From Pestalotiopsis fici W106-1 (taxonomy: Eukaryota > Ascomycota > Sordariomycetes > Amphisphaeriales > Sporocadaceae): a DNA stretch of 64,000 nucleotides. Location of the stretch: positions 434,001-498,000 of the forward strand of contig NW_006917096.1 in assembly GCF_000516985.1 (NCBI RefSeq). The letters are read 5' to 3'. Of the stretch, positions 1-64,000 are shown one piece after another. Positions within the stretch are counted from its first letter, which is position 1, and the number at the start of each line of letters is the position of its first letter. Position numbers and translations under genes: made by a program. The notes under the pieces are model-generated. The model had not been told where the DNA came from. It saw nothing but the letters and a program-made list of their open reading frames with translations, and ran no database searches.

Positions 1-1
1 C

Positions 2-1081
2 GTGAGCTGTGGGGAGACCGCTGCCATGTATTACTGCTTGATCTGCAAGTTGTGGAATAACGACCCAGACAGGAGCATCTACCATTGCCCTGATTGTGGC
101 ATTTGTCGGGTGGGAAGAGGGCTTGGAAAGGACTTTTTCCACTGCAAGGTAGGCCCGGAGATTCTTCCTGGATGGTTCTTTCAAGCTAACAATGTATTGC
201 AGACATGCAATGCCTGCCTCAACATCAACTTTGAAAATAGGCACAAGTGTATCGAACGCCTTCTGGACTGTGACTGTCCTATATGCGGCGAATACATGTT
301 CAATACGACCCGCGGCATATGTCACATGAAGTGTGGACACACGTTGCATAAGGATTGCTGGGATGAGCACATCAAACACGCCTACAAATGCCCGATATGC
401 AGCAAGAGCATAGTCAACATGGAAACACAGTTCAGGAGACTCGACATTGCAATTGAGACACAACCGATGCCGGAAAAGTTTCAAGACACCCGTGCTATTG
501 TCTCGTGCAACGACTGCTCTGCAAAGACTACAGTCAAGTATCACTGGCTTGGTTTGAAGTGTGCTGTCTGTCAGTCCTACAATACTTCACAACTACAAAT
601 ACTAGGCGAAGACGATTCGCGCGGGACCGCTTCTGCTGCGGTACCCGATGTGCAGGCGACTGAACCACTACTAGTCAGCAGCAGTACAGAGCTGCTACAG
701 TCCTCGACAGCTTCTGTTGCTCGAGATATTCCCCGGAGAAGGCGGCATTCTTCCAATCTCATGCAGTTAAGCACAGACAATCTGAATCTCAGGCCCCCAG
801 AGATCGGATCTTACACTGTGCAAGAGAGGTTTGCCAGATCAGTTTCCCCAACAGCGATCAATCATCCTGGCGGCGATATGGATGATTCAGACGAGGAGGA
901 TAAAGAAGACATGATTGGCCTATGGAGACGGGTCCCGCGGAGCATTACATCCAACGACGACGACCAAGATGAGGAGGAATACGACTCGGACGATGATTCC
1001 GTCTCTTCTACGGCAGACGATATGGATGAAGACGACGCCGAGGATGAGGAGGACGAGATCAATCTTTTCGGCCATCGATAG
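2..1081 (+). CDS. CHY/CTCHY zinc finger and RING protein (Pirh2-like), 5' partial
   Basis: Probable E3 ubiquitin ligase of the RCHY1/Pirh2 family. The reading frame is open at the window edge, so the N-terminal CHY finger lies upstream. Visible in order are the CTCHY finger (YYCLICKLW, YHCPDCGICRVG), a C3H2C3 RING (CPICGEY, then CGHTLHKDCW and CPICSKS), a zinc ribbon (CNDCSAK, CAVC) and a long Ser-rich then Asp/Glu-rich tail. An intron is inferred at 149-202 (AAG|GTAGGC, branch GCTAAC, GCAG). Removing it restores the family arrangement DFFHCK-TCNACL. The intron is 54 nt with no stop, so an unspliced reading would add 18 residues inside the finger. Family knowledge: the RING transfers ubiquitin; substrates in fungi are not evident from sequence. 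The partial 5' end is the only break. Confidence 0.9.
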   Translation: MSCGETAAMYYCLICKLWNNDPDRSIYHCPDCGICRVGRGLGKDFFHCKVGPEILPGWFFQANNVLQTCNACLNINFENRHKCIERLLDCDCPICGEYMFNTTRGICHMKCGHTLHKDCWDEHIKHAYKCPICSKSIVNMETQFRRLDIAIETQPMPEKFQDTRAIVSCNDCSAKTTVKYHWLGLKCAVCQSYNTSQLQILGEDDSRGTASAAVPDVQATEPLLVSSSTELLQSSTASVARDIPRRRRHSSNLMQLSTDNLNLRPPEIGSYTVQERFARSVSPTAINHPGGDMDDSDEEDKEDMIGLWRRVPRSITSNDDDQDEEEYDSDDDSVSSTADDMDEDDAEDEEDEINLFGHR

Positions 1082-3869
1082 AGAGGGCTTGGCCAAGAAT
1101 ATCGGTTTGGGCTAATTTGTTTACAAAAAGAGTTTCATGGTTCAGGCACAGCATCGGCGTTTGGGAACAGCTCAACACTGCATGGGAGATATATATTTGT
1201 TTTTGGCTGCACTGCGGCCCTTTGAATTTCCTGGATGGGTTTACGTAGTCTAGCGAAGATTTCTGCAATATTGAGAGATGAATTGGGATGGCGTTTTTTT
1301 TTTTTTTTTTTTTGTCTTTCTCCTTGTTGCGACTTTTCACGGTCGCTTGGTTATGAGCAGGCCTCGATTGCAATGCCATCTGCATGCCTGGAGATTTCAT
1401 ATAAAAACGAAATGGGTAAAAGAGTGCCGCCTTAGAGACATACAAGATGCCATACAAGGGGATGTTCAGAACTACTCTATAGGGACAATATACTCAATAT
1501 TGGGAATAGCTGGAGATCCATGACAAGCTTTTCAAGCATTTATTACCCGAACATGGATTGCAGTATAATACCTCGGCTGACAGAGCCGTGTTCCTTTAAT
1601 ATGCCTTAGTTTGTACTGCGTACCTTGTCTGCGTATGTGACTACGGTAGGTACAAGGCAGTTGAGGTAGGTACCGAGCCTTGAGTGGTGCTTACATATTG
1701 ACTGCCAGATACACCAGACACACTGTTCTGTACAACATTGGATCTCCCCACTATTTCCGTGTAATTGGACTCACCTATTGAGGATCATTGATGCTTGCCT
1801 ACATGACCTACATGCAAGTTCATAGCTACTAGCTAAATAGAGCGAACAGGGGGGGTTCCAGTCAGCCTTGCCCAAAAATGATGCTTGAGCTGCCACGAGG
1901 TCGCGTTGGGGCCGCTGATTGGCTGTATAAAGGCCTCCAACTCAATTGCATTCCGTATGTATATCGACCATGAACGATACCCATCAGTTCCCAGCAAAAG
2001 AACCCCTCTATGCTCCTCTCACACCGTTTTAGCGGCCATGGCATGTGAGAGGAGGGATGTTCTGGTTGGTACTGGATGTCTTCTGTGAAAGGTCAGTGAC
2101 AATGGTTTTCTCGGGCGGCATTGAAATGGGGAACGGTCGTTTAATGAGAGCTGTAATTTATAAAGTTTGACATTGCATTACTATCATTCTCACCAAAAAA
2201 ATAAGATATGTAGTCATGTGTGAAAACTCGACAGCTAGGTACGAACAACACGAGAAAGTGAGCGAAAATATTAGAAAAGTAGAAGAGGGAAAAAAAGAGT
2301 AATGTATCTAGCACCTGCAATGTCATGTTAGAACCCGTCCCACCATTAAGTTCGGCCCTTGGAAGTCAAGTTTAGAAAGCCCCTCCCCTAACCGCCAAAG
2401 TCGCCAACCCCACCATCTATGACCTTTTCGGATGCCCTTCCCAAATCTCCCTTGGAAAACTTTCTTTGAGCCTCATTCAACCCGAACCTTATGATTAACT
2501 GGTCATATCGATCGATCTATCTTCCTTCTGAGACCATTCTGCGACCACAAACAGACCAGAAAGAGTGCTCAGCGAGACTCGGTCGCGCTGCCAGAAACGC
2601 CACTCTGTACGTCAATCCCTAGCTCCCCTTGCTTGTACCTGAACCTGTCAAGGCGGCATCTACCGAGACAGAAACGAGAGCCGTTATAGTCACCGGCTGT
2701 CTTGTTTTGCATTGCTCCAAAGCTGTTGCTTGTACCTCTGCACCCAGCTCAGGGTCAATTTTTGTGCTTCTCTCTCTCTCTCTCCCCGGGACCGCTTCTT
2801 ACCGCATTGAGCAGCCATCTGCCGCTCTGCTGCTTATCATACTCGCCTGCAAGCAAGCAGCGGCCATCCTGCACTTGCTGAGCCCAAGTAGGGATCTCGC
2901 GGTCCATCCTTCTGCAAGGCCTGGGAGCCAACCCGTCGGTCGGCAAGCTGCCCACCAGGGTGTGTGTTATATACAACTCCCTGTAACCATTGGTTACACC
3001 AAAGCAGGGTGGTCGGTACGGAATACGTCTGGTGACCAGTCGTGATTGAGTCCGACACCGCTGCCAGCAAGCACGTCCCTCGAGTCAGTCCCATGTCTTC
3101 ACGCACCTCTTACACCTGACCTCTGTCCAGCGTTCTCGCTGGCCACCTTGTCTGGGTAGTATTGCTGCCTCGACGTCTTGGGTAGTTGACCATGGACTTG
3201 CTTGGGCCAGACTGGAGAATCGCGACTCAATTTATTCATTCTCGTGTTTCCACCCACGCTAGCTTATTATTCTGCTTTTGCATACTTCTGGGTCGGCGGC
3301 TGACATTAACCAAGTATCTAGTCAGTCAGTCTTCTTACCTCAAGGTAAAACACCCTGCTCAATGGCGTAGCGTCACTTTCTACGGGGATGTTCATCTCCT
3401 AATGAAGCGTCCTCACACCCCTTCTGATTTATCATTCCAACAAGCTATAATATATTGACTACTATAGACAGACACAATTGATACGATACGGGAATTCCGC
3501 TTTTGGTATTCCGTTTATCCGTTGGACAACCACTCTCTCTGTATGCCCAAAGGCTCTTTTGTCCACAGCAGGAACCACGTGGCTTGGGCTTCAATCTGGC
3601 TCTCTTTCGTGCTTCAACTGCAGTACTCTACGCACAGATATATCGACCATTCGTCAAAGTATATCTTGGGCGTCAAGGGCTAGAAGCATCGGTAGACAGC
3701 CACGTAATACTGCTTGATCAACCGCCTGTTGCTCAGCTCTGTATCCAATAACTTGAAAGAAGAAGAAGCAGCCCAATCACCCATTGACGTACACATTGCT
3801 TCTTGAACCCAACTAAATTACTCGAGCAACCAGCCTCCATAGGCTGGCTGCCGATTAACACGTTGCAAC
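1082..3869. other. Intergenic: 3' flank of the CHY gene and long upstream region of PHO81
   Basis: No gene is supported here. The stretch holds a 20-nt poly-T tract (1294-1313), a reverse CCAAT box and TATAAA (1918-1931) followed by a 20-codon ORF (1970-2032), a CT microsatellite near 2769-2786, and a CACGTG box at 3576-3581. Longer ORFs in the 2.6-3.7 kb part look like chance readings of pyrimidine-rich leader. Confidence 0.6.
3576..3581. promoter_or_regulatory. CACGTG E-box upstream of PHO81
   Basis: A perfect CACGTG palindrome lies about 290 bp before the PHO81 start codon. Known: yeast Pho4 and Neurospora NUC-1 are bHLH activators that bind CACGTG in phosphate-starvation promoters, including yeast PHO81. 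Its role here is inferred from position only. Confidence 0.45.
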
Positions 3870-6800
3870 ATGTGAGTCAAGTTGGATTCCATCCAAAGCG
3901 CTCCTGCTGTCAAGCATGACTATGGCTCCAATGGAGTGGATCAACTGACAGCTCCTGCAGGAAGTTCGGAAAACAAATACAGAAGCGCCAGCTTGAGGTA
4001 CCAGAATATGCTGCCAGCTTCGTCAATTACAAGGCTTTGAAGAAGGTATGTTGACGATTAATCTGCCGTAGCTCCACGCATTGGAGAACACCTTGGCGAA
4101 AAGCAAGTTTCATTGCATTACAGAAGCTTGATTCCTCTCCGTTGCTGCCCGCTCTCGTACTTACCCAAGTCTGTATCGCTCACGCTATGACAAACAGCTC
4201 ATCAAGCGACTATCTGCCACTCCGGTGCTCAGCGCGCAGAATGATCCCAACCAGCCCATAGACTCGCAGGCTGCCCTGCAAGCCAACAAGGCAAAATTCT
4301 TCTTTCAATTAGTAAGTTTTACTTTGCCTTCTTCGTGCTGCGGAACAGAGCTGATATAATTCAGGAACGAGAACTCGAAAAAGTGAATGCTTTCTACATG
4401 CAAAAGGAAGCCGAGGTAAGCCGTCTGTCGTGAAACGATAGTCTCACCCGGACCAAGAGTGTAGTGTAACTGACTCTTAGCTCAGCTCAAAATCCGGCTC
4501 AAGACTCTGTTGGACAAGAAAAAGGTGCTTCAGTCGCGCCAAGGTGTTTCCAGACGATCCGCCAAGTTTACAACTCTTCAAGAAGGCTTCCAACAATTTG
4601 CAAACGACCTCAACAAGCTCCAGCAGTTTGTCGAGATCAACGGAACTGCCTTCTCCAAGATATTGAAGAAATGGGACAAGACTTCGAAATCTAAGACAAA
4701 AGAGTTGTATCTTTCACGTGCTGTGGAAGTACAGCCATTCTTTAATGCCACAGTCATCAGCGAATTGTCTGACCAGGCCACTACCAGTTTGCAGGAGTTG
4801 GGAGCCTGGTCAGAAGGTGATAATGTCAACTTTGAAGTCCGCCAGGAACATACTGTTAGCAGCCAACATCTCCTGGGTACTGATGAGGGAGACGCAGACT
4901 CCCTGCTGCTCGACACGGCCATCTCTGGCAACCTGGAATCTTTGCGGGACCTTCTGACACGAATGAGGGCAGCTACAAATTCCTCGGCAAGTATGGAGTC
5001 TTCACTCATGGAGAGAATCACAAGGACCTTCCTGGCTGCCATTCACGAGGCGCCGCAAGCTTCTCTGGAGGTCCTGCTGGCCACAGGGCTCGTCGATGTT
5101 CAATCTGAGGATGATATCAACGAGCGGAACTGCCTACACCAGGCCACAATCTATGGAAACACGTTTGTGCTTGGAGTTGGTCTTTCGAAAGGCGTCGCAG
5201 TCAACAGAACCGATGTCTATGGTAGAGTCCCGTTGCATTACGCTAGCATGCATGGCCGTTTAGACATGCTCGATGCCCTTCTGCAAGGTAAGTCCGATAC
5301 ATTGACTTCGTTCTCAGCCATTACTGACTAGAGCAGCGGATGTTTCGACCGTTGATCTGATTGATCATGATAACTTCACTCCCCTGATTCATGCAATCAT
5401 TCATGGGCATCTTGCTTGTGTAGAGCGTCTCCTGGCAGCAACCACGCGACTAGACCCGCAGTCAGAGACGGATCACGTTCCATTAAATTTGGCCTGCGAG
5501 CATGGCTCTCTCGCCATTGTAGAGCTTCTTTTGCGCAATGGAGCAAAGATCTTGCCCGATGCAGAAGGGCTTTATCCACAGCATCTTGTCGCTCGCTCTG
5601 GCCAGACACCCCAGCTCCTTCGTCTGCTCAAGGATTTTGGGGCTGATCTGGACCAGATTGACAAGCTTTACGGCTGGACACCTCTAGTGCATGCTGCCAG
5701 CGAAGGTAATGTGCCTTGCCTACGAGAGCTTCTTACTGTTGGGGCCAATCCCAATATTCTAGACGAGAAGGACCTGCCAGCAATGTACTATGCAGCCTGG
5801 GAAGGACATCTTGAATGCATGAAGCTTCTCACGCCTTACCAGAGAGGCAAAACCACCAGTCCTCGCGGCCTGCAGGCGACCGCTCCTTCATTGGGACCAA
5901 TGGGCAGCGGGACTGGTCCTATACCTATGGCCCTTGATGCTCTGGACCCCGATGCTATCCCTGTTCTTGAACTGCCCCCTCCCATCATTCCTCTCCGAAG
6001 GTATGGACACAACTTCCTTGATACCAAGACAGTCGTGCAGATCAGCTTCGACGAACAAGGGGAGCAGCCTCTTGTGTTCTTCCACGATAGCAAGTACCCT
6101 GCAGCACGACTTACCATATCGTCAAAGCTCTCCGACCTCATTCCAAAGAATATTATATTGCCGTTCCAAGAAGATACGCGGCTTGTGTCGTTCCAAGTCG
6201 AAGACTTGGACACCTTCTCCCTCGACTTTGACGTATTCCCAGCGTATGGTGCCAAGGTTATTGCCAAGACAGTGGCACTACCAAATACCTTTCGGGCACT
6301 GCTGCAAAGCTCAGGACGATGCTGTCTTCCGCTTTTCGATCCCAGGCTGCGGGCCATTGGCCAGATAACCTTCAATACGCAAGTCATCAAGCCTTTCCAG
6401 GGCGTTCCACTTGAAATTACAGATTTTGAAACATACTGGAAAGCGACAAGTCAGCTGGAATCGCATCAGAGTATGTTTGTTACTGGATCGAGTCTTTCTG
6501 GCGATTTTGTTCAGTTGTTCGTGCAGTCTACCAGTGATGGTGTACCTGTACTGTGGCCGCAATGGCGGATCAACTGTGGCGGCGTGGATATACCCGTCTC
6601 CCGCCTGTCTCTGGAACAGTTCAGTGCCGTGACATCGCAAAGCCCAGCACGAGCTTATCTAGCCGAATTGCATTCTCAGCCACAAGAAAATATTGCAGAT
6701 GTCCACCGAGTCTTGGCAACCGCCGGTATTCCACTGCAGCAAGCCCTTGCCATCCTGCCCGCCACTATGCACGTCAACCTTCAGATCATATACCCTTCTG

Positions 6801-7436
6801 AAGATGAGGAACGTGTTCTTGGATTGGGTCCTACCGTGGATATCAACATATTCGTGGATGCAGTCTTGAGTGTCGTATTCGACCATGCTCGAGCACAGAG
6901 ACAATCTATCAAGGCGCCCGACGTCGTTCGATCTGTGGTATTCAGCAGTTACAACTCGACACTGTGTACCACTCTCAACTGGAAGCAGCCCAACTTTCCA
7001 GTCTTTCTTTGCAACGACTTGGGCAGAGATGACGTTCCTGCCAAAACTCAGAACGGGGTTATTCAGAATGGCGGACGTAGGACAAGCAGTATCAAAGAAG
7101 TGGTCCGCATTGCGCAGAGTAATAACTTCATGGGACTAATTTGCAGTTCGAGACTTTTGGTGAGTTTCTTTCCTTTGGACTGGATTGTTGTCAATATTCG
7201 ACATTTTGTTGGCAAATAAGTATAGAAGCTCTGACTAATCTGTTTAACAGGACATGGTTCCAGCGCTTGTGGATGCAATCAAATCTCAGGGTCTGGCATT
7301 GGTCATTGACAAGTCGACAGAGCCACCAACAGAATCGCAACCGTTTGGTGATCCGTTCCCACGTATGCCCCAGGGCATTGACGGTGTCGTAAAGGGCAAT
7401 GGCGTTCTGCGGTTCAACGAGTCGATAGACGTGTAG
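3870..7436 (+). CDS. PHO81: SPX-ankyrin-GDPD phosphate regulator (Pho81/NUC-2-like)
   Basis: Cyclin-dependent-kinase inhibitor type phosphate sensor. Exons 3870-3871, 3961-4045, 4198-4311, 4365-4415, 4486-5287, 5337-7159 and 7251-7436 join in frame to 1020 residues. The N-terminus MKFGKQIQKRQ begins an SPX domain (about 1-195) with the basic inositol-pyrophosphate-binding cluster around KILKKWDK (142-149). Ankyrin repeats follow (about 225-520), then a C2-like/linker part and a C-terminal GDPD-type region (about 770-1000). The length agrees with Neurospora NUC-2. Family knowledge: it inhibits the Pho85/PREG-PGOV kinase under phosphate starvation so that the NUC-1/Pho4 activator can act. The first intron (3872-3960) splits the ATG itself, and only this splice gives the conserved N-terminus. 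A CACGTG box lies upstream. Confidence 0.93.
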
Positions 7437-8013
7437 ATAGATTAGTCTTTTGTATGTATTTATTGCACTTGGTTCAATGCATGGCGAGATGGTAAAAGGG
7501 GGCAAGGTGTCATACACCGGACGCAAGAAAGATGTTTTGTCTTGTCGAAATGAATGGGCGTTGGGGAGGACTGGATGCCATAGATTGTGCTTTGGTCGGC
7601 CATTTGCCTAGGAAAGACGGTTAGACCCGTTACTGCTACAAAGAAATTGTTACGCAAGTCGGAGATATCGCGGTTACAGACAGGTCTAGTCGCTGGTTCA
7701 ACAGCACAGTGTAGACGGTATATTATGTGGCTACAGCTGCAATGCAGAGCCGTACATAGTATTTATGCTAATATTAGTCCAAACCAGTGTGGTTCATTGC
7801 GTAAGGGTATCATATTGTCGTCCAAAGAAAGCTCCAAACCGTCGTCCATATCCTCATAAAGGCTACACGCAGCATCTAGGTGTAGTAAACAATACCCATG
7901 GCCTCTCAAGGCCTACTCAATCCCCAGGCGGTTTTCCGCTCTGTCACTTGCATGCCCACATCCGCCAGTTTTTGTTTTGCTTGTATACATGAGGGTAGAG
8001 AACGAAACATTCT
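7437..8013. other. Intergenic between convergent PHO81 and the four-helix membrane gene
   Basis: The 3' flanks of two convergent genes meet here. ORFs are short and unrecognised. I see no RNA gene or repeat. Confidence 0.6.
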
Positions 8014-8721
8014 TTATGCTCCCTTGAACTCGTACTTGAGACCACTCAGCTCTTTCTCGGGGTCAACACCACCCATGACCACCTTGGCGAGCAACACAAC
8101 CAGGTAAACAACGCCGGGCATATTCGCCAAGCTGACATGTCCCCAGGAGCCGCCACCGCCTCGACTACTGCTCACCAAGCCGGCGAGGACGAGCAGACCG
8201 CAGAGGGCGAGATTCAGGTACGGCAGCCAGATGGCCAAGGGGGACCGCGTCTCGGCCAGGGGCACGGCGGCCGTGAGCGAAAAGCTCTGTCGACGATCGC
8301 GGCGGCGGGTCGAGACGTGGTGGCCGTGGTCGCCATGTAGAGTATCCATGGCGCCCGGTCGGCCCGTGGCCCAGCGGTCCAGGGCGTCGATGCCCGTGAC
8401 GCCGGGGAGCTGGGACCAGAGCAGCCAGGCGGTGCTGGCGAGGCTGGTCAGGGCGAGGGACGCCGTGGTGCGCGACGTGTGCTGCGCGGCCGGGTTGGCG
8501 AGGGCCAGGAGGTAGGGCACCGCCGAGACGGTGGGCAGGGCGAGGAGAAAGAGTCGGAATTGCGAGTTGGTCGCGTGGTTCTGCGTCGCCAGCGAGGCAA
8601 TGACGTCTTCTTGTTCCGTCTCGTCGAGCGCCAGGGCCGAGCTGCTGTTGCTGCTGCCGTCGTCGTCGGTTGGGTAGGCAAACGTGCGGCGCAGGCGGGA
8701 GCGGGTAGAGGCAACGTCCAT
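8014..8721 (-). CDS. Uncharacterised four-helix membrane protein
   Basis: An intronless ORF of 235 residues with no recognised family. Residues 1-50 are polar and Ser/Asp/Glu-rich. Hydrophobic segments suggest four membrane helices at about 55-76, 85-104, 162-184 and 199-217, with an Arg/His-rich loop (about 121-146) between helices 2 and 3. No signal peptide is evident. Third-position GC is clearly higher than in the flanking DNA, which supports real coding. It is convergent with PHO81 and divergent from COA1. The start is the first ATG of the frame. No function is proposed. Confidence 0.75.
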   Translation of the reverse strand: MDVASTRSRLRRTFAYPTDDDGSSNSSSALALDETEQEDVIASLATQNHATNSQFRLFLLALPTVSAVPYLLALANPAAQHTSRTTASLALTSLASTAWLLWSQLPGVTGIDALDRWATGRPGAMDTLHGDHGHHVSTRRRDRRQSFSLTAAVPLAETRSPLAIWLPYLNLALCGLLVLAGLVSSSRGGGGSWGHVSLANMPGVVYLVVLLAKVVMGGVDPEKELSGLKYEFKGA

Positions 8722-9597
8722 CTTGTAGAGCGTGACGTTGATGGTATGTGTTGAGGAATGTTGATTTAGTTGGGTTTCGTCGATGAGGAGTTAGTGGTGA
8801 CGGCAATGTTGCAATGTCGTTGCCATCTACAAGTCAAGTCGTGTTGTTGATCTGGACCAGCTTCGCTTTTGATACAGTGAAATCGAATCCAAACAAAAAC
8901 AAACAAGAGGCCAGATAAATGTTGGGATTGAAATGTATTGGTGGTGTAAACAACTGAAACGGTTTCCCTTTTCCACAAATGAGTCCGACCCTAGAACCAA
9001 GACATCAACCCAAATTTATTGTCCAGGCAAAAAAGTGTCTTTGGATATGCTGGATGCGGATTGGTTTGTTCTGCCGCCATGTGATGCAAGTAGTGTACGT
9101 ACATCAGCTCGCCATGTGTTTATCACTGGACCCTGGAATCCTCCCCAGACTTTTTTTGGGGCCGCTGCAGAGGGTCACTGTCGCACACAACGACAGAGTG
9201 ACGTATGCAGCTGTCCAACCCGCTTTTGGCTAAGCCTTGCTTAGCCATGGGCTTGCGCAAGGCGGGAGGATCAAACAAACTGAATATGGGTCCCTTGACC
9301 TTTCATGCCTGTTACAGGCGTTGGAGCTTGCTTGGGTACCTACTAGGTAGCTTGGGTAGCTACCTACCTAGCCTAGAGCTTCTAGAAGAGTGAAGGACGC
9401 TGTGAAATGACGGCGAATCTGTAACGCCGATCTTCCGTCTTGCAGAAGCTCCCCGGCCCGCCGATTGCAGGTCCATTGGTTCGGCTTGATGTGGGATGAT
9501 CTCGAAATCTTGACATTAGAAAGCGTTTTCGGACAATTAATTTGAACCTTTTCCAGCATCACACTTTCAGCACTTGTCTGGAGGAATCTCGGACAAG
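8722..9597. other. Divergent intergenic region upstream of the membrane gene and COA1
   Basis: This holds the promoters of two divergent genes. Around 9335-9375 lies a cluster of TACCTAGGTAG-like motifs, also seen near 1640-1680 and 53050, which look like a dispersed simple repeat. No gene is seen. Confidence 0.55.
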
Positions 9598-10321
9598 ATG
9601 TTGTCTCGAACACTGAGGCAAAGGGCTCTGCCCGGCCTACGAAAACTTCAATCCAGAGTTGCGACACCGGTTCAGCGTCGGACCATGGTGCGCGCACCCA
9701 AGCCCGGTGATGGCCCGCTCATGGAGCGCAGGGCGGATCGCGAACTTCCCAGTATGCGCCCACATCTTGGAATGATATCGTTCTTTGCGGAGCCCGTTCA
9801 TGAATAAGTCACCAACTAACAGCAATGTCTTCTTCTCTTGCACAGGCGTCGAGTCCGTTTCCTTTCGCTGGTCGCGCACCTTTCCCATCTTCGCCGTCCT
9901 GGTGACCATATCGAGTTTGGCCATTTTCAACTACCAAAAGATGTCGTCGCCGACAGTGGCATCCACAATGTACGCCCTGCGGACGAGCCAACGCGCCCGC
10001 GAGTATCTGGGCGACGAGATCTACTTTGCCCAACAGATCCCCTGGATCTCGGGCACCATGAACCAGCTGCGCGGCGTCATTGACATCAGCTTTCGCGTCC
10101 GCGGCTCCCGCAACGAAGGCGTCATGCGCTTCTGCAGCTTCCGTCCCGGCCCCAAGGCCATGTTTGAGACTACCGAGTGGTCCCTCGAGACCAAGGACGG
10201 CCAGACCATTGACCTGCTCGAGGGCGGTGACCCTTTCCGTGCCCTCGAGGGCACCGCGTTCCTAGACGAGGAGGAGGAGATGCAACAAAAGGGCCGCGGT
10301 TTCCGAACAGAGCTCAAGTGA
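9598..10321 (+). CDS. COA1: Cytochrome c oxidase assembly factor Coa1
   Basis: Mitochondrial inner-membrane factor needed for early complex IV (Cox1) assembly. Exons 9598-9751 and 9846-10321 give 209 residues; the intron joins ELP to SVESVSFRW. The first 35 residues are rich in Arg, Leu and Ser and free of acidic residues, as in a matrix presequence. One membrane segment follows (about 62-82, PIFAVLVTISSLAIF), then the intermembrane-space domain with YLGDEIYFAQQIPWISG and an acidic tail. The ATG at 9598 is chosen because the frame upstream has only a TTG. Family knowledge: Coa1 binds the Mss51-Cox14-Cox1 intermediate. The gene is convergent with the mitochondrial ribosomal gene downstream. 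Confidence 0.9.
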
Positions 10322-10800
10322 GCGTCCGGATCTTGTCACTCCTCCGTGTGAGGTACATTTGCAGATGTACTGGCAACAATACTGCAAGCTAAACAATTGA
10401 CTTGCCTAGACAGAACGGATTGCCAGGACAAGTCAAAATGATTATAGGGAATCTCCCGGCCATGCGATGGAAAGCCCGGATTGAATGGCTGGCAAGACTG
10501 GACAAAAGTGCACATGAGCTCAGAAAGGGCTCGACTGTCCATTCAAAGAGGTCCAGAGTCTTGCAATCATTTTTCCAGGATCAAGCTGCTAAGCTCCTGT
10601 TGATTATGTCTTGAATGTGCTTACCGAAAAGCACAATGCGAAAGAAGTGGGATCGTGGAATGTCTTCATTGATGCCATATCATATCATCTCATAGCATCA
10701 AATATGTGTACAACTGCTGTATAGTACAAAATGAACACGAATGTTCTCTCAGCTCTTACTTAATGCCCTTTTTAAGAAAAAAATCGTACAAGTTCGGACA
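10322..10800. other. Intergenic between convergent COA1 and uL3m
   Basis: A 3'-3' spacer. The 70-codon ORFs here have no recognisable content and nothing else is seen. Confidence 0.6.
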
Positions 10801-11877
10801 TTAGCCCATCAATACAGCACCAGCAATAGTGCCCTCCTTTCGCATCTGCTTGAGATCCAGATGCCTTAGCCTTGCCTCTTCCAACTTTTGCTCCGCTTCC
10901 GGGTTTCTCTCGAGTGTTATCCTTCTAACCTTGTCGATGAAAGACTGCACTGGAGGGTCCTTCTTGATAGCGTCTGACAACTGGACGAGGCAGCCCTTGG
11001 GGCCGGCTACGTGACCCTTGATTACCACGACGCCCATCTCATTGTCCACCTTCAACACCTTGAGGTTCTGCATCGTTACCCGCTCGCCACCCATGCGACC
11101 CGGCATCTTCTTGCCCGGGTGCACACGGGAACCACCGCCCTGACTCGGACCCGTCGTACCGATTGTTCTGTGGTTCTTGGAGTTACCGTGCGAAGCCTCC
11201 TGACCGGCGAAACCGTGCCTCTTCATACCACCGGCGAAACCCATACCCCTCGAGTTGCTCCGGGCGTCGACAAACTGTCCAAGCTTGAACCAGTCGGGCT
11301 GCAGCTGCACACCGACGGGCAGCAGGCCGTCGCGGTCGCGGACCTTGAACTCGGCGAGGTGGCGCTTGGGCGCCAGACCCTTGGCCTCGTAGTATCCCAG
11401 CATGGGGGCAGTCTCGTTGCCGGGCCGCTTGAGGCCGGAGCCGAGCTGGACGGCCCAGTAGCCGTTGCTGGCGCGGGTCTTGTTGGCGACAACCTCGACC
11501 TGGTCCATCTGCAGAACGGTGCAAGGGATGCGGCGGCCGGCCACGTACATGGCCGAGACGCCCTTTTTGACGGCCAGCACACCCGTGCGCAGCGGCGTCG
11601 TGGCTCTCTTGCGCTCCAGCGCCGCGGCGGGTCCCGCCGTGGGCGCCGGCAGGCCCGACGAGACCTGGTTGAATCGCGTTGGCTTGTCCTGCTTTGGCCG
11701 CGTCGACCAGCCGTACTTGACGCCTCGCCGGGCGGTCCGGGGCAATAGCGCGCTGCCGCTTTGAGTAATGAGGATTCTCGAGGATGCCGCCGTCGTCGAG
11801 ATGAGGCCGGTGGTGCAGGGCGACAGCAGGTGTGTCGGGAGGGCGGCTGCCCAGCGGGCTGGCATCCTGGGCGCCAT
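10801..11877 (-). CDS. MRPL9: Mitochondrial large-subunit ribosomal protein uL3m
   Basis: An intronless ORF of 358 residues, a component of the 54S mitoribosomal subunit near the peptidyl-transferase centre. Residues 1-50 form a typical Arg/Ser/Ala presequence. The body carries L3 family signatures: TGVLAVKKGVSAMY, the central extension GGMKRHGFAGQEASHG, and SRVHPGKKMPGRMGG, followed by the fungal C-terminal extension (VRRITLERNPEAEQ). The length fits the yeast MRPL9 family with its extra tail. It diverges from JLP2 across a 461-bp promoter region. No defects are seen. Long opposite-strand ORFs over this gene are frame shadows of its GC-rich codons. Confidence 0.95.
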   Translation of the reverse strand: MAPRMPARWAAALPTHLLSPCTTGLISTTAASSRILITQSGSALLPRTARRGVKYGWSTRPKQDKPTRFNQVSSGLPAPTAGPAAALERKRATTPLRTGVLAVKKGVSAMYVAGRRIPCTVLQMDQVEVVANKTRASNGYWAVQLGSGLKRPGNETAPMLGYYEAKGLAPKRHLAEFKVRDRDGLLPVGVQLQPDWFKLGQFVDARSNSRGMGFAGGMKRHGFAGQEASHGNSKNHRTIGTTGPSQGGGSRVHPGKKMPGRMGGERVTMQNLKVLKVDNEMGVVVIKGHVAGPKGCLVQLSDAIKKDPPVQSFIDKVRRITLERNPEAEQKLEEARLRHLDLKQMRKEGTIAGAVLMG

Positions 11878-12338
11878 TTGCTTCGCTGGGAGCTGAGGTT
11901 GTTGCTACTAGGTCTTTTGTTTCTACTCGTTCGCAAAAGATGAATCGATGAACGCGTTCAATCGGAGCTTTGGTGAACGGGTTGTCGTCGAGGCAATTGT
12001 CGCAATTGGGCCCGTGGAACCTGGGGCTGTCGAGCTGCTTCTTCTTCTCTCCTATGGTAGATTGAAGCTTTCCATTGAGGTTCGATATCGAAAAAATGCG
12101 CCGGGCCGTCAGCAAGCTCAAGTGCTTCCTGCCAGTTGCTAGTGCCGGATTTTCGGCTGGCGGGCCGCGACGGTCTTGCTGCCAATTATCAGGCTGCGGA
12201 TTGGATGCAATCTTTGGGAATTAATTATCCTGCAGTTCCTTCCATGCAGACCAGCTTTTTTATAATTGACATCTTGGCAAGAATATTTCATATCGAACAA
12301 ACTTCGTTGCAAGTGAATCCGGATCGGTGATTGGCGAC
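11878..12338. other. Divergent promoter region of MRPL9 and JLP2
   Basis: A 461-bp spacer between head-to-head genes. No additional gene, repeat or RNA is recognised. Confidence 0.6.
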
Positions 12339-13369
12339 ATGGTTTACTACTTTACCTCGACTGTGGTCTCCCCGTCCGCTTTTGTCTATGTCGGCAAGGA
12401 CAAATTCGAGAGTACGCAGGAAAACACCTTGTTGAGCCTCTGGGTATAGGACGAGCCGCTACTAATACCTTTCTTCTATAGATGAGGATCTGATCAAGTA
12501 TGGCTGGGAGCAAGATGTTTGGTAAGAGTTTGAACATTTTCAGCATCGTTACTTTTTCTTCTATCAATGCTTCTATTTCTACTCTGGATCAGCAAGACTA
12601 ACAGTCACTCTAAGGGTATGAGAACAAATCCTTCATTGGCCAGTTTTTACCTATAAAAACTGTAACCTGCTATAATAATACTCTTCCATTATTCTTCGGG
12701 ATCCTTACCATGAGTCTTTTTATTTTCGCAGTTCCACGCCGACAAGCTCTCATCGGCACACATCTACCTGCGGATGCCGAACGCAGAGGACTCGTGGGAG
12801 GCCATTCCCGAGGCGCTGGTGACGGACCTGGCGCAGCTCACCAAGGCCAACAGCATCGAGGGCAACAAAAAGGACAATGTGACCATCATCTACACGCCGT
12901 GGTCCAACCTGAAAAAGGACGGCTCCATGGCCGTCGGCCAGGTCTCGTTCAAGGACCCCCGCAAGGTCAAGCGCGTCCTCGTGGCCACGCGCGAGAACGC
13001 CATTATCAACCGCCTCAACAAGACCAAGGTTGAGAAGCAGCCTGATTTCATGCAGGAGCGCGAGGATATGCTAAAGGAGCGCAGGCGCAAGGACATGGCT
13101 GCCGTACAGGTTAGGGTGAGTTCTACTTTTTCATATATCCATGTATTTCGTGCTTGAAAAAACACAAACCTTTTCATTTAAACCAATCGAAAACATACGA
13201 CTAGTGCTAATATCGGTTACAGAAGAAGGAAGAGCAGCGCGTGGCCAAGGAGAGAGCCGAGAAGAAGTATCAAAAGGACCACGCCTATGATGATCTCTTC
13301 TCGGCAGACAATGTTGCAGCCTCTAGCAATCAGGATGTCGGATCGGATTGGGAGGATGATTTCATGTGA
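12339..13369 (+). CDS. JLP2: CCDC25/Jlp2 family protein (NFACT-R domain)
   Basis: Exons 12339-12411, 12482-12521, 12615 (one base), 12732-13115 and 13223-13369 give 214 residues, close to the usual length of about 208. The N-terminus MVYYFTSTVV, then VGKDKFENEDLIKYGW, DVWFHADKLSSAHIYLR and the C-terminal KKEEQR helix define the NFACT-R/DUF814 family. The region 130-190 is a Lys/Arg/Glu-rich coiled coil and the tail is acidic. Family knowledge: the domain is related to the RNA-binding part of NEMF/Rqc2, and the yeast role is undefined. The Trp of DVWFH requires one G between the TG ending exon 2 and the TTC starting the next large exon. The only canonical solution is a 1-nt exon at 12615. The alternatives are a non-canonical splice site or a sequencing error. 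Confidence 0.88.
12615..12615 (+). other. Predicted single-nucleotide exon of JLP2
   Basis: The base G is flanked by an acceptor TAAG (12611-12614, branch GACTAAC at 12596-12602) and a donor GTATGA (12616-12621). It supplies the third base of a conserved Trp codon. The flanking introns are 12522-12614 (93 nt) and 12616-12731 (116 nt). Confidence 0.6.
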
Positions 13370-13568
13370 AAGAAAAGTCTGGTATTTTCCATCAAAGCGT
13401 CCAAACGTCGACTTGATCGTCGAGATGGGCGTTTGGAAGAGATCATCATGATAATAATACAGTAAAATGCAAATCCTACCATCAAATGCGTGTCCCGAGC
13501 GGCAGTCTCTCGCATTCTTGGTCATTAGAACCCGTATCTCTCCCTAATCTCAGATGAATATCATTGCT

Positions 13569-14465
13569 CTACACTCCCGGCCCTCTTCCACCAATGCCAC
13601 TTCCCATGGCATTGACATTGGTACCCTTGATGCGGTGATCACTAGGGTTGGGCGCAGCCTCATAGGTAATGTTGATGGGGGCGCGGCCAAGCTGCATCCA
13701 CTCGCCCTTGAAGCCCAGGTAACTGAGACGAGTAACCTCGTCGTCGTCGTCATCATTGCCAAAGTTGTCCTCAAAGAACAACGTCAGGCTCTGCACTTTG
13801 CCAAACAGGGCGCGCCGGACCGGAAGCTCTTGCACGTCCGAGGTCTGTGACAGCTCAAATTCCTGCGTCGGCGCCAGCTCCGAGGCCGTCTCAAAGTCCA
13901 GATCCCGCCGGTTCACAAAGACCTTGAGCGTTCGAGGGGCCGAGGCTGATGGCGATGAGCGCAGGAGGATAGAGTGTAGCTTTACCTGGCCTGTGAATCT
14001 GTTTATTTTGTGGTTTTAGTGACCTTGAAAACTTGTAGAAACTAGAAACCAAGGCCCTAGTATTGAGTATTGAGATTATATTCTAGGTCATGGGCTTGCC
14101 CTAGATGAAATGCATTCCAGAAATTACTTCAAAGACTTGACTTTTCCACCCCACGAAAACCTACACAAAAGGATGGAGAATAAAAGAAATAAATAAACTC
14201 ACGGTACGCTCATAATAATTTGCTCATCGGCATCGCTCTCGAGCTCAGGTTGCTCCTGCGTGCGCTCCGCCCACGTCTTCTTGACAATGGCGCGGCCCGA
14301 GTCATCGACGGCCTCGTTCATGGTGTTGATGCCGTCAAAATCTATGTGCTGGTAGAGGCTGTACTGCAGGGCCGGTGTAATGTCGTCCGAGTGGTCGTGC
14401 ACATGGTCGTGGCCATCGTGGCCGCCGTGTGAGTGCTGGTGTTCGTCGTGGCAGTGGGTGGACAT
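13569..14465 (-). CDS. PITH-domain protein (PITHD1-like)
   Basis: Exons 14203-14465 and 13569-13998 (minus strand) give 230 residues. The first 30 residues are strikingly His/Asp-rich (HCHDEHQHSHGGHDGHDH), a possible metal-binding patch. The PITH (DUF1000) domain follows: SLYQHIDFDGINTMNE, then FTGQVKLHSILLRSS, KVFVNRRDLDF, VQSLTLFFEDNFG and the C-terminal LSYLGFKGEW and APINITYEAAPNPSDH. Family knowledge: PITH is the proteasome-interacting domain of thioredoxin-like TXNL1, and stand-alone PITHD1 proteins have been linked to proteasomes. The intron (13999-14202, 204 nt) is longer than most in this window. No thioredoxin domain is attached. It is convergent with JLP2. Confidence 0.92.
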
Positions 14466-15249
14466 TTTTCTATCCTTTGCTTGGATGAGTTTATCTACTC
14501 TTCTACTTACTCATGTGTGTGAAGGTGAATGACGAAGATATCAACAAGAAAACGCTCCTCCAGAAGTGTATGAGATAGATGTCTTTTTATGACTGAACTA
14601 GTCTGCTTTTTATTTCTTTGGTTGGTATGTTTTTAGTTCAGAGTAATAAGTAGGTGCGGTCGGTACAGAGGTGGCCAACCAGGTTGGAGCTTGGAGGCAG
14701 TCCCGGTAGCTATGACCGGCCGAATGTGGGACGGGTCAAGCTACATGACAAACACTTCAGTTACCAAAGGGAATCCCGCCCACGCTCAGTCAGCCAACAA
14801 ACAACCTTTGAGATTGGGCAAGCAATTGCAGTGACCAAGAGTACAGAACACTTATATAAGCAAACATTTTTTCATGTACCTTCATCTCTGTAAGCCGATT
14901 TCTTCCAACCGACCTATGCCAGTGTTCACTGTTGACCAGACTTAGAGAGGGTGTACCTGAAGTGCATGCTTATATGAATATTGTAGTCCGCACTGAAGGC
15001 GTTCAATATTGCGTCTCAGCAAGCAACCGAAGCAATCAACACCAACATAAGTATTTCTTGCACGACCCTTTGTGCACCGTTCTAGATTTTGAATATGCCA
15101 CAATGTGTCATAACTTCAGGCGCCGTGCCTTTTTCTACTTTACAGGCAGGCACCTTGAATTCGCTTTCTGAAGTGATGTGGCCTCAGACATGAATATTTA
15201 CTAATATTTATCTACTATATACAATATATAATACCATGAAATATACACA
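14466..15249. other. Intergenic between the PITH gene and RRN6
   Basis: Upstream region of the PITH gene and 3' flank of RRN6. ORFs of about 79 codons have no recognised content. Nothing else is seen. Confidence 0.55.
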
Positions 15250-18200
15250 CTAGAAACCACCCTTGCGCTTTGGCTTCTTCTTTGGCCTCTCCATGGATCG
15301 TCCACCAAAAGCGCCAGCCGTCGGTTGAGACATGGCAACAGCCGGTGTGGACGATAAGAAGCGCGGCTGCGAGGAAAAATCGGTCATGGGCTGACTGACT
15401 TGAGTGGAAAACCCAGTCCTGGTGACTGGCTGGGTTGATGGTAGCAGATTGTGCTCTTCTTGCAACCGGAAAAGAGTCTCGGCTCGTTTGCGCTTACGTG
15501 CTTCCCGAGCTTCTTGCTTGGCTCTTCTGCGCATTCCTTCCGTGATCTCCGTGTTATTGTCGACATTGAAAAAGGTACTCGATGGGTCTCCGCCTACATC
15601 CCAGGGCGTGGGAAGTCGTAGCCTCTGAGTTCCAACATCTCCGGAATTCGTAAGAGCTCGAATCAGGCCAATCCCTTCATTACCAGTTCTAGCAGTCTCA
15701 GTCACGGTAGAGCCAATGATAGAAGTTGGCGTGGAAGCGCGACTGCTGGCTTGGCTCCCGGGGGCAAAACTAGAGGACCGAAAGGCTGAGCTGTAGTTGT
15801 CCTGGCCATCAACGAGCGTATTATCTGACATGAGCGGGGGTGATGAGCGAATATCGGCTGTCTGACTTTTGATGGGCTCTAGTATGTCTGGTTCAAGGTA
15901 CGTCATGCCAGTACGAGCCAGGTATAGTTCGCAAGCAATTCGGCACAGTACTATAAAATTGAGCCCGTTGGTGTCATCTGAAGCAAGCTCCAAAGGATCA
16001 GCCCCTAGAGTGATTCTCACAAGGGTGCAGAACAGCTCTTCTAGCGTTCTGTCACTGCTAAAGAAGCGCAGTGGTCTGTCGAGCAGAGAAATCTGTAAAC
16101 TCGGATCGACTTGTCGGAATTGGTCAATCTCGGCCTCCCATTCCCGACTTGCTTCCTTATAGTCTTCGGGAACGCGGAAATCCTTTACAATATCCGATCT
16201 GCAAGAGACTTAGTGAAAAAACCGCGAGCCATTGATCCAGTTGACTTACAATGCGACTCTTGCCAGAGTTCTTGTTTCCATGGCTTCTTGGACCAAAATG
16301 AAGACTGGATCAAATGGAGCTTCTCCAAAACCATCCAGTGCTTCTACATCCTCGGTGCCTTCAGCCCAGAGTTTCGCCAGCATTTCAGAGAACGCAGCGT
16401 GGACGGGTTGTATCATTCGTCGAACCATCGCAGGTTTCCAGGTTCTCCGAGCAGCTCTCTTTGCCGTAACGCTATTATCACCTCTGTACCGAAAAACTGC
16501 GATGCTGTCGGCAAGTATAAAACGCGTGCTTAGATAACGCACGGCCCGTTGACGTTCAATGTCTTGACGCGAAAGTCTGTCAAGTTTGGTCGCTTTACCT
16601 AATTCTTTGGCAGAAGCGTCCGTGTAGTCAACTTCAGGCACGCGTTGGACTGTCATCGTCTTCTGGTCCCATTTATTCGTTGTGCTCACGCCGAGGCAGT
16701 AGCTCAGACTGAGATCCGCCCTGAATGAGAACATTTGGAAGTAACATGTATTGCTGCTTGATTTCATAGGCGCGATATTACCCGCAATTGACTGTTCGTT
16801 GGAATGCGAAATCCTACTCAAAGCAAATGTCTGCAACCCTCCGCCGTGAAAGCTTGGTCGAACGTCTTGAGTGACAAGGTATCCGTGGTGACAAGAGATT
16901 GTGCCGGCCGGCTCCCTGGGGAATCTGATGCTAAAGACGTCCTGCCAATTGCTGTGTTCTGAGTAGAGCACGACAAGGGCGTTTCTGTCCGGCTTTGACA
17001 AAGGTTCAGAGGTTATCATCAGCTTCAGCTTCTTGTCAAGCTTACTCCTCAAATGCGGGAACGAGTGGATTATTGAGGCTTCTTCGGCGATGGCTTGACT
17101 TGTGGGATCATTCGAGGCGTTGACCGTGACCACAAAAATTCGAGAGGTCGTGGCAACGTAGAAGTATCGCCGGTCCTGGGGATCTACTTGCACGTCAAGG
17201 ATCGCGTCTTTGCTGGAATCGGAAAAGAATTGTACGTCTGGCAAAAACTCATTCTTCTCTAAATTCATCAACCGTAGCGATTTCTGATTGCAAAGAAGCA
17301 AAATTGACGAACGTTCAAGAGGAGGAAATTTGGACGTTGATTGGAATGCAGATGCATCGTCATCTGCATAATCTTCATAGTTGGGATCCGGACCACCCAC
17401 CCAGAAGATTCGATGCCACTGGGGCAGAGTAGTTGGCACGACGGATGGTCGCGGATGAATACCGGCGCGAATGTTACCACAGACACTGAGACGCGTCCGT
17501 GGATGCTTGTAGGTCCGATTGCGGGTTCCTGATATATCCCAGACTGTCCACTCGCCACCTTCATCGATTATGGCAAGCTGAGGCCGCTTTGATTTGATTC
17601 CTGGGTTGAAAGCCGCATCGCAATGAGGATTGCAACCGGTATCGCGGTACGATATTTTGAAAAGTAAGTTGGGGGCAATATGCGAGGGATACTGCGGACC
17701 GGTTCCGGAGAATGTCTCTGAGACGACGGGGACTCGTTGATATTCGGGGCGGAATACAGATGTGACAGATTCCCTTTGTACGACCACCCATCGGACCGGC
17801 TCGAATCTCTTGGTATTCACAACAGTTTGAATGCGACGAATCGTCCCTACATCCTTGCTCCAGAGAGTTTCCTGGTACTTGTCCGGCTCTAGGAGTGAAC
17901 CGACCGTGCCGTTGGAATCGAGGTGCCATTGTTTTGCTGCAGGACGGGTGAACCGCAGAACATCTCCAGCAGAGCCTGTGGCCATAGCAATGAGTGGTAC
18001 ACCAACAGGCTTTTGGCCATTAATGGTATCTGTCATCTCGCCAATGGCAAACTGAGTCAGTTCCCATGGTGGCATATGGGGCCTGTTGCTCGAAGGACTT
18101 TCATCAGCCAAGATATCTCGAAGCTCGTCGTTTCCGAGTGCAGCTTCTGGATGGTTTTTCAAGAGCCATTGTTTCTGCCTTCGGTTCTCGTGCCAAGTGC

Positions 18201-18469
18201 CTTGCGGAATGACCGGTGGTACTGTATGAAATGTAGAGGCAGGCCACTCCTGATGAGATCCCAGCTCTCTGATTTGAGGTTCTAGATATCTTAGTCACCG
18301 GCATGTTCAAAAGAGTAAAATTGGGGAGACTCATAGTGTACTTACCGTTGGCCTCGTGCTTTCGTACGCTCAGCCAACCCTGATCTTCCGCCTGTCGCAC
18401 ATCCAAGGGATGGTACTCAAGACGTCCTGGGTTGCCGATAAGTGATTCATTGTAGCGCCTGTCAGCCAT
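15250..18469 (-). CDS. RRN6: RNA polymerase I initiation factor Rrn6-like
   Basis: Exons 18346-18469, 16250-18281 and 15250-16198 (minus strand) give 1034 residues in frame. Rrn6 is a core-factor subunit that recruits Pol I to the rDNA promoter in the nucleolus. The N-terminal part matches the fungal pattern: short exon 1 (MADRRYNESLIGNPGRLEYH), then a WD/beta-propeller-like middle (for example QLAIIDEGGEWTVWDISG, HRIFWVGG) and a helical part. The C-terminal 200 residues are Ser/Thr-rich and end in a basic nuclear-type tail (RPKKKPKRKGGF). Family knowledge: Rrn6 works with Rrn7 and Rrn11. Sequence divergence in this family is high, so the call rests on overall pattern and tail rather than a catalytic motif. 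The divergent neighbour is SPC25. Confidence 0.82.
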
Positions 18470-19013
18470 CCGGCAGACGGCTCAACTCAAATTTCGTCTG
18501 CACAGTCACTTCTTCACTGAGCTGGTTCATAGTCGACAGCCCAAGCTGGCCTGTGAATCGATTTTCACGGCAGTGTAAGAAGGAAAAAAGCGACAGCAGA
18601 CCGAAAAGCTGCACGGTTCCCTTCGCATTATTTAAAAGAGTGGGAAAAAAGAAAAAAGAAAAAGCGTGCACGACGTTTTTTAAGAGCCGAGTCCATACTC
18701 AAGCTTGCTTCCCACTTTGTATGCGAAGTGATGTGAATGGCCCTGCAAACGGTCAGTCCCCGCCAAAAAGTTGTAGGTCGTTTATCTTATCTTAGCGCCA
18801 CTGCCCACCATGGGACCTAGCAACGGCCAGCGCGAGTAAACAAAGTCGCAGCACATCTCAGCGCGGAGTATCCGTGGACCTTCATGCACCATACATACAT
18901 CATCAACTTGGACCCTGCAGCGCATTCACAATCGCCGATTCCCATCATCATCAGAGAAAGGAACGCACCTGAAGAGGACAATCAAGACATATCATTGCTT
19001 CTAACACAGCAAC
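18470..19013. other. Divergent promoter region of RRN6 and SPC25
   Basis: A 544-bp head-to-head spacer. It has an A-rich run near 18645-18662 and no gene or RNA that I can support. Confidence 0.6.
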
Positions 19014-19865
19014 ATGGCGTCCTCATTTGAACCATCATTCTCGGCCAGTCTGAGGGGCCAGCTCCCGCTGTCCACGACCGCGCCATCCATGGCTGATTCA
19101 CTGCCCGACATCAACTTTGGTTTTGACGAACTGCGCGATCGCATGGCAAAATTCACGGCAAAATTTGACGCCTTCATTGAGCAAGGGCGCAAGCGAGTAC
19201 TGGAGGAGCGCAACCAATTCCGGATGAACATAGCAGAGCTACAGGGTTCGTCACGTCTTTCCTGGGCTGGAAATCTTCGGCTGCATCGTAGAGTTTACTA
19301 ACACATGAGGAATACAGAGGACCAGCGCATGAAGAAGAAGGACATTGAAATTCTCCAGCTCAAGACCTCGACCCACGAGCAGACGATTTCAAAGGAAGAG
19401 GCTGAGACACAGGAGATGCAGGCCGCCATCACTGCTCTTAGCCAGCAGCGCAATAAGGCCCAGGAGCACCGCGATACACTGAAGCAGCAGATCACAGAGA
19501 CGCAAAAAGAGATCGATACCAAGCTGGCGGCTCAGCGCGCGCACGCCGCCTACCTAGAGACACAGTCGCGATTCAACGTCCCTGAGCTCGACTTTTGGAT
19601 GACGAACTTGTGCCTCAAGATTGAGGGTGCCGGCCAGACCGATAGGCTCAAGTTCGTATACAGCCATGTCGACGAGAGGGATTGGGAGAGGGAGGCCTGG
19701 TTCGAGCTGTGCACGAGCTCGAGAGACTACGATGTCAGGCACTGTCGCCCAAAGCTGGAGCGGGAGAAGATTGACAAGGTCTTGGACAAGGTCAACGAGA
19801 CTAGAGAACTGAGTACTCTGCTCAAGGGCATGCGAGAATTGTTTGTTGAGGCCATGAAGGCCTAG
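19014..19865 (+). CDS. SPC25: Kinetochore Ndc80-complex subunit Spc25
   Basis: Exons 19014-19245 and 19318-19865 give 259 residues. The product is a subunit of the Ndc80 complex that links Spc24-Spc25 to the inner kinetochore. Residues 30-165 are a heptad-like coiled coil (FDELRDRMAKFTAKFDAFIEQGRKRVLEER, QRMKKKDIEILQLK, then long Gln/Glu helices). The C-terminal 95 residues form the globular RWD fold (SRFNVPELDFWMTNLCLKIEG, RLKFVYSHVDERD). The intron has a GTTCGT donor and a TTACTAAC branch point. The length is normal for fungi. It stands in tandem 434 bp ahead of MZT1, another mitotic spindle gene. Confidence 0.93.
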
Positions 19866-20299
19866 GTTTTGTGGCGCTACGTGGAAGACATGACTGGCGT
19901 TACAATGTTAGGATACCCTGTTTGATTTTTGTGATACTCTACAAGTGGACATGTAGCCAAATGCAATACTTGAGCCAAGAAATAACGAATGACGATTCAT
20001 AACAAATCTCTATATCAGCGTGAGAGTGTGCAATTAGAAGAAGAGCGACTAACCATTCAAATCTACAGTTTTGAAAAGTTGCAATCCATGCTCAGTTGAT
20101 AGATGTTTATGCTAGCACACCTGAAGCCTAATCTAGCCACAAGCACGGCCGGTAACCTCCCAACTGCCACCCCTCCACGCGCTTCCTGCTTCCCACATCC
20201 AAAGCGTGCCTGTGCAGCACAAACTACACACAGAGAAACCCGTCTGCGTACCTTGTACAGACATGCTCGAGGTTGTCCATTGATACAAAGACCGCAAAC
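19866..20299. other. Intergenic between SPC25 and MZT1
   Basis: 3' flank of SPC25 and promoter of MZT1. No motif stands out. Confidence 0.5.
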
Positions 20300-20697
20300 A
20301 TGCCACCTCCCACTTCAAAAGACCAAGGCGAGAAGCAGCAGGCCGCTCAACAAGCCGTAGACATTCTGCACGAGATCTCCACAATCCTGGTTCGTTCCGC
20401 CGCCGCGTTTACACTGCCTAACGCCCCCCCTGTAACTAGGTGTAATAGTGGCTAATGCGTGATGTATATCCAGAACTGCCAGCTGGACCGTAAACAATTA
20501 TCAATCTGCATCTCCATGATTGAAAACGGCGTCAACCCCGAGGCCCTGGCGGTAAGAAAGCACCGGCCCGTTATCTCTCGTGCTGTTCGGGTTCTCACTA
20601 ATTTCTCGGTTGGTCTCTTCAGCAAGTCGTCCAGTATCTGCGCAAGGAGGCGCAAAAGCAGAACTTCAGGCTCCGGGACCAAGAGCAGGACGCGTGA
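20300..20697 (+). CDS. MZT1: MOZART1 (gamma-tubulin complex small subunit)
   Basis: A small, easily missed gene. Exons 20300-20389, 20474-20551 and 20623-20697 (phase 0 junctions) give 80 residues. The sequence QQAVDILHEISTILNCQLD, then QLSICISMIENGVNPEALA and VVQYLRKEAQK, matches the MOZART1 signature (three short helices; human MZT1 has 82 residues). Family knowledge: Mzt1 binds the N-terminal regions of gamma-tubulin complex proteins and recruits the complex to spindle pole bodies; it is absent from S. cerevisiae. It lies in tandem with SPC25 and convergent with CUE5. No exon exceeds 90 nt, so ORF-based calling would lose it. Confidence 0.93.
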
Positions 20698-21254
20698 TGA
20701 CCTCATTTGTCTCTTGGTAAACGCAAGGACGTATTTCCTTTTCCTACAATGGTCATTGCATAGGTATACAAGGAAAGCTATACCTATTTTGAGATCTATT
20801 AGGATCAGCAGAACACTTGTCCTGGACCATCAAGAGAAATTCGGCAGTTCATTAGACGACAGGCTTTTTGTTGCGGAATGCGTTGATTCCGGTCTGACGG
20901 CCTTGACGCTTGGCATTAAGTCTGAGCCCGAAATCCCGCCATGCTAGAACCTCATGAAGAGCCAGGCATTTCTTGTCAAAGTATGGTGTGTTGACAGGCG
21001 CATTGATACGTAAAAGCATGCCTGGCCAAGTTCGTCCGGCACAGAAAATTACCCAGAGAGAGAGTAAACTCTATGGATAGATGGTCAAGGGCCGGCTAGA
21101 GACAGGTACTACGTCAAGGGTATTAGACTTGGTCGCAAAGATCCTTGAATATACATTATGAACAGCGGATCTAAATGAATGGTATCAAACGAATGGGATT
21201 TCAAGCTGCTTTGGCCTCGACTGCTTCTCGTACGGATAGTTTCTGCCGCTATGC
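20698..21254. other. Intergenic between convergent MZT1 and CUE5
   Basis: A 3'-3' spacer. No repeat, RNA or additional coding segment is recognised. Confidence 0.55.
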
Positions 21255-22751
21255 CTATTTGGCAGCGGGATCTGTCTTCTTCGTATCATCTATCAAAGTG
21301 TCCGCCATTGCATCTGCCGTTGCTTGCTTCAGTCTTTCATTATCATCCAATTTGGCGTCCTTGGTGGGCTTGTCCTTGGTCTCTTTCTCATCCTCACTAT
21401 CACCAAGACTGAAGGGGTCATGGTCGGTGATGGGGCTCGGGTCCACCGTAGACATGGGCTGCCACTTGCTGGCTTTACCTCCGGGAGGTGGCGTGGACGA
21501 TGTGTCCTTAGGTGGAACCCTTGGTGAAGCATTGTATGGGTCGTCGATATCCTCATGACCATCCTTAAAAGCGACTTTACGACCGTCGGGTTTGGGGGAT
21601 GCAGACTTGGGTGGGGGTCTATACACATTCGGGTTGCTGGATCGTCCCTGCGGTGCGGCTGGGTATTCGGTCAGTTACATGCACATGAAAGAGGGGAAGA
21701 TGGTCCTGACGTACTGCCATCGGGGTTCAGTCTTATGCCAGCAAAGTCGTCACTCAGCACCTGAGGGTCTGCATCATAGCGGTCATAATCCGTGCTTCTC
21801 CGAGCAGTCCCGGCGCCGTATTGGCTGCTGCCAGGTTGGGTGTGCCTGCTGGGCTGTGACTCATCTTCTTCGGAATCATATTCGCCGTCGATACGCTTCT
21901 TCAACTGGGTAAACCAAGTGTTGACCTTTGACTGCGTTTCAAGGAATCCCTTGCGCAAGTTCTCACGAATCACGGGGAGATCATCGTCGACAAAGCTGTG
22001 TTCGCGATCGTACATTTCGTTGGGTTTGAGTCCAGTAGCCTGACGGCGAACCGGCTGACCAGGGCTACGGTTGCGAGTTCGCGCTTCGTAGGCTGCATTA
22101 TCGTAGTGCTCGGCCAGTTGTCTGGCATAGAGCTCGTCGGCCTCCATCTGAGACATGGGCGCACGCCCAGTTGGCCGAGGTGGCTGCGGCGGAGGAGCTT
22201 CGGGCTCTACCGCAGGTTCGTTCTTGACAGCATCGGGATCGCTCATGCTCAACAGGGCGTTAAAAGCAGGTTCAACTCGACCATTGCTCGCGACAAGGAC
22301 GGCTTTGATAACTGTAGCATCGATACTTGGGAAAGCTTCCTTCAGGACTTGCTCGTTCTTCTGAGCCTCCGTAACGGGCCTAGGAGGCTTGGTAGGCGGT
22401 GCTTCATCGCTTGTCGCTGGCGCGGCGGTATTGCTCGTAGTAGCAGCAGCAGCTGGTGCTGCAGAAGTTGTAGAGGTTTCGTGCGCTCCGTCATCTCCCA
22501 GCAGCGCAGTTTCTTGAACATCATCGTCATCCATCTCGAACGGCTTGACAGTGGTTGGCGACTCTGGACCCCGGAGCGAGGAAGTCGACATCCGCTTATT
22601 CTTTTTAAAAGGAGGATGTTAGTCGAGAGGAAGTGAACAAAGGGAGGAATGAATCGAGCTCGACAATAGCGGCAAGCCAGTATGCTGTTGGGGGGGGGGT
22701 AATGGCGCATGAAGCCGTCCCGATGAAACTTACCGTTTCATTGGAAGCCAT
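21255..22751 (-). CDS. CUE5: CUE-domain ubiquitin-Atg8 adaptor (Cue5-like)
   Basis: Exons 22734-22751, 21715-22600 and 21255-21658 (minus strand) give 435 residues. The first exon, 18 nt encoding MASNET, is inferred from a strong GTAAGT donor and a CGACTAAC branch before AAAAAG. If it is not used, translation starts at 22591 (426 residues). The CUE domain (about 87-127) has AFPSID and FNALL. A conserved helix follows (MEADELYARQLAEHYD). The C-terminal part is Pro/Ser/Asp-rich and carries WQPM (367-370), which corresponds to the WQPL Atg8-interacting motif of yeast Cue5. Known: Cue5 links ubiquitinated aggregates to Atg8 for autophagy. The gene is divergent from DHX35. Confidence 0.9.
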
Positions 22752-23461
22752 ATTGGCTAAATTGCGCAACTCCCTGGGCAGAGATACGGCGAGATATGTG
22801 TGATTGGGATATGCGTCAGTCGACCAGCTTCTAGAACAAATACTCCAATAGCTTGTTGTAGCAGCTATCTGCCTTTGTAGGAAAGAAGTTGGCTGCTCGG
22901 AATGTGTAGATCGACACCTGGGCAGGAGGCAGCTGCTTAGATCAAGTGGGCCCCGTCTGGAAACCGAGGGGCAATGAACATCAATTCCCATCTATTCTTA
23001 GGGGTGACATCGCTGTGCAGTCCGCTGTGCCACACTGCCGAGCCACAGGTCCACGGGTATCAAGCTTAGGTTCGTATCTCCCACCAAGCCCACTGTAGCA
23101 CCTGCTGAAGCAGCTGCCTAACTGCCAAGCTGAGTACCTTGTATCTCTGTATGACTCGGTACGATCAAAAACACTTGTAGAGGGTTTGATGCAACTGCTG
23201 CAACATGGTAGAGAATCTGCATTCTAGTCGCACAACAACTTCGTTATGACTCAAATGGATTAGGCATCAGGACAAGATATTAGTCACTGTCATTAAATAC
23301 TATAGTATATAGGCCAAGCGGATTTTCATTCGTGATTCCCTAATAGAAGAAAGCACGACACGAATCGCGGCTTCAGTGAACAACCTCGAAACCTAAGTGG
23401 CTTAAATCTCGAGACAAACAACGTACGCAATCCCCCATCTACCACCTCCCAAACCAAAACC
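22752..23461. other. Divergent promoter region of CUE5 and DHX35
   Basis: A 710-bp head-to-head spacer with no gene visible. A 128-codon ORF on the minus strand overlapping the CUE5 leader is a chance reading. Confidence 0.55.
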
Positions 23462-25459
23462 ATGGCTGCAGACCTTGAACTAGGCTCAAGCTTCATCCCT
23501 TCTCTGCATAAACCTTCGGCGCTGCTGCCGATTGCTAAGCATAAGGACAGTCTTCTTTACTTGGTCGAAACAAACCAGGTCACCATCGTCGTTGGCCAGA
23601 CTGGAAGTGGTAAAACAACACAGATACCGCAATTCCTTGCCGAAGCAGGCTGGTGCGAGGATGGCAAGATCGTTGGTATCACCCAGCCGAGACGGGTTGC
23701 GGCTACCACCGTCGCCATCAGGGTCGCGGAAGAAGTTGGCTGCGAGCTGGGCAAGGAGGTCGGCTTTTCCATCCGATTCGAGGATGTGACTTCGGCCGCA
23801 ACAAAGATCAAGTTCTTGACTGACGGCCTCCTCATTCGAGAAGCTCTGGTCGATCCCCTCCTCTCCCGTTATTCCGTCATCATGGTGGATGAGGCCCACG
23901 AGAGGTCGATCAGTACCGACATTCTTCTAGGTCTGCTCAAGAAGATTCTCAAACGCCGGCCCGATTTGCGTGTCATCATCAGCAGTGCCACGCTTCAAGC
24001 TGAAGAATTCCTTGCGTTCTTCTCTTCGTCAGCGAATGACGACGAGGTTGTCGGAAACACCGGTACGGGCCAAAAAGGCTCGATCATCAGCATTGAAGGC
24101 AGGACATTTCCGATTGATGTCCTCTACCTCGAATCGCCAACTGAGGACTATGTCGAGAAGGCTTTAACAACAGTCTTTGACATCCACACCAAGGAAGGCG
24201 AGGGCGACATCCTCGTCTTTTTGACTGGTCGCGACGAGATTGATAATGCAGTTGCGGCAATTTCGGAGAGGGCTGCTGATTTGCAGCCTGGAACACAGTC
24301 AATACTGGTTCTGCCACTCTACGCTGGACTGACTACAGAACAGCAGATGTACGTCTTTGACGAGGCGCCGCAGAACACCAGGAAGGTCATTGTTGCGACA
24401 AATATCGCTGAAGCTTCCGTCACCATTGACGGCATTGTCTATGTAGTTGACTGCGGTTTCGTCAAACTTCGCACCTATGACCCTAGGACAGGCATCGAAA
24501 CCTTGACAGCGACTCCAGTCTCCCAAGCGTCAGCGTCTCAGCGAGCTGGAAGAGCAGGTCGAACCAAGCCCGGAAAGTGCTTCCGCCTCTACACTGAAGA
24601 AAATTTCCAGGCGCTCCCGGCTGCGAACATACCAGAGATCCAAAGAACAAATCTTGCACCGTTTGTTTTGCAGCTCAAAGCTCTTGGAATCGACAACGTT
24701 GTCCGTTTTGATTATTTGACGCCTCCTCCGGCCGAGCTCTTGGTCAAAGCCACCGAGCTTCTATTCTCTCTGGGGGCGCTAGATGACTATGCAAAGTTGA
24801 CACGTCCAATGGGAATACGGATGGCCGAGCTAGCAGTCGAACCAATGATGGCAAAAACATTGCTAATGGCCGCTTCATTCGGCTGTCTCAGTGAGATTCT
24901 CACCATCGCCGCCATGACGAGCTTGGGCGGCTCCATCTGGATCCAGCGAGATGGGGAGAAGAAACAGATGGAGTCAGCAAGACGCAAGTTTGCCGCCGAG
25001 GAGGGTGATCATCTCACTTTGTTGAATGTCTATCAAACGTTTGTGACAAAGGGGAAGAAGGAAGCCAAGTTCTGCTATGAGAATCAACTGAACTTCAAGG
25101 CAATGAGCCGCGCGGTGAGCATTCGTGCACAGCTCAAGAGATATCTCGAACGATTCGGAATCTCTGAGAACCTCACAACCACAACTTTGGACAAGGGCGA
25201 GCAGATAAGACGCTGCCTCACGACGGGGTATTTTGCTCATGCCGCCAAGATGCAGCCGGACGGCACCTTTCGAAACGTGGAAGGCGGAGTCGTTTTCCAT
25301 GCTCACCCCAGCTCTCTCATGTTCAATCGAAAAGCGGAATGGGTTATCTTCCACGAGATCATGGAAACCGGGGAGAAGACTTTTATCCGAGATATCACCA
25401 AGATTGAGAAACAATGGCTTCTAGAGTACGCAGCTGACTTTTATCAAGTAAAGCCCTGA
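23462..25459 (+). CDS. DHX35: DEAH-box RNA helicase DHX35-like
   Basis: An intronless ORF of 665 residues. Helicase motifs are complete: I GQTGSGKT (45-52), Ia TQPRR (74-78), II DEAH (143-146), III SAT (175-177), V ATNIAEASVTI and VI QRAGRAGR (360-367), followed by the winged-helix, ratchet and OB parts of the DEAH/RHA class. The short N-terminus without an extension and the segment DPRTGIETLTATPVS fit DHX35 rather than Prp2, Prp16, Prp22 or Prp43. Known: DHX35 is found in spliceosomal C complexes and is missing from S. cerevisiae. This is in keeping with an intron-rich genome. No damaged motif is seen. Confidence 0.92.
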   Translation: MAADLELGSSFIPSLHKPSALLPIAKHKDSLLYLVETNQVTIVVGQTGSGKTTQIPQFLAEAGWCEDGKIVGITQPRRVAATTVAIRVAEEVGCELGKEVGFSIRFEDVTSAATKIKFLTDGLLIREALVDPLLSRYSVIMVDEAHERSISTDILLGLLKKILKRRPDLRVIISSATLQAEEFLAFFSSSANDDEVVGNTGTGQKGSIISIEGRTFPIDVLYLESPTEDYVEKALTTVFDIHTKEGEGDILVFLTGRDEIDNAVAAISERAADLQPGTQSILVLPLYAGLTTEQQMYVFDEAPQNTRKVIVATNIAEASVTIDGIVYVVDCGFVKLRTYDPRTGIETLTATPVSQASASQRAGRAGRTKPGKCFRLYTEENFQALPAANIPEIQRTNLAPFVLQLKALGIDNVVRFDYLTPPPAELLVKATELLFSLGALDDYAKLTRPMGIRMAELAVEPMMAKTLLMAASFGCLSEILTIAAMTSLGGSIWIQRDGEKKQMESARRKFAAEEGDHLTLLNVYQTFVTKGKKEAKFCYENQLNFKAMSRAVSIRAQLKRYLERFGISENLTTTTLDKGEQIRRCLTTGYFAHAAKMQPDGTFRNVEGGVVFHAHPSSLMFNRKAEWVIFHEIMETGEKTFIRDITKIEKQWLLEYAADFYQVKP

Positions 25460-28087
25460 TGTGGGCTCGGTTCGAGCCAGTTCGAGGCGGAATAGATGGC
25501 ATTTCACCAGATCGTCAACCTCGAACGGCAGCCTCCATCTGTGGCAACACGAAGACGGTCATATGTCTTTGCTTTTTCTTTTTCCTTTGATGCGGAATTG
25601 ATATTTACCAAACAAAAGCCTCATCATGTGAGTCCCATCAGAAGCAAATTCAAACCAACTTCCACAGTTGGTCTGTGCAAATTGTGCCTGTGGAATATGG
25701 CGTGCTCATCTTCTAGAACTCTTCCCGAAAGACGCACCTTATGTCAAGATGGGCTATATTTGGAGCTTGAACCTGAACGAAAAACCTTGAAAGTATCACT
25801 CAGTCATTTCAGCACCATGTCGGTTGGGACTGGCTATTGAAAGTTAAGCGTACATTGACCGTGCTGTGTACTACGTACTGTGATGGCAGCTAACATTGCA
25901 CACTCGGATCATAACTCGAGTCATGGACCAACCAATCGTTATCGCGGCATTTGTGCTTCCCCATTGGCTGCGCGTCCCTCGCTGATGGTGAGGCAACGGG
26001 CGCACAGTCGCCTGTAGATCCGTGGTTCTGTAAATTTGCTGCAATTTTCCACGAAAACCACTCAGTCGCACAAGAGCACACGAGGTATGTATTGCTGCAA
26101 TGCACCTCGCCCGCCAGAGTGTTTTGTATTGCTTTTTCTTACACAGAATTTCATCCGATGTTCGTCTTCTCATGGGCTGCGGATCACATCACCCGACGGC
26201 AAGTTTAAAAAGGAAAACCCTCATTAGCTCAACTCTTTTCTTTCTATGATGCGGGGTTTCTGTGAAGTCCATATGCCTGTTTTCGAGGCGAAAACCCAGT
26301 TGAGAAATAAACACCCACAGACCTGTCAACCAATGGACTTTCACAATTTCAGGATTCTTATTCAGCCAATTCATCATTTTGCGGTTGTTGCGGACGGGAC
26401 GCATCATGGCATCCTCAATCGCACCAGCACCAACCTTGGACCATGGATTCTTAGCATGCAGAGAGACTACAAGATAAATAGTATGTCATTTATTCGAACT
26501 CTGCGAGAATTAATTGTCATTTGGACAAGCGAGTCCAAATCGTCAGGTTCATGCGATTGCTCCATGCATCGCTGCGCACAGTACGTAGTAGCATCGTAGG
26601 GAGCAAGTGCTCATATCGCGACCTACTATCAATGACGGCCCGCCGAGATCCAGATTCCAGGCTACCTAACTACGCCTCAACCGAGCAGACAAAGGGCCGC
26701 CGTCGTGGTTTGCAAAATAGCCATGCCTCTCTTTGACAAGCTTCATCAGCGTGGGCTTGTCTGGGTTTGCCCCTTGAGCCGTTCTGCGATGAAGGGGAAA
26801 GGATCGCTTATTTTCATCTCGGGAGGAAAACATCGCAAAGTACCGTCCCACCCTCTCTTATGAGGGAAGTGACATTTTTCATCTGAAAGAGGGGCCGCGC
26901 CGTCTGTTCGCCAGTGCTCAATGGCCTGCCACTGGCCACCATCGCCAGGGGCGTCTCTTCTTTTGGAAACAGGTCGACAGCAATCATTGGCGGGACTGAC
27001 GGGGGTTAAGGCCAACGACCGGCTTGGCTTTTAGCGACAAACAAGATTAGCGCCCGATGAGATCCATGTCGGTTCTCCTGTTCCTGCATTGAGCCCCTGG
27101 CGCCGCTCTTCTGTGATACTCCTCCCTTAGGAGGGCCGAACTCCTCCCCCAGAAGAGGACGGTCATCCCCGACTGAACTGTAGGAATCGATGCTGATCTC
27201 CAACAGCGCGCACAAGATTCCTCTCAAGTTGGCCTTGTTCAATTGAGCTACTCGAGAGGTCAAGTTTGAAAGGGAGAATCGAGTGGGATTCTTTGGTACA
27301 TCATACCAAAGCCAATATATAGATGGATATTAATGTGCCACTACAAGACGAATTGCAATGTGAGGAATTCAATCGTCGCTCGAAGAGAGCCCACGGCCTC
27401 GAGCCATTCCCTGTATCTCATACCATGGTTGCGAAGCCCTCCCCACCCCCCTACTTCATTTCCGCCAAAAACAATTTCAATTCGCGACCCCAGTACAATC
27501 TAGAGCGGTGCGGTACGTGGGACTGGTATCCATACGTCCTACCATCCAAATCCACCCTGGACTTGAGCAGCATCTCCACCTACGCTTAGTGGGCTTTCAT
27601 CTGTTCGGACGGCTTTCTTTCGTCTTTCCTCTCCTTATTCTACTCCTCGACCGCCGCAATCTTCAACTCCCGGGCGTCCTTGGATAAACGGTTGTCTGAT
27701 TCCAGCTTGCTCTAGCAGGCGTGCCATTCTTTCACAGCAACCAACTATCAGTCATTCATTTTTTTCTTCGTGCCCAACGTCACTCATTACCGTCATTACC
27801 GTGTTGTTATTTTTGTCGACGAGAAATAATTTTGGTACCTCTCGAAAATACCGTACATACTACTATCCAGCACCGAATACCGATTACTTGACAATCCCGG
27901 ATACGTTAATACGGAGCACGTCGGTTCTCTAAAAGTTTCATGGCGATAATCAAGACAACCCGTCACGACTAGAACAATCGTTTACTACAGCTTCATTGTA
28001 ATCATCTTCCGTAATATCATCCAACATTGCAGCATATTACCAACCATATCCAACCTGGCTTGAATATCTGAGGAATACATTGCAATC
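25460..28087. other. Gene-free region upstream of the Skg6-like gene
   Basis: About 2.6 kb without supported genes. ORFs up to 117 codons have no recognisable domains. The last 500 bp (about 27600-28087) are pyrimidine-rich and probably a transcribed leader. Small GGAGG/CCTCC inverted pairs occur near 27118-27150. No RNA gene is seen. Confidence 0.5.
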
Positions 28088-30381
28088 ATGGACGGACACT
28101 TGCATGGCCACCGCCACCATCACCGCCGTGAACTCGGTGCGAGAATTGCTTCGAGGCCGGTCGAAAGAGCTCCCAGCACGCTCGAGAGCCCCAGTGTGGT
28201 GGAAAGATCTTTGGCATCAGACAATATTGCGTCACGTCTCTTCCGGAGGGCAGATTGCGCGGATGGCGACACCTCATCGGCTTGCGAGAAGCCCATGTCC
28301 GGTTCATCACTGACTGTTCCCATCACCCTAGCCGTAGTGTAAGGAAATTGCCCTAGTGCTGTTTGTGTTGTGCTAATCTTGTCTCAAGGATACCGCTGAT
28401 TCTGGCCTTCTTTGTGCTGATCTATCTTCATCGGCGAACCAAGAAGCTACAAAAGCAGGAGGATCATGACGAGCGGTACAAATCCATGGATTTTGGTATG
28501 GGCGACGGTATTCCCGGCAAGAATGGCAAGAGAAAGAGCAAGTTGTTTGGTGGAGAGAAGGAAAGCGGTCACACGAAAGGCATGTCGATGGACATGAACT
28601 TGTCCAGCCCCTACCTGCTTCCCCCGGCTATGCAACAATCTCGGGAATCTTTCAACTCTCTGGCAAAGACTTTGCATCAGAGCGAGGACCCTTACCGCCA
28701 TGTCGATTCTTTCATCAGCGATGGTGCTTCTTTGCGATCTTTCCCCAAGGGTGGCGATCGTCGGGCCTCTGTCATCACCAGCCAGAGTGGCCTCGACTCG
28801 CCCAGAGCCCAGTCGATGCGTGGCTTGCCCCCGCGCCAGAACTCCCTGCCGACCGCACACCAGCCTCGCGTCCCTGCTCCTATCAAGGAATCGATGGTAC
28901 CGGAAGTTCATGAAGTCCCCACCCCTCACCATGCCGAAGAGGCCAAGGCCGAGTTCCGTTTCACCGAAGAGGTGACCACTCCGCCTCACGTCGGAGGAGA
29001 GCACGTCGATATGCCTGCCATGCCGCTTGTTCACGAACCTGAGGAGCAACACCATGACTTTGCCCAAAAAGCTCGCCCTGAATCGTATGAGTCGATCAAG
29101 CCCGAAAAGCCCGTCATTGCAGGTAACCGAGACTCTGAGCTTGGCCTGGGTATTATGGCGCCACAGTCGGCCGAAGTGGTAGACGAGACACCTGCCAGCC
29201 TTCGTCCGGGTAAGCCTGCTAGGGTGGTCTCTGATGTTCCTTCTGAGTACTCGGACTATGTCAACATTGTTGAAGACCATGATGCTGAAGATGATCACGT
29301 CAAAGAGCAACAGGTGACGGCCCCTGCTCCTGTGCAGCCGCAACCTCAGTCCGCCGGTCTCGCAGTTCCTGGAAACAAGAGCAACCGTCTTTCAGTCGGA
29401 TTCCGCCCCTTGCCTCCAAGTGACTATCTCGAGTCGGAAGATCCCGAATTCAGAGCCAACCGTATTCGATCCTTCTACAAGGAGTACTTTGAGGACGGCA
29501 GCGCACCAAGACCTCCCATGCCCCAGCCCCACGCAGCTCAGTACTACGACCAGTCGCAAGACGCAGGTTACCTTGGAGACGCAGCCTACTTCGACCCTGA
29601 ATCCAATGCCTTCGTCATGCCCTATGCTGAGCCAGTCACTCGACGTGCCATGACACCGCCTCCGAGCAACAGGAGACCGATGCCCGGACCTAGCGGACGA
29701 GGCCCACCTCGGGGTATGGGACCAGGTGGCCCAGGACCGCGCCCCCGTGCCGGCTCCGTCATGTCTGGCCGTCACCTGCCCCCTATGAGCCCGCGGCCAG
29801 GTTCCTCTGCCTCGGCACGCATGGGTGGTCGATCGCCCGGACCCAGGAAGCCCATGCCTCCGCCGGCAGCATTGACAACTCTTCCCACTCCGGCCATGCT
29901 CAAGGACGAAAGCTTCATGATCATGAATCCTCTTGACTTTGCACCTCCGCCCACATACAAGGACCAAGCCACCGGTCGCTCCCAAAGCCCCATGGGAGAG
30001 CGCCGTCCTTACCACCTCGGCGTGCCCGTTTCCTCGCCCCTGGTGAGCTCGTTTGACGACATTCCGGCTTTGCCCAGCCCGTAAGTTGACACCATTTTTT
30101 CTTGTCAGTAACACAATGTGTGCTAATGATTGAATAGTCACGCCATGCGCAAGTCTGGCACATTTACTGCCCTTGACTTTGCACCTCCTCGCAAGTTCAA
30201 GGATCCCGAGAACATGAGCGATGCTGGCAGCGTACGCAGCATGGGCAGTGGTATCTCTGCCAGAACAAACAATGCCCTCCGTAACGGTGCTGGACGTGTG
30301 AGTCGTCTGCCTGAGGACCAGGTCTTCACTCAAGCACTCTCTGGAGGCCAGCTCAAGCCGAAATGGGGAATGCGCGACTAG
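28088..30381 (+). CDS. Single-pass membrane protein with long cytosolic tail (Skg6-like)
   Basis: Exons 28088-28338, 28389-30080 and 30138-30381 give 728 residues. There is no signal peptide; a His-rich N-terminus (HLHGHRHHHRR) and a region with two Cys precede one helix (76-97, TVPITLAVVIPLILAFFVLIYL) and a basic stop-transfer (HRRTKK). The long cytosolic part is Pro/Ser-rich, with a conserved block FRANRIRSFYKEYFED (about 438-453). Two copies of LDFAPPxxxKD lie near the end, one before and one after the last intron. The arrangement resembles fungal Skg6/Tos2/Axl2-type membrane proteins of polarised growth. That link is an inference and no function is assigned. Confidence 0.8.
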
Positions 30382-33300
30382 ACAACCCCCATTGAAACCA
30401 CTTGTCTCTTTGGCCTTGCATTTCCACCGGCGTTGAGGCTCAATCGGAACACTTATTAGCCATCTTCCCGTATTGATAATTCTCTTTTTTCTTCTTTGGC
30501 CGGAGTATCTCATGGGTCAACATGACGGATCAAGTATCTTTGCATGGCGGGCAATTACAGCAGCTTTTGTTACATGTATATAGATAGAGCGGATGGGTCG
30601 GAAACGGTGCCACATGATTTTTGCGCCGTCAATGAATCTTGCAAAGACGACTCTTCAGACGAGCGAGAGAGGTTGATAACTATAAAATTCTTTCAGAACA
30701 TATACATTGCCGTTTCGGCTTCGATACTATGTGTCTCTTGTTTTGATTGTAATCCAAAGGCTCATGTTCTCTTGGACTTGGTACTCTGGATTGAGGGACT
30801 ATCTCAATCAATCAAGCAAGATTTCACATTATAAGTGCATATGTAGTAGTGTCAACTGTGTGTATATGAGAAGGCCACGATCCACTTGGCCGGGGCTATT
30901 CTCATCACTTGACTTGGTGTCAATGCATTAAAGCCTACGAGATGATCGCATATGGTTTTCCTCGTCCCGATCGATGGATAACTTTCCATCGGGCAGCCGT
31001 GGCAACCTGGGTAGGGGGGAAAAGAAAGGTTCTTCTCATGTGCCCCAAACAATCAACCGGAAAGCTACGATCAAAACAAATTCCCCGGAAACGGGAACAG
31101 GCATGGTCAGGGTCAGGAGGAGTTGCCATTCCGGGAAAGCTCTTCTTTTTCGTCTCTCGGGGCTGGAAGGGGGAGAGGAAGAGCTCCGACTGCCAACTGG
31201 TCCGTCCGCCGACCGCCTCGTTGAGATGATGACGTCGCATAGTGTGTGAGCACCACCGGCGCGGACCGAATCAACAGATGAGATGAAGGAGGATGAGGAG
31301 AAAAAATTGTGATAATAGAGCGAGGGGGTTATAACAGTAGAACAGACAAGGGCCTGTGAGAGAAAATGCTTACTCTCCAGGTTTCTCCAACTGCCAAGGA
31401 TTGTCTTCTTCTGTTGCTTGTCTGGGGAGGCCAGTCAAAAACAAGAGTAATAGCGGAGCTCTGCTATTGACCAGCGTTCTTCCACTAAAAAGATCCAGAC
31501 CTGGAAAAAAATAAATGGTGTCGTGGTAAGGTAGCAAATGGCACGTCATGTCGTAGCAGTGAGGAGAGCATTAAGAAGGGGGGTTATAGGCAACGGAGAT
31601 GAACAACGATGCCCATCGATCATCGGTGAAGGGGCTGAGGGTGTGCTAGCTTTGTTGAAAAATGCCGTGTCAGCTGTTAGTTTTGACTTGTATGCAACGA
31701 TGCGTCGTTTGTTTGAAGAAGACGAAGACTGATGAGCATAGAAAGAACAATCAAAAAGTGTTGTGTTATCTACACGTTGCTGGCTTACCGGCAAGTCGTC
31801 CCAGCCCATGGTGGACGCGTGCTATTAAGTTCCCGTCGAAAGGGGCAGCCGGCACGGCACCGCAGAAGCCGCAAAAGGTTATCCCAAATTTTCAAGGTTG
31901 GCAGCTCATCTTAATTAGAGGGCCTTTTGAAGGGTCTTCTTTCTCTTCTCGCGTGCCATGTCATCAACGTGCAAGTGGACGACAAAAAGACCCTGGGGGA
32001 CCATGGCTTCTTCACACCATTCAACCTTAAGCTGATCTCATCCATACAAGAAGTGTTACATCGTGCCCTGCGATCCAGATCATGGAAGCAATGATGACAA
32101 GCTGCCCATTTGTAGGTCAGGCCACGTCTTTAAGACCAGTCATTTATCTTGAATTATAATTTACTGGTCAGAAATGTTGGCACTGATCATATTTAGGAGA
32201 TGTGCCACATGGTTGACCTGTCCATCTGCAGATCGGCTCTATTAAAGACGTGCAGATCATAGATGCATGGTGCATGCATCGGATTTAGTAGCAGCACAAG
32301 CAGAAAAAGGTTCCCGGTTCTGCTTGCGTCCTCTGACTTTTAGGTTCTCTATCTGCTTGGTGCAAGTATAGTGAACGTCTAGAATTGGGCAACATACTAT
32401 ACCCTCCGCCGGCCACCAGGACAACCGGAGTGTAACCTGGCGAAATTGGTAGGCATAATCCGACTCGGCCAAATTCCAAGCCTATGACCATTGACCATGG
32501 TGACTACGGCAAGTCGGCATGATTTTACAAGGGATGAGAACAGGTAATTGCCATTGTTATTGTGTAGATTGGATACAACAGAAAGATCTGCCGAGTCTTT
32601 GATTGCCTTGCGGGAGGTTAGTAATAAAAAGGTCTGACTGGTGCCATCATCATCATCAACAACTGGCAAGACAAGCTGCCACAGACAACGGGATTGATTC
32701 TGCGCCAGAAACATTCAATAAAACACAACAAACTGACAGCAATTGGCGTTTTCACTGGCAGCAGAGTGACACTGCCACACAAGTCTCGAGCGGCATTTCC
32801 GTTTCTCAACATGGCTCACGTACTGTAAGCCTCGCGGCTCGCCAGAACCAACCCAAATCAAATGTTACCGATTCCTGCCCACCAGCTAGCAAGCAGCGTT
32901 ACCGCCAATCCGCGCCCTGATCATAGGATGCTAGAAAGCCTGAATGAATGAGTACCCAGACCAGAGATTGAATCCACATAGCGCTTTGAGCCATCTGGGT
33001 CTGACCTGAGTGTCTTGGTGGGTTTGATGACATTTTGTGGTTCGAGAAGTTTATTGAGCTCTGCACACAAGGATCCGTCCGCCCACTTTGCAGACTTTTT
33101 CATGAAGAGAGCGAAAACAGACAGAGACAAAAAAAATTGAAGGCACATGAAGAAATCAAGGGCGTACCGGTCTCCAGAAATATCACAAGCAAACAACGAG
33201 CTTATACCGGGAGGCTGAATTAAGCTTTCAACGATTCGAAGCAAATTACGGCCTATAACGGGCAATCCGCAACCCCCGCCGACGCCACCAACACTTTTTC

Positions 33301-36300
33301 GTGTCCAAGTAACAAGGGCCTCTTATCGGGATCCCGCAAAACCCAATTCGCACGTCTGAGACCCTCCCCGAGAATTCTGTACGTATTCGGAGGCACAACA
33401 AACGTCTCCTCGAAAGGGTCAGTGCAAGAGACAGAGACAGGAAGGATGTTTGGGTTGACGATCATCTTAGAGGTCAACTGTTAAGTTGGGAAGCATAGCC
33501 AGCTAATAGCTAAAGAAGGGCGACGGCGAGCCTCTTCCCATGACTTTGCATCTCACCATCATCATAACCGGCGTCATCATCTAAGCCAATCCCACAAGTG
33601 CACAGCCTGTTCCATTTTTACAGCTATCAACGACGTTGCATCGAAGAGGAGGGCGATAGCAAGAAGGTTACTTAGCTGCAAGACGAAGTTTGCGCCTTGT
33701 TGTCACTTGCGGCAACTTTCTTTACAACTTGGCTTTGCACCGGGCTCAACACTGCATGGCAATCACAAGCCCCGACGGTTATCAGTCATTTCAGTCCATG
33801 ACAACAAAAAAACAGTTGCAACATACAGACTATCGAATTCTGAACGTGGGAGGTTTCACTGCAGAGCAGTAAACGATCGATACCACCGATACGACAGTCT
33901 ACCGCGGAGCTCGTCATAATTCGCGGCAAATAAAGAGGTTCTGACGCAAAGTTCTCCACGAATACGAAAGGGCTGCGCCGAAAAAAGACAGTCAAACAAC
34001 CAGCCCAACTTGGCAGAGGCGACAACTGGTAGACTGGCAATTCCCGGCAGCGCGTATCAGTTCCTGGATCGGCATTAGCGGGGTCTTTTACCCTGCAGTC
34101 TAGAGCTGCAGACCCGCTAATCGGCCCCAACCCATCCGAACGCTACCTGCTTAGCAGCTCCAGCAGGCGCGGCAGCCAAGCAACCCAAGCAAAAGCCGCT
34201 CTCACCAGAGAGATCAAGATCAACGATCTGGGAGTGATTCGTCGACCAAGAAGCAGAAAAGAAGCTCGAGAGAAGAACAAGCAGCAGCAGCAGTGCGCAT
34301 TATCAACAAGCAGCTTTCGAGGCTACGTCAAAAGGAATTGGTGTGAAACTAAAACCAAGCCATTCTACACAACATATCTCCTTTCGTCTTTTGGCGCCAG
34401 AAGAGTCTTTTTGGAGAGTTTTTGGTTTTCCCCTCCGTCTGCTGTGAGCTCCTGGAATCCCGAATACAACGGGCAGGCACTGCAATCTTTGGTTGCATCA
34501 CTGCACGCTCTGCCGGATCTCATTGATTCGCTTTTGCCGCATCCAAAGGTTTCCCTCTTTACTATTTCCTATCAATCGTTGCATCCAAAACCGTGGAAAG
34601 TCATCGTCACCAGTCAGCATCGGCAAACCCACCCAACTAAAGCCATCAGTCATTCATTCAGTCAAATTCCTTATTTTCCATTTTCCCTGAATCAACACCA
34701 TTCATCTCACACAGTCGAGAGAAAACCTCTACCTTTGTACCGAGGCGAATACATTACTCGCATACCGGTACAAGTAGAAACCACTACCGGCTTACTGCTT
34801 AGCGGGCTACAACATTTATTCACTTGGCACGCCGCGAAGCCCAGGCACAGCACAGCACCACTGCACTGCACTCCACGGCTGAACTCCTTGAAATAAATTC
34901 TGAATTGACCTGAAGATTGAACTGAACCCCTTGTCGTAAGCGACGGGCGCCATTTCGCCTTACTTGCGGCCAGCTCTGTTCTGCACTTGGCTTTGGATCA
35001 CCTACCTACATTAGGTGCTCAAAAGGCTGTCTTTGATTGTCAATGCGGAGATTGGCGACAGGGAATAGCAGCTCATCTCATCATTGCCCCCCCTGGAAGC
35101 TCTCATTCCCTCACTGCCTGGCTATTGGCTCCTTCTGCTGCTCGCCAAACCTGCAGCACTGACGCCCCGTCCCAAAATCTCCATTCACATAGCCTGCCTA
35201 TCCTACGCCGGGCTTGCTTTGGGCGACACCCGCCTGGTTTTGGCTGCTACCTGCTGAAGTCAATTCTCCTCTTTTTCCCTGCTTGCGACCGTCTCATTTG
35301 CAATCCCAGCTGGGAACTCCGGGCGTCATCGTCATCCTCCACCTTTGCCAGAGAGCAACACTGTTCTAGCTTTTTATTTACTTGTCCACACCATTAATTG
35401 GAATTGGATTGGGAACGGTTTTCTTTCCTGTAAGACACGGTCCCCAATTTGGCAACAACCTCCAACCTCCTGGATCAATCAGCGTTGGCTTGGCGCCTCT
35501 CTTCCTCTTTTGGGCCCGTTCTGTCGGTTTTCCTTCTCTGTCTCTTCCTCATCACACCCAAGTCAGCGAGACGAGACAACCGACCAGATCCGACACGAGG
35601 GGACACACTCAGCCACGCTTACTAGCGCCCGTCGGCCAATCGCCTCGGTCTCTCCCAGCAAAGCTTCCCAGCAGATCCCTGGTTGGCCAAGTTCGTGCTG
35701 CCGTGCATACACAGGTTGCATCCATAGTGCCGTCCGAGCCAGCCCATCACAAGACCCCCGACCAGCCCAAGAAGTGCCCCCAAAAAAAATCCAAAGCAGA
35801 CAGGAAAAAGACGCCAGTCCTGTTCTAGGCTACGTTACTCCGTACTTTGTGCAGGATCCTTCCCGTTTTCCTGCCTGGCTTGCCTTTTCCTCAAAATCCA
35901 TTCGACACTCTCTGTCCACTGTCTCGCTTTCTCAACGTCTCACATCGTCAACTTCGAAACACATCGCCAACTCAATCCACTTCGAGTTGCGCTTCTCTCG
36001 TCCAGTCTTTTTCTCCCAAAAAGACTGCGAGAAAGCCTAGGACGCTTGCCAAGGCTTTTCAAAAAGGTACGCAAACCACTGACTCTTTTTTTGCTGATCT
36101 CTTTCCCTATTGCTGCCCGTCTGTTTCGTCGTGATGCAGAGTCATGGCCCCAGTTGGTCAATCGCGACGTATGGTTGCCGCTCAGTTCCTGACACTAGTC
36201 GATTCACAACCGCCATTGCGCTCTGCCGTCGCTTGTCCATGATCAATGACTCTGCACACAACGGCATTCGCAATGTCTTCATTCTTGCTTTACTCAATTT

Positions 36301-36411
36301 CACATTGTCGTTGCTGTTATTGTTGCCCATTATCTATGCAAGTCGGCTAACAAGATGTCTCCTCGTCGCAGGCACTTCTCGGGAGTGAAAGGCGCAAGAC
36401 AGATATTGATC
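30382..36411. other. 6-kb gene-free stretch ending in a pyrimidine-rich leader
   Basis: No gene is supported. From about 33.9 kb the + strand is rich in C/T runs and poor in stop codons, which yields chance ORFs at 34234-34896 and 35345-36040. A likely 5'-UTR intron of the next gene runs from GTACGC at 36067 to GCAG at 36371, with branch GGCTAAC (36345-36351). No tRNA or transposase fragment is recognised. Confidence 0.5.
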
Positions 36412-37740
36412 ATGTCTTCGTCAAACGTTAACAGTACGGGCTCTGGCACTGCTGCTGCTGACCCGACAACCACGTCGGATTCGGCAGCGACTCCAACATC
36501 AAGTCTTGTTTCTACCACTGATGAGGAGACGTCTACTAACACACCTACCACCACAGCCACGGATGCGGCTTCCACCCCAGCCGATACTCCAACAACCACC
36601 ACTGCAAACACAACACCCATAACTACCAGTGACACGTCTACTTCAGAAACCAGTGAAACAACGTCGATAGAATCGACTACTTCAACAACAGATCCAACAA
36701 CGTCTGCGACGCCAACCACTACCTCAACCACCTCAACAAGTAGTACATCGGAAACTACATCTAGTAGCACAACCACCACGCCAACTTCAACTCCTACTAC
36801 TACTACTGCCCCTAGCACGACATCGACAAGCAGCCGTACTCCCTCGAGCACTGTCGTGACCACAGAGCTGACCTCATCGGCAAATGGAAGTACCACTGTA
36901 ATCGTGATTACCTCGACCAAGGCCGTTGACAACACTGCAACGACGGGAGGCGCCGGTTCCACATCAACTGCCGCCGATGGAAGTATTATTACGAATGGCT
37001 CCAACTCGGGCAGCAGCGGAGGACTCGACAGCGGAGGCAAGATCGCCGTTGCCGTCGTAGTTCCAATTGCGGCCGTGGCTCTCTTGGTTGTCGGTGCCAT
37101 CTTCCTGTGGAGGAAGCGAAAGCAGAGAAAGGATGCCGAGGAAGAGAGAAGGAAAGAGGTTGAGGACTACATTTACAACCCGAATGCCGACCCGACTCTG
37201 CCAGATGTTGGTAGCGCCGCAGGTGGTGCCTATGAGATGAAGGAAGATACCTCTTCGGGGTACCGTGGCTGGGGCTCCACTACCCTTGCCGGATCTACAG
37301 GACGTAAAGCATCAACTACCTTGTCCGGTGGTGCAGCAGGTGTGGCTTATTCGGACGGCACTCAATATGGCAACGTATCTGACACGAGATCAGGAGAACC
37401 ACTTATGAGCGACGGCTCTCACTCGCCAGAGGGAGAGATTCTTGGTGCCATGGGCCCATCAGCCGCCGACACTCGCGGCGGCAACGTACACCGTGGACCA
37501 TCTAACGCCTCGTCTTCATACAGCGCTGCAGGTCGTTCGGACGGTTCTGGCGATGTCGGAACTGGCGTGGCTTATGGCGGTCCAGGATACTACGACCAGT
37601 ATGGCAGCAACCCCTACGATACCGGCGCACCCGGTGGTGGTCAGCCCATCATCCGTGACAACCCAGCCCGACGCAACACACGAATCGAGAACCCCTCGCA
37701 CTACCCACAACAGAGCGCAGGCATTTCCCAGAACTTCTAG
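36412..37740 (+). CDS. Mid2-like cell wall stress sensor
   Basis: A predicted plasma-membrane mechanosensor. From the ATG at 36412 the product is 442 residues: a Ser/Thr-rich extracellular mucin-like region, a single helix (about 209-231, IAVAVVVPIAAVALLVVGAIF), a basic stop (WRKRKQRK) and a Gly/Ser/Tyr-rich cytosolic tail. An in-frame ATG at 36355 would add 19 residues, but it lies inside a probable 5'-UTR intron (36067-36371), so the downstream start is preferred. No cleavable signal peptide is seen with either start. Family knowledge: Mid2/Mtl1 proteins signal to Rho1 and the cell wall integrity MAP kinase pathway. The antisense Val-rich ORF is a shadow of the ACx/TCx repeats. Confidence 0.82.
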   Translation: MSSSNVNSTGSGTAAADPTTTSDSAATPTSSLVSTTDEETSTNTPTTTATDAASTPADTPTTTTANTTPITTSDTSTSETSETTSIESTTSTTDPTTSATPTTTSTTSTSSTSETTSSSTTTTPTSTPTTTTAPSTTSTSSRTPSSTVVTTELTSSANGSTTVIVITSTKAVDNTATTGGAGSTSTAADGSIITNGSNSGSSGGLDSGGKIAVAVVVPIAAVALLVVGAIFLWRKRKQRKDAEEERRKEVEDYIYNPNADPTLPDVGSAAGGAYEMKEDTSSGYRGWGSTTLAGSTGRKASTTLSGGAAGVAYSDGTQYGNVSDTRSGEPLMSDGSHSPEGEILGAMGPSAADTRGGNVHRGPSNASSSYSAAGRSDGSGDVGTGVAYGGPGYYDQYGSNPYDTGAPGGGQPIIRDNPARRNTRIENPSHYPQQSAGISQNF

Positions 37741-39734
37741 TAAAGCTCTGGTGCGAAAAGCTCTGTGCTCTTTTATTTTTCTTCGATCTTCTGAGATACC
37801 CCGAATTGGGTGGTTATTTTTCTGGCCGCCTGTTAATCAACCATTTGCCATAACAAGGCACATCGTACATCTTCATCACTGATTCTAGACACGGTGTTGG
37901 AGGTTACGTTTTTCCCACGGCCTAAACGGCTATTTTCTTTCCGATTCATTCTGAGCACATTCGCTCGTGATATGTACTCCGTATCTACGCTTTCGCGATA
38001 TGGCCGGAAACTTGCATGAGCACCCGAGATAAACCTTCGGGGAAAAAGTATATATTTCAAAGAGCTCACATTCCATTTCTGAGGGGGCGGGTCAAAAGCA
38101 ATCCACATAAGCGACTTACGAATTTTCCTTTTCTCAACAACTAATGCACATCGATGAGTCGTACTTTATTTTACGACGGTTGCAGGGGCTTCCTCTAGTA
38201 CAGTTACAAATGGTGCCAGCTTGCTGTGTTGTACTATGGAGATGTTGGTCAAGATGTAAGAGAAGGGCGTATTTCCATCAAATGAACAATCATGGCTCCC
38301 ATGCAAAAACCAAAGGGCTGAAGATGGACCAATGGATCTACGAGCTACATGGGCGGAATTTGAAGCAGTGTGACTATTGGTGAAATGCGTGTGGCGCGTA
38401 AAGTCACATTAGATAATTTCGAGGTGGTCTTGCAGATCAGGTGTCACGACGGGTCTTGCTAGTACACTGTGTAGGAGATATACTGAAGTGGAAGGCGTCT
38501 AATATACAATGCGCACAATTGTCCATAGAATAATGCAACAAGATTTGTTCTTTCGGAAATTTACAGGAACTAGCCCGTGACTCTGGTGTTTTGTAGGTGT
38601 ACGCGTTGGACACGCTGCCGTTTTCAGTAATATATCATTGTCGTTTGAATCGACATGATGCCTCGTTATTTGGCCTTGTTATCATGACTTACTCCGATGA
38701 ACTGTAGCTGCGTTCGTATATGCATCTCCAATCCCGTCACGAGCATTGCATTCCCACCACCGACTATATTAATCCACCGCTGCCAAACATTTCCTGTCTG
38801 CATTTTTGCTTCTTCTGAATCTTATTTTGTTTATCGCGTCTGTATGGATTCCATGGCCTCCTTGCTGGTCAACAACTAGGTGACTTCGGGTTGGGAAGGA
38901 GTAGCGGACCAATTTTGGTTTCCTTGCCTTGATTTGTTTTTTGATAGCTTGGAACCTCACGCCTTGTCACTGTTCTGGAAGAGGACCCCCAATTTTTGGA
39001 AGCAGGATGAAGAAGAAGAAATCAGGGAAATTTTAATGTTCTAAGCGACCACCTTGGGTCCATTGCATGTGTTACGCAGCGGTTGACCGCTCCATCTTGC
39101 CTCGAAATGTGGTGCAACATGCTTGTCCCGGTTGAGGCAAAGATTGGATCTATCTGTTGTTGTGGTATGTGGGTGATTCCGACATGTCCCAGAGCAAGCA
39201 ATTTCATACTTTGCCATACTGGAGATGATTTCATAAAATTCAGTGGTATGTCATGTATCTTCTATCATAGACACCTACTCTCCATGTGTATAAAGCGTGC
39301 TATTTCCAAGGAAACTCTCGTGTGAGTTATTGAGCAATGATGCATTTTTCTGCCCTTGTCACTGCTGTGTGATATCGACGTCTAATATGGCCATTCTTGC
39401 AAGGCAACGCAGCGAGCTCTTGTGTGAAAAAGCTTCATGGAGTCATTTTGACGGGGTGTATCTCATTCAGTTTTAACCCCTTCTACGTTCAAGTCATCAA
39501 GGACGAGAAACGTGTTGGGACCACTCATGGCCGCACTGACAACACATTTCCGTATATAGATGAGCAAGAACAACTCTCACACCATAACCATTACAAGCGC
39601 CCCTCGTATGGGATCGAAATTATATCAAAGTCAAATATTTGAGACGTATATTCATCATGGTCAAGTTGTGTAAAATTGCACAGTCTAGATGACGAAGCTC
39701 TGATTTGCATGCACTACATGAATGCATTTATTAA
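37741..39734. other. Intergenic between convergent Mid2-like and ARMH3-like genes
   Basis: About 2 kb of AT-richer 3'-3' spacer. ORFs are below 95 codons and unrecognised, and no repeat or RNA is noticed. Confidence 0.55.
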
Positions 39735-41930
39735 TTAAGCCTCCACCATAGTCTTGACATCGCCAACAGTGGCGCGCGCCATTTTCTTCAGCAGACTTCT
39801 CTCGTCCGCTTCTCGATATCTCTCCCAGCCGTCGAGGCCTTCCTTGGCCTGGATGCTCAGAGTTTCGTAGCCCTGCTTGATTAGATCCGTAACCTCGGAG
39901 CTGGTGAGGAGGTTCTTCTTGGATCCACCGGCATCTAGCATGGATTTGTAGTGTGTGCTCACGTTTATCAGGGTATCAATGGAGTTTGATGGCCGGTTTG
40001 AAAGACTGTACGTATCGCGGAACTTGGTGAGGACATCGCCACTTTCGACAATCTTGTAGAAGAGGTCGTCATATGCGGCGGGCGTAGGTAGAAACGCCTC
40101 GCCAGACGACAGTGACAGGGCCAATAGGTTGACCACCAGGTCTAGGAGTGTTTCGATCTGAGAAAGATCCTTCAGATCAGATGCATACGAGGTCAAGAAA
40201 CGAATCAGGGAAAGCAATGACCGGAAAAGTTCCGACCAGTGGTACTGGAGCCGTGTTCGAGAACGCGATAGATATGATATGATGCGCAGCATGATACCCG
40301 TGCATAGATTGTACAGACTGACGTCGAGTCGCCTGCGGAGATTGTGGTTGATACCGTCAACCATGGTGTCGAGGACGCACGTGGCCAAGATGCGCTCACC
40401 ACGCACAACAGGCAAATAGGGCGAGCGTTGTCGGCACAGGCGGACAGCAATCTTGCTTTCCTCGCCGCAAATCCTTTTGCACAAGAGCTGATCCTCAATG
40501 ACAAGTCTAAACACCATTAAGCTCAGGTGAGCATAATTAGTGGCTCGATTTGATAAAAAGGCATGCTGTAGCATATATGATGTCAAAGAAACCAGGCATG
40601 CTATAGGCTGCTCTTCACCCTTCTCGGCGGGCAGTGAAACCAAGTTGAAGCAAAAAAGCTTGTTGGCGTGCGCAAAGTCGTAGGTGCCCAGGAGAACAGC
40701 CGCATCTTCACCAGGACTGCAGTCGATTGTTAGTGACGCTGGATGGTGAGGACATGGATGGAGACTCACAGCTCAGAGAACATTTGTTTGGCTACTTCTG
40801 GGTCATAGACGGGTTTCTTTGGCGCAGCTCTGGCACCAGGGGTGATGGAGCCGAGCTTCAACATGCTAAGTGTAGAGGCCAGGGACCAGCCTTCGGGAAG
40901 ATCTTCCTGAATGTCTACATATCGATTACGCAGATTCCGGCACGTTTGACCAACACAGTGAATAATTTTCTGAATTGCCGCCTCGTTGACAAAGTCGTTC
41001 AGACGCAACTGGTAAGGGTTCTGGAATTCAAACTTGTTGTAATTGGCCAACAAGCCAAGCAGAGTGAATGGCTCCAGGACCCGTGCTGGTGTGTCAGAGT
41101 CTTGAATAAACTTCATAATGGCAGGGAACAGGTCCCGATGGATGAAGTATGTTAGAAGGCTTGTCTGGTAAGCCCCTGAGGTGATGGCTAGAACCACTTC
41201 AACGGCCTTCTGGCGCAAGTCCACTAGATTCACAATGTCTTAGACCATGTCCTGCAGGTCTAGGGCAGAACGTCTACTTACACGTGTCGGCATTGCGTAT
41301 GATGGCGTCTAGAGCGGCTACAAAGTCGGTGAATATCTGGTCGACATGATCGAGTCCGGCGAGCACAGCAATGATATCTGAGCTCGGGTTTGTGTATTTC
41401 TTAGGCAACACGGCAGAAAAGAATGTCGTCAAAGTCTGGTACCGGGTCAGGAAACCTTATATGGTCCATCATAGGGGGGTAGTGCGACGCACATCTAATG
41501 CATGCAGGCTTGCAGGCCCTGCTCCCTTCTTGAGGCACGCGACCGCTCTTGCGAATAGTTGCCTGGTCTGCGGATGTAAGGCGAGTAGGTCATCTGGGCT
41601 CAAGTCCCCTAATACTCGTTGAAGAGCCAATCGGTCTGGTCTTAGAAGGAAGAACTCGCGCCAGAAGCCCTCGGGCTTTTCAATATCGTTGTCGGGGTCG
41701 ACTTCGTCCTGGTGGTCATACGTATAGTCAGCGATTGCTGTACTTTTTGGCCGAGCTTGCGCAGCGCATATCGAGGCATACCTTGAACGCTCGAGTCAGT
41801 CTCGCCAGTTCTTTTGGTACACGATGGGTTTCTAGAGGTTTCGAACCTTGAATAGTGCTTCGTACAGCTGAACAATCTTCTGCTGGAAGACCTCAGGGCG
41901 CGCCTGTTGGGTCAGGGGAGACGCCTCCAT
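39735..41930 (-). CDS. Armadillo-like helical protein (ARMH3/C10orf76 family)
   Basis: Exons 41847-41930, 41493-41708, 41282-41435, 40770-41223 and 39735-40716 (minus strand) give 629 residues, all junctions in frame. The N-terminus VFQQKIVQLYEALFK, then PEGFWREFFLL, SSDIIAVLAGLDHVDQ, and the central LTYFIHRDLFPAIMKFI lead into the C-terminal DUF1741 region (DFAHANKLFCFNLVSLP, LDTMVDGINHNLRRRLDVSLY). The protein is helical throughout. Known: human ARMH3 binds PI4KB and GBF1 at the Golgi; a similar role in fungi is inferred. Uncertain point: intron 1 (41709-41846) contains a 30-nt segment that could be an extra exon, but the upstream intron would then be only 36 nt. Confidence 0.85.
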
Positions 41931-42908
41931 ATCTGCCAGCTGACTGTGGTCGATGCATGGAGGGAAGTCCGAAGAGGGAGGGAAAAGCGACAAGACAGCA
42001 CCCAGCAATGCCGCTTCAATTTATGGTTTTCAACCCGCTCGCGATAAGGGAAAAGAGAGAAAGAGTCAGGCGAAAAAAAAGAAAAGCACCCTGAGAGCAA
42101 TCGTCGAAACAGAATGCAAGCTTCTGCAACACCAGCTCTGACAATATTCCTAGCAGCTCTGCCAAACTGTCCTCTACGCAGCCGTTAACTTTTTGGCTGC
42201 TTCAGCCTCCACAGCGCTGGAACGGGCGCCGATTTAGTCAAGATAGGCACTGGTTTCCCACTAAGTTCAGTGCAATCGGCTGCTGCTATGGGCCGACACA
42301 CGGCGTCGCTGCTTCAGCCACGCAAGCACTAGAGTTCCAAGGCTCAACTGCAGGGTCTCGAATTAGAGGTGGGGCAGTTTCCAACAGTGCCCAGACGGAC
42401 GGCGGGGATTCTCTCTAGGCTCTGGAAACCTCCAGCTTTCACCCGACTTACCTAAGATAAGAACTGGGCCTGGATCAATAATAAGCCGTCCTCCCGATCA
42501 CGGGCTTTCACCACAAGCTACGGAAACTGCGAAAAAGGGCCAGGTCACACTGGCAGTCCCCGCTGACAAAAGAAGAGCCGTGGTTGGCTCCAAGCTGCTT
42601 AGCCGGGTCTCTCCGCCGCCAGTCTATGTCATCGGTTAAGGGACCTCTGGTTGGTGCTGTTGGTTGCTTTCAAAGCAAACATCGAATGATCAAAACTGCA
42701 CCACATATTCGTCTGCTTTCTTCAATCAGCCGCCACTCACTTTTGTCTGCAACACAATCAGTGTTTGTACCATTCGCAACTTGCACAACCTCGAGTCCCT
42801 CATAGTCGACGACATTCGTGCCGCGTTTTCTCAAATGCGCTCATAGCAAATCCGCCACAGCCTTTTCGATAGACTTTCGCACCCACCCACCCACCAGATT
42901 CGCCAACC
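41931..42908. other. Divergent promoter region of ARMH3-like gene and ISA1
   Basis: About 980 bp between head-to-head genes. Short ORFs only. Nothing else can be supported. Confidence 0.55.
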
Positions 42909-43686
42909 ATGAATGCGCCTCGGTTGGTGCTAGACAAGGCAGCGCCTTCGCTGCTCCTCAGCCGCCTCGCGCTGCCGACTTCGCGATCGTCGAGGCCTTG
43001 CCAGCACCTCTTGCGGCAGTTTTCACAGTCCAAATACTGGACTGCTTCCTCGGAGAAAATTTCGTCCACACCTTCGTATCAGCCCTATCCTCTTGCGAAG
43101 CCCACTGGACCTCGCAGCAACTTGCCAGAGAGCTCGATAGCAAGCCCGATACCACAAGTCCACGAGACAAGGCCGCCGCAGCCTGCCGTGACCCCCTCGG
43201 GTCCCAAGGAACCCTCGCCACAGACCGCAACCAGCTCGTCACTACCGGAGCAGGAGACCCAGAAGCCAAAGCCTGCGCCAGAGAGGAAGCGCAAGCTCAG
43301 ACCGCGCAAGGCAGCCATGAAGCTCACGCCGTCAGCTGTTGAGCATCTACGTGAGATGTTGGAAGGACCCGAACCCAAGATGATCAAGATCGGAGTTCGG
43401 AACAGAGGATGCAGTGGCCTGGCCTATCACCTGGACTGGGTGGATAAGGCTGGCCCATTTGACGAAACCGTCGAGCAAGATGGCGTCAAGGTCTTGATTG
43501 ACAGCAAGGCACTCTTTAGTATTATTGGAAGCGAGATGGACTGGATTGAGGACAAGCTCAGTCAGAGATTCACATTCAAGAATCCCAACATCAGTGAGTT
43601 GCAACCTTAGTCGTCATGAATTATCAATGGAACTAACATGGTGAACAGAGGAGGAATGCGGTTGCGGAGAGTCGTTTATGGTGTAA
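42909..43686 (+). CDS. ISA1: Mitochondrial iron-sulfur assembly protein Isa1
   Basis: Exons 42909-43593 and 43649-43686 give 240 residues. An A-type scaffold that matures [4Fe-4S] proteins in the mitochondrial matrix with Isa2 and Iba57. The N-terminal part is a presequence (LLLSRLALPTSRSSRPCQHLLRQF) followed by a Pro/Ser-rich linker. The A-type domain starts near 137 (MKLTPSAVEHLREML) with NRGCSGLAYHLDWV carrying the first conserved Cys. The last exon is only 38 nt and encodes EECGCGESF, the other two cluster-binding Cys. Without splicing, translation ends at ISELQP with those Cys missing. It is divergent from the ARMH3-like gene. Confidence 0.94.
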
Positions 43687-45464
43687 GATTGATAGTGGGC
43701 GGCACACAGCATAAAGATACCAATTTTTCTTTGCATAAGCATCGGCTGGCGTTTAGGGAAATCGAGCCTGGACGGCGGGCTTTTTGTACAACTATGGATT
43801 GCCGCCTTTTGAACCGGCATCACAGAGAAATGGAGGAAGGGAGCCTGTTGTCTTTCTGATCATGGACATGACTAGGCAAGAACGGAGCGTCTGACATTAT
43901 ATAAGAGGTGAAAAACACCTGCATGTTCAGTATATGTGGTTTCACTGAGCTCATGCATCAGACAGCCAGTAGATAATTAGTCACAACATTGCCGACTTGG
44001 CACTACAATCTTTGTGCCTTACTTTCAGTTCTTGTTCTTGAGCAAAAGCCATAGAACAGATAACAAGCTGTATCATCAAATGGCTAGTCATTCTCAAGGC
44101 TTGACAGGTCACAAGACTCGACTTTGCAAGTCACATAACAGCTTGATGAGCGAGTTCCGTTTCTAGAGTGAGCAGTGATATGCTACTAATATACTTTCTG
44201 CTTATCTTGATTCGCAACCGCTGAGAGCTTACTGTATCTATAATGGTTGACGAGTGGCTTCGGGATATTTTAGCCAACCACTCCATTATCGGAGAAAAAA
44301 AATTGTGCATAAATGGTCGACTCACACATTGTGTTTCTTTAATCGTCCCAAAAATAGCGGGATTTTGAATTGATCGACCAGGAATTACATCCACTGCAAT
44401 CAATCTTGGGAATTTAATTTACACCATCAGAACTGCGTCTCGGTCCACAAAGAACAAAAGAGCAAATACGACACCCCAGACGGACCCGGGTTGGCGCGCT
44501 GTCAAGCCCGCTAGGTAGGCGCCCGCTGTTGGCTATAGCGCTCTCGTCTTCTTTGCCCTGCTCAAATTAACGACCCATCCCAATGCTCCACCAACTGCCT
44601 AGTCTGGTAGAAGGCCTACGTACGATGCTCCTGTAAGATTGGAGAGGGTTTCAAACCTTTGGAGATCGGCAGCTACTCATAACTTTCAGTGAGGCTATCT
44701 GGCTCGGCAGACTATCGACGGATCACCGTTCAGGTCGGTGAGATGGAAAGGAAAAAGAACATTTGCCATTGTGCGCGATCGCGTTTTTTTCATTCATTTG
44801 AGGGGTTGATATATTGGATAATAAGCGAGCCAGAGACTTGTCTGCATACTAATACTTATTTATTGCCGACGCAGGCCACGCTGCGAACCAGCCGTTGAAA
44901 CTGGATCCGGCAGGTGGGTGGGTAATAACGAGCATGATGATAATGGGCTCGGGAGCACTTCTCATCACAGGGAACACCATGGAGATCGAGGGGGCACAAT
45001 TGCTAGTCTACCGCCCCTTTCTCCACCAAAATTCGGATGCGATGGACTCTCACTGGAATAATGAACATATTCATATCCTGGCTACAAGCTAAGTCACACG
45101 GACACTGCCCGCCTGTCCCCTCCTAGGCATTTGCGCCTACGCCGGAATTGGCCCAAGGAACGGCCTTGACGCCGGCCCTCGAGAGGATTCGTGATGATCC
45201 TTGTCGAATATGAGAATATACAAAAGCGAGGGCAGCCCGCCCACTGCCTCGTAACGTCTCTTTACAGTCGACCTCTTCTTGGCATCTGTCTTTGCTCGTT
45301 GCCGTATACTTGCAACTTGCTGTCCATTCTTTTATATGTTGTTTTAATTACAACATACAGTCACTCTTTATATTAAAAAAAAAACGCGCATGCTAACAAT
45401 CCTTTTATAATCGTTCCTTGTATATTGCCAGTCAAAAACAAATCTCCCAAAAAAGTCGATCATT
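43687..45464. other. Intergenic upstream of the ST-rich wall protein gene
   Basis: About 1.8 kb with no supported gene. An A-run near 45374-45384 and AT-rich leader precede the start codon. No repeat or RNA is recognised. Confidence 0.55.
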
Positions 45465-47303
45465 ATGAGAACTCAAGGTCTATCACTCATGTCCTGGGCT
45501 GCGGCCCTCGGACCCGTATCCGCCGCCATTCAGGCTCAGCCAGCTTCGTCCAGCAGCTCCGTCCTGTCTGCTCCTCAGTCATATGCCTTTGGCAACAGTT
45601 CAAGCCCGCACACCCAGACCTCTCAGTCGTCGGTTGTCGCGGTCCCAACTACCTCGGTCGGCCTCCCTGATGTCGTCCCGGTCCTGAGCGCTGCGCTCTC
45701 CGACGTTACTGAGGCCGTTGCTGCATTGACCACTTCTCTCGTCCTGAGCACGAGAACTTCGGCCGTGACTGGATGTCCTTCTTCGGCCGCCAGCTGCCAC
45801 CCAACTGCGGCGTCGACTTACCTGACCACTGAGGTTGTCGTTGTTGCGACCACAGTCTGCCCGGTCACTGCCTCCGAGGCCACCGCCACCGCGTCAAGCG
45901 ACTCTGCTTACACCACCTCGACTATTTTCAGCACCAAGACTTCAGATGTCACTGTCTGCCCATCGTCGGCCTCGAGCTGCCACCCGACGGCTGCTTCGAC
46001 CTCGAAGACGACCGAGGTGATTGTGGTCGCTACCACTGTCTGCCCCGTTACTGCTTCCGAGGCCTCTGCCTCTGCCTCCAAGGCTTCTGCCACTGTCTCG
46101 GCCAGCTCGCCGGCCAGCACCTCCGTCCAGGTCTATGAGAGCACCTCTGCAAAGGCCTCTTCAAGCTCCGTCAAGGTGACCGAGAGCACTTCTGCAAAGG
46201 CCTCTTCGAGCTCTGTCAAGGCTTCAAGCAGTGCCTCAGTCGAGACTTCGGCCGTCACCTCGGCTGCCACGTCTTACAGCACTTCCTTGATTGTCAGCAC
46301 CAGAACTTCGGACGTTACCGTCTGCCCTTCTTCTGCCTCCAGCTGCCACCCGACTGCCGCCTCGACCTCAAAGACTACTGAAGTTGTTGTTGTTGCTACC
46401 ACTATCTGCCCTGTTACTGCCTCCGAGGCTTCTGCTTCTGCTTCAGCTTCTGCCTCCGCTTCCGGCTCTGCCTCCATCACTGGATCGGCAAGCACTACCG
46501 CGGTTGCTTACACCACTTCTTCGATCTTGAGCACCAGAACCTCGTCCGTGACTGTGTGCCCCTCGTCGGCCTCTAGCTGCAACCCCAGCGCTGCCTTGAC
46601 CACGGCCACCACCGAGGTGCTCGTGGTTTCGACTACCGTCTGCCCCGTGACTGAGGCCGAGGCTACCGCCACCGGCAACTCCATGGTCACGACTAGAACC
46701 ACCTCCATCATTGGTACCACCACCAAGACCGTCACGGCTGCCAAGTCCACGAGCACTGTCACGAGCGCCGCCTTTAGCTCCCTCTCGGTCTCGAACTCGA
46801 CGGCTGCCTGCGTTATCAGCACCGTCACCCAGACCGTCACACCCAGTGCTGTTACCGTTACCATTACTGCCCCTGCCACGAGCTCTACCGCCAAGTCCTC
46901 CTCGGCAGTGCCCTCCAGCAGTGTCGTTGTCAAGAGCAGCAGCAGCAGCAGCGCCGTTCCCACCACGAGCGCCTACGTGATCCAGGAGGTTCCCTCCTCG
47001 AGCAGCGTGCCCACCCCTTACGCACTGAACTCGACCTCGATTGAGGTTGCCGAGTCCACTGCCCCGGCCGTGGTCACCATGACCCGCGCGTACAGCGTTG
47101 TGCCCGTCAAGGCCACCACCGCCTCTTCTTCCGCCTCTACTGCCGCCGCCACGGCGACCACTGGTGTCAAGGTTCCCTCTTCTGGAAACTCCACCACCCA
47201 GCAGACCATTGTCACCGCTGGCTCGTCTGGTCTGGTCTCTAGCGGCCTCTCCAACATTGTTGCTCTCGTCATCGCTGCTATTGCCGCCGTCGCTTTCTTG
47301 TAG
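45465..47303 (+). CDS. Ser/Thr-rich GPI-anchored wall protein with four cysteine modules
   Basis: An intronless ORF of 612 residues. An N-terminal signal peptide (LSLMSWAAALGPVSA) and a C-terminal GPI-type tail (short Ser/Gly region, then IVALVIAAIAAVAFL at the very end) indicate export and anchoring to membrane or wall. The core has four related modules of the form VTxCPSSAxSCxP...TTEVxVVxTTxCPVT, three Cys each, at about 45739-45875, 45913-46060, 46282-46430 and 46513-46665. Ala/Ser linkers separate them, one holding a 45-bp tandem repeat (46137-46226). Likely heavily O-glycosylated. An adhesin or wall-structural role is inferred; no enzyme motif is present. Confidence 0.85.
   Translation: MRTQGLSLMSWAAALGPVSAAIQAQPASSSSSVLSAPQSYAFGNSSSPHTQTSQSSVVAVPTTSVGLPDVVPVLSAALSDVTEAVAALTTSLVLSTRTSAVTGCPSSAASCHPTAASTYLTTEVVVVATTVCPVTASEATATASSDSAYTTSTIFSTKTSDVTVCPSSASSCHPTAASTSKTTEVIVVATTVCPVTASEASASASKASATVSASSPASTSVQVYESTSAKASSSSVKVTESTSAKASSSSVKASSSASVETSAVTSAATSYSTSLIVSTRTSDVTVCPSSASSCHPTAASTSKTTEVVVVATTICPVTASEASASASASASASGSASITGSASTTAVAYTTSSILSTRTSSVTVCPSSASSCNPSAALTTATTEVLVVSTTVCPVTEAEATATGNSMVTTRTTSIIGTTTKTVTAAKSTSTVTSAAFSSLSVSNSTAACVISTVTQTVTPSAVTVTITAPATSSTAKSSSAVPSSSVVVKSSSSSSAVPTTSAYVIQEVPSSSSVPTPYALNSTSIEVAESTAPAVVTMTRAYSVVPVKATTASSSASTAAATATTGVKVPSSGNSTTQQTIVTAGSSGLVSSGLSNIVALVIAAIAAVAFL
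46137..46226 (+). repeat. 45-bp coding tandem repeat, two copies
   Basis: Two adjacent copies encode ESTSAKASSSSVK with synonymous differences, inside the linker between cysteine modules 2 and 3 of the wall protein. Confidence 0.75.
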
Positions 47304-48000
47304 ATAAGTATGAGCTGCGAGCAATAGTGGTGAAGTAGGGAGACGACTCCGTTGTATATAAAACCAATTTTCAAAAATTCATGATTATTTTAAGTTTCTT
47401 AGCATGCCATACTATACCCTGAAAATCATACTAGACACAATAGACCTATCGTATCACGATTCATTCCTATGCTGTCCCTAAATGTGCATGATGACGAGCT
47501 GTTCAGGTGACAATAGCTATTTGATCCATGAGTGAGTGGTATACATCGAATTCTTATCGAGTGATCTGATCTCTCGGCTCTTGATAGTCTGATGAGTCAG
47601 ATTTATGTATAGTATAGAGGGGTGTAATAGTCAGAACCTAGTGACTATGGTCATATAATTCCCAATTGTTCAAGGCATGACACCATTCAGATGATGAACA
47701 CGCTGTCTTTCAATCGGGCGGAGCACTTGATTCGAGCTAGATCTTGCGTTTCTTATCTTTGGGATTGCCCCTTCAGTTTGGAACTCCCCTTTCAATGCCA
47801 ATAAGAGCGGGGTGTCATTCAAAGCCGGACGGCGGGTTACAGTTATTCAGTTCGCACTTGTATCTCGCGGCAATACCAAAACCATTTAACAAGGTACCTA
47901 ATGTGTTCGACATTGTCAACTAATATATACATATGAATACTGAAGTGTGCCGTCTTGAAACTACCGCCGACCTACATGATTTGCATCCTCCTGACTCCGT
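47304..48000. other. Intergenic between convergent wall protein and NADH dehydrogenase genes
   Basis: About 700 bp of AT-rich 3'-3' spacer. Nothing else is seen. Confidence 0.55.
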
Positions 48001-49266
48001 TCAAGGTCGTGCAATATCTCGCCCACCAATCCATACAAACAACCAACTTATCATGATCATTAGTCTCCTCCTCCAGCTACGAGTCCATCCCAAACTGCCA
48101 GATCTCCAGGCGATCCACGCTGCGGGACCGCTCCAGTCTTCCTTGCCACCAATGACTCCGTCGTGCTGACCCAGGTAAGCCAACAGAGCACGCTGTTGAT
48201 ACTCGAAAGGCTTGATCGATCCAGTGTCGTCCTGATTCAGGGTTTTTGACAAGTACTCTCCCTTCTGCAGCGCCACCTCGGCAAGCGTTGGCAGAGATTC
48301 TCCCTCAATGTCTGCCGCATCACCTAGCGCATACACATCCTCCATTGGGCTGCCATCCGGGTGCAGAACACGCAGGTACTTGTCCGTAATGATCCTGGGC
48401 AGCCCCTTCTCTGGCTTTTTGACATTAAGTTTCTCCACCAAGGAACACGCCTTGTTGCCAGTAGCCCACAGCAGGACTCCATAAGGCAGCCTGCCATCCT
48501 CCTTGGTAAAAATGGCGTCGGACTCGACATTCTGAATGTGCGAGCTCGTCTTGAGCTCGATATGCCGGCCTTGCAACGACTTGGTGGCGTACTCGCTAAG
48601 CTTGGAGTCAAACGTGGACAGAATCTGCGGCGCCACGTCGTGGATGGTGATGGTCAGCTTGCCGTCGAGGTGCGGGAAGAGGAACCGCATGTCCTCGCTC
48701 CAGAGGTCGTAGATCTCGGCCGCGGCCTCCATGCCAATGGCGCCGCCGCCCACGATGCGGATGCTCAAGAGGCCCCGCTGCTCCTCGTCGCTGATGCCCG
48801 GCAGCGAGGCCTTGTCGAGGATCTCGAGGATGCGCTGCTGGATGAGCCGCGCGTCGTTGGTCGTGCGCAGAAAGAGGGCGTGTTTGTCGGCCCCCGGCGT
48901 GCCAAAAGTCTGAATGTCGCAGCCGGGCGCGATGATCAGCTTGTCATAGTTCACGTTGAATGTTTTGCCATCCTCGCTGTCCCCCGTCACGGCTGTCGAT
49001 TTACAGCTGATCGTCCGCTTTTCAAAGTCAATGGCTTCCGCAATGGCCTTGAAGTACTTCAGATCTGTCCGGTGTTTGCGGCGGACTGGCTCCTCGGCGA
49101 GACGAAAGTTGAAGAGACCGCATGCCGCGCTGGCCAGTAGCGGCGTATACTGAATCGTGCGGACTGGTGAAATGACGGTCACGTCGTATTTTGCCAGCGA
49201 CAGCTTCTGTGAAAGAGTAAAGCCGGCCCAGCCGGAGCCGATGATGGCTACAGATTTCTTTGCCAT
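48001..49266 (-). CDS. Short type-II NADH dehydrogenase-like flavoprotein
   Basis: An intronless ORF of 421 residues, an FAD/NAD-binding pyridine nucleotide-disulfide oxidoreductase resembling alternative NADH:ubiquinone oxidoreductases. The FAD Rossmann motif is IIGSGWAG (8-15), the NADH motif is IVGGGAIGME (171-180), and the FAD-binding YALGDAADI lies at 312-320. The C-terminus contains a basic and aromatic segment (WTRSWRRRLMIMISWLFVWIGG), as in the membrane anchor of NDH-2. It is shorter than Ndi1/Nde proteins (about 510-690), lacks an EF-hand insertion and shows no mitochondrial presequence, since the FAD motif begins at residue 8. A cytosol-facing or non-mitochondrial location is possible; an AIFM2/FSP1-like role is the alternative. 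Confidence 0.87.
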   Translation of the reverse strand: MAKKSVAIIGSGWAGFTLSQKLSLAKYDVTVISPVRTIQYTPLLASAACGLFNFRLAEEPVRRKHRTDLKYFKAIAEAIDFEKRTISCKSTAVTGDSEDGKTFNVNYDKLIIAPGCDIQTFGTPGADKHALFLRTTNDARLIQQRILEILDKASLPGISDEEQRGLLSIRIVGGGAIGMEAAAEIYDLWSEDMRFLFPHLDGKLTITIHDVAPQILSTFDSKLSEYATKSLQGRHIELKTSSHIQNVESDAIFTKEDGRLPYGVLLWATGNKACSLVEKLNVKKPEKGLPRIITDKYLRVLHPDGSPMEDVYALGDAADIEGESLPTLAEVALQKGEYLSKTLNQDDTGSIKPFEYQQRALLAYLGQHDGVIGGKEDWSGPAAWIAWRSGSLGWTRSWRRRLMIMISWLFVWIGGRDIARP

Positions 49267-50218
49267 GATTATTGGGGTTTATGGAAAGATAGAAATAAAA
49301 GATAACACATCTGTTGAAGCAAAATTATCATGATACATCTTGGTAGGATAGCCTTTGGTCTTATTAATGTTCCTGATCTGCCGAATGCTTTCTGCAATTC
49401 CTGATCCAATGTCTTAGACGTCATTGCATTTGGATGCTGTGGACCAGGTTCCCGCTGTCCAACATCCCTGCCCTTGCATGACAATACCATATTCGGGACG
49501 AGTATAAGCCTCGACGTTTCTGGAAACGATGCTACCCAAATGACAGTGCACAGAACATGATTTACTTAGGTAATTGCCAATGAGCTCGCTGAAGAAGTCT
49601 AGCAGCTGCTGAACATTGACTTTCGTGGTTCGGTTCAAGGTCGGCGTTGTGCTAGATCATAGGGCTGGCGGGGCTTGCTTTCAGGCACCTCGGAGAACAC
49701 TCGGGCTCCATCTCTACCAAGTCTCAACGTATCTCATCATGTTGACGTTCTTTCCATTTATTAAATTTTCGAAAGAAGAGATTGTCGAATGATACATGGA
49801 TGAATTAATTTCTCCAGCCGCACAGCCATGAACGAGCGTTGCCTTTTTACTCAAGAGCCCTATCAACTATCACTTCGATTTCGAGGAGGTGCAAGCTTCG
49901 GCTTCTCGGATTTTTCGTCTTTGCGACGTCACTCAAGGCCTTTTGAGTATTGAGTGGGATAAGGTCGAACTCAATTTTTTACGCGTTTACCTAGAGGCGC
50001 GCGCTGAAGGGAATGAAGAGTGTTGCGTCTGGTACAATGCCTGCCAAGAAAATATACTACAAAGCCCCGCTCTGTATAGCAGCTTGGGTTCAACACATCA
50101 GGGCCGCAAAAGTTCGCGCTAGGAGCTGAACTGGGTGCATTTCATATTCAACTTGACCCTTTTATGTGCAAAGGTGTAAATGTGCACATATCCAGAGCTC
50201 TGCATATTCTTCTTACTA
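49267..50218. other. Intergenic between NADH dehydrogenase and permease genes
   Basis: About 950 bp: upstream region of the dehydrogenase gene and 3' flank of the permease. A minus-strand ORF at 49414-49638 was considered and not accepted. No RNA or repeat is recognised. Confidence 0.5.
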
Positions 50219-52011
50219 TCATTCGCGCAAAACAAAATTAATAATCGCCCGGTTGGGCCCTTGCCAGTGCTTTCTCGCCCTGACAAACCACAAGCCAATG
50301 GTCCCAACCAGCACCGCTTCAAATACAGGGCCGCAGTAATTCATATTGGCCGAGGTTACTGGCAGATTGTTGGGGAATGGCAACCAGATCATGACCCAAA
50401 CGGTATACAACAGCCCGACGAAATTAACAAGAGGACCAACCCGGCCCATGTTCCACTCCCCGAACTTGATGGCCGCACCCGCGAAGCGCGCGTAGAGGAC
50501 GCAGGCCAGCACAATGGCGTAGCTCAGATACGCCGCCAGCGAAGACAGCGAGACAATGGCGCCGAGAGCAATGTAGGTCCCGCTGCCAATGTTGAGGAGC
50601 GCCAGCGCGGAGCCGATGGAACAGGCCAGAATGATGGCACGGAGGGGCACGCGCTGTTTCGCGTCGACGTGGCCGAAATAGTGCGGCAAACCGCCGTCTC
50701 TGGCCCAGGCCCACGTCAGACGAGATACGGAGGAGACGACTCCCATGTTGCCCGAGATGCCCATGAGAACTAGACAGGATATGAGGCCGATGGTGGCTTT
50801 TGTTCCGACGGCATGCACCATGATCGTGACGAGTGGACTGGAGGCGTTCAATAGGACGTCGAGCGATGGCATACAAATCTATTGCAGACCTGGTCAGCTC
50901 ATTACCCTGTTATCATGTTGTGGGGGAAATCCATACACCAAAGGTAATGATCATAATCAGACCCAGCACGGCATTGGTCGCGATTGACCAAAAAAGGGCA
51001 CGAGGAACCGCCACTTTCGGACTCTTTGTTTCCTCGCCCATGTGGATTATACTTTCAAAACCTTGACTCATATCAATTCTCTGATGACTCTTCAACGATT
51101 GTTCTTCAGGGTCACTCACTAATGTACAGGAAAATGTTCGACAATGCACCGATGTTGGCCGAGACAAAATAATTGTCCCATCCAGTCGATATATTCGTGA
51201 TGAGAAACACATCCGGGTTGTTGCGAGGCGACATGACCCAAAGCATGACAATGAATATCACAAAAAGGCAGCCATTCATGATGCCATTGAGTAGCTCAAA
51301 CCACGGCACCAGCCGGAAAGCGTACATGTTGACAAGGGCGCAAAACCACAAGGTGCCAATGAAAATGACGGCCGTGTGCCATCCGCCGGGAACATAGTCC
51401 TCGTACGCAAGTTGGATCAGGCCTTCGAAGATGATGGTGTTGCCATTCAGACAGCTGGCGAGCAGGGCGACGTAGGCAAACCAGGTCGTCCACCCTTGTA
51501 GCCATGTGAGGAAGAGCTTGAGCGATTCGGGAGCAAAATGCTATACAAGATATTCACATCAGTACACAGCTTCGATTATCACTGTCTCGAGAACATGTTG
51601 AATGATGCAGTCACTCACATATGTCCAATAATACTGGGCACCAGCAATCGGCTGGATGGAAGCCATCTCGGCAAAAGAGGCAGTCTGGCAGAGCGCGCCA
51701 AAGGAGACGATAATGTAGCTGAAGAACCATGCTGCCGGCCCTCCGTTTGCTAGGGCAAAGTACATATTCCTACAATCCATCGGGTCTGATGAGAACGTCT
51801 GACCTTGGGATCACCGAGATACTTACCCGGCCGTGTAATACCATGTTCCCAGATATACAATATTAAAGGCAAACAGCTGCGACGAGGAAAAGAGTCGGCG
51901 TGTCCTCGTCTGCTTCTCGAGACTGGACGTTTCTGAGCTTGTCTTGTCCATTGCGACTGGCTGCTCCGACACATTTACTGGCCGCAAATCGATTTTGTTC
52001 TCGTCGGCCAT
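50219..52011 (-). CDS. APC-superfamily amino acid/choline-type permease
   Basis: Exons 51827-52011, 51619-51769, 51120-51540, 50937-51061 and 50219-50878 (minus strand) give 513 residues, the normal size for the fungal ACT family of GABA, choline and polyamine permeases. A hydrophilic N-terminus (about 1-48) precedes roughly twelve membrane helices. Family signatures include GALCQTASFAEMASIQPIAGAQYYW in helix 2/3, FLYISFESIIHMGEETKSP around helix 8 and a basic loop with SRLTWAWARDGGLP. All four introns are 57-78 nt. In intron 4 two overlapping donors exist (GTGTAT and GTATGG); only GTATGG keeps the frame. The substrate cannot be read from sequence. The next minus-strand ORF upstream is a small membrane peptide. 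Confidence 0.88.
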
Positions 52012-52978
52012 TTTGATATCCCACGTCAAACTTGAGCTCAATTGCGAGGGAATTCAAAAGAAAACGTGCAATTTACAAGATTATTAAGTTCAGCAGTTGT
52101 GCTTGTCTAGGTATATAGATAGAAGGAGGGGTCAGCATGCAGCAGCTGCACATCGGCATACGACAGGCACAAGAGTGGCGAACAAGTCTATGACCGCGTA
52201 CAGATAAGACATGAAAAAGAAAAATCTAGTCTACCTTGCGCCGACTACCAGACGGCTGGGCGCAAGTCTCCAAACAGACGAACAGATTTCCTGGTTCGCA
52301 ATCATCATATCATCCCGCAGCCGATTTCTGCAGCGTGACTCTGTAGCACACTACATATCTGGTGGGTGTAGCGTAAGAGAAGGATACCGGAAGAACTTGT
52401 GATTTGATCTGCGGCATGTCTGAGCGGCTCGCTACCCGTCCAAGATCTAGAGCGATCTTCAGCGAATAGCTAAGGTATTACATCAGGAATGGCAAGACAG
52501 TGGATAGATAGTCCAGAGTGTGGCTGCAAACTCGATACCCCAAGGTCACCAATCGCATGACTGCCGCATGCATTGTCATCATGCATGGTCGGCAACACCT
52601 GGCGAAATGTCCCCGCGGGGTCCTGGACTCCCGGTTTAGCTGTTGCGGTACCAAGAGATGAATGAGATTAGCGATAATGAAATCCTAAGAGTAATCATCT
52701 ATGACCATAAAGGTTTATGAGCACGGTCAATTGTTTTTCTCCATTGAATATGATGTGCTGTGAATTGGGACAATCACCCCTCTACCTGTTTAAAGCCTCA
52801 CTACCTCAGACTATCCAATAAAGGGTTCCAATTTGTTTTGTGGTATTAGGTCATGAAATGCCTAGAAATTTGGCTGTAGCGTCCTATGAAGGAAGGTATT
52901 GTACAAGATCTATTCTTTGATGAACAAGAAACAGGCCGTTGATGAGATGTGCATTGAACTGTTTCGAAATCAATATGC
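52012..52978. other. Upstream region of the permease gene
   Basis: About 970 bp with no gene or recognised repeat. Confidence 0.5.
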
Positions 52979-53386
52979 TCATCCCATGGAAGTAGTATCT
53001 ATCCTTGAATAATGATCGATTCGAAGAACTGTAATAGTTTCCCTCCTCACCTAGGTAGGTAGAGTATAAGGTTAGTGTTAATTGTGATAAGTCATGGGCA
53101 GCTTACATAATTATCCCGTATATATTGTGCCTCCAGGTCTTTCACGATGCCTGGTGCAGAGTGTTGAAAATGAGCCTCGGCAATTGAAGGTGCTTGGGTG
53201 AGTGCTCGATTCCCTGTTAAGGTCTTGTTAGAAAACCAAGGCGTTTCAAGTTGCTGTGTAAAGTACATGGAGGGGCATACTCATTGACAGCCGGTTCCTG
53301 AGGTACCTGAAGAGACACACAGCAATCGGAACCACGCCAATGACCAAAGCGATCAGTCCTACGATGGTCTCATCCGAAAGCGGCAT
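52979..53386 (-). CDS. Small spliced ORF with one membrane helix, unrecognised
   Basis: A tentative gene. Exons 53281-53386, 53107-53213 and 52979-53050 (minus strand) join in frame to 94 residues. The N-terminus MPLSDETIVGLIALVIGVVP continues to an Arg-rich stop (FRYLRNRLS), giving one helix at about 7-27; the rest is polar. Both introns have canonical ends and branch points (TCTAAC before AACAG; CACTAAC before CCTAG) and lengths of 67 and 56 nt, which is unlikely by chance. Small proteins with a similar short N-terminal helix are known in Sordariomycetes, but I cannot name a family. It could also be a gene fragment. No function is proposed. Confidence 0.5.
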
Positions 53387-54511
53387 GGTGTCAATCGCCT
53401 CCTCGCTCCCAGTATCGCTATATTCTAACGATTCAGAGTTCCTAGTGTGCAGATAATATCCCGGATCGTTTCAAAGATAGGTAGAAGTGTAAAGTGCGCA
53501 TGCAGCACAGTATCCCACAAGTGCAGCACACTGTTAACTAGATTGAAAGGGTTTTAACTGCAGCCTTTTTCAACAATGATGGCTCATTTCATGGTATCTG
53601 CTCTCGAGTAGTATAGATATTCTTGAGTATGACTGCAAGCCTTCCTACAAAATCGATGTATTGAGTTGTTGAGTGGAGTGAAACAGTGTTTCCAGAAAAC
53701 AAGACAAGAAGACTTTGACGCAGGAATTGCGATCAACTTTAATACTGGTGGGAATCCGACAGTCAATCTATAGTCATTAGGATATGGCACTGAGATTTTG
53801 GCACTGAGATTTTGGCACTGAGATTTTGGCACTGAGATTTTGGAGGAATGCAAGGACAGAGATGTATAATGAAGGGCCTAGGTCAAAATCTGAAAGCGAG
53901 AAAATAGACCCATCAGCTGCGTTGAGCCTGGTTGTTAGCCTCCAGCGACCAGACGGTAACTCGGTTGTGGCGCAGACAAGTTTGCGTCCATGTACTTCGT
54001 ATGAGGGGTGCCAAACGGTCGGCGTATGTCCTACACAACCATGTCAATGTACTGACGCTCTCTCTCAAAGCGGGCGGAAGCAGGCTGCCCATGTGGGCCA
54101 ATGCAATTGGCTATGTCACTTCACGGTCGGCGAATCGAGCGTGGCACTGTCGACTCGAGGCGCATTGATAGGTTAAGTACGAAGCACATAGGCTTGATAG
54201 GGCCCCATCCGCTGTGTAACCACAAGCAACACAGCAAGTTTTGGGCCAATCCCGAATGCAGGCGAGAATTTTGCCAGATTCTGGACAAACCCTTGTCAGA
54301 AAATGGCACCCTCCATGTTGTGGGCTCTCAAGGCAAGGATACTGGACCAGGTGCAGGCGTCAACTTGGGCACAGCCTCGTGCGATAATAAAAGGGAAAAG
54401 AGGAAACAAGAAAGTCCCAAGCCTTAAGTTAGAATTTCCAGTGGATTTACCTGAAATAACACGTCTCCTAAAACCTTGCAAAGCAACGTACGACTTGAAC
54501 GGCTTTCAATC
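53387..54511. other. Intergenic upstream of the Clr5-ankyrin gene
   Basis: About 1.1 kb holding a 14-bp minisatellite (53785-53840). ORFs of up to 116 codons have no recognised domain. Confidence 0.5.
53785..53840. repeat. 14-bp minisatellite, four perfect copies
   Basis: The unit TGGCACTGAGATTT is repeated four times without mismatch, followed by a partial TGG. Confidence 0.95.
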
Positions 54512-57500
54512 ATGGCCTCAGGATGCATCTGGCAACAACATGCTTCACTATTTCGTCGCCTGTATCTCGAAGAGAACAAGACGCTGAAGGAAGTTCAATC
54601 AGAAGTTGAAGACAACCACGGGTTTCCCAGCAATAGGTATGTCACACAATTTTGCCGGAGAGCAACCAGTGATTAAGCGGTGGCTAATAGCAGTAGTTTG
54701 TCTACCTACGAGACAAAACTACGAGATCTGCTAGGACTGAGGAAAAACCTCAATCCTGAAGGATGGGTCGCAATCGACCAGCATATCAGAAGCGTCAGAA
54801 GTACCAATTGGGAAGTGTATTTCAATGGGAGGAAGATGTTGAAGAGGAAAGTCATGAAAGAGATTGCGAGATATACAAAACACCGCTCATATCCAGGTAA
54901 GTCCACCACAATCGAGTCAATGGTACCCCAGAGGCTAAAAGTGCTGGACTATGCAGCAAACCTACCCATGCCACCTGGTGTAGAGATAAAATGGCTAGAT
55001 GTGTCATCTCAGTCGGCGGCCTTGAGCGCTCGAGGCCTGCCTCGGCGAATGGTGCCTCAGCAATTGTCCAGATTGACCTTGGATGTCCCAAGGAATGAGG
55101 ACCTGGACATGATTGACTTTGATTCAACAGCATTGTCAAGAAGCCCGAGCGATGTTCTTCAGGAAACTCAACTTCTGAGATTCAACACACCCGCGATCAT
55201 CAATCCAACTGTCGATATTGCAGTGGCTGCAAATAAAGTCATCTCAGCTCATTTCAGTGCAGCGATACTTGATCCTCGACTGGCGGATTTATGGCACCCT
55301 ATCTTAGAAGATGGCCCATTCAACTCCCTCAGTCGTACCCTGCATCGATTTTGTGAGTCCTCAATGTTTAATCTTCTGAAGTTCGATGAGATCTAATGTT
55401 TCTTTTTCGTTCAGTCCCTGGTAAAACTGCTTTCCCTCACAGCAATAGCATACTCCCGGTCTCGCGCAATAATCCCACGCAGAATGTTGATACGTGGACA
55501 TTGAGCAGTTCATCGCTCGAGGCAAATCAACATGAAGTCTCAGGGCGCAGCCATGCAGTTGAGGATGTTGAAAACATACAAGCCCAGCCCTCTTCCGGCA
55601 CAATATCCGCACGCCTTGATCCTTTGCGCATTCTGGCTCTGTTAATTTATTATTTATCCAATAACTTTGCAGGACTTGATCAAACAAGGGATACGTTGCT
55701 GTTCCTCATGGAACAAGTTCCGCATAATCTTGTCGGCGAGTTCCTTCAGGCTGAATCCTTTGCTATTGAGACATCGTGGATGACACTAGCAGAATGGTCG
55801 TTTGATCTCAACAAGAAACACTTTTTCGAAAAAGTCATGCAAGTATCATTACGATGCCCCGAATGGGTCGAGCTACACGGAGCACGCTGCTTGATCTTCG
55901 CAGCATATTTTGGGTGCACCAAAATTGCCCGCAAAATCATTTCATGCGGTGTGTCCCCCAATGAGATGTCTCGATTCGTAGTCTCTCTGGACGATAACAA
56001 TTCAAGTCCAAATTTCTCAAGTCTAGCGGTAAATGAAGGGTACTTGCATATGGGTTTGGATCGGGAAAGGACACGGGAATGGAAACGGGAATATACTGTG
56101 AAGACTTTCCCTCTCATGGAAGCCGCAGCAAGAGGCAATCTAGAAGTTCTTGAGACATTGAAGAATGCCAAAGCCGATTGTCAACTGCGCTCCTTCGGCC
56201 TAACAGCAGCTGGGTATGCTCTCATCGCTCATGAAAACGGAGTGATGGATGATGATGTGTTATCATCTGTACTTTCTCTATTGTTCGACATGGGAGAAAG
56301 TCTAGATGCTCCAATGTGGCAGAATGATAAGGCATTCAGATCTGGTTATGGATCGAAGTTAGAGGCTTTATGGTCGGAAGAGACTCTTCTTGACGCCATA
56401 TACCTCAAACGCGACAGCGAAGTTTTGTTTCAAGAAATGCAGAAGCGAAGCCGGGTTCCATATGGCGTTATGACTGTGTCAGGCATCCTGCGATCCGCTG
56501 CGGATGGATGCAACGCCCTGCGCGACTATATGGCCACCATATGTTATCCAAATGGCCATCCTCGAAAACGTATCGAAGAGGTTGCTTTGGTAAGAAGCCT
56601 GACGATTCCTCAAGCCTTCGAGTCAATGATGGGGAATGGGTTCTCGCTGGAGTTTAAGGCTTTACAAAACGCAGTCAACATTGGAGGAGCCTGCTATCAT
56701 CTCTCGTTGCCTGGTCCAACGCGCTCTGATATCCTTGAGATACTATTCCGCAATCGTGCTGAATTGTCAGCTTCTGTTGTACAACAAATTTTGGATCGCC
56801 TCATGGAAGATCAAACAAACGACTCCATGTCTACTACACTAATATGTGAGCATATACAGGACATGCTACCCATACTGAGACCGGACCAAATACGAAGATT
56901 TGGCACCATCTTGCTCGAGCAATTCTGCAAGGAGGGTAAGATCACAAAAGTTCAGCTGTGCCTAGAAGCTGGAGTGGACCCCCGAGCCGTCGACCTCTTG
57001 AAAATCAAAAGTGGCGGATGTGACGATACAAGAATCCATCAATTACTTTATGAGCATGGTTGTCGACTAATTCTTCCGCTGCAGCCTTTGGAGCACAAGC
57101 AATTACCAAGGCGGTACACGACAACGGAGCTCCAATGGCTCATAACGCATGGACTCAATGAAGTCCTCAACGGCATGTCAATTCATGACATCATCACTCA
57201 ATTTGTCTCGGACCGAGTATCCATGTATAAAGTTCGTAAATTTGCGCAGTGGCTCAGCGATCGCGGATATCCATTGTACACACAACCGCCTTCGACTGCG
57301 CTCTTTCAACAATGTGAATTGCGTGAGAGCAGCCCCTCCCTGGCTCTGTTGATCTATCTTGAAAGCAATGAGGACCATATTTCACGGCTCCTGGATCAAG
57401 GCCTCGATATCAATCCGCAGCGGTGTCGAAAAAGGAACGAGGTTGACCATCCAAAACTATCTAGGTGGTACGACGAGCCGCCCTTAGAAGCCGCCGTTCG

Positions 57501-58482
57501 AAATTGCGACATTTCCATGGTACAGCTGCTCCTGCGCCGAGGAGCTGACATTCACTGCCAGATCGACGACTCCGAGACCGTACTAGATGTGGCTGTTGAT
57601 CTCTACCTAGATGCATACGACTCTCAATTGGCCCGGTGGAAAGAGCTCGTTACAATCTTACTTGAGAATGGCGCTAAGCCTGGGCACAATCCCTCAGATG
57701 CTCTTTCCCGTGCCATAGAGAGTCCTGAGCCGGATTTGCAACTGATCCGAATGCTCCTTGAAAATGGCGCTGATCCGAAAGCCAACTACGCAAGATCACT
57801 GCGCGGGGCCGCAACGAGTGACAGTCCGAATTTGCAACTGATCCAAATGCTCCTTGAAAATGGCGCTGATCCTAAAGAAAACTCCTCAACATTACTTCCC
57901 TACGCTGCAACGAGTGACAGACCGAATTTGCAACTGATCCAAATGCTCCTTGAAAATGGAGCAAAAGTCAATGACGACTATTATGAAAAACCTCTGCTCA
58001 GGACCGTGTTATTGTCCACAGAGATCAACCTGGAGCTTAAAATGGCAATTTTCGCACTACTTCTCGCCCATGGTGCAAAGTACAACAGCTCCGAAGAACT
58101 TGTCTATGCCTGCATCTCTGGTGATATCGAGCTCGTTCGGTTCCATTTGAACAAGGGAGCAAATCCAAATGTTTGGTTCAACAAAGACCATGTAACGTGG
58201 GATGATGATATGCTCCAAAATCCATTGGGTCCAAGCGCTCAAAAAGGGAATGTTCCCATAGCACTGGTTCTATTGGCAGCAGGCGCGACCTTATCAGGCC
58301 GTGATCGCTCGTTGTCGCTTGCGGCTGAGAATGGACGCCTGGACATGGTTGCACTGCTGCTTCCGCATGAGAAACGTCTCAAAGAAGTGAAAAAAGCATT
58401 GGGATGTGCTCTCAAAGGTCGATATTACTCCATCATTCGCCTTCTGAGACAGCGTTTGGCTGCTGCGAATCAAGAAGACTGA
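54512..58482 (+). CDS. Clr5-domain ankyrin repeat protein
   Basis: Exons 54512-54636, 54694-55352 and 55415-58482 give 1283 residues. The N-terminus (about 1-60) matches the fungal Clr5 domain: WQQHASLFRRLYLEENKTLKEV, HGFPSN and, across intron 1, YETKLRDLLGLRKN. A low-complexity middle region follows. From about residue 600 the protein consists of many ankyrin-like repeats, clear at FAAYFGCTKIARKIISCG, LEAAVRNCDISMVQLLLRRGADIH and the C-terminal LLLENGA units. Three units (57730 on) are nearly identical in DNA with a 96-bp period. Known: S. pombe Clr5 acts in gene silencing, while Clr5-ankyrin proteins form a large variable family in filamentous fungi. The biological role here is unknown. Confidence 0.85.
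57730..57966 (+). repeat. Near-identical 96-bp ankyrin repeat units
   Basis: Copies begin at 57730, 57826 and 57922 (third partial, drifting after about 40 nt). Each encodes NLQLIxMLLENGA within a 32-residue ankyrin unit, with very few substitutions. This indicates recent duplication or gene conversion. Confidence 0.9.
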
Positions 58483-58768
58483 TATCTCCTGACTTAAGCA
58501 TGCACTAAGCTTGTAACTCTGTTGCGAGCCGGATTCATAATCATTCAGGTCAAGGGTACATGTTTTATTTCATACGGGGTTTAAGGATCATCACGCAAGG
58601 CTGCGAAATACACCGGGGGGGTTTTTCTTTTTCTTTTTACCGAATAGAAAACGCTTTGAATTGATTCTTTCCAATACCCGTCTTACTGTTGTGTGCAAGC
58701 TCTGGTACCGACTTTGATAAGTACCGACTGCCCCTTTGGTATTCTTGCTTCACCGCCGGCAACCTAAT

Positions 58769-60332
58769 TCATTCTTCCCCATCGCGAAGATGTTTGGGTA
58801 CTCCGACCAAAGACCGACTAAATGGACAAAGCCAAACTGATGGCCACTTCGATTGATAACTCATGTCCTCGAGGTTCTTGGTGAGACTGGTAATGCCCGC
58901 ACCATTCGAGGTCAGAGTTGTATAGTGAGATGCCCAACCAAAAGCAAAGACTGATTTCGTCGGCTCTGTCACATCTCGCAACGCCTCCCAAACCTCAGAT
59001 GGGAGGTCTGATGTATTGGGGGTATTGTCTACGATTTTGACGGGCAGTCGCAAATCCGCTCTTCACCGCGCAGGTTAGCATTGATCCAACTTGACGCTGT
59101 TTTTGAAAAAGAACTTGCAGAGAAAGAATCATGGGTACTTACGGAACTTCGTGATCTGATAATTTTTGAAAGTCCTGCACCAGCTGTTCGCGAGATATAG
59201 TTTGATCTTCGCAGAGCAAAAGATTCAACCGCGCAACCTCTGATGGGGTTCCGATAGTAGTCACAATCTCTCTGCAGGTACTCGCAGCTTCCGGTGTACA
59301 TATTAGTCGTCTGCTGCCCATTGCGGGATATATCCATGTTGTGGCTATTTGCCGTTTCTGCTCGTTTGCCAGATGGCCCAGTTGCATAGCTGTAAACCAT
59401 GACTGTTTCTCGACAGAGGAATGGGAAAAGTCAGAGATAAGACCAATGAGTATAGAGGTATCTATATTTAGCGAATCCGAAAAAGACGCAAGTGGACTTG
59501 GCACCATCTGATTGAGAATCTCTTCCGTCAAAGGAACGGGTGTGAGGTTCTCGAGCTCGTTGCTGCACAGGACCTCGATCCCTAAAGCGCGAATCCGGTT
59601 GAGAACCAGATCGACATCTTTTGACTCCCCACTAGCGATGCGCGGCAGTATCAATCGCACCGCCGGCGAAGCACCCCGAATCCGATAAGCTTTTGCTGAG
59701 ATAGCCAGGCTTTTGGCAGCCTTGAAAAGGGGTATATCCTCGAGTTCGTCATCTGTTATGTCTGCATCTTCGCCGTCGTCGCTGTCATCAGCGCCTATGG
59801 CCCATCCCAGCTTAGTCATATCCCAAAGCAGACGTTTTGAAGTGGTAGCTGCGATTTTGACCCAGGTCCGACCTCCATCCGTAATGAGGTCGACAAGCGT
59901 TGTCGTATGTTTGGATGGGATGGAGTCGCCAGGCATGTGGACAATATGAGTGCCCGGGGCGAGAACGTCTTTGCCCTCAAATTGCCCGTTGCAAACCCAT
60001 TTCCGCAGAGCCACGATATCCTGGGACTGCTTGGCGTAAGCCCACAACGATTCGAAAAAAGGCAGGTTGGTGGAAGAGACGCGATGTGTTGACATGACAC
60101 TGTCTGGGCCCGAGTGCTTTTCGAGGATGCCGTTGAGTGCCTGCACCTCGCTTTTAAGCTGCTGCCGCAAGTAGTTGACGGTGCTTGCGGTATGATGGGC
60201 GCCATCACCGCTGTACGAGTCGGCCACCTTGTTGTAATGGACGGCAAAAGTCGACAACTCCGACAGCAGCCCGTTGGCTCGTGCGAGCAGCTCGTGCACG
60301 GCGTCATCCGCTCCGTCGTGAGGAGATGCCAT
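58769..60332 (-). CDS. DUF1308 domain protein (C7orf25-like)
   Basis: Exons 59143-60332 and 58769-59060 (minus strand) give 493 residues. The N-terminal half (helical, LLARANGLLSELSTF, then LPFFESLWAYAKQSQDIVALRKWV) is the DUF5614-like part. The DUF1308 part follows with ALGIEVLCSNELENLTP, NIDTSILIGLISDFSH and the C-terminal RLPVKIVDNTPNTSDLPSEVW. The acceptor for exon 2 is GTGAAG at 59061; the alternative AG two bases on breaks the frame. The middle contains an acidic stretch (DDSDDGEDADITDDELED). Family knowledge: conserved in eukaryotes with a PIN-like fold proposed, function not established. It is convergent with the Clr5-ankyrin gene. Confidence 0.85.
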
Positions 60333-61084
60333 CTCAATTTGCTAGTGGCAGCAGCTGAGTAGTTGCTCCTCACGAATAGGCCAGGCGCTGAGAGACTGAG
60401 ATTTTATAGGCCGTCCCACGCCTCTGGACTGTCCCGACGAACACAAGCCAAATTCCTCGCTCGTGGTACACGTGGATATCGCTGCAGGTTATTGCAGTAG
60501 AATGGTGTCTTGGATGAAACTTCAGATGCCAGGATAAGGCCTTCTTCGACAGTCATGTAGTCTAACAAAAGTATAGAAAGTCAAAGAATACCAAAGATCA
60601 TGACTTGAAGAGTCATTGTGGCTGAGACGTTGACAGGATCCGCATTGGGTCTCTGCGCAAGTAGCGCTGAGTTCGACTATTGGCAGCGACCGGGTTGCGC
60701 CGGGCCGGTGATCTGATTAGTGGGTGGCAGCTCACCAAAGCGGCTTCTTTGCCTTGCATATTGTGTCTGACGATAACAAACGCAGAAACAACATTGAAAG
60801 TTGCCGATAGAGACTTCTACGACTATAGACTCGATCTTCAAGAGCCTCAGGGAAACCCTTCACAAAAAGTGCATCTGAGCAGCCGTCATCCAATCCCAAG
60901 CAGCGGTAAAATACCAGAGAGTGCTGCGGCATAATAGCTAAAGCCAACATTGAACTGATCGGTAGGCCCCACAGCACTGGAACAGGCACAAGCCGCCGCT
61001 GGGGCAACCTGTCTATACTTGAGTATAACACAGTACAGTCTTGCGAAATATTGGTATTGTTAGACATGACTTTTGGTTTTAAGT

Positions 61085-61123
61085 ATATATATATATATGT
61101 ATGTATGTATATGTGTGTGTGTG
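61085..61123. repeat. Compound TA/TATG/TG microsatellite
   Basis: Alternating TA units pass into TATG and then TG units, readable directly in the sequence. Confidence 0.9.
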
Positions 61124-61268
61124 TCTTTCATCACAATGAAATTTTATGACATGATCCTAGAAGGATGCATGGTATGGCCAATATTACTCTCATCTCTAGC
61201 GGGATGCCTGTGCCAAAGGATCCCCATGCCAATATGTACCTGGGAAAACGACGGTGACTTGACATTAA

Positions 61269-61681
61269 GGCCCTGATCGGCAGAGAAAATAACGACCGGT
61301 GTTATTTGCCCACGGTACAAAACTACGAAAAGTGGGCCGTGGTGATGTACCACCTTTGTTTACTATGGAAAAATAACGTTGTGGGCGCCGAACGATATGG
61401 GCAAATAACAAGCCCGATTCGAGCGGCATTATCTGCCCACATCGTTATATGCCCAAATCGAAGATTCTGAGCTTTTAATTAGATAAAAACCAATTATGGA
61501 TCATGGGATTATAACGATTAAAAAAGATACATTCGTTATCCTCCCACACTTTTCACCAGGCAACGGCTAGTAATCAAACCACCACGCTATGCATTTATGC
61601 CATATGCAGCGGGTCCTCCGTGGGCATATAACGACGAGAAATAACGAATGTGGGCGCTGAACGATTTTGCCGATCAGGGCC
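61269..61681. mobile_element. PIF/Harbinger-like MITE with TAA target duplication
   Basis: The ends are a perfect 14-bp inverted repeat: GGCCCTGATCGGCA at 61269-61282 and its reverse complement at 61668-61681. TAA flanks the element directly on both sides (61266-61268 and 61682-61684), as expected for the 3-bp TWA duplications of PIF/Harbinger transposons. The element is 413 bp and has no transposase ORF, so it must be non-autonomous. Inside are five copies of a GTTATNTGCCCA-like motif in both orientations and a 16-bp direct repeat beginning GTGGGCGC (61381 and 61650). Superfamily assignment rests on duplication size and terminal GGCC only. Confidence 0.8.
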
Positions 61682-62051
61682 TAAGACTATACATTATATA
61701 CCATACCAGGAACAAAGCTCTCTAAATGCATTGATCCGAGTAGTTCTTGTACCAGGCACATTGCTGGCATACAGACAACCAACACCAACGTGATTGTTTT
61801 TACCCCTCTTCCACACGACTTTTGATTCTTCCAAAAACGTTATGTTCTAGGCAGCCAAGCAGTTAGTTACATCATTGGTATTAGACCCCGCGAGTCAGGG
61901 CAGCCTGCAGCCTAGCACACAGCGTCCTTCTGCTATAACCTTTAAATTCGTATCGGGACTCTCTACTTCATTTACAACCAAGTCTACAAGTAACCCTAAA
62001 ATTCAAAACACTATCACACGCTGGTTCAATTGATTCAAGTCCGCGCTCGCC

Positions 62052-63623
62052 ATGGACCAAACAGACACCTTTGATCCTGAACTTTGTGCGAAACTGCATA
62101 ATGAGATCTTGGAGATAGGCTGGGAGGCTGCGTATCATGAACTCGGCTTTGAGCAGGCTGCTCCCAGCACCTGGTGGGATCGCCATGGGGAAGAGTGCGA
62201 GACGTCTGGAGTCGCTGCACGACTGACTCCCCAAGTCATTCAGTTTCTCAAATTGGCCCGAGAGATTGAGCCCCAACTCTGCAACTTTGAGACTGGCTAT
62301 GCCAACTTTTTCTACTATATTTCGGGCCTTGCGCCACCTTCAGAGTTGCTCGTTGACGAAGCGATGTTTGGAAGTGGAATCATACGTCTGTATTATGTCA
62401 CGGGCCTGGAAAGTCATCCCTTTGGCGTCATGTGAGTGAGCCCGCCGTCTTGGCATGAAAAGCTCCGTGTAATAACAGAAATATGCCTTCAGTCTCAACC
62501 AGAATACTTTTAGGGTACAGGCAGTATATTCGTTGACAATGCATGATGAACAAACGCCCTGGATATCTCTGCAATCTCTCCTGGGTGGATATTTGGACAT
62601 GATCCGACTCGGAAAGATCACCGCGGGCGAGGAAGAGTCTGACTCTGACGAGAGTTCAAGTGATGACGATGAAGATGACGATGCAAAGGTAGATTTCGAG
62701 ACTGATCAATTCTTGTCGATGATAGAGCCCCAACGCCCATGGGTGCTCCATTCGCACAGTGAACAAGTCTTGGATCGAACTGTTGAGGCTTTCGCAAGCC
62801 TACTCAAAGCTATTCAGGACCGAATGCCTAGCGTTGAGTCGATTTCGGATGACATTCCTGCGAAAGCGCAAGGTGAGTAAAATATGAAGATCTCATGTCA
62901 ATGTCCTACTGACATGTACCGAAAGCCATTGATCAAGCTATATCATTATTATTCCCCACGACACGAGCCACATTCGTATTCAAGCTTCTTAGGAAGATTC
63001 GGGATCTTGTAGCTTCCGCTTCGCCGCACTTACGGTTCATTGCACCTGGAATACGTATCCTAAACTCGGACGATCTGATGAAGCAGCCGTACCAAAAGAT
63101 TGACTTTCACAAAAGCATCTACAACAATCCTATACTCATTCTTCCAGCCGAGGAAAGCGATGGTACAAAGGCCGTGACTCCTCGATTTGATCACTATCGC
63201 AATCCATTTCCCAGACCATACTCTAATGCTCGATCATTATACGACTGTGGCCTTTGGATTAGTGAGTCCCGGTTTGATTCAGCCGAGTTCGACGACCAAT
63301 GCCGCCTGGTGCTGCCCCAGTCCGCCACTGGTAGCTTGGATACAGATGCCGTTCACTATGCGCGGAGTACGGATGGTGTCCTTTTGGACAGTCGAGACGG
63401 ACCGGGCTTCAACACCGGGCTTTATCAGACAAAGGTCAACCCGTTCATCTCTCGCAACCACGATGTGGAGTTGTTCCGTGTGCTGGAGAACTGGGTGGAA
63501 CTGGTTGAAAGCGGAGTTTGGCAGGTTGACGAAAATGGAGTTGCAGGAGGAATAGAGAAATGGCGGGAAGCTGACAGAGACGAGGAGAAGAGTCTTAAGT
63601 ATAGGATCCCCCTGACATGGTAG
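62052..63623 (+). CDS. Uncharacterised acidic protein
   Basis: Exons 62052-62431, 62514-62872 and 62926-63623 give 478 residues with all junctions in frame. No domain is recognised. The N-terminal part is compact (ELCAKLHNEILEIGWEAAYHELGF, then FETGYANFFYYISGLAPP). The middle has an acidic low-complexity run (EEESDSDESSSDDDEDDD, encoded near 62627-62682). The C-terminal third contains YHYARST-like polar segments and a Trp-containing end (FRVLENWVELVESGVW). There is no signal peptide or membrane segment, so it is probably cytosolic or nuclear. It may be lineage-specific. The start is the first in-frame ATG after a CT/CA-rich leader. Confidence 0.75.
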
Positions 63624-64000
63624 CAGATTAGAGTGCAACCATGAGGCACTGTAAAGGAAATGCATCATCGCTTGATGTGGCAGTCGTTCGAGGCAGAGTC
63701 TGCATCTAGACCATTTCTGAGTGCAGCGTATTGCCGACTCCCTATTTTTAATTGTAGATGACGCGCGCGCACTATTAGCACAATACCTGAGCATGCACGC
63801 ACGCACACTTAATCTGTGTGCTTGGAATCATGGCATCATATTTACAGATTAGGCTAATCGGCCGACAAACAATTATACTACTGCGCAACAATCCGAATCC
63901 CCCACGCGACATTCATGCCATCAATCCTACGCTGCGCAACTCTTCGATTAATGTCAGACGCCCATATCAGTAGGCATCGCCAACATGCAGAAAATCAACG
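63624..64000. other. 3' flank of the last gene to the window edge
   Basis: No coding segment, repeat or RNA is supported in the last 377 bases. Confidence 0.55.

Follow-up and report, generated by a model that had tools for sequence, protein, structure and literature searches.

The window analysed here, a stretch of 64,000 nucleotides, comes from the genome of Pestalotiopsis fici W106-1, an endophyte of the tea plant; the genome around it comprises 51.7 Mb in 20 contigs. A gene of the JLP2/CCDC25 family occupies positions 12339-13369 on the forward strand, and its product, if the single base G12615 is included, has 214 amino acids. Residues 1-113 of this restored protein match the NFACT-R_1 profile of Pfam (PF05670; 1.3e-32), and a search of the PDB with alignment A1 returned CCDC25 chains at 1.6e-71. 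The 384-nt long exon matches the P. fici genome only at its own position, and the gene is single-copy there. Upstream and divergent to it lies a reading frame at 10801-11877 on the reverse strand with a ribosomal protein L3 domain (PF00297), the product of which is perhaps a mitochondrial form. Downstream and tail to tail with it, a reading frame at 13569-13916 on the reverse strand matches the PITH domain (PF06201); just the end of the profile is covered, so that gene probably extends upstream via an intron. The parts of the JLP2/CCDC25 gene, with the basis of each call, are as follows.

12339..12411, forward strand: exon 1, 73 nt, opening with the start codon at 12339 (from translating the joined model)
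12412..12481, forward strand: intron 1, 70 nt, GTACGC...TAG, branch ACTAAT (0 of 276 listed homologues length-disturbed here)
12482..12521, forward strand: exon 2, 40 nt, ending in TG, with which the Trp38 codon opens (sequence and translation)
12517..12522, forward strand: weak pseudo-donor GTTTGG, which would give the deposited protein without Val37-Trp38 (splice-site score and comparison with the deposited protein)
12522..12614, forward strand: predicted intron 2a, 93 nt, GTAAGA donor, ACTAAC branch motif, AAG acceptor (splice signals)
12615..12615, forward strand: predicted exon of a single G, which ends the Trp38 codon TGG (sole DVWFHADKLSS solution, 1 of 67)
12616..12731, forward strand: predicted intron 2b, 116 nt, GTATGA donor, weak branch site, CGCAG acceptor (splice signals)
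12732..13115, forward strand: next long exon, 384 nt, starting TTC CAC (translation; single genome match)
13116..13222, forward strand: last intron, 107 nt, GTGAGT...CAG, branch GCTAAT (1 of 276 listed homologues length-disturbed here)
13223..13369, forward strand: last exon, with the stop codon (joined model)

Exon 2, at just 40 nt, is itself a very small exon and stands directly before the predicted one-base exon.

An earlier note on this DNA had drawn attention to the join between exon 2, which ends ...GTT TG at 12521, and the long exon that opens with TTC CAC at 12732, and we found both ends where it had placed them. It had also held that one G is missing if a single GT-AG intron is removed; excision of 12522-12731 does join TG to TTC, with a frameshift and early stops, and a single canonical intron between these ends was rejected on that ground. 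The signals that it had described inside the interval are all present, with GACTAAC...TCTAAG running to 12614, the G at 12615 and GTATGA from 12616; CGCAG ends at 12731. Removal of two introns, one of 93 nt before G12615 and one of 116 nt after it, restores the codon TGG, the frame and an intact protein of 214 amino acids. The G is flanked by AG and GT (AG-G-GT at 12613-12617) and lies between two complete introns, the other introns of the gene being 70 and 107 nt long. In intron 2a, 13 nt follow the A of the branch motif ACTAAC; the best branch candidate of intron 2b, AATAAT, matches at 5 of 6 positions and lies 53 nt from the intron end. Set against the Aspergillus nidulans intron consensus GURWGY/RYURAY/YAG, as quoted in PMC12403724, the weak points are the acceptor of 2a (AAG, not YAG) and the branch site of 2b.

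Other splicing solutions were sought by systematic scans. Two-intron combinations, each intron being at least 40 nt long, were built from every GT donor (9) and AG acceptor (16) in the surrounding stretch; 67 stay open, of which one, 12522-12614 with 12616-12731, gives DVWFHADKLSS, and the remaining 66 were rejected for losing this segment. With donor 12522 and acceptor 12731 held fixed, G12615 is the one open mini-exon solution. A scan of single introns (GT-AG, GC-AG or AT-AC, donors 12482-12759, acceptors up to 12819) gave 17 in-frame alternatives that the earlier note had not mentioned; none keeps Val-Trp-Phe-His, and one, from the donor at 12517, yields the deposited protein. A GC-AG intron at 12503-12714 was rejected for replacing GWEQDVW, reading through the interval for its stops in all three frames, and a recursive splice site with a zero-length exon for the one G that separates the acceptor AG from the donor GT. 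The Trp codon requires that base 12615 be G, and G12615 is required for both the frame and the conserved residue, being part of the sole solution with DVWFH, a motif found as [VIL]WFH in 223 of the 276 listed homologues. The 13-sequence alignment in which the Trp is invariant was built from sequences chosen for WFH and is no independent test of this. The earlier reading of a one-nucleotide exon is thus supported as the sole canonical solution encountered under which the conserved protein stays intact, and by the homologue evidence given below. It predicts the mature join ...CAAGATGTTTG-G-TTCCACGCCGAC..., that is, GTTTGGTTCCAC in the RNA; GTTTGTTCCAC or GATTTCCAC would be joins that do not fit it.

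The pentamer AGGGT occurs once in the interval. When the interval was shuffled 20,000 times with its dinucleotides kept, 1681 of the shuffles had AGGGT at a place that gave each intron 45 nt or more; it came together with a GTRNG donor in 85, and with this donor and a YTRAY branch site in 44, or 9 if the branch site was CTRAC instead. The pattern CTAACN{4,30}AGGGTATG, designed post hoc from sight of the site, is not enriched across the 51.7-Mb genome, with 11 places on both strands against 34 for a reversed control. Inspection by eye of the other 10 places revealed no evident second one-nucleotide exon; some, such as L002 and L008, resemble an acceptor with an open exon after it, and others have no evident frame.

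Three protein searches returned 4480, 3474 and 3920 homologues, and the best 120 of each formed a union of 276 proteins, which represent clusters. In their joint alignment, we checked, for each intron junction, the length of a 7-residue stretch with the junction at its centre. Among the 276 listed, length was disturbed in none at intron 1, in 1 at the last intron and in 52 at the junction of the one-base exon; P0115 (Fusarium solani), disturbed there by a substitution (GE for VW), brings the total to 53, and the remaining 223 carry [VIL]WFH. Forty-nine of the listed proteins come solely from lgn, jgi and ena contigs, the longest contig being 907 to 5290 bases; because their frame is uninterrupted, we infer that they represent transcripts, and [VIL]WFH is present in all 49, including P0181, which at 196 amino acids is truncated at its start. 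The other 227 listed proteins were taken as genome-derived, and all 53 disturbed proteins fall among them, leaving 174 undisturbed. The CCDC25 chains in the PDB keep WFH as well, with Ile-Trp.

Disturbance is unevenly spread over the listed genome-derived models, the classes being assigned from genus names (five species were looked up and each was in the given class): 41 of 113 in Sordariomycetes, 10 of 72 in Dothideomycetes and 0 of 35 in Leotiomycetes, with Geoglossomycetes and Lichinomycetes at 1/1 each, Candelariomycetes at 0/3, and Xylonomycetes and one further assembly at 0/1 each. Fisher tests give 2e-6 for Sordariomycetes versus Leotiomycetes and 0.03 for Dothideomycetes versus Leotiomycetes, values that are rough because related sequences are not independent. 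Among the undisturbed models, which include all 35 from Leotiomycetes, either the arrangement is absent or it has sometimes been modelled right. Pattern scans for orthologue DNA with alignment A1 gave 245 matches in the genome contig collection and 281 in viral contigs, with no relatives in either. The disturbed Dothideomycete models are P0238, P0240, P0242, P0254, P0260, P0264, P0265, P0271, P0272 and P0274; the junction is also disturbed in P0266 (Geoglossum) and P0267 (Lichina), and these models from outside the Sordariomycetes mostly lack Val-Trp.

The disturbances differ in what they reveal. In 35 of the 53 listed models, P0001 from P. fici included, Val-Trp is absent and the junction reads DFH; these are ambiguous, since the same deletion could result if those species had a GC donor following TGG. 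Fifteen others, all from Sordariomycetes, have extra residues after VW (10 models) or VC (5 models) and, judged by those residues, appear to imply a one-base gap at the junction, which would be a more specific sign than DFH. They come from Apiospora, Seiridium, other Pestalotiopsis, Colletotrichum, Sodiomyces, Remersonia and Clonostachys, which we take to fall in the Amphisphaeriales, Sordariales, Glomerellales and Hypocreales, the order having been looked up for P. fici (Amphisphaeriales) and Clonostachys byssicola alone. In 9 of the 10 models with VW, the Trp is followed by Tyr, Phe or Trp, all of which have T-initial codons, so that the genomic sequence would read TGGT, with a phase-2 TG/GT donor as in P. 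fici. Gln stands directly before Phe-His in the tenth, P0105 (PQ), and in P0005, P0006 and P0009, which would fit a CAG abutting TTC. By back-translation, the insert of the Apiospora model P0081, CKFQGMNNTH, may correspond to CAG-G-GTATGAA, and that of P0018 (CNSR) to a mini-exon ending in AGG before GT. The three disturbed models left over are P0115 (GE), P0254 (Q) and P0266 (NFVRR).

Closely matched pairs of database entries differ at this very place. The best database match of the reconstructed protein is the deposited P. fici W106-1 protein, PFICI_08620 (P0001), which is identical to it at 212 of 212 shared residues and lacks Val37-Trp38. Of 212 residues aligned between the contig protein P0002 and P0004, a model from Neopestalotiopsis clavispora, 211 match, and P0004 lacks Val-Trp and carries an N-terminal extension; P0208 and the Glonium stellatum model P0242, which lacks Val-Trp, match at 211 of 211; and Val-Trp is the sole difference between the Verticillium dahliae models P0020 and P0113. 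P0005 and P0006 are models from other Pestalotiopsis; insertions aside, P0003 agrees with the former at 210 and with the latter at 211 of 214 aligned residues. Both of these models read VCLLFSSSPQ at the junction, as would be expected if a pyrimidine-rich intron end with CAG immediately 5' of TTC had been read through. P0006 (Pestalotiopsis sp. NC0098) has an insertion at the last-intron junction too, resembling a retained intron, a second annotation error.

It is very improbable that the deposited protein is correct and that a single 215-nt intron runs from the GTTTGG donor at 12517, removing Val37-Trp38. Such an intron keeps the frame, introduces no stops and gives P0001 exactly, and the identical deletion is found in 35 of the 227 listed genome-derived models, P0001 among them; the donor is weak, however, matching the consensus at 4 of 6 positions, and Val-Trp, or Ile- or Leu-Trp, is kept in 174 of the 227 genome-derived and all 49 short-contig proteins listed, and as Ile-Trp in the CCDC25 of the PDB. 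The deletion occurs in 0 of 49 short-contig against 35 of 227 genome-derived proteins (Fisher p of about 0.001, for related sequences that are not independent), and the Pfam score is 103 bits for the deposited form against 113.1 bits for the restored one.

We regard as equally improbable an error of sequencing or assembly, or the recent loss of one base, whereby a G would have followed the true acceptor and one ordinary intron would suffice. A one-base change could explain the frame, and the published P. fici assembly was described as built with Newbler at 24.5-fold coverage into 52 Mb and 118 scaffolds (PMC4320822, which also names a P. fici RNA-seq data set, GSE60046), the genome analysed here having 20 contigs. 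Against this, 15 models from seven genera imply a one-base gap at the identical join, and AG-G-GT with its full branch motif would have to be a coincidence of the kind gauged by the shuffle test. Because of the homologue evidence, a base error or a lesion specific to the strain appears unlikely.

Even less credit is due to a single non-canonical intron, such as GT...CA at 12522-12730 or TA...AG from 12523, either of which gives TGG TTC. The arithmetic yields the right protein, but a canonical, fully signalled solution exists at the site, and lengths of 93 and 116 nt are close to those of the gene's other introns (70 and 107 nt), whereas 210 nt is not. To our knowledge, such intron ends are used by no established class of spliceosomal intron. 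The weakest contender is a stwintron, an arrangement whose internal intron cuts through a splice signal belonging to the external one; stwintrons are reported to be abundant in Hypoxylaceae and Xylariaceae and excised by two consecutive reactions (PMC12403724), but 2a and 2b each have their own complete, uninterrupted donor and acceptor. Neither intron breaks into a signal of its neighbour, and one base remains in the predicted mRNA, so a strict stwintron was rejected and serves as a mechanistic analogue.

We conclude that the JLP2/CCDC25 gene of P. fici very probably contains two ordinary spliceosomal introns one nucleotide apart, the G between them being a constitutive one-nucleotide exon that completes Trp38. 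Their positions in the coding sequence would be after TG (phase 2) and after TGG (phase 0). Ascomycetes are described as pairing splice sites by intron definition (PMC12403724), and we suggest that 2a and 2b are excised one after the other, each in this manner; the overlap of the acceptor of 2a with the donor of 2b suggests that the introns are recognised in turn and not together. Removal of 2a first would leave the intermediate TTTGG/GTATGA (GTTTGGGTATGAG in the RNA), and removal of 2b first would leave TCTAAG/GTTCCAC (CTCTAAGGTTCCAC). Each intermediate would be a normal substrate, and the one-base exon would thus never need to be recognised as an exon. Skipping of the G would produce a frameshifted mRNA, and use of GTTTGG would delete Val-Trp. 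The earlier note had called exons of this size extremely rare and a challenge to exon definition; their rarity stands, in that they are a known rare kind in the accounts of PMC4674806, PMC8831610 and PMC12940212, but the challenge need not arise if removal is stepwise.

The age of the arrangement can be approached through the homologues. We infer that it is older than the split of the sampled Sordariomycete orders. That it is ancient in filamentous ascomycetes, predating the separation of Sordariomycetes and Dothideomycetes, kept in many lineages and lost in, for example, Leotiomycetes, is a tentative proposal to which we would give somewhat less than even weight. The disturbed models from outside the Sordariomycetes hint at an older origin or at a different non-standard intron there; an origin before the Sordariomycetes is a lead only, because the Dothideomycete, Lichinomycete and Geoglossomycete cases belong exclusively to the ambiguous or unclassified kinds. 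Because annotation stumbles at this spot in many related fungi, the tiny exon looks old and widely missed.

JLP2 occurs throughout the sampled ascomycetes and so offers many natural variants for comparison; it makes testable both the order in which introns one base apart are removed and the origin of two introns one nucleotide apart. It also carries a warning for annotation, in that the conserved Val-Trp is absent or garbled in 53 of the 227 listed genome-derived proteins. Were the ancient origin true, no older one-nucleotide exon would be known from a fungal nuclear gene; the exon would also be a standing example of simultaneously occupied intron positions one nucleotide from each other, and a systematic, subphylum-wide source of error in deposited proteins.

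No report of a one-nucleotide exon in JLP2/CCDC25 was found in the literature as covered by titles and the starts of abstracts, with subscription journals largely outside that scope, and by the literature searched JLP2 apparently joins one other fungal nuclear gene in having a one-nucleotide exon of the spliceosomal kind. The nearest parallel is the exon of Fusarium CYP621A, called the first for a fungal gene (PMC12940212, 2026): as described there, the base is again G, AGGGT surrounds it, the gene is fungal and nuclear, the exon lies inside a conserved motif, and nearly all deposited gene models are wrong. That exon has support from RNA reads and belongs to a rarely expressed P450 reported from Fusarium/Nectria species, whereas the JLP2 exon is predicted from DNA and protein models and lies in the gene for a small NFACT-R protein, and several orders, perhaps other classes too, show signs of its gap. 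In Arabidopsis APC11, a single constitutive base between two introns is likewise essential for the frame, as proven by base substitution, but the gene is a plant one, the base is A and the interval is 422 nt (PMC4674806). The 1-nt microexons of plant APC11 and VPS55 are deeply conserved, as that of JLP2 may be, and like it are misannotated; they differ in gene and kingdom and in being verified by RNA-seq and RT-PCR, according to PMC8831610. Adjacent introns with one base between them are also described in fungi from the rnl gene of Ophiostoma/Ceratocystis, where they are mitochondrial group II introns and not spliceosomal (PMC12308204), and the one-nucleotide exon of placozoan cox1 similarly lies between two adjacent introns but, unlike that of JLP2, is mitochondrial (PMC5436844). 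Ascomycete stwintrons, as presented in PMC12403724 and PMC5639578, would resemble the JLP2 arrangement in undergoing two consecutive intron-defined reactions at one site and in defeating automatic annotation; they are nested and leave no base when correctly spliced, whereas the JLP2 introns would be neighbours that leave a G.
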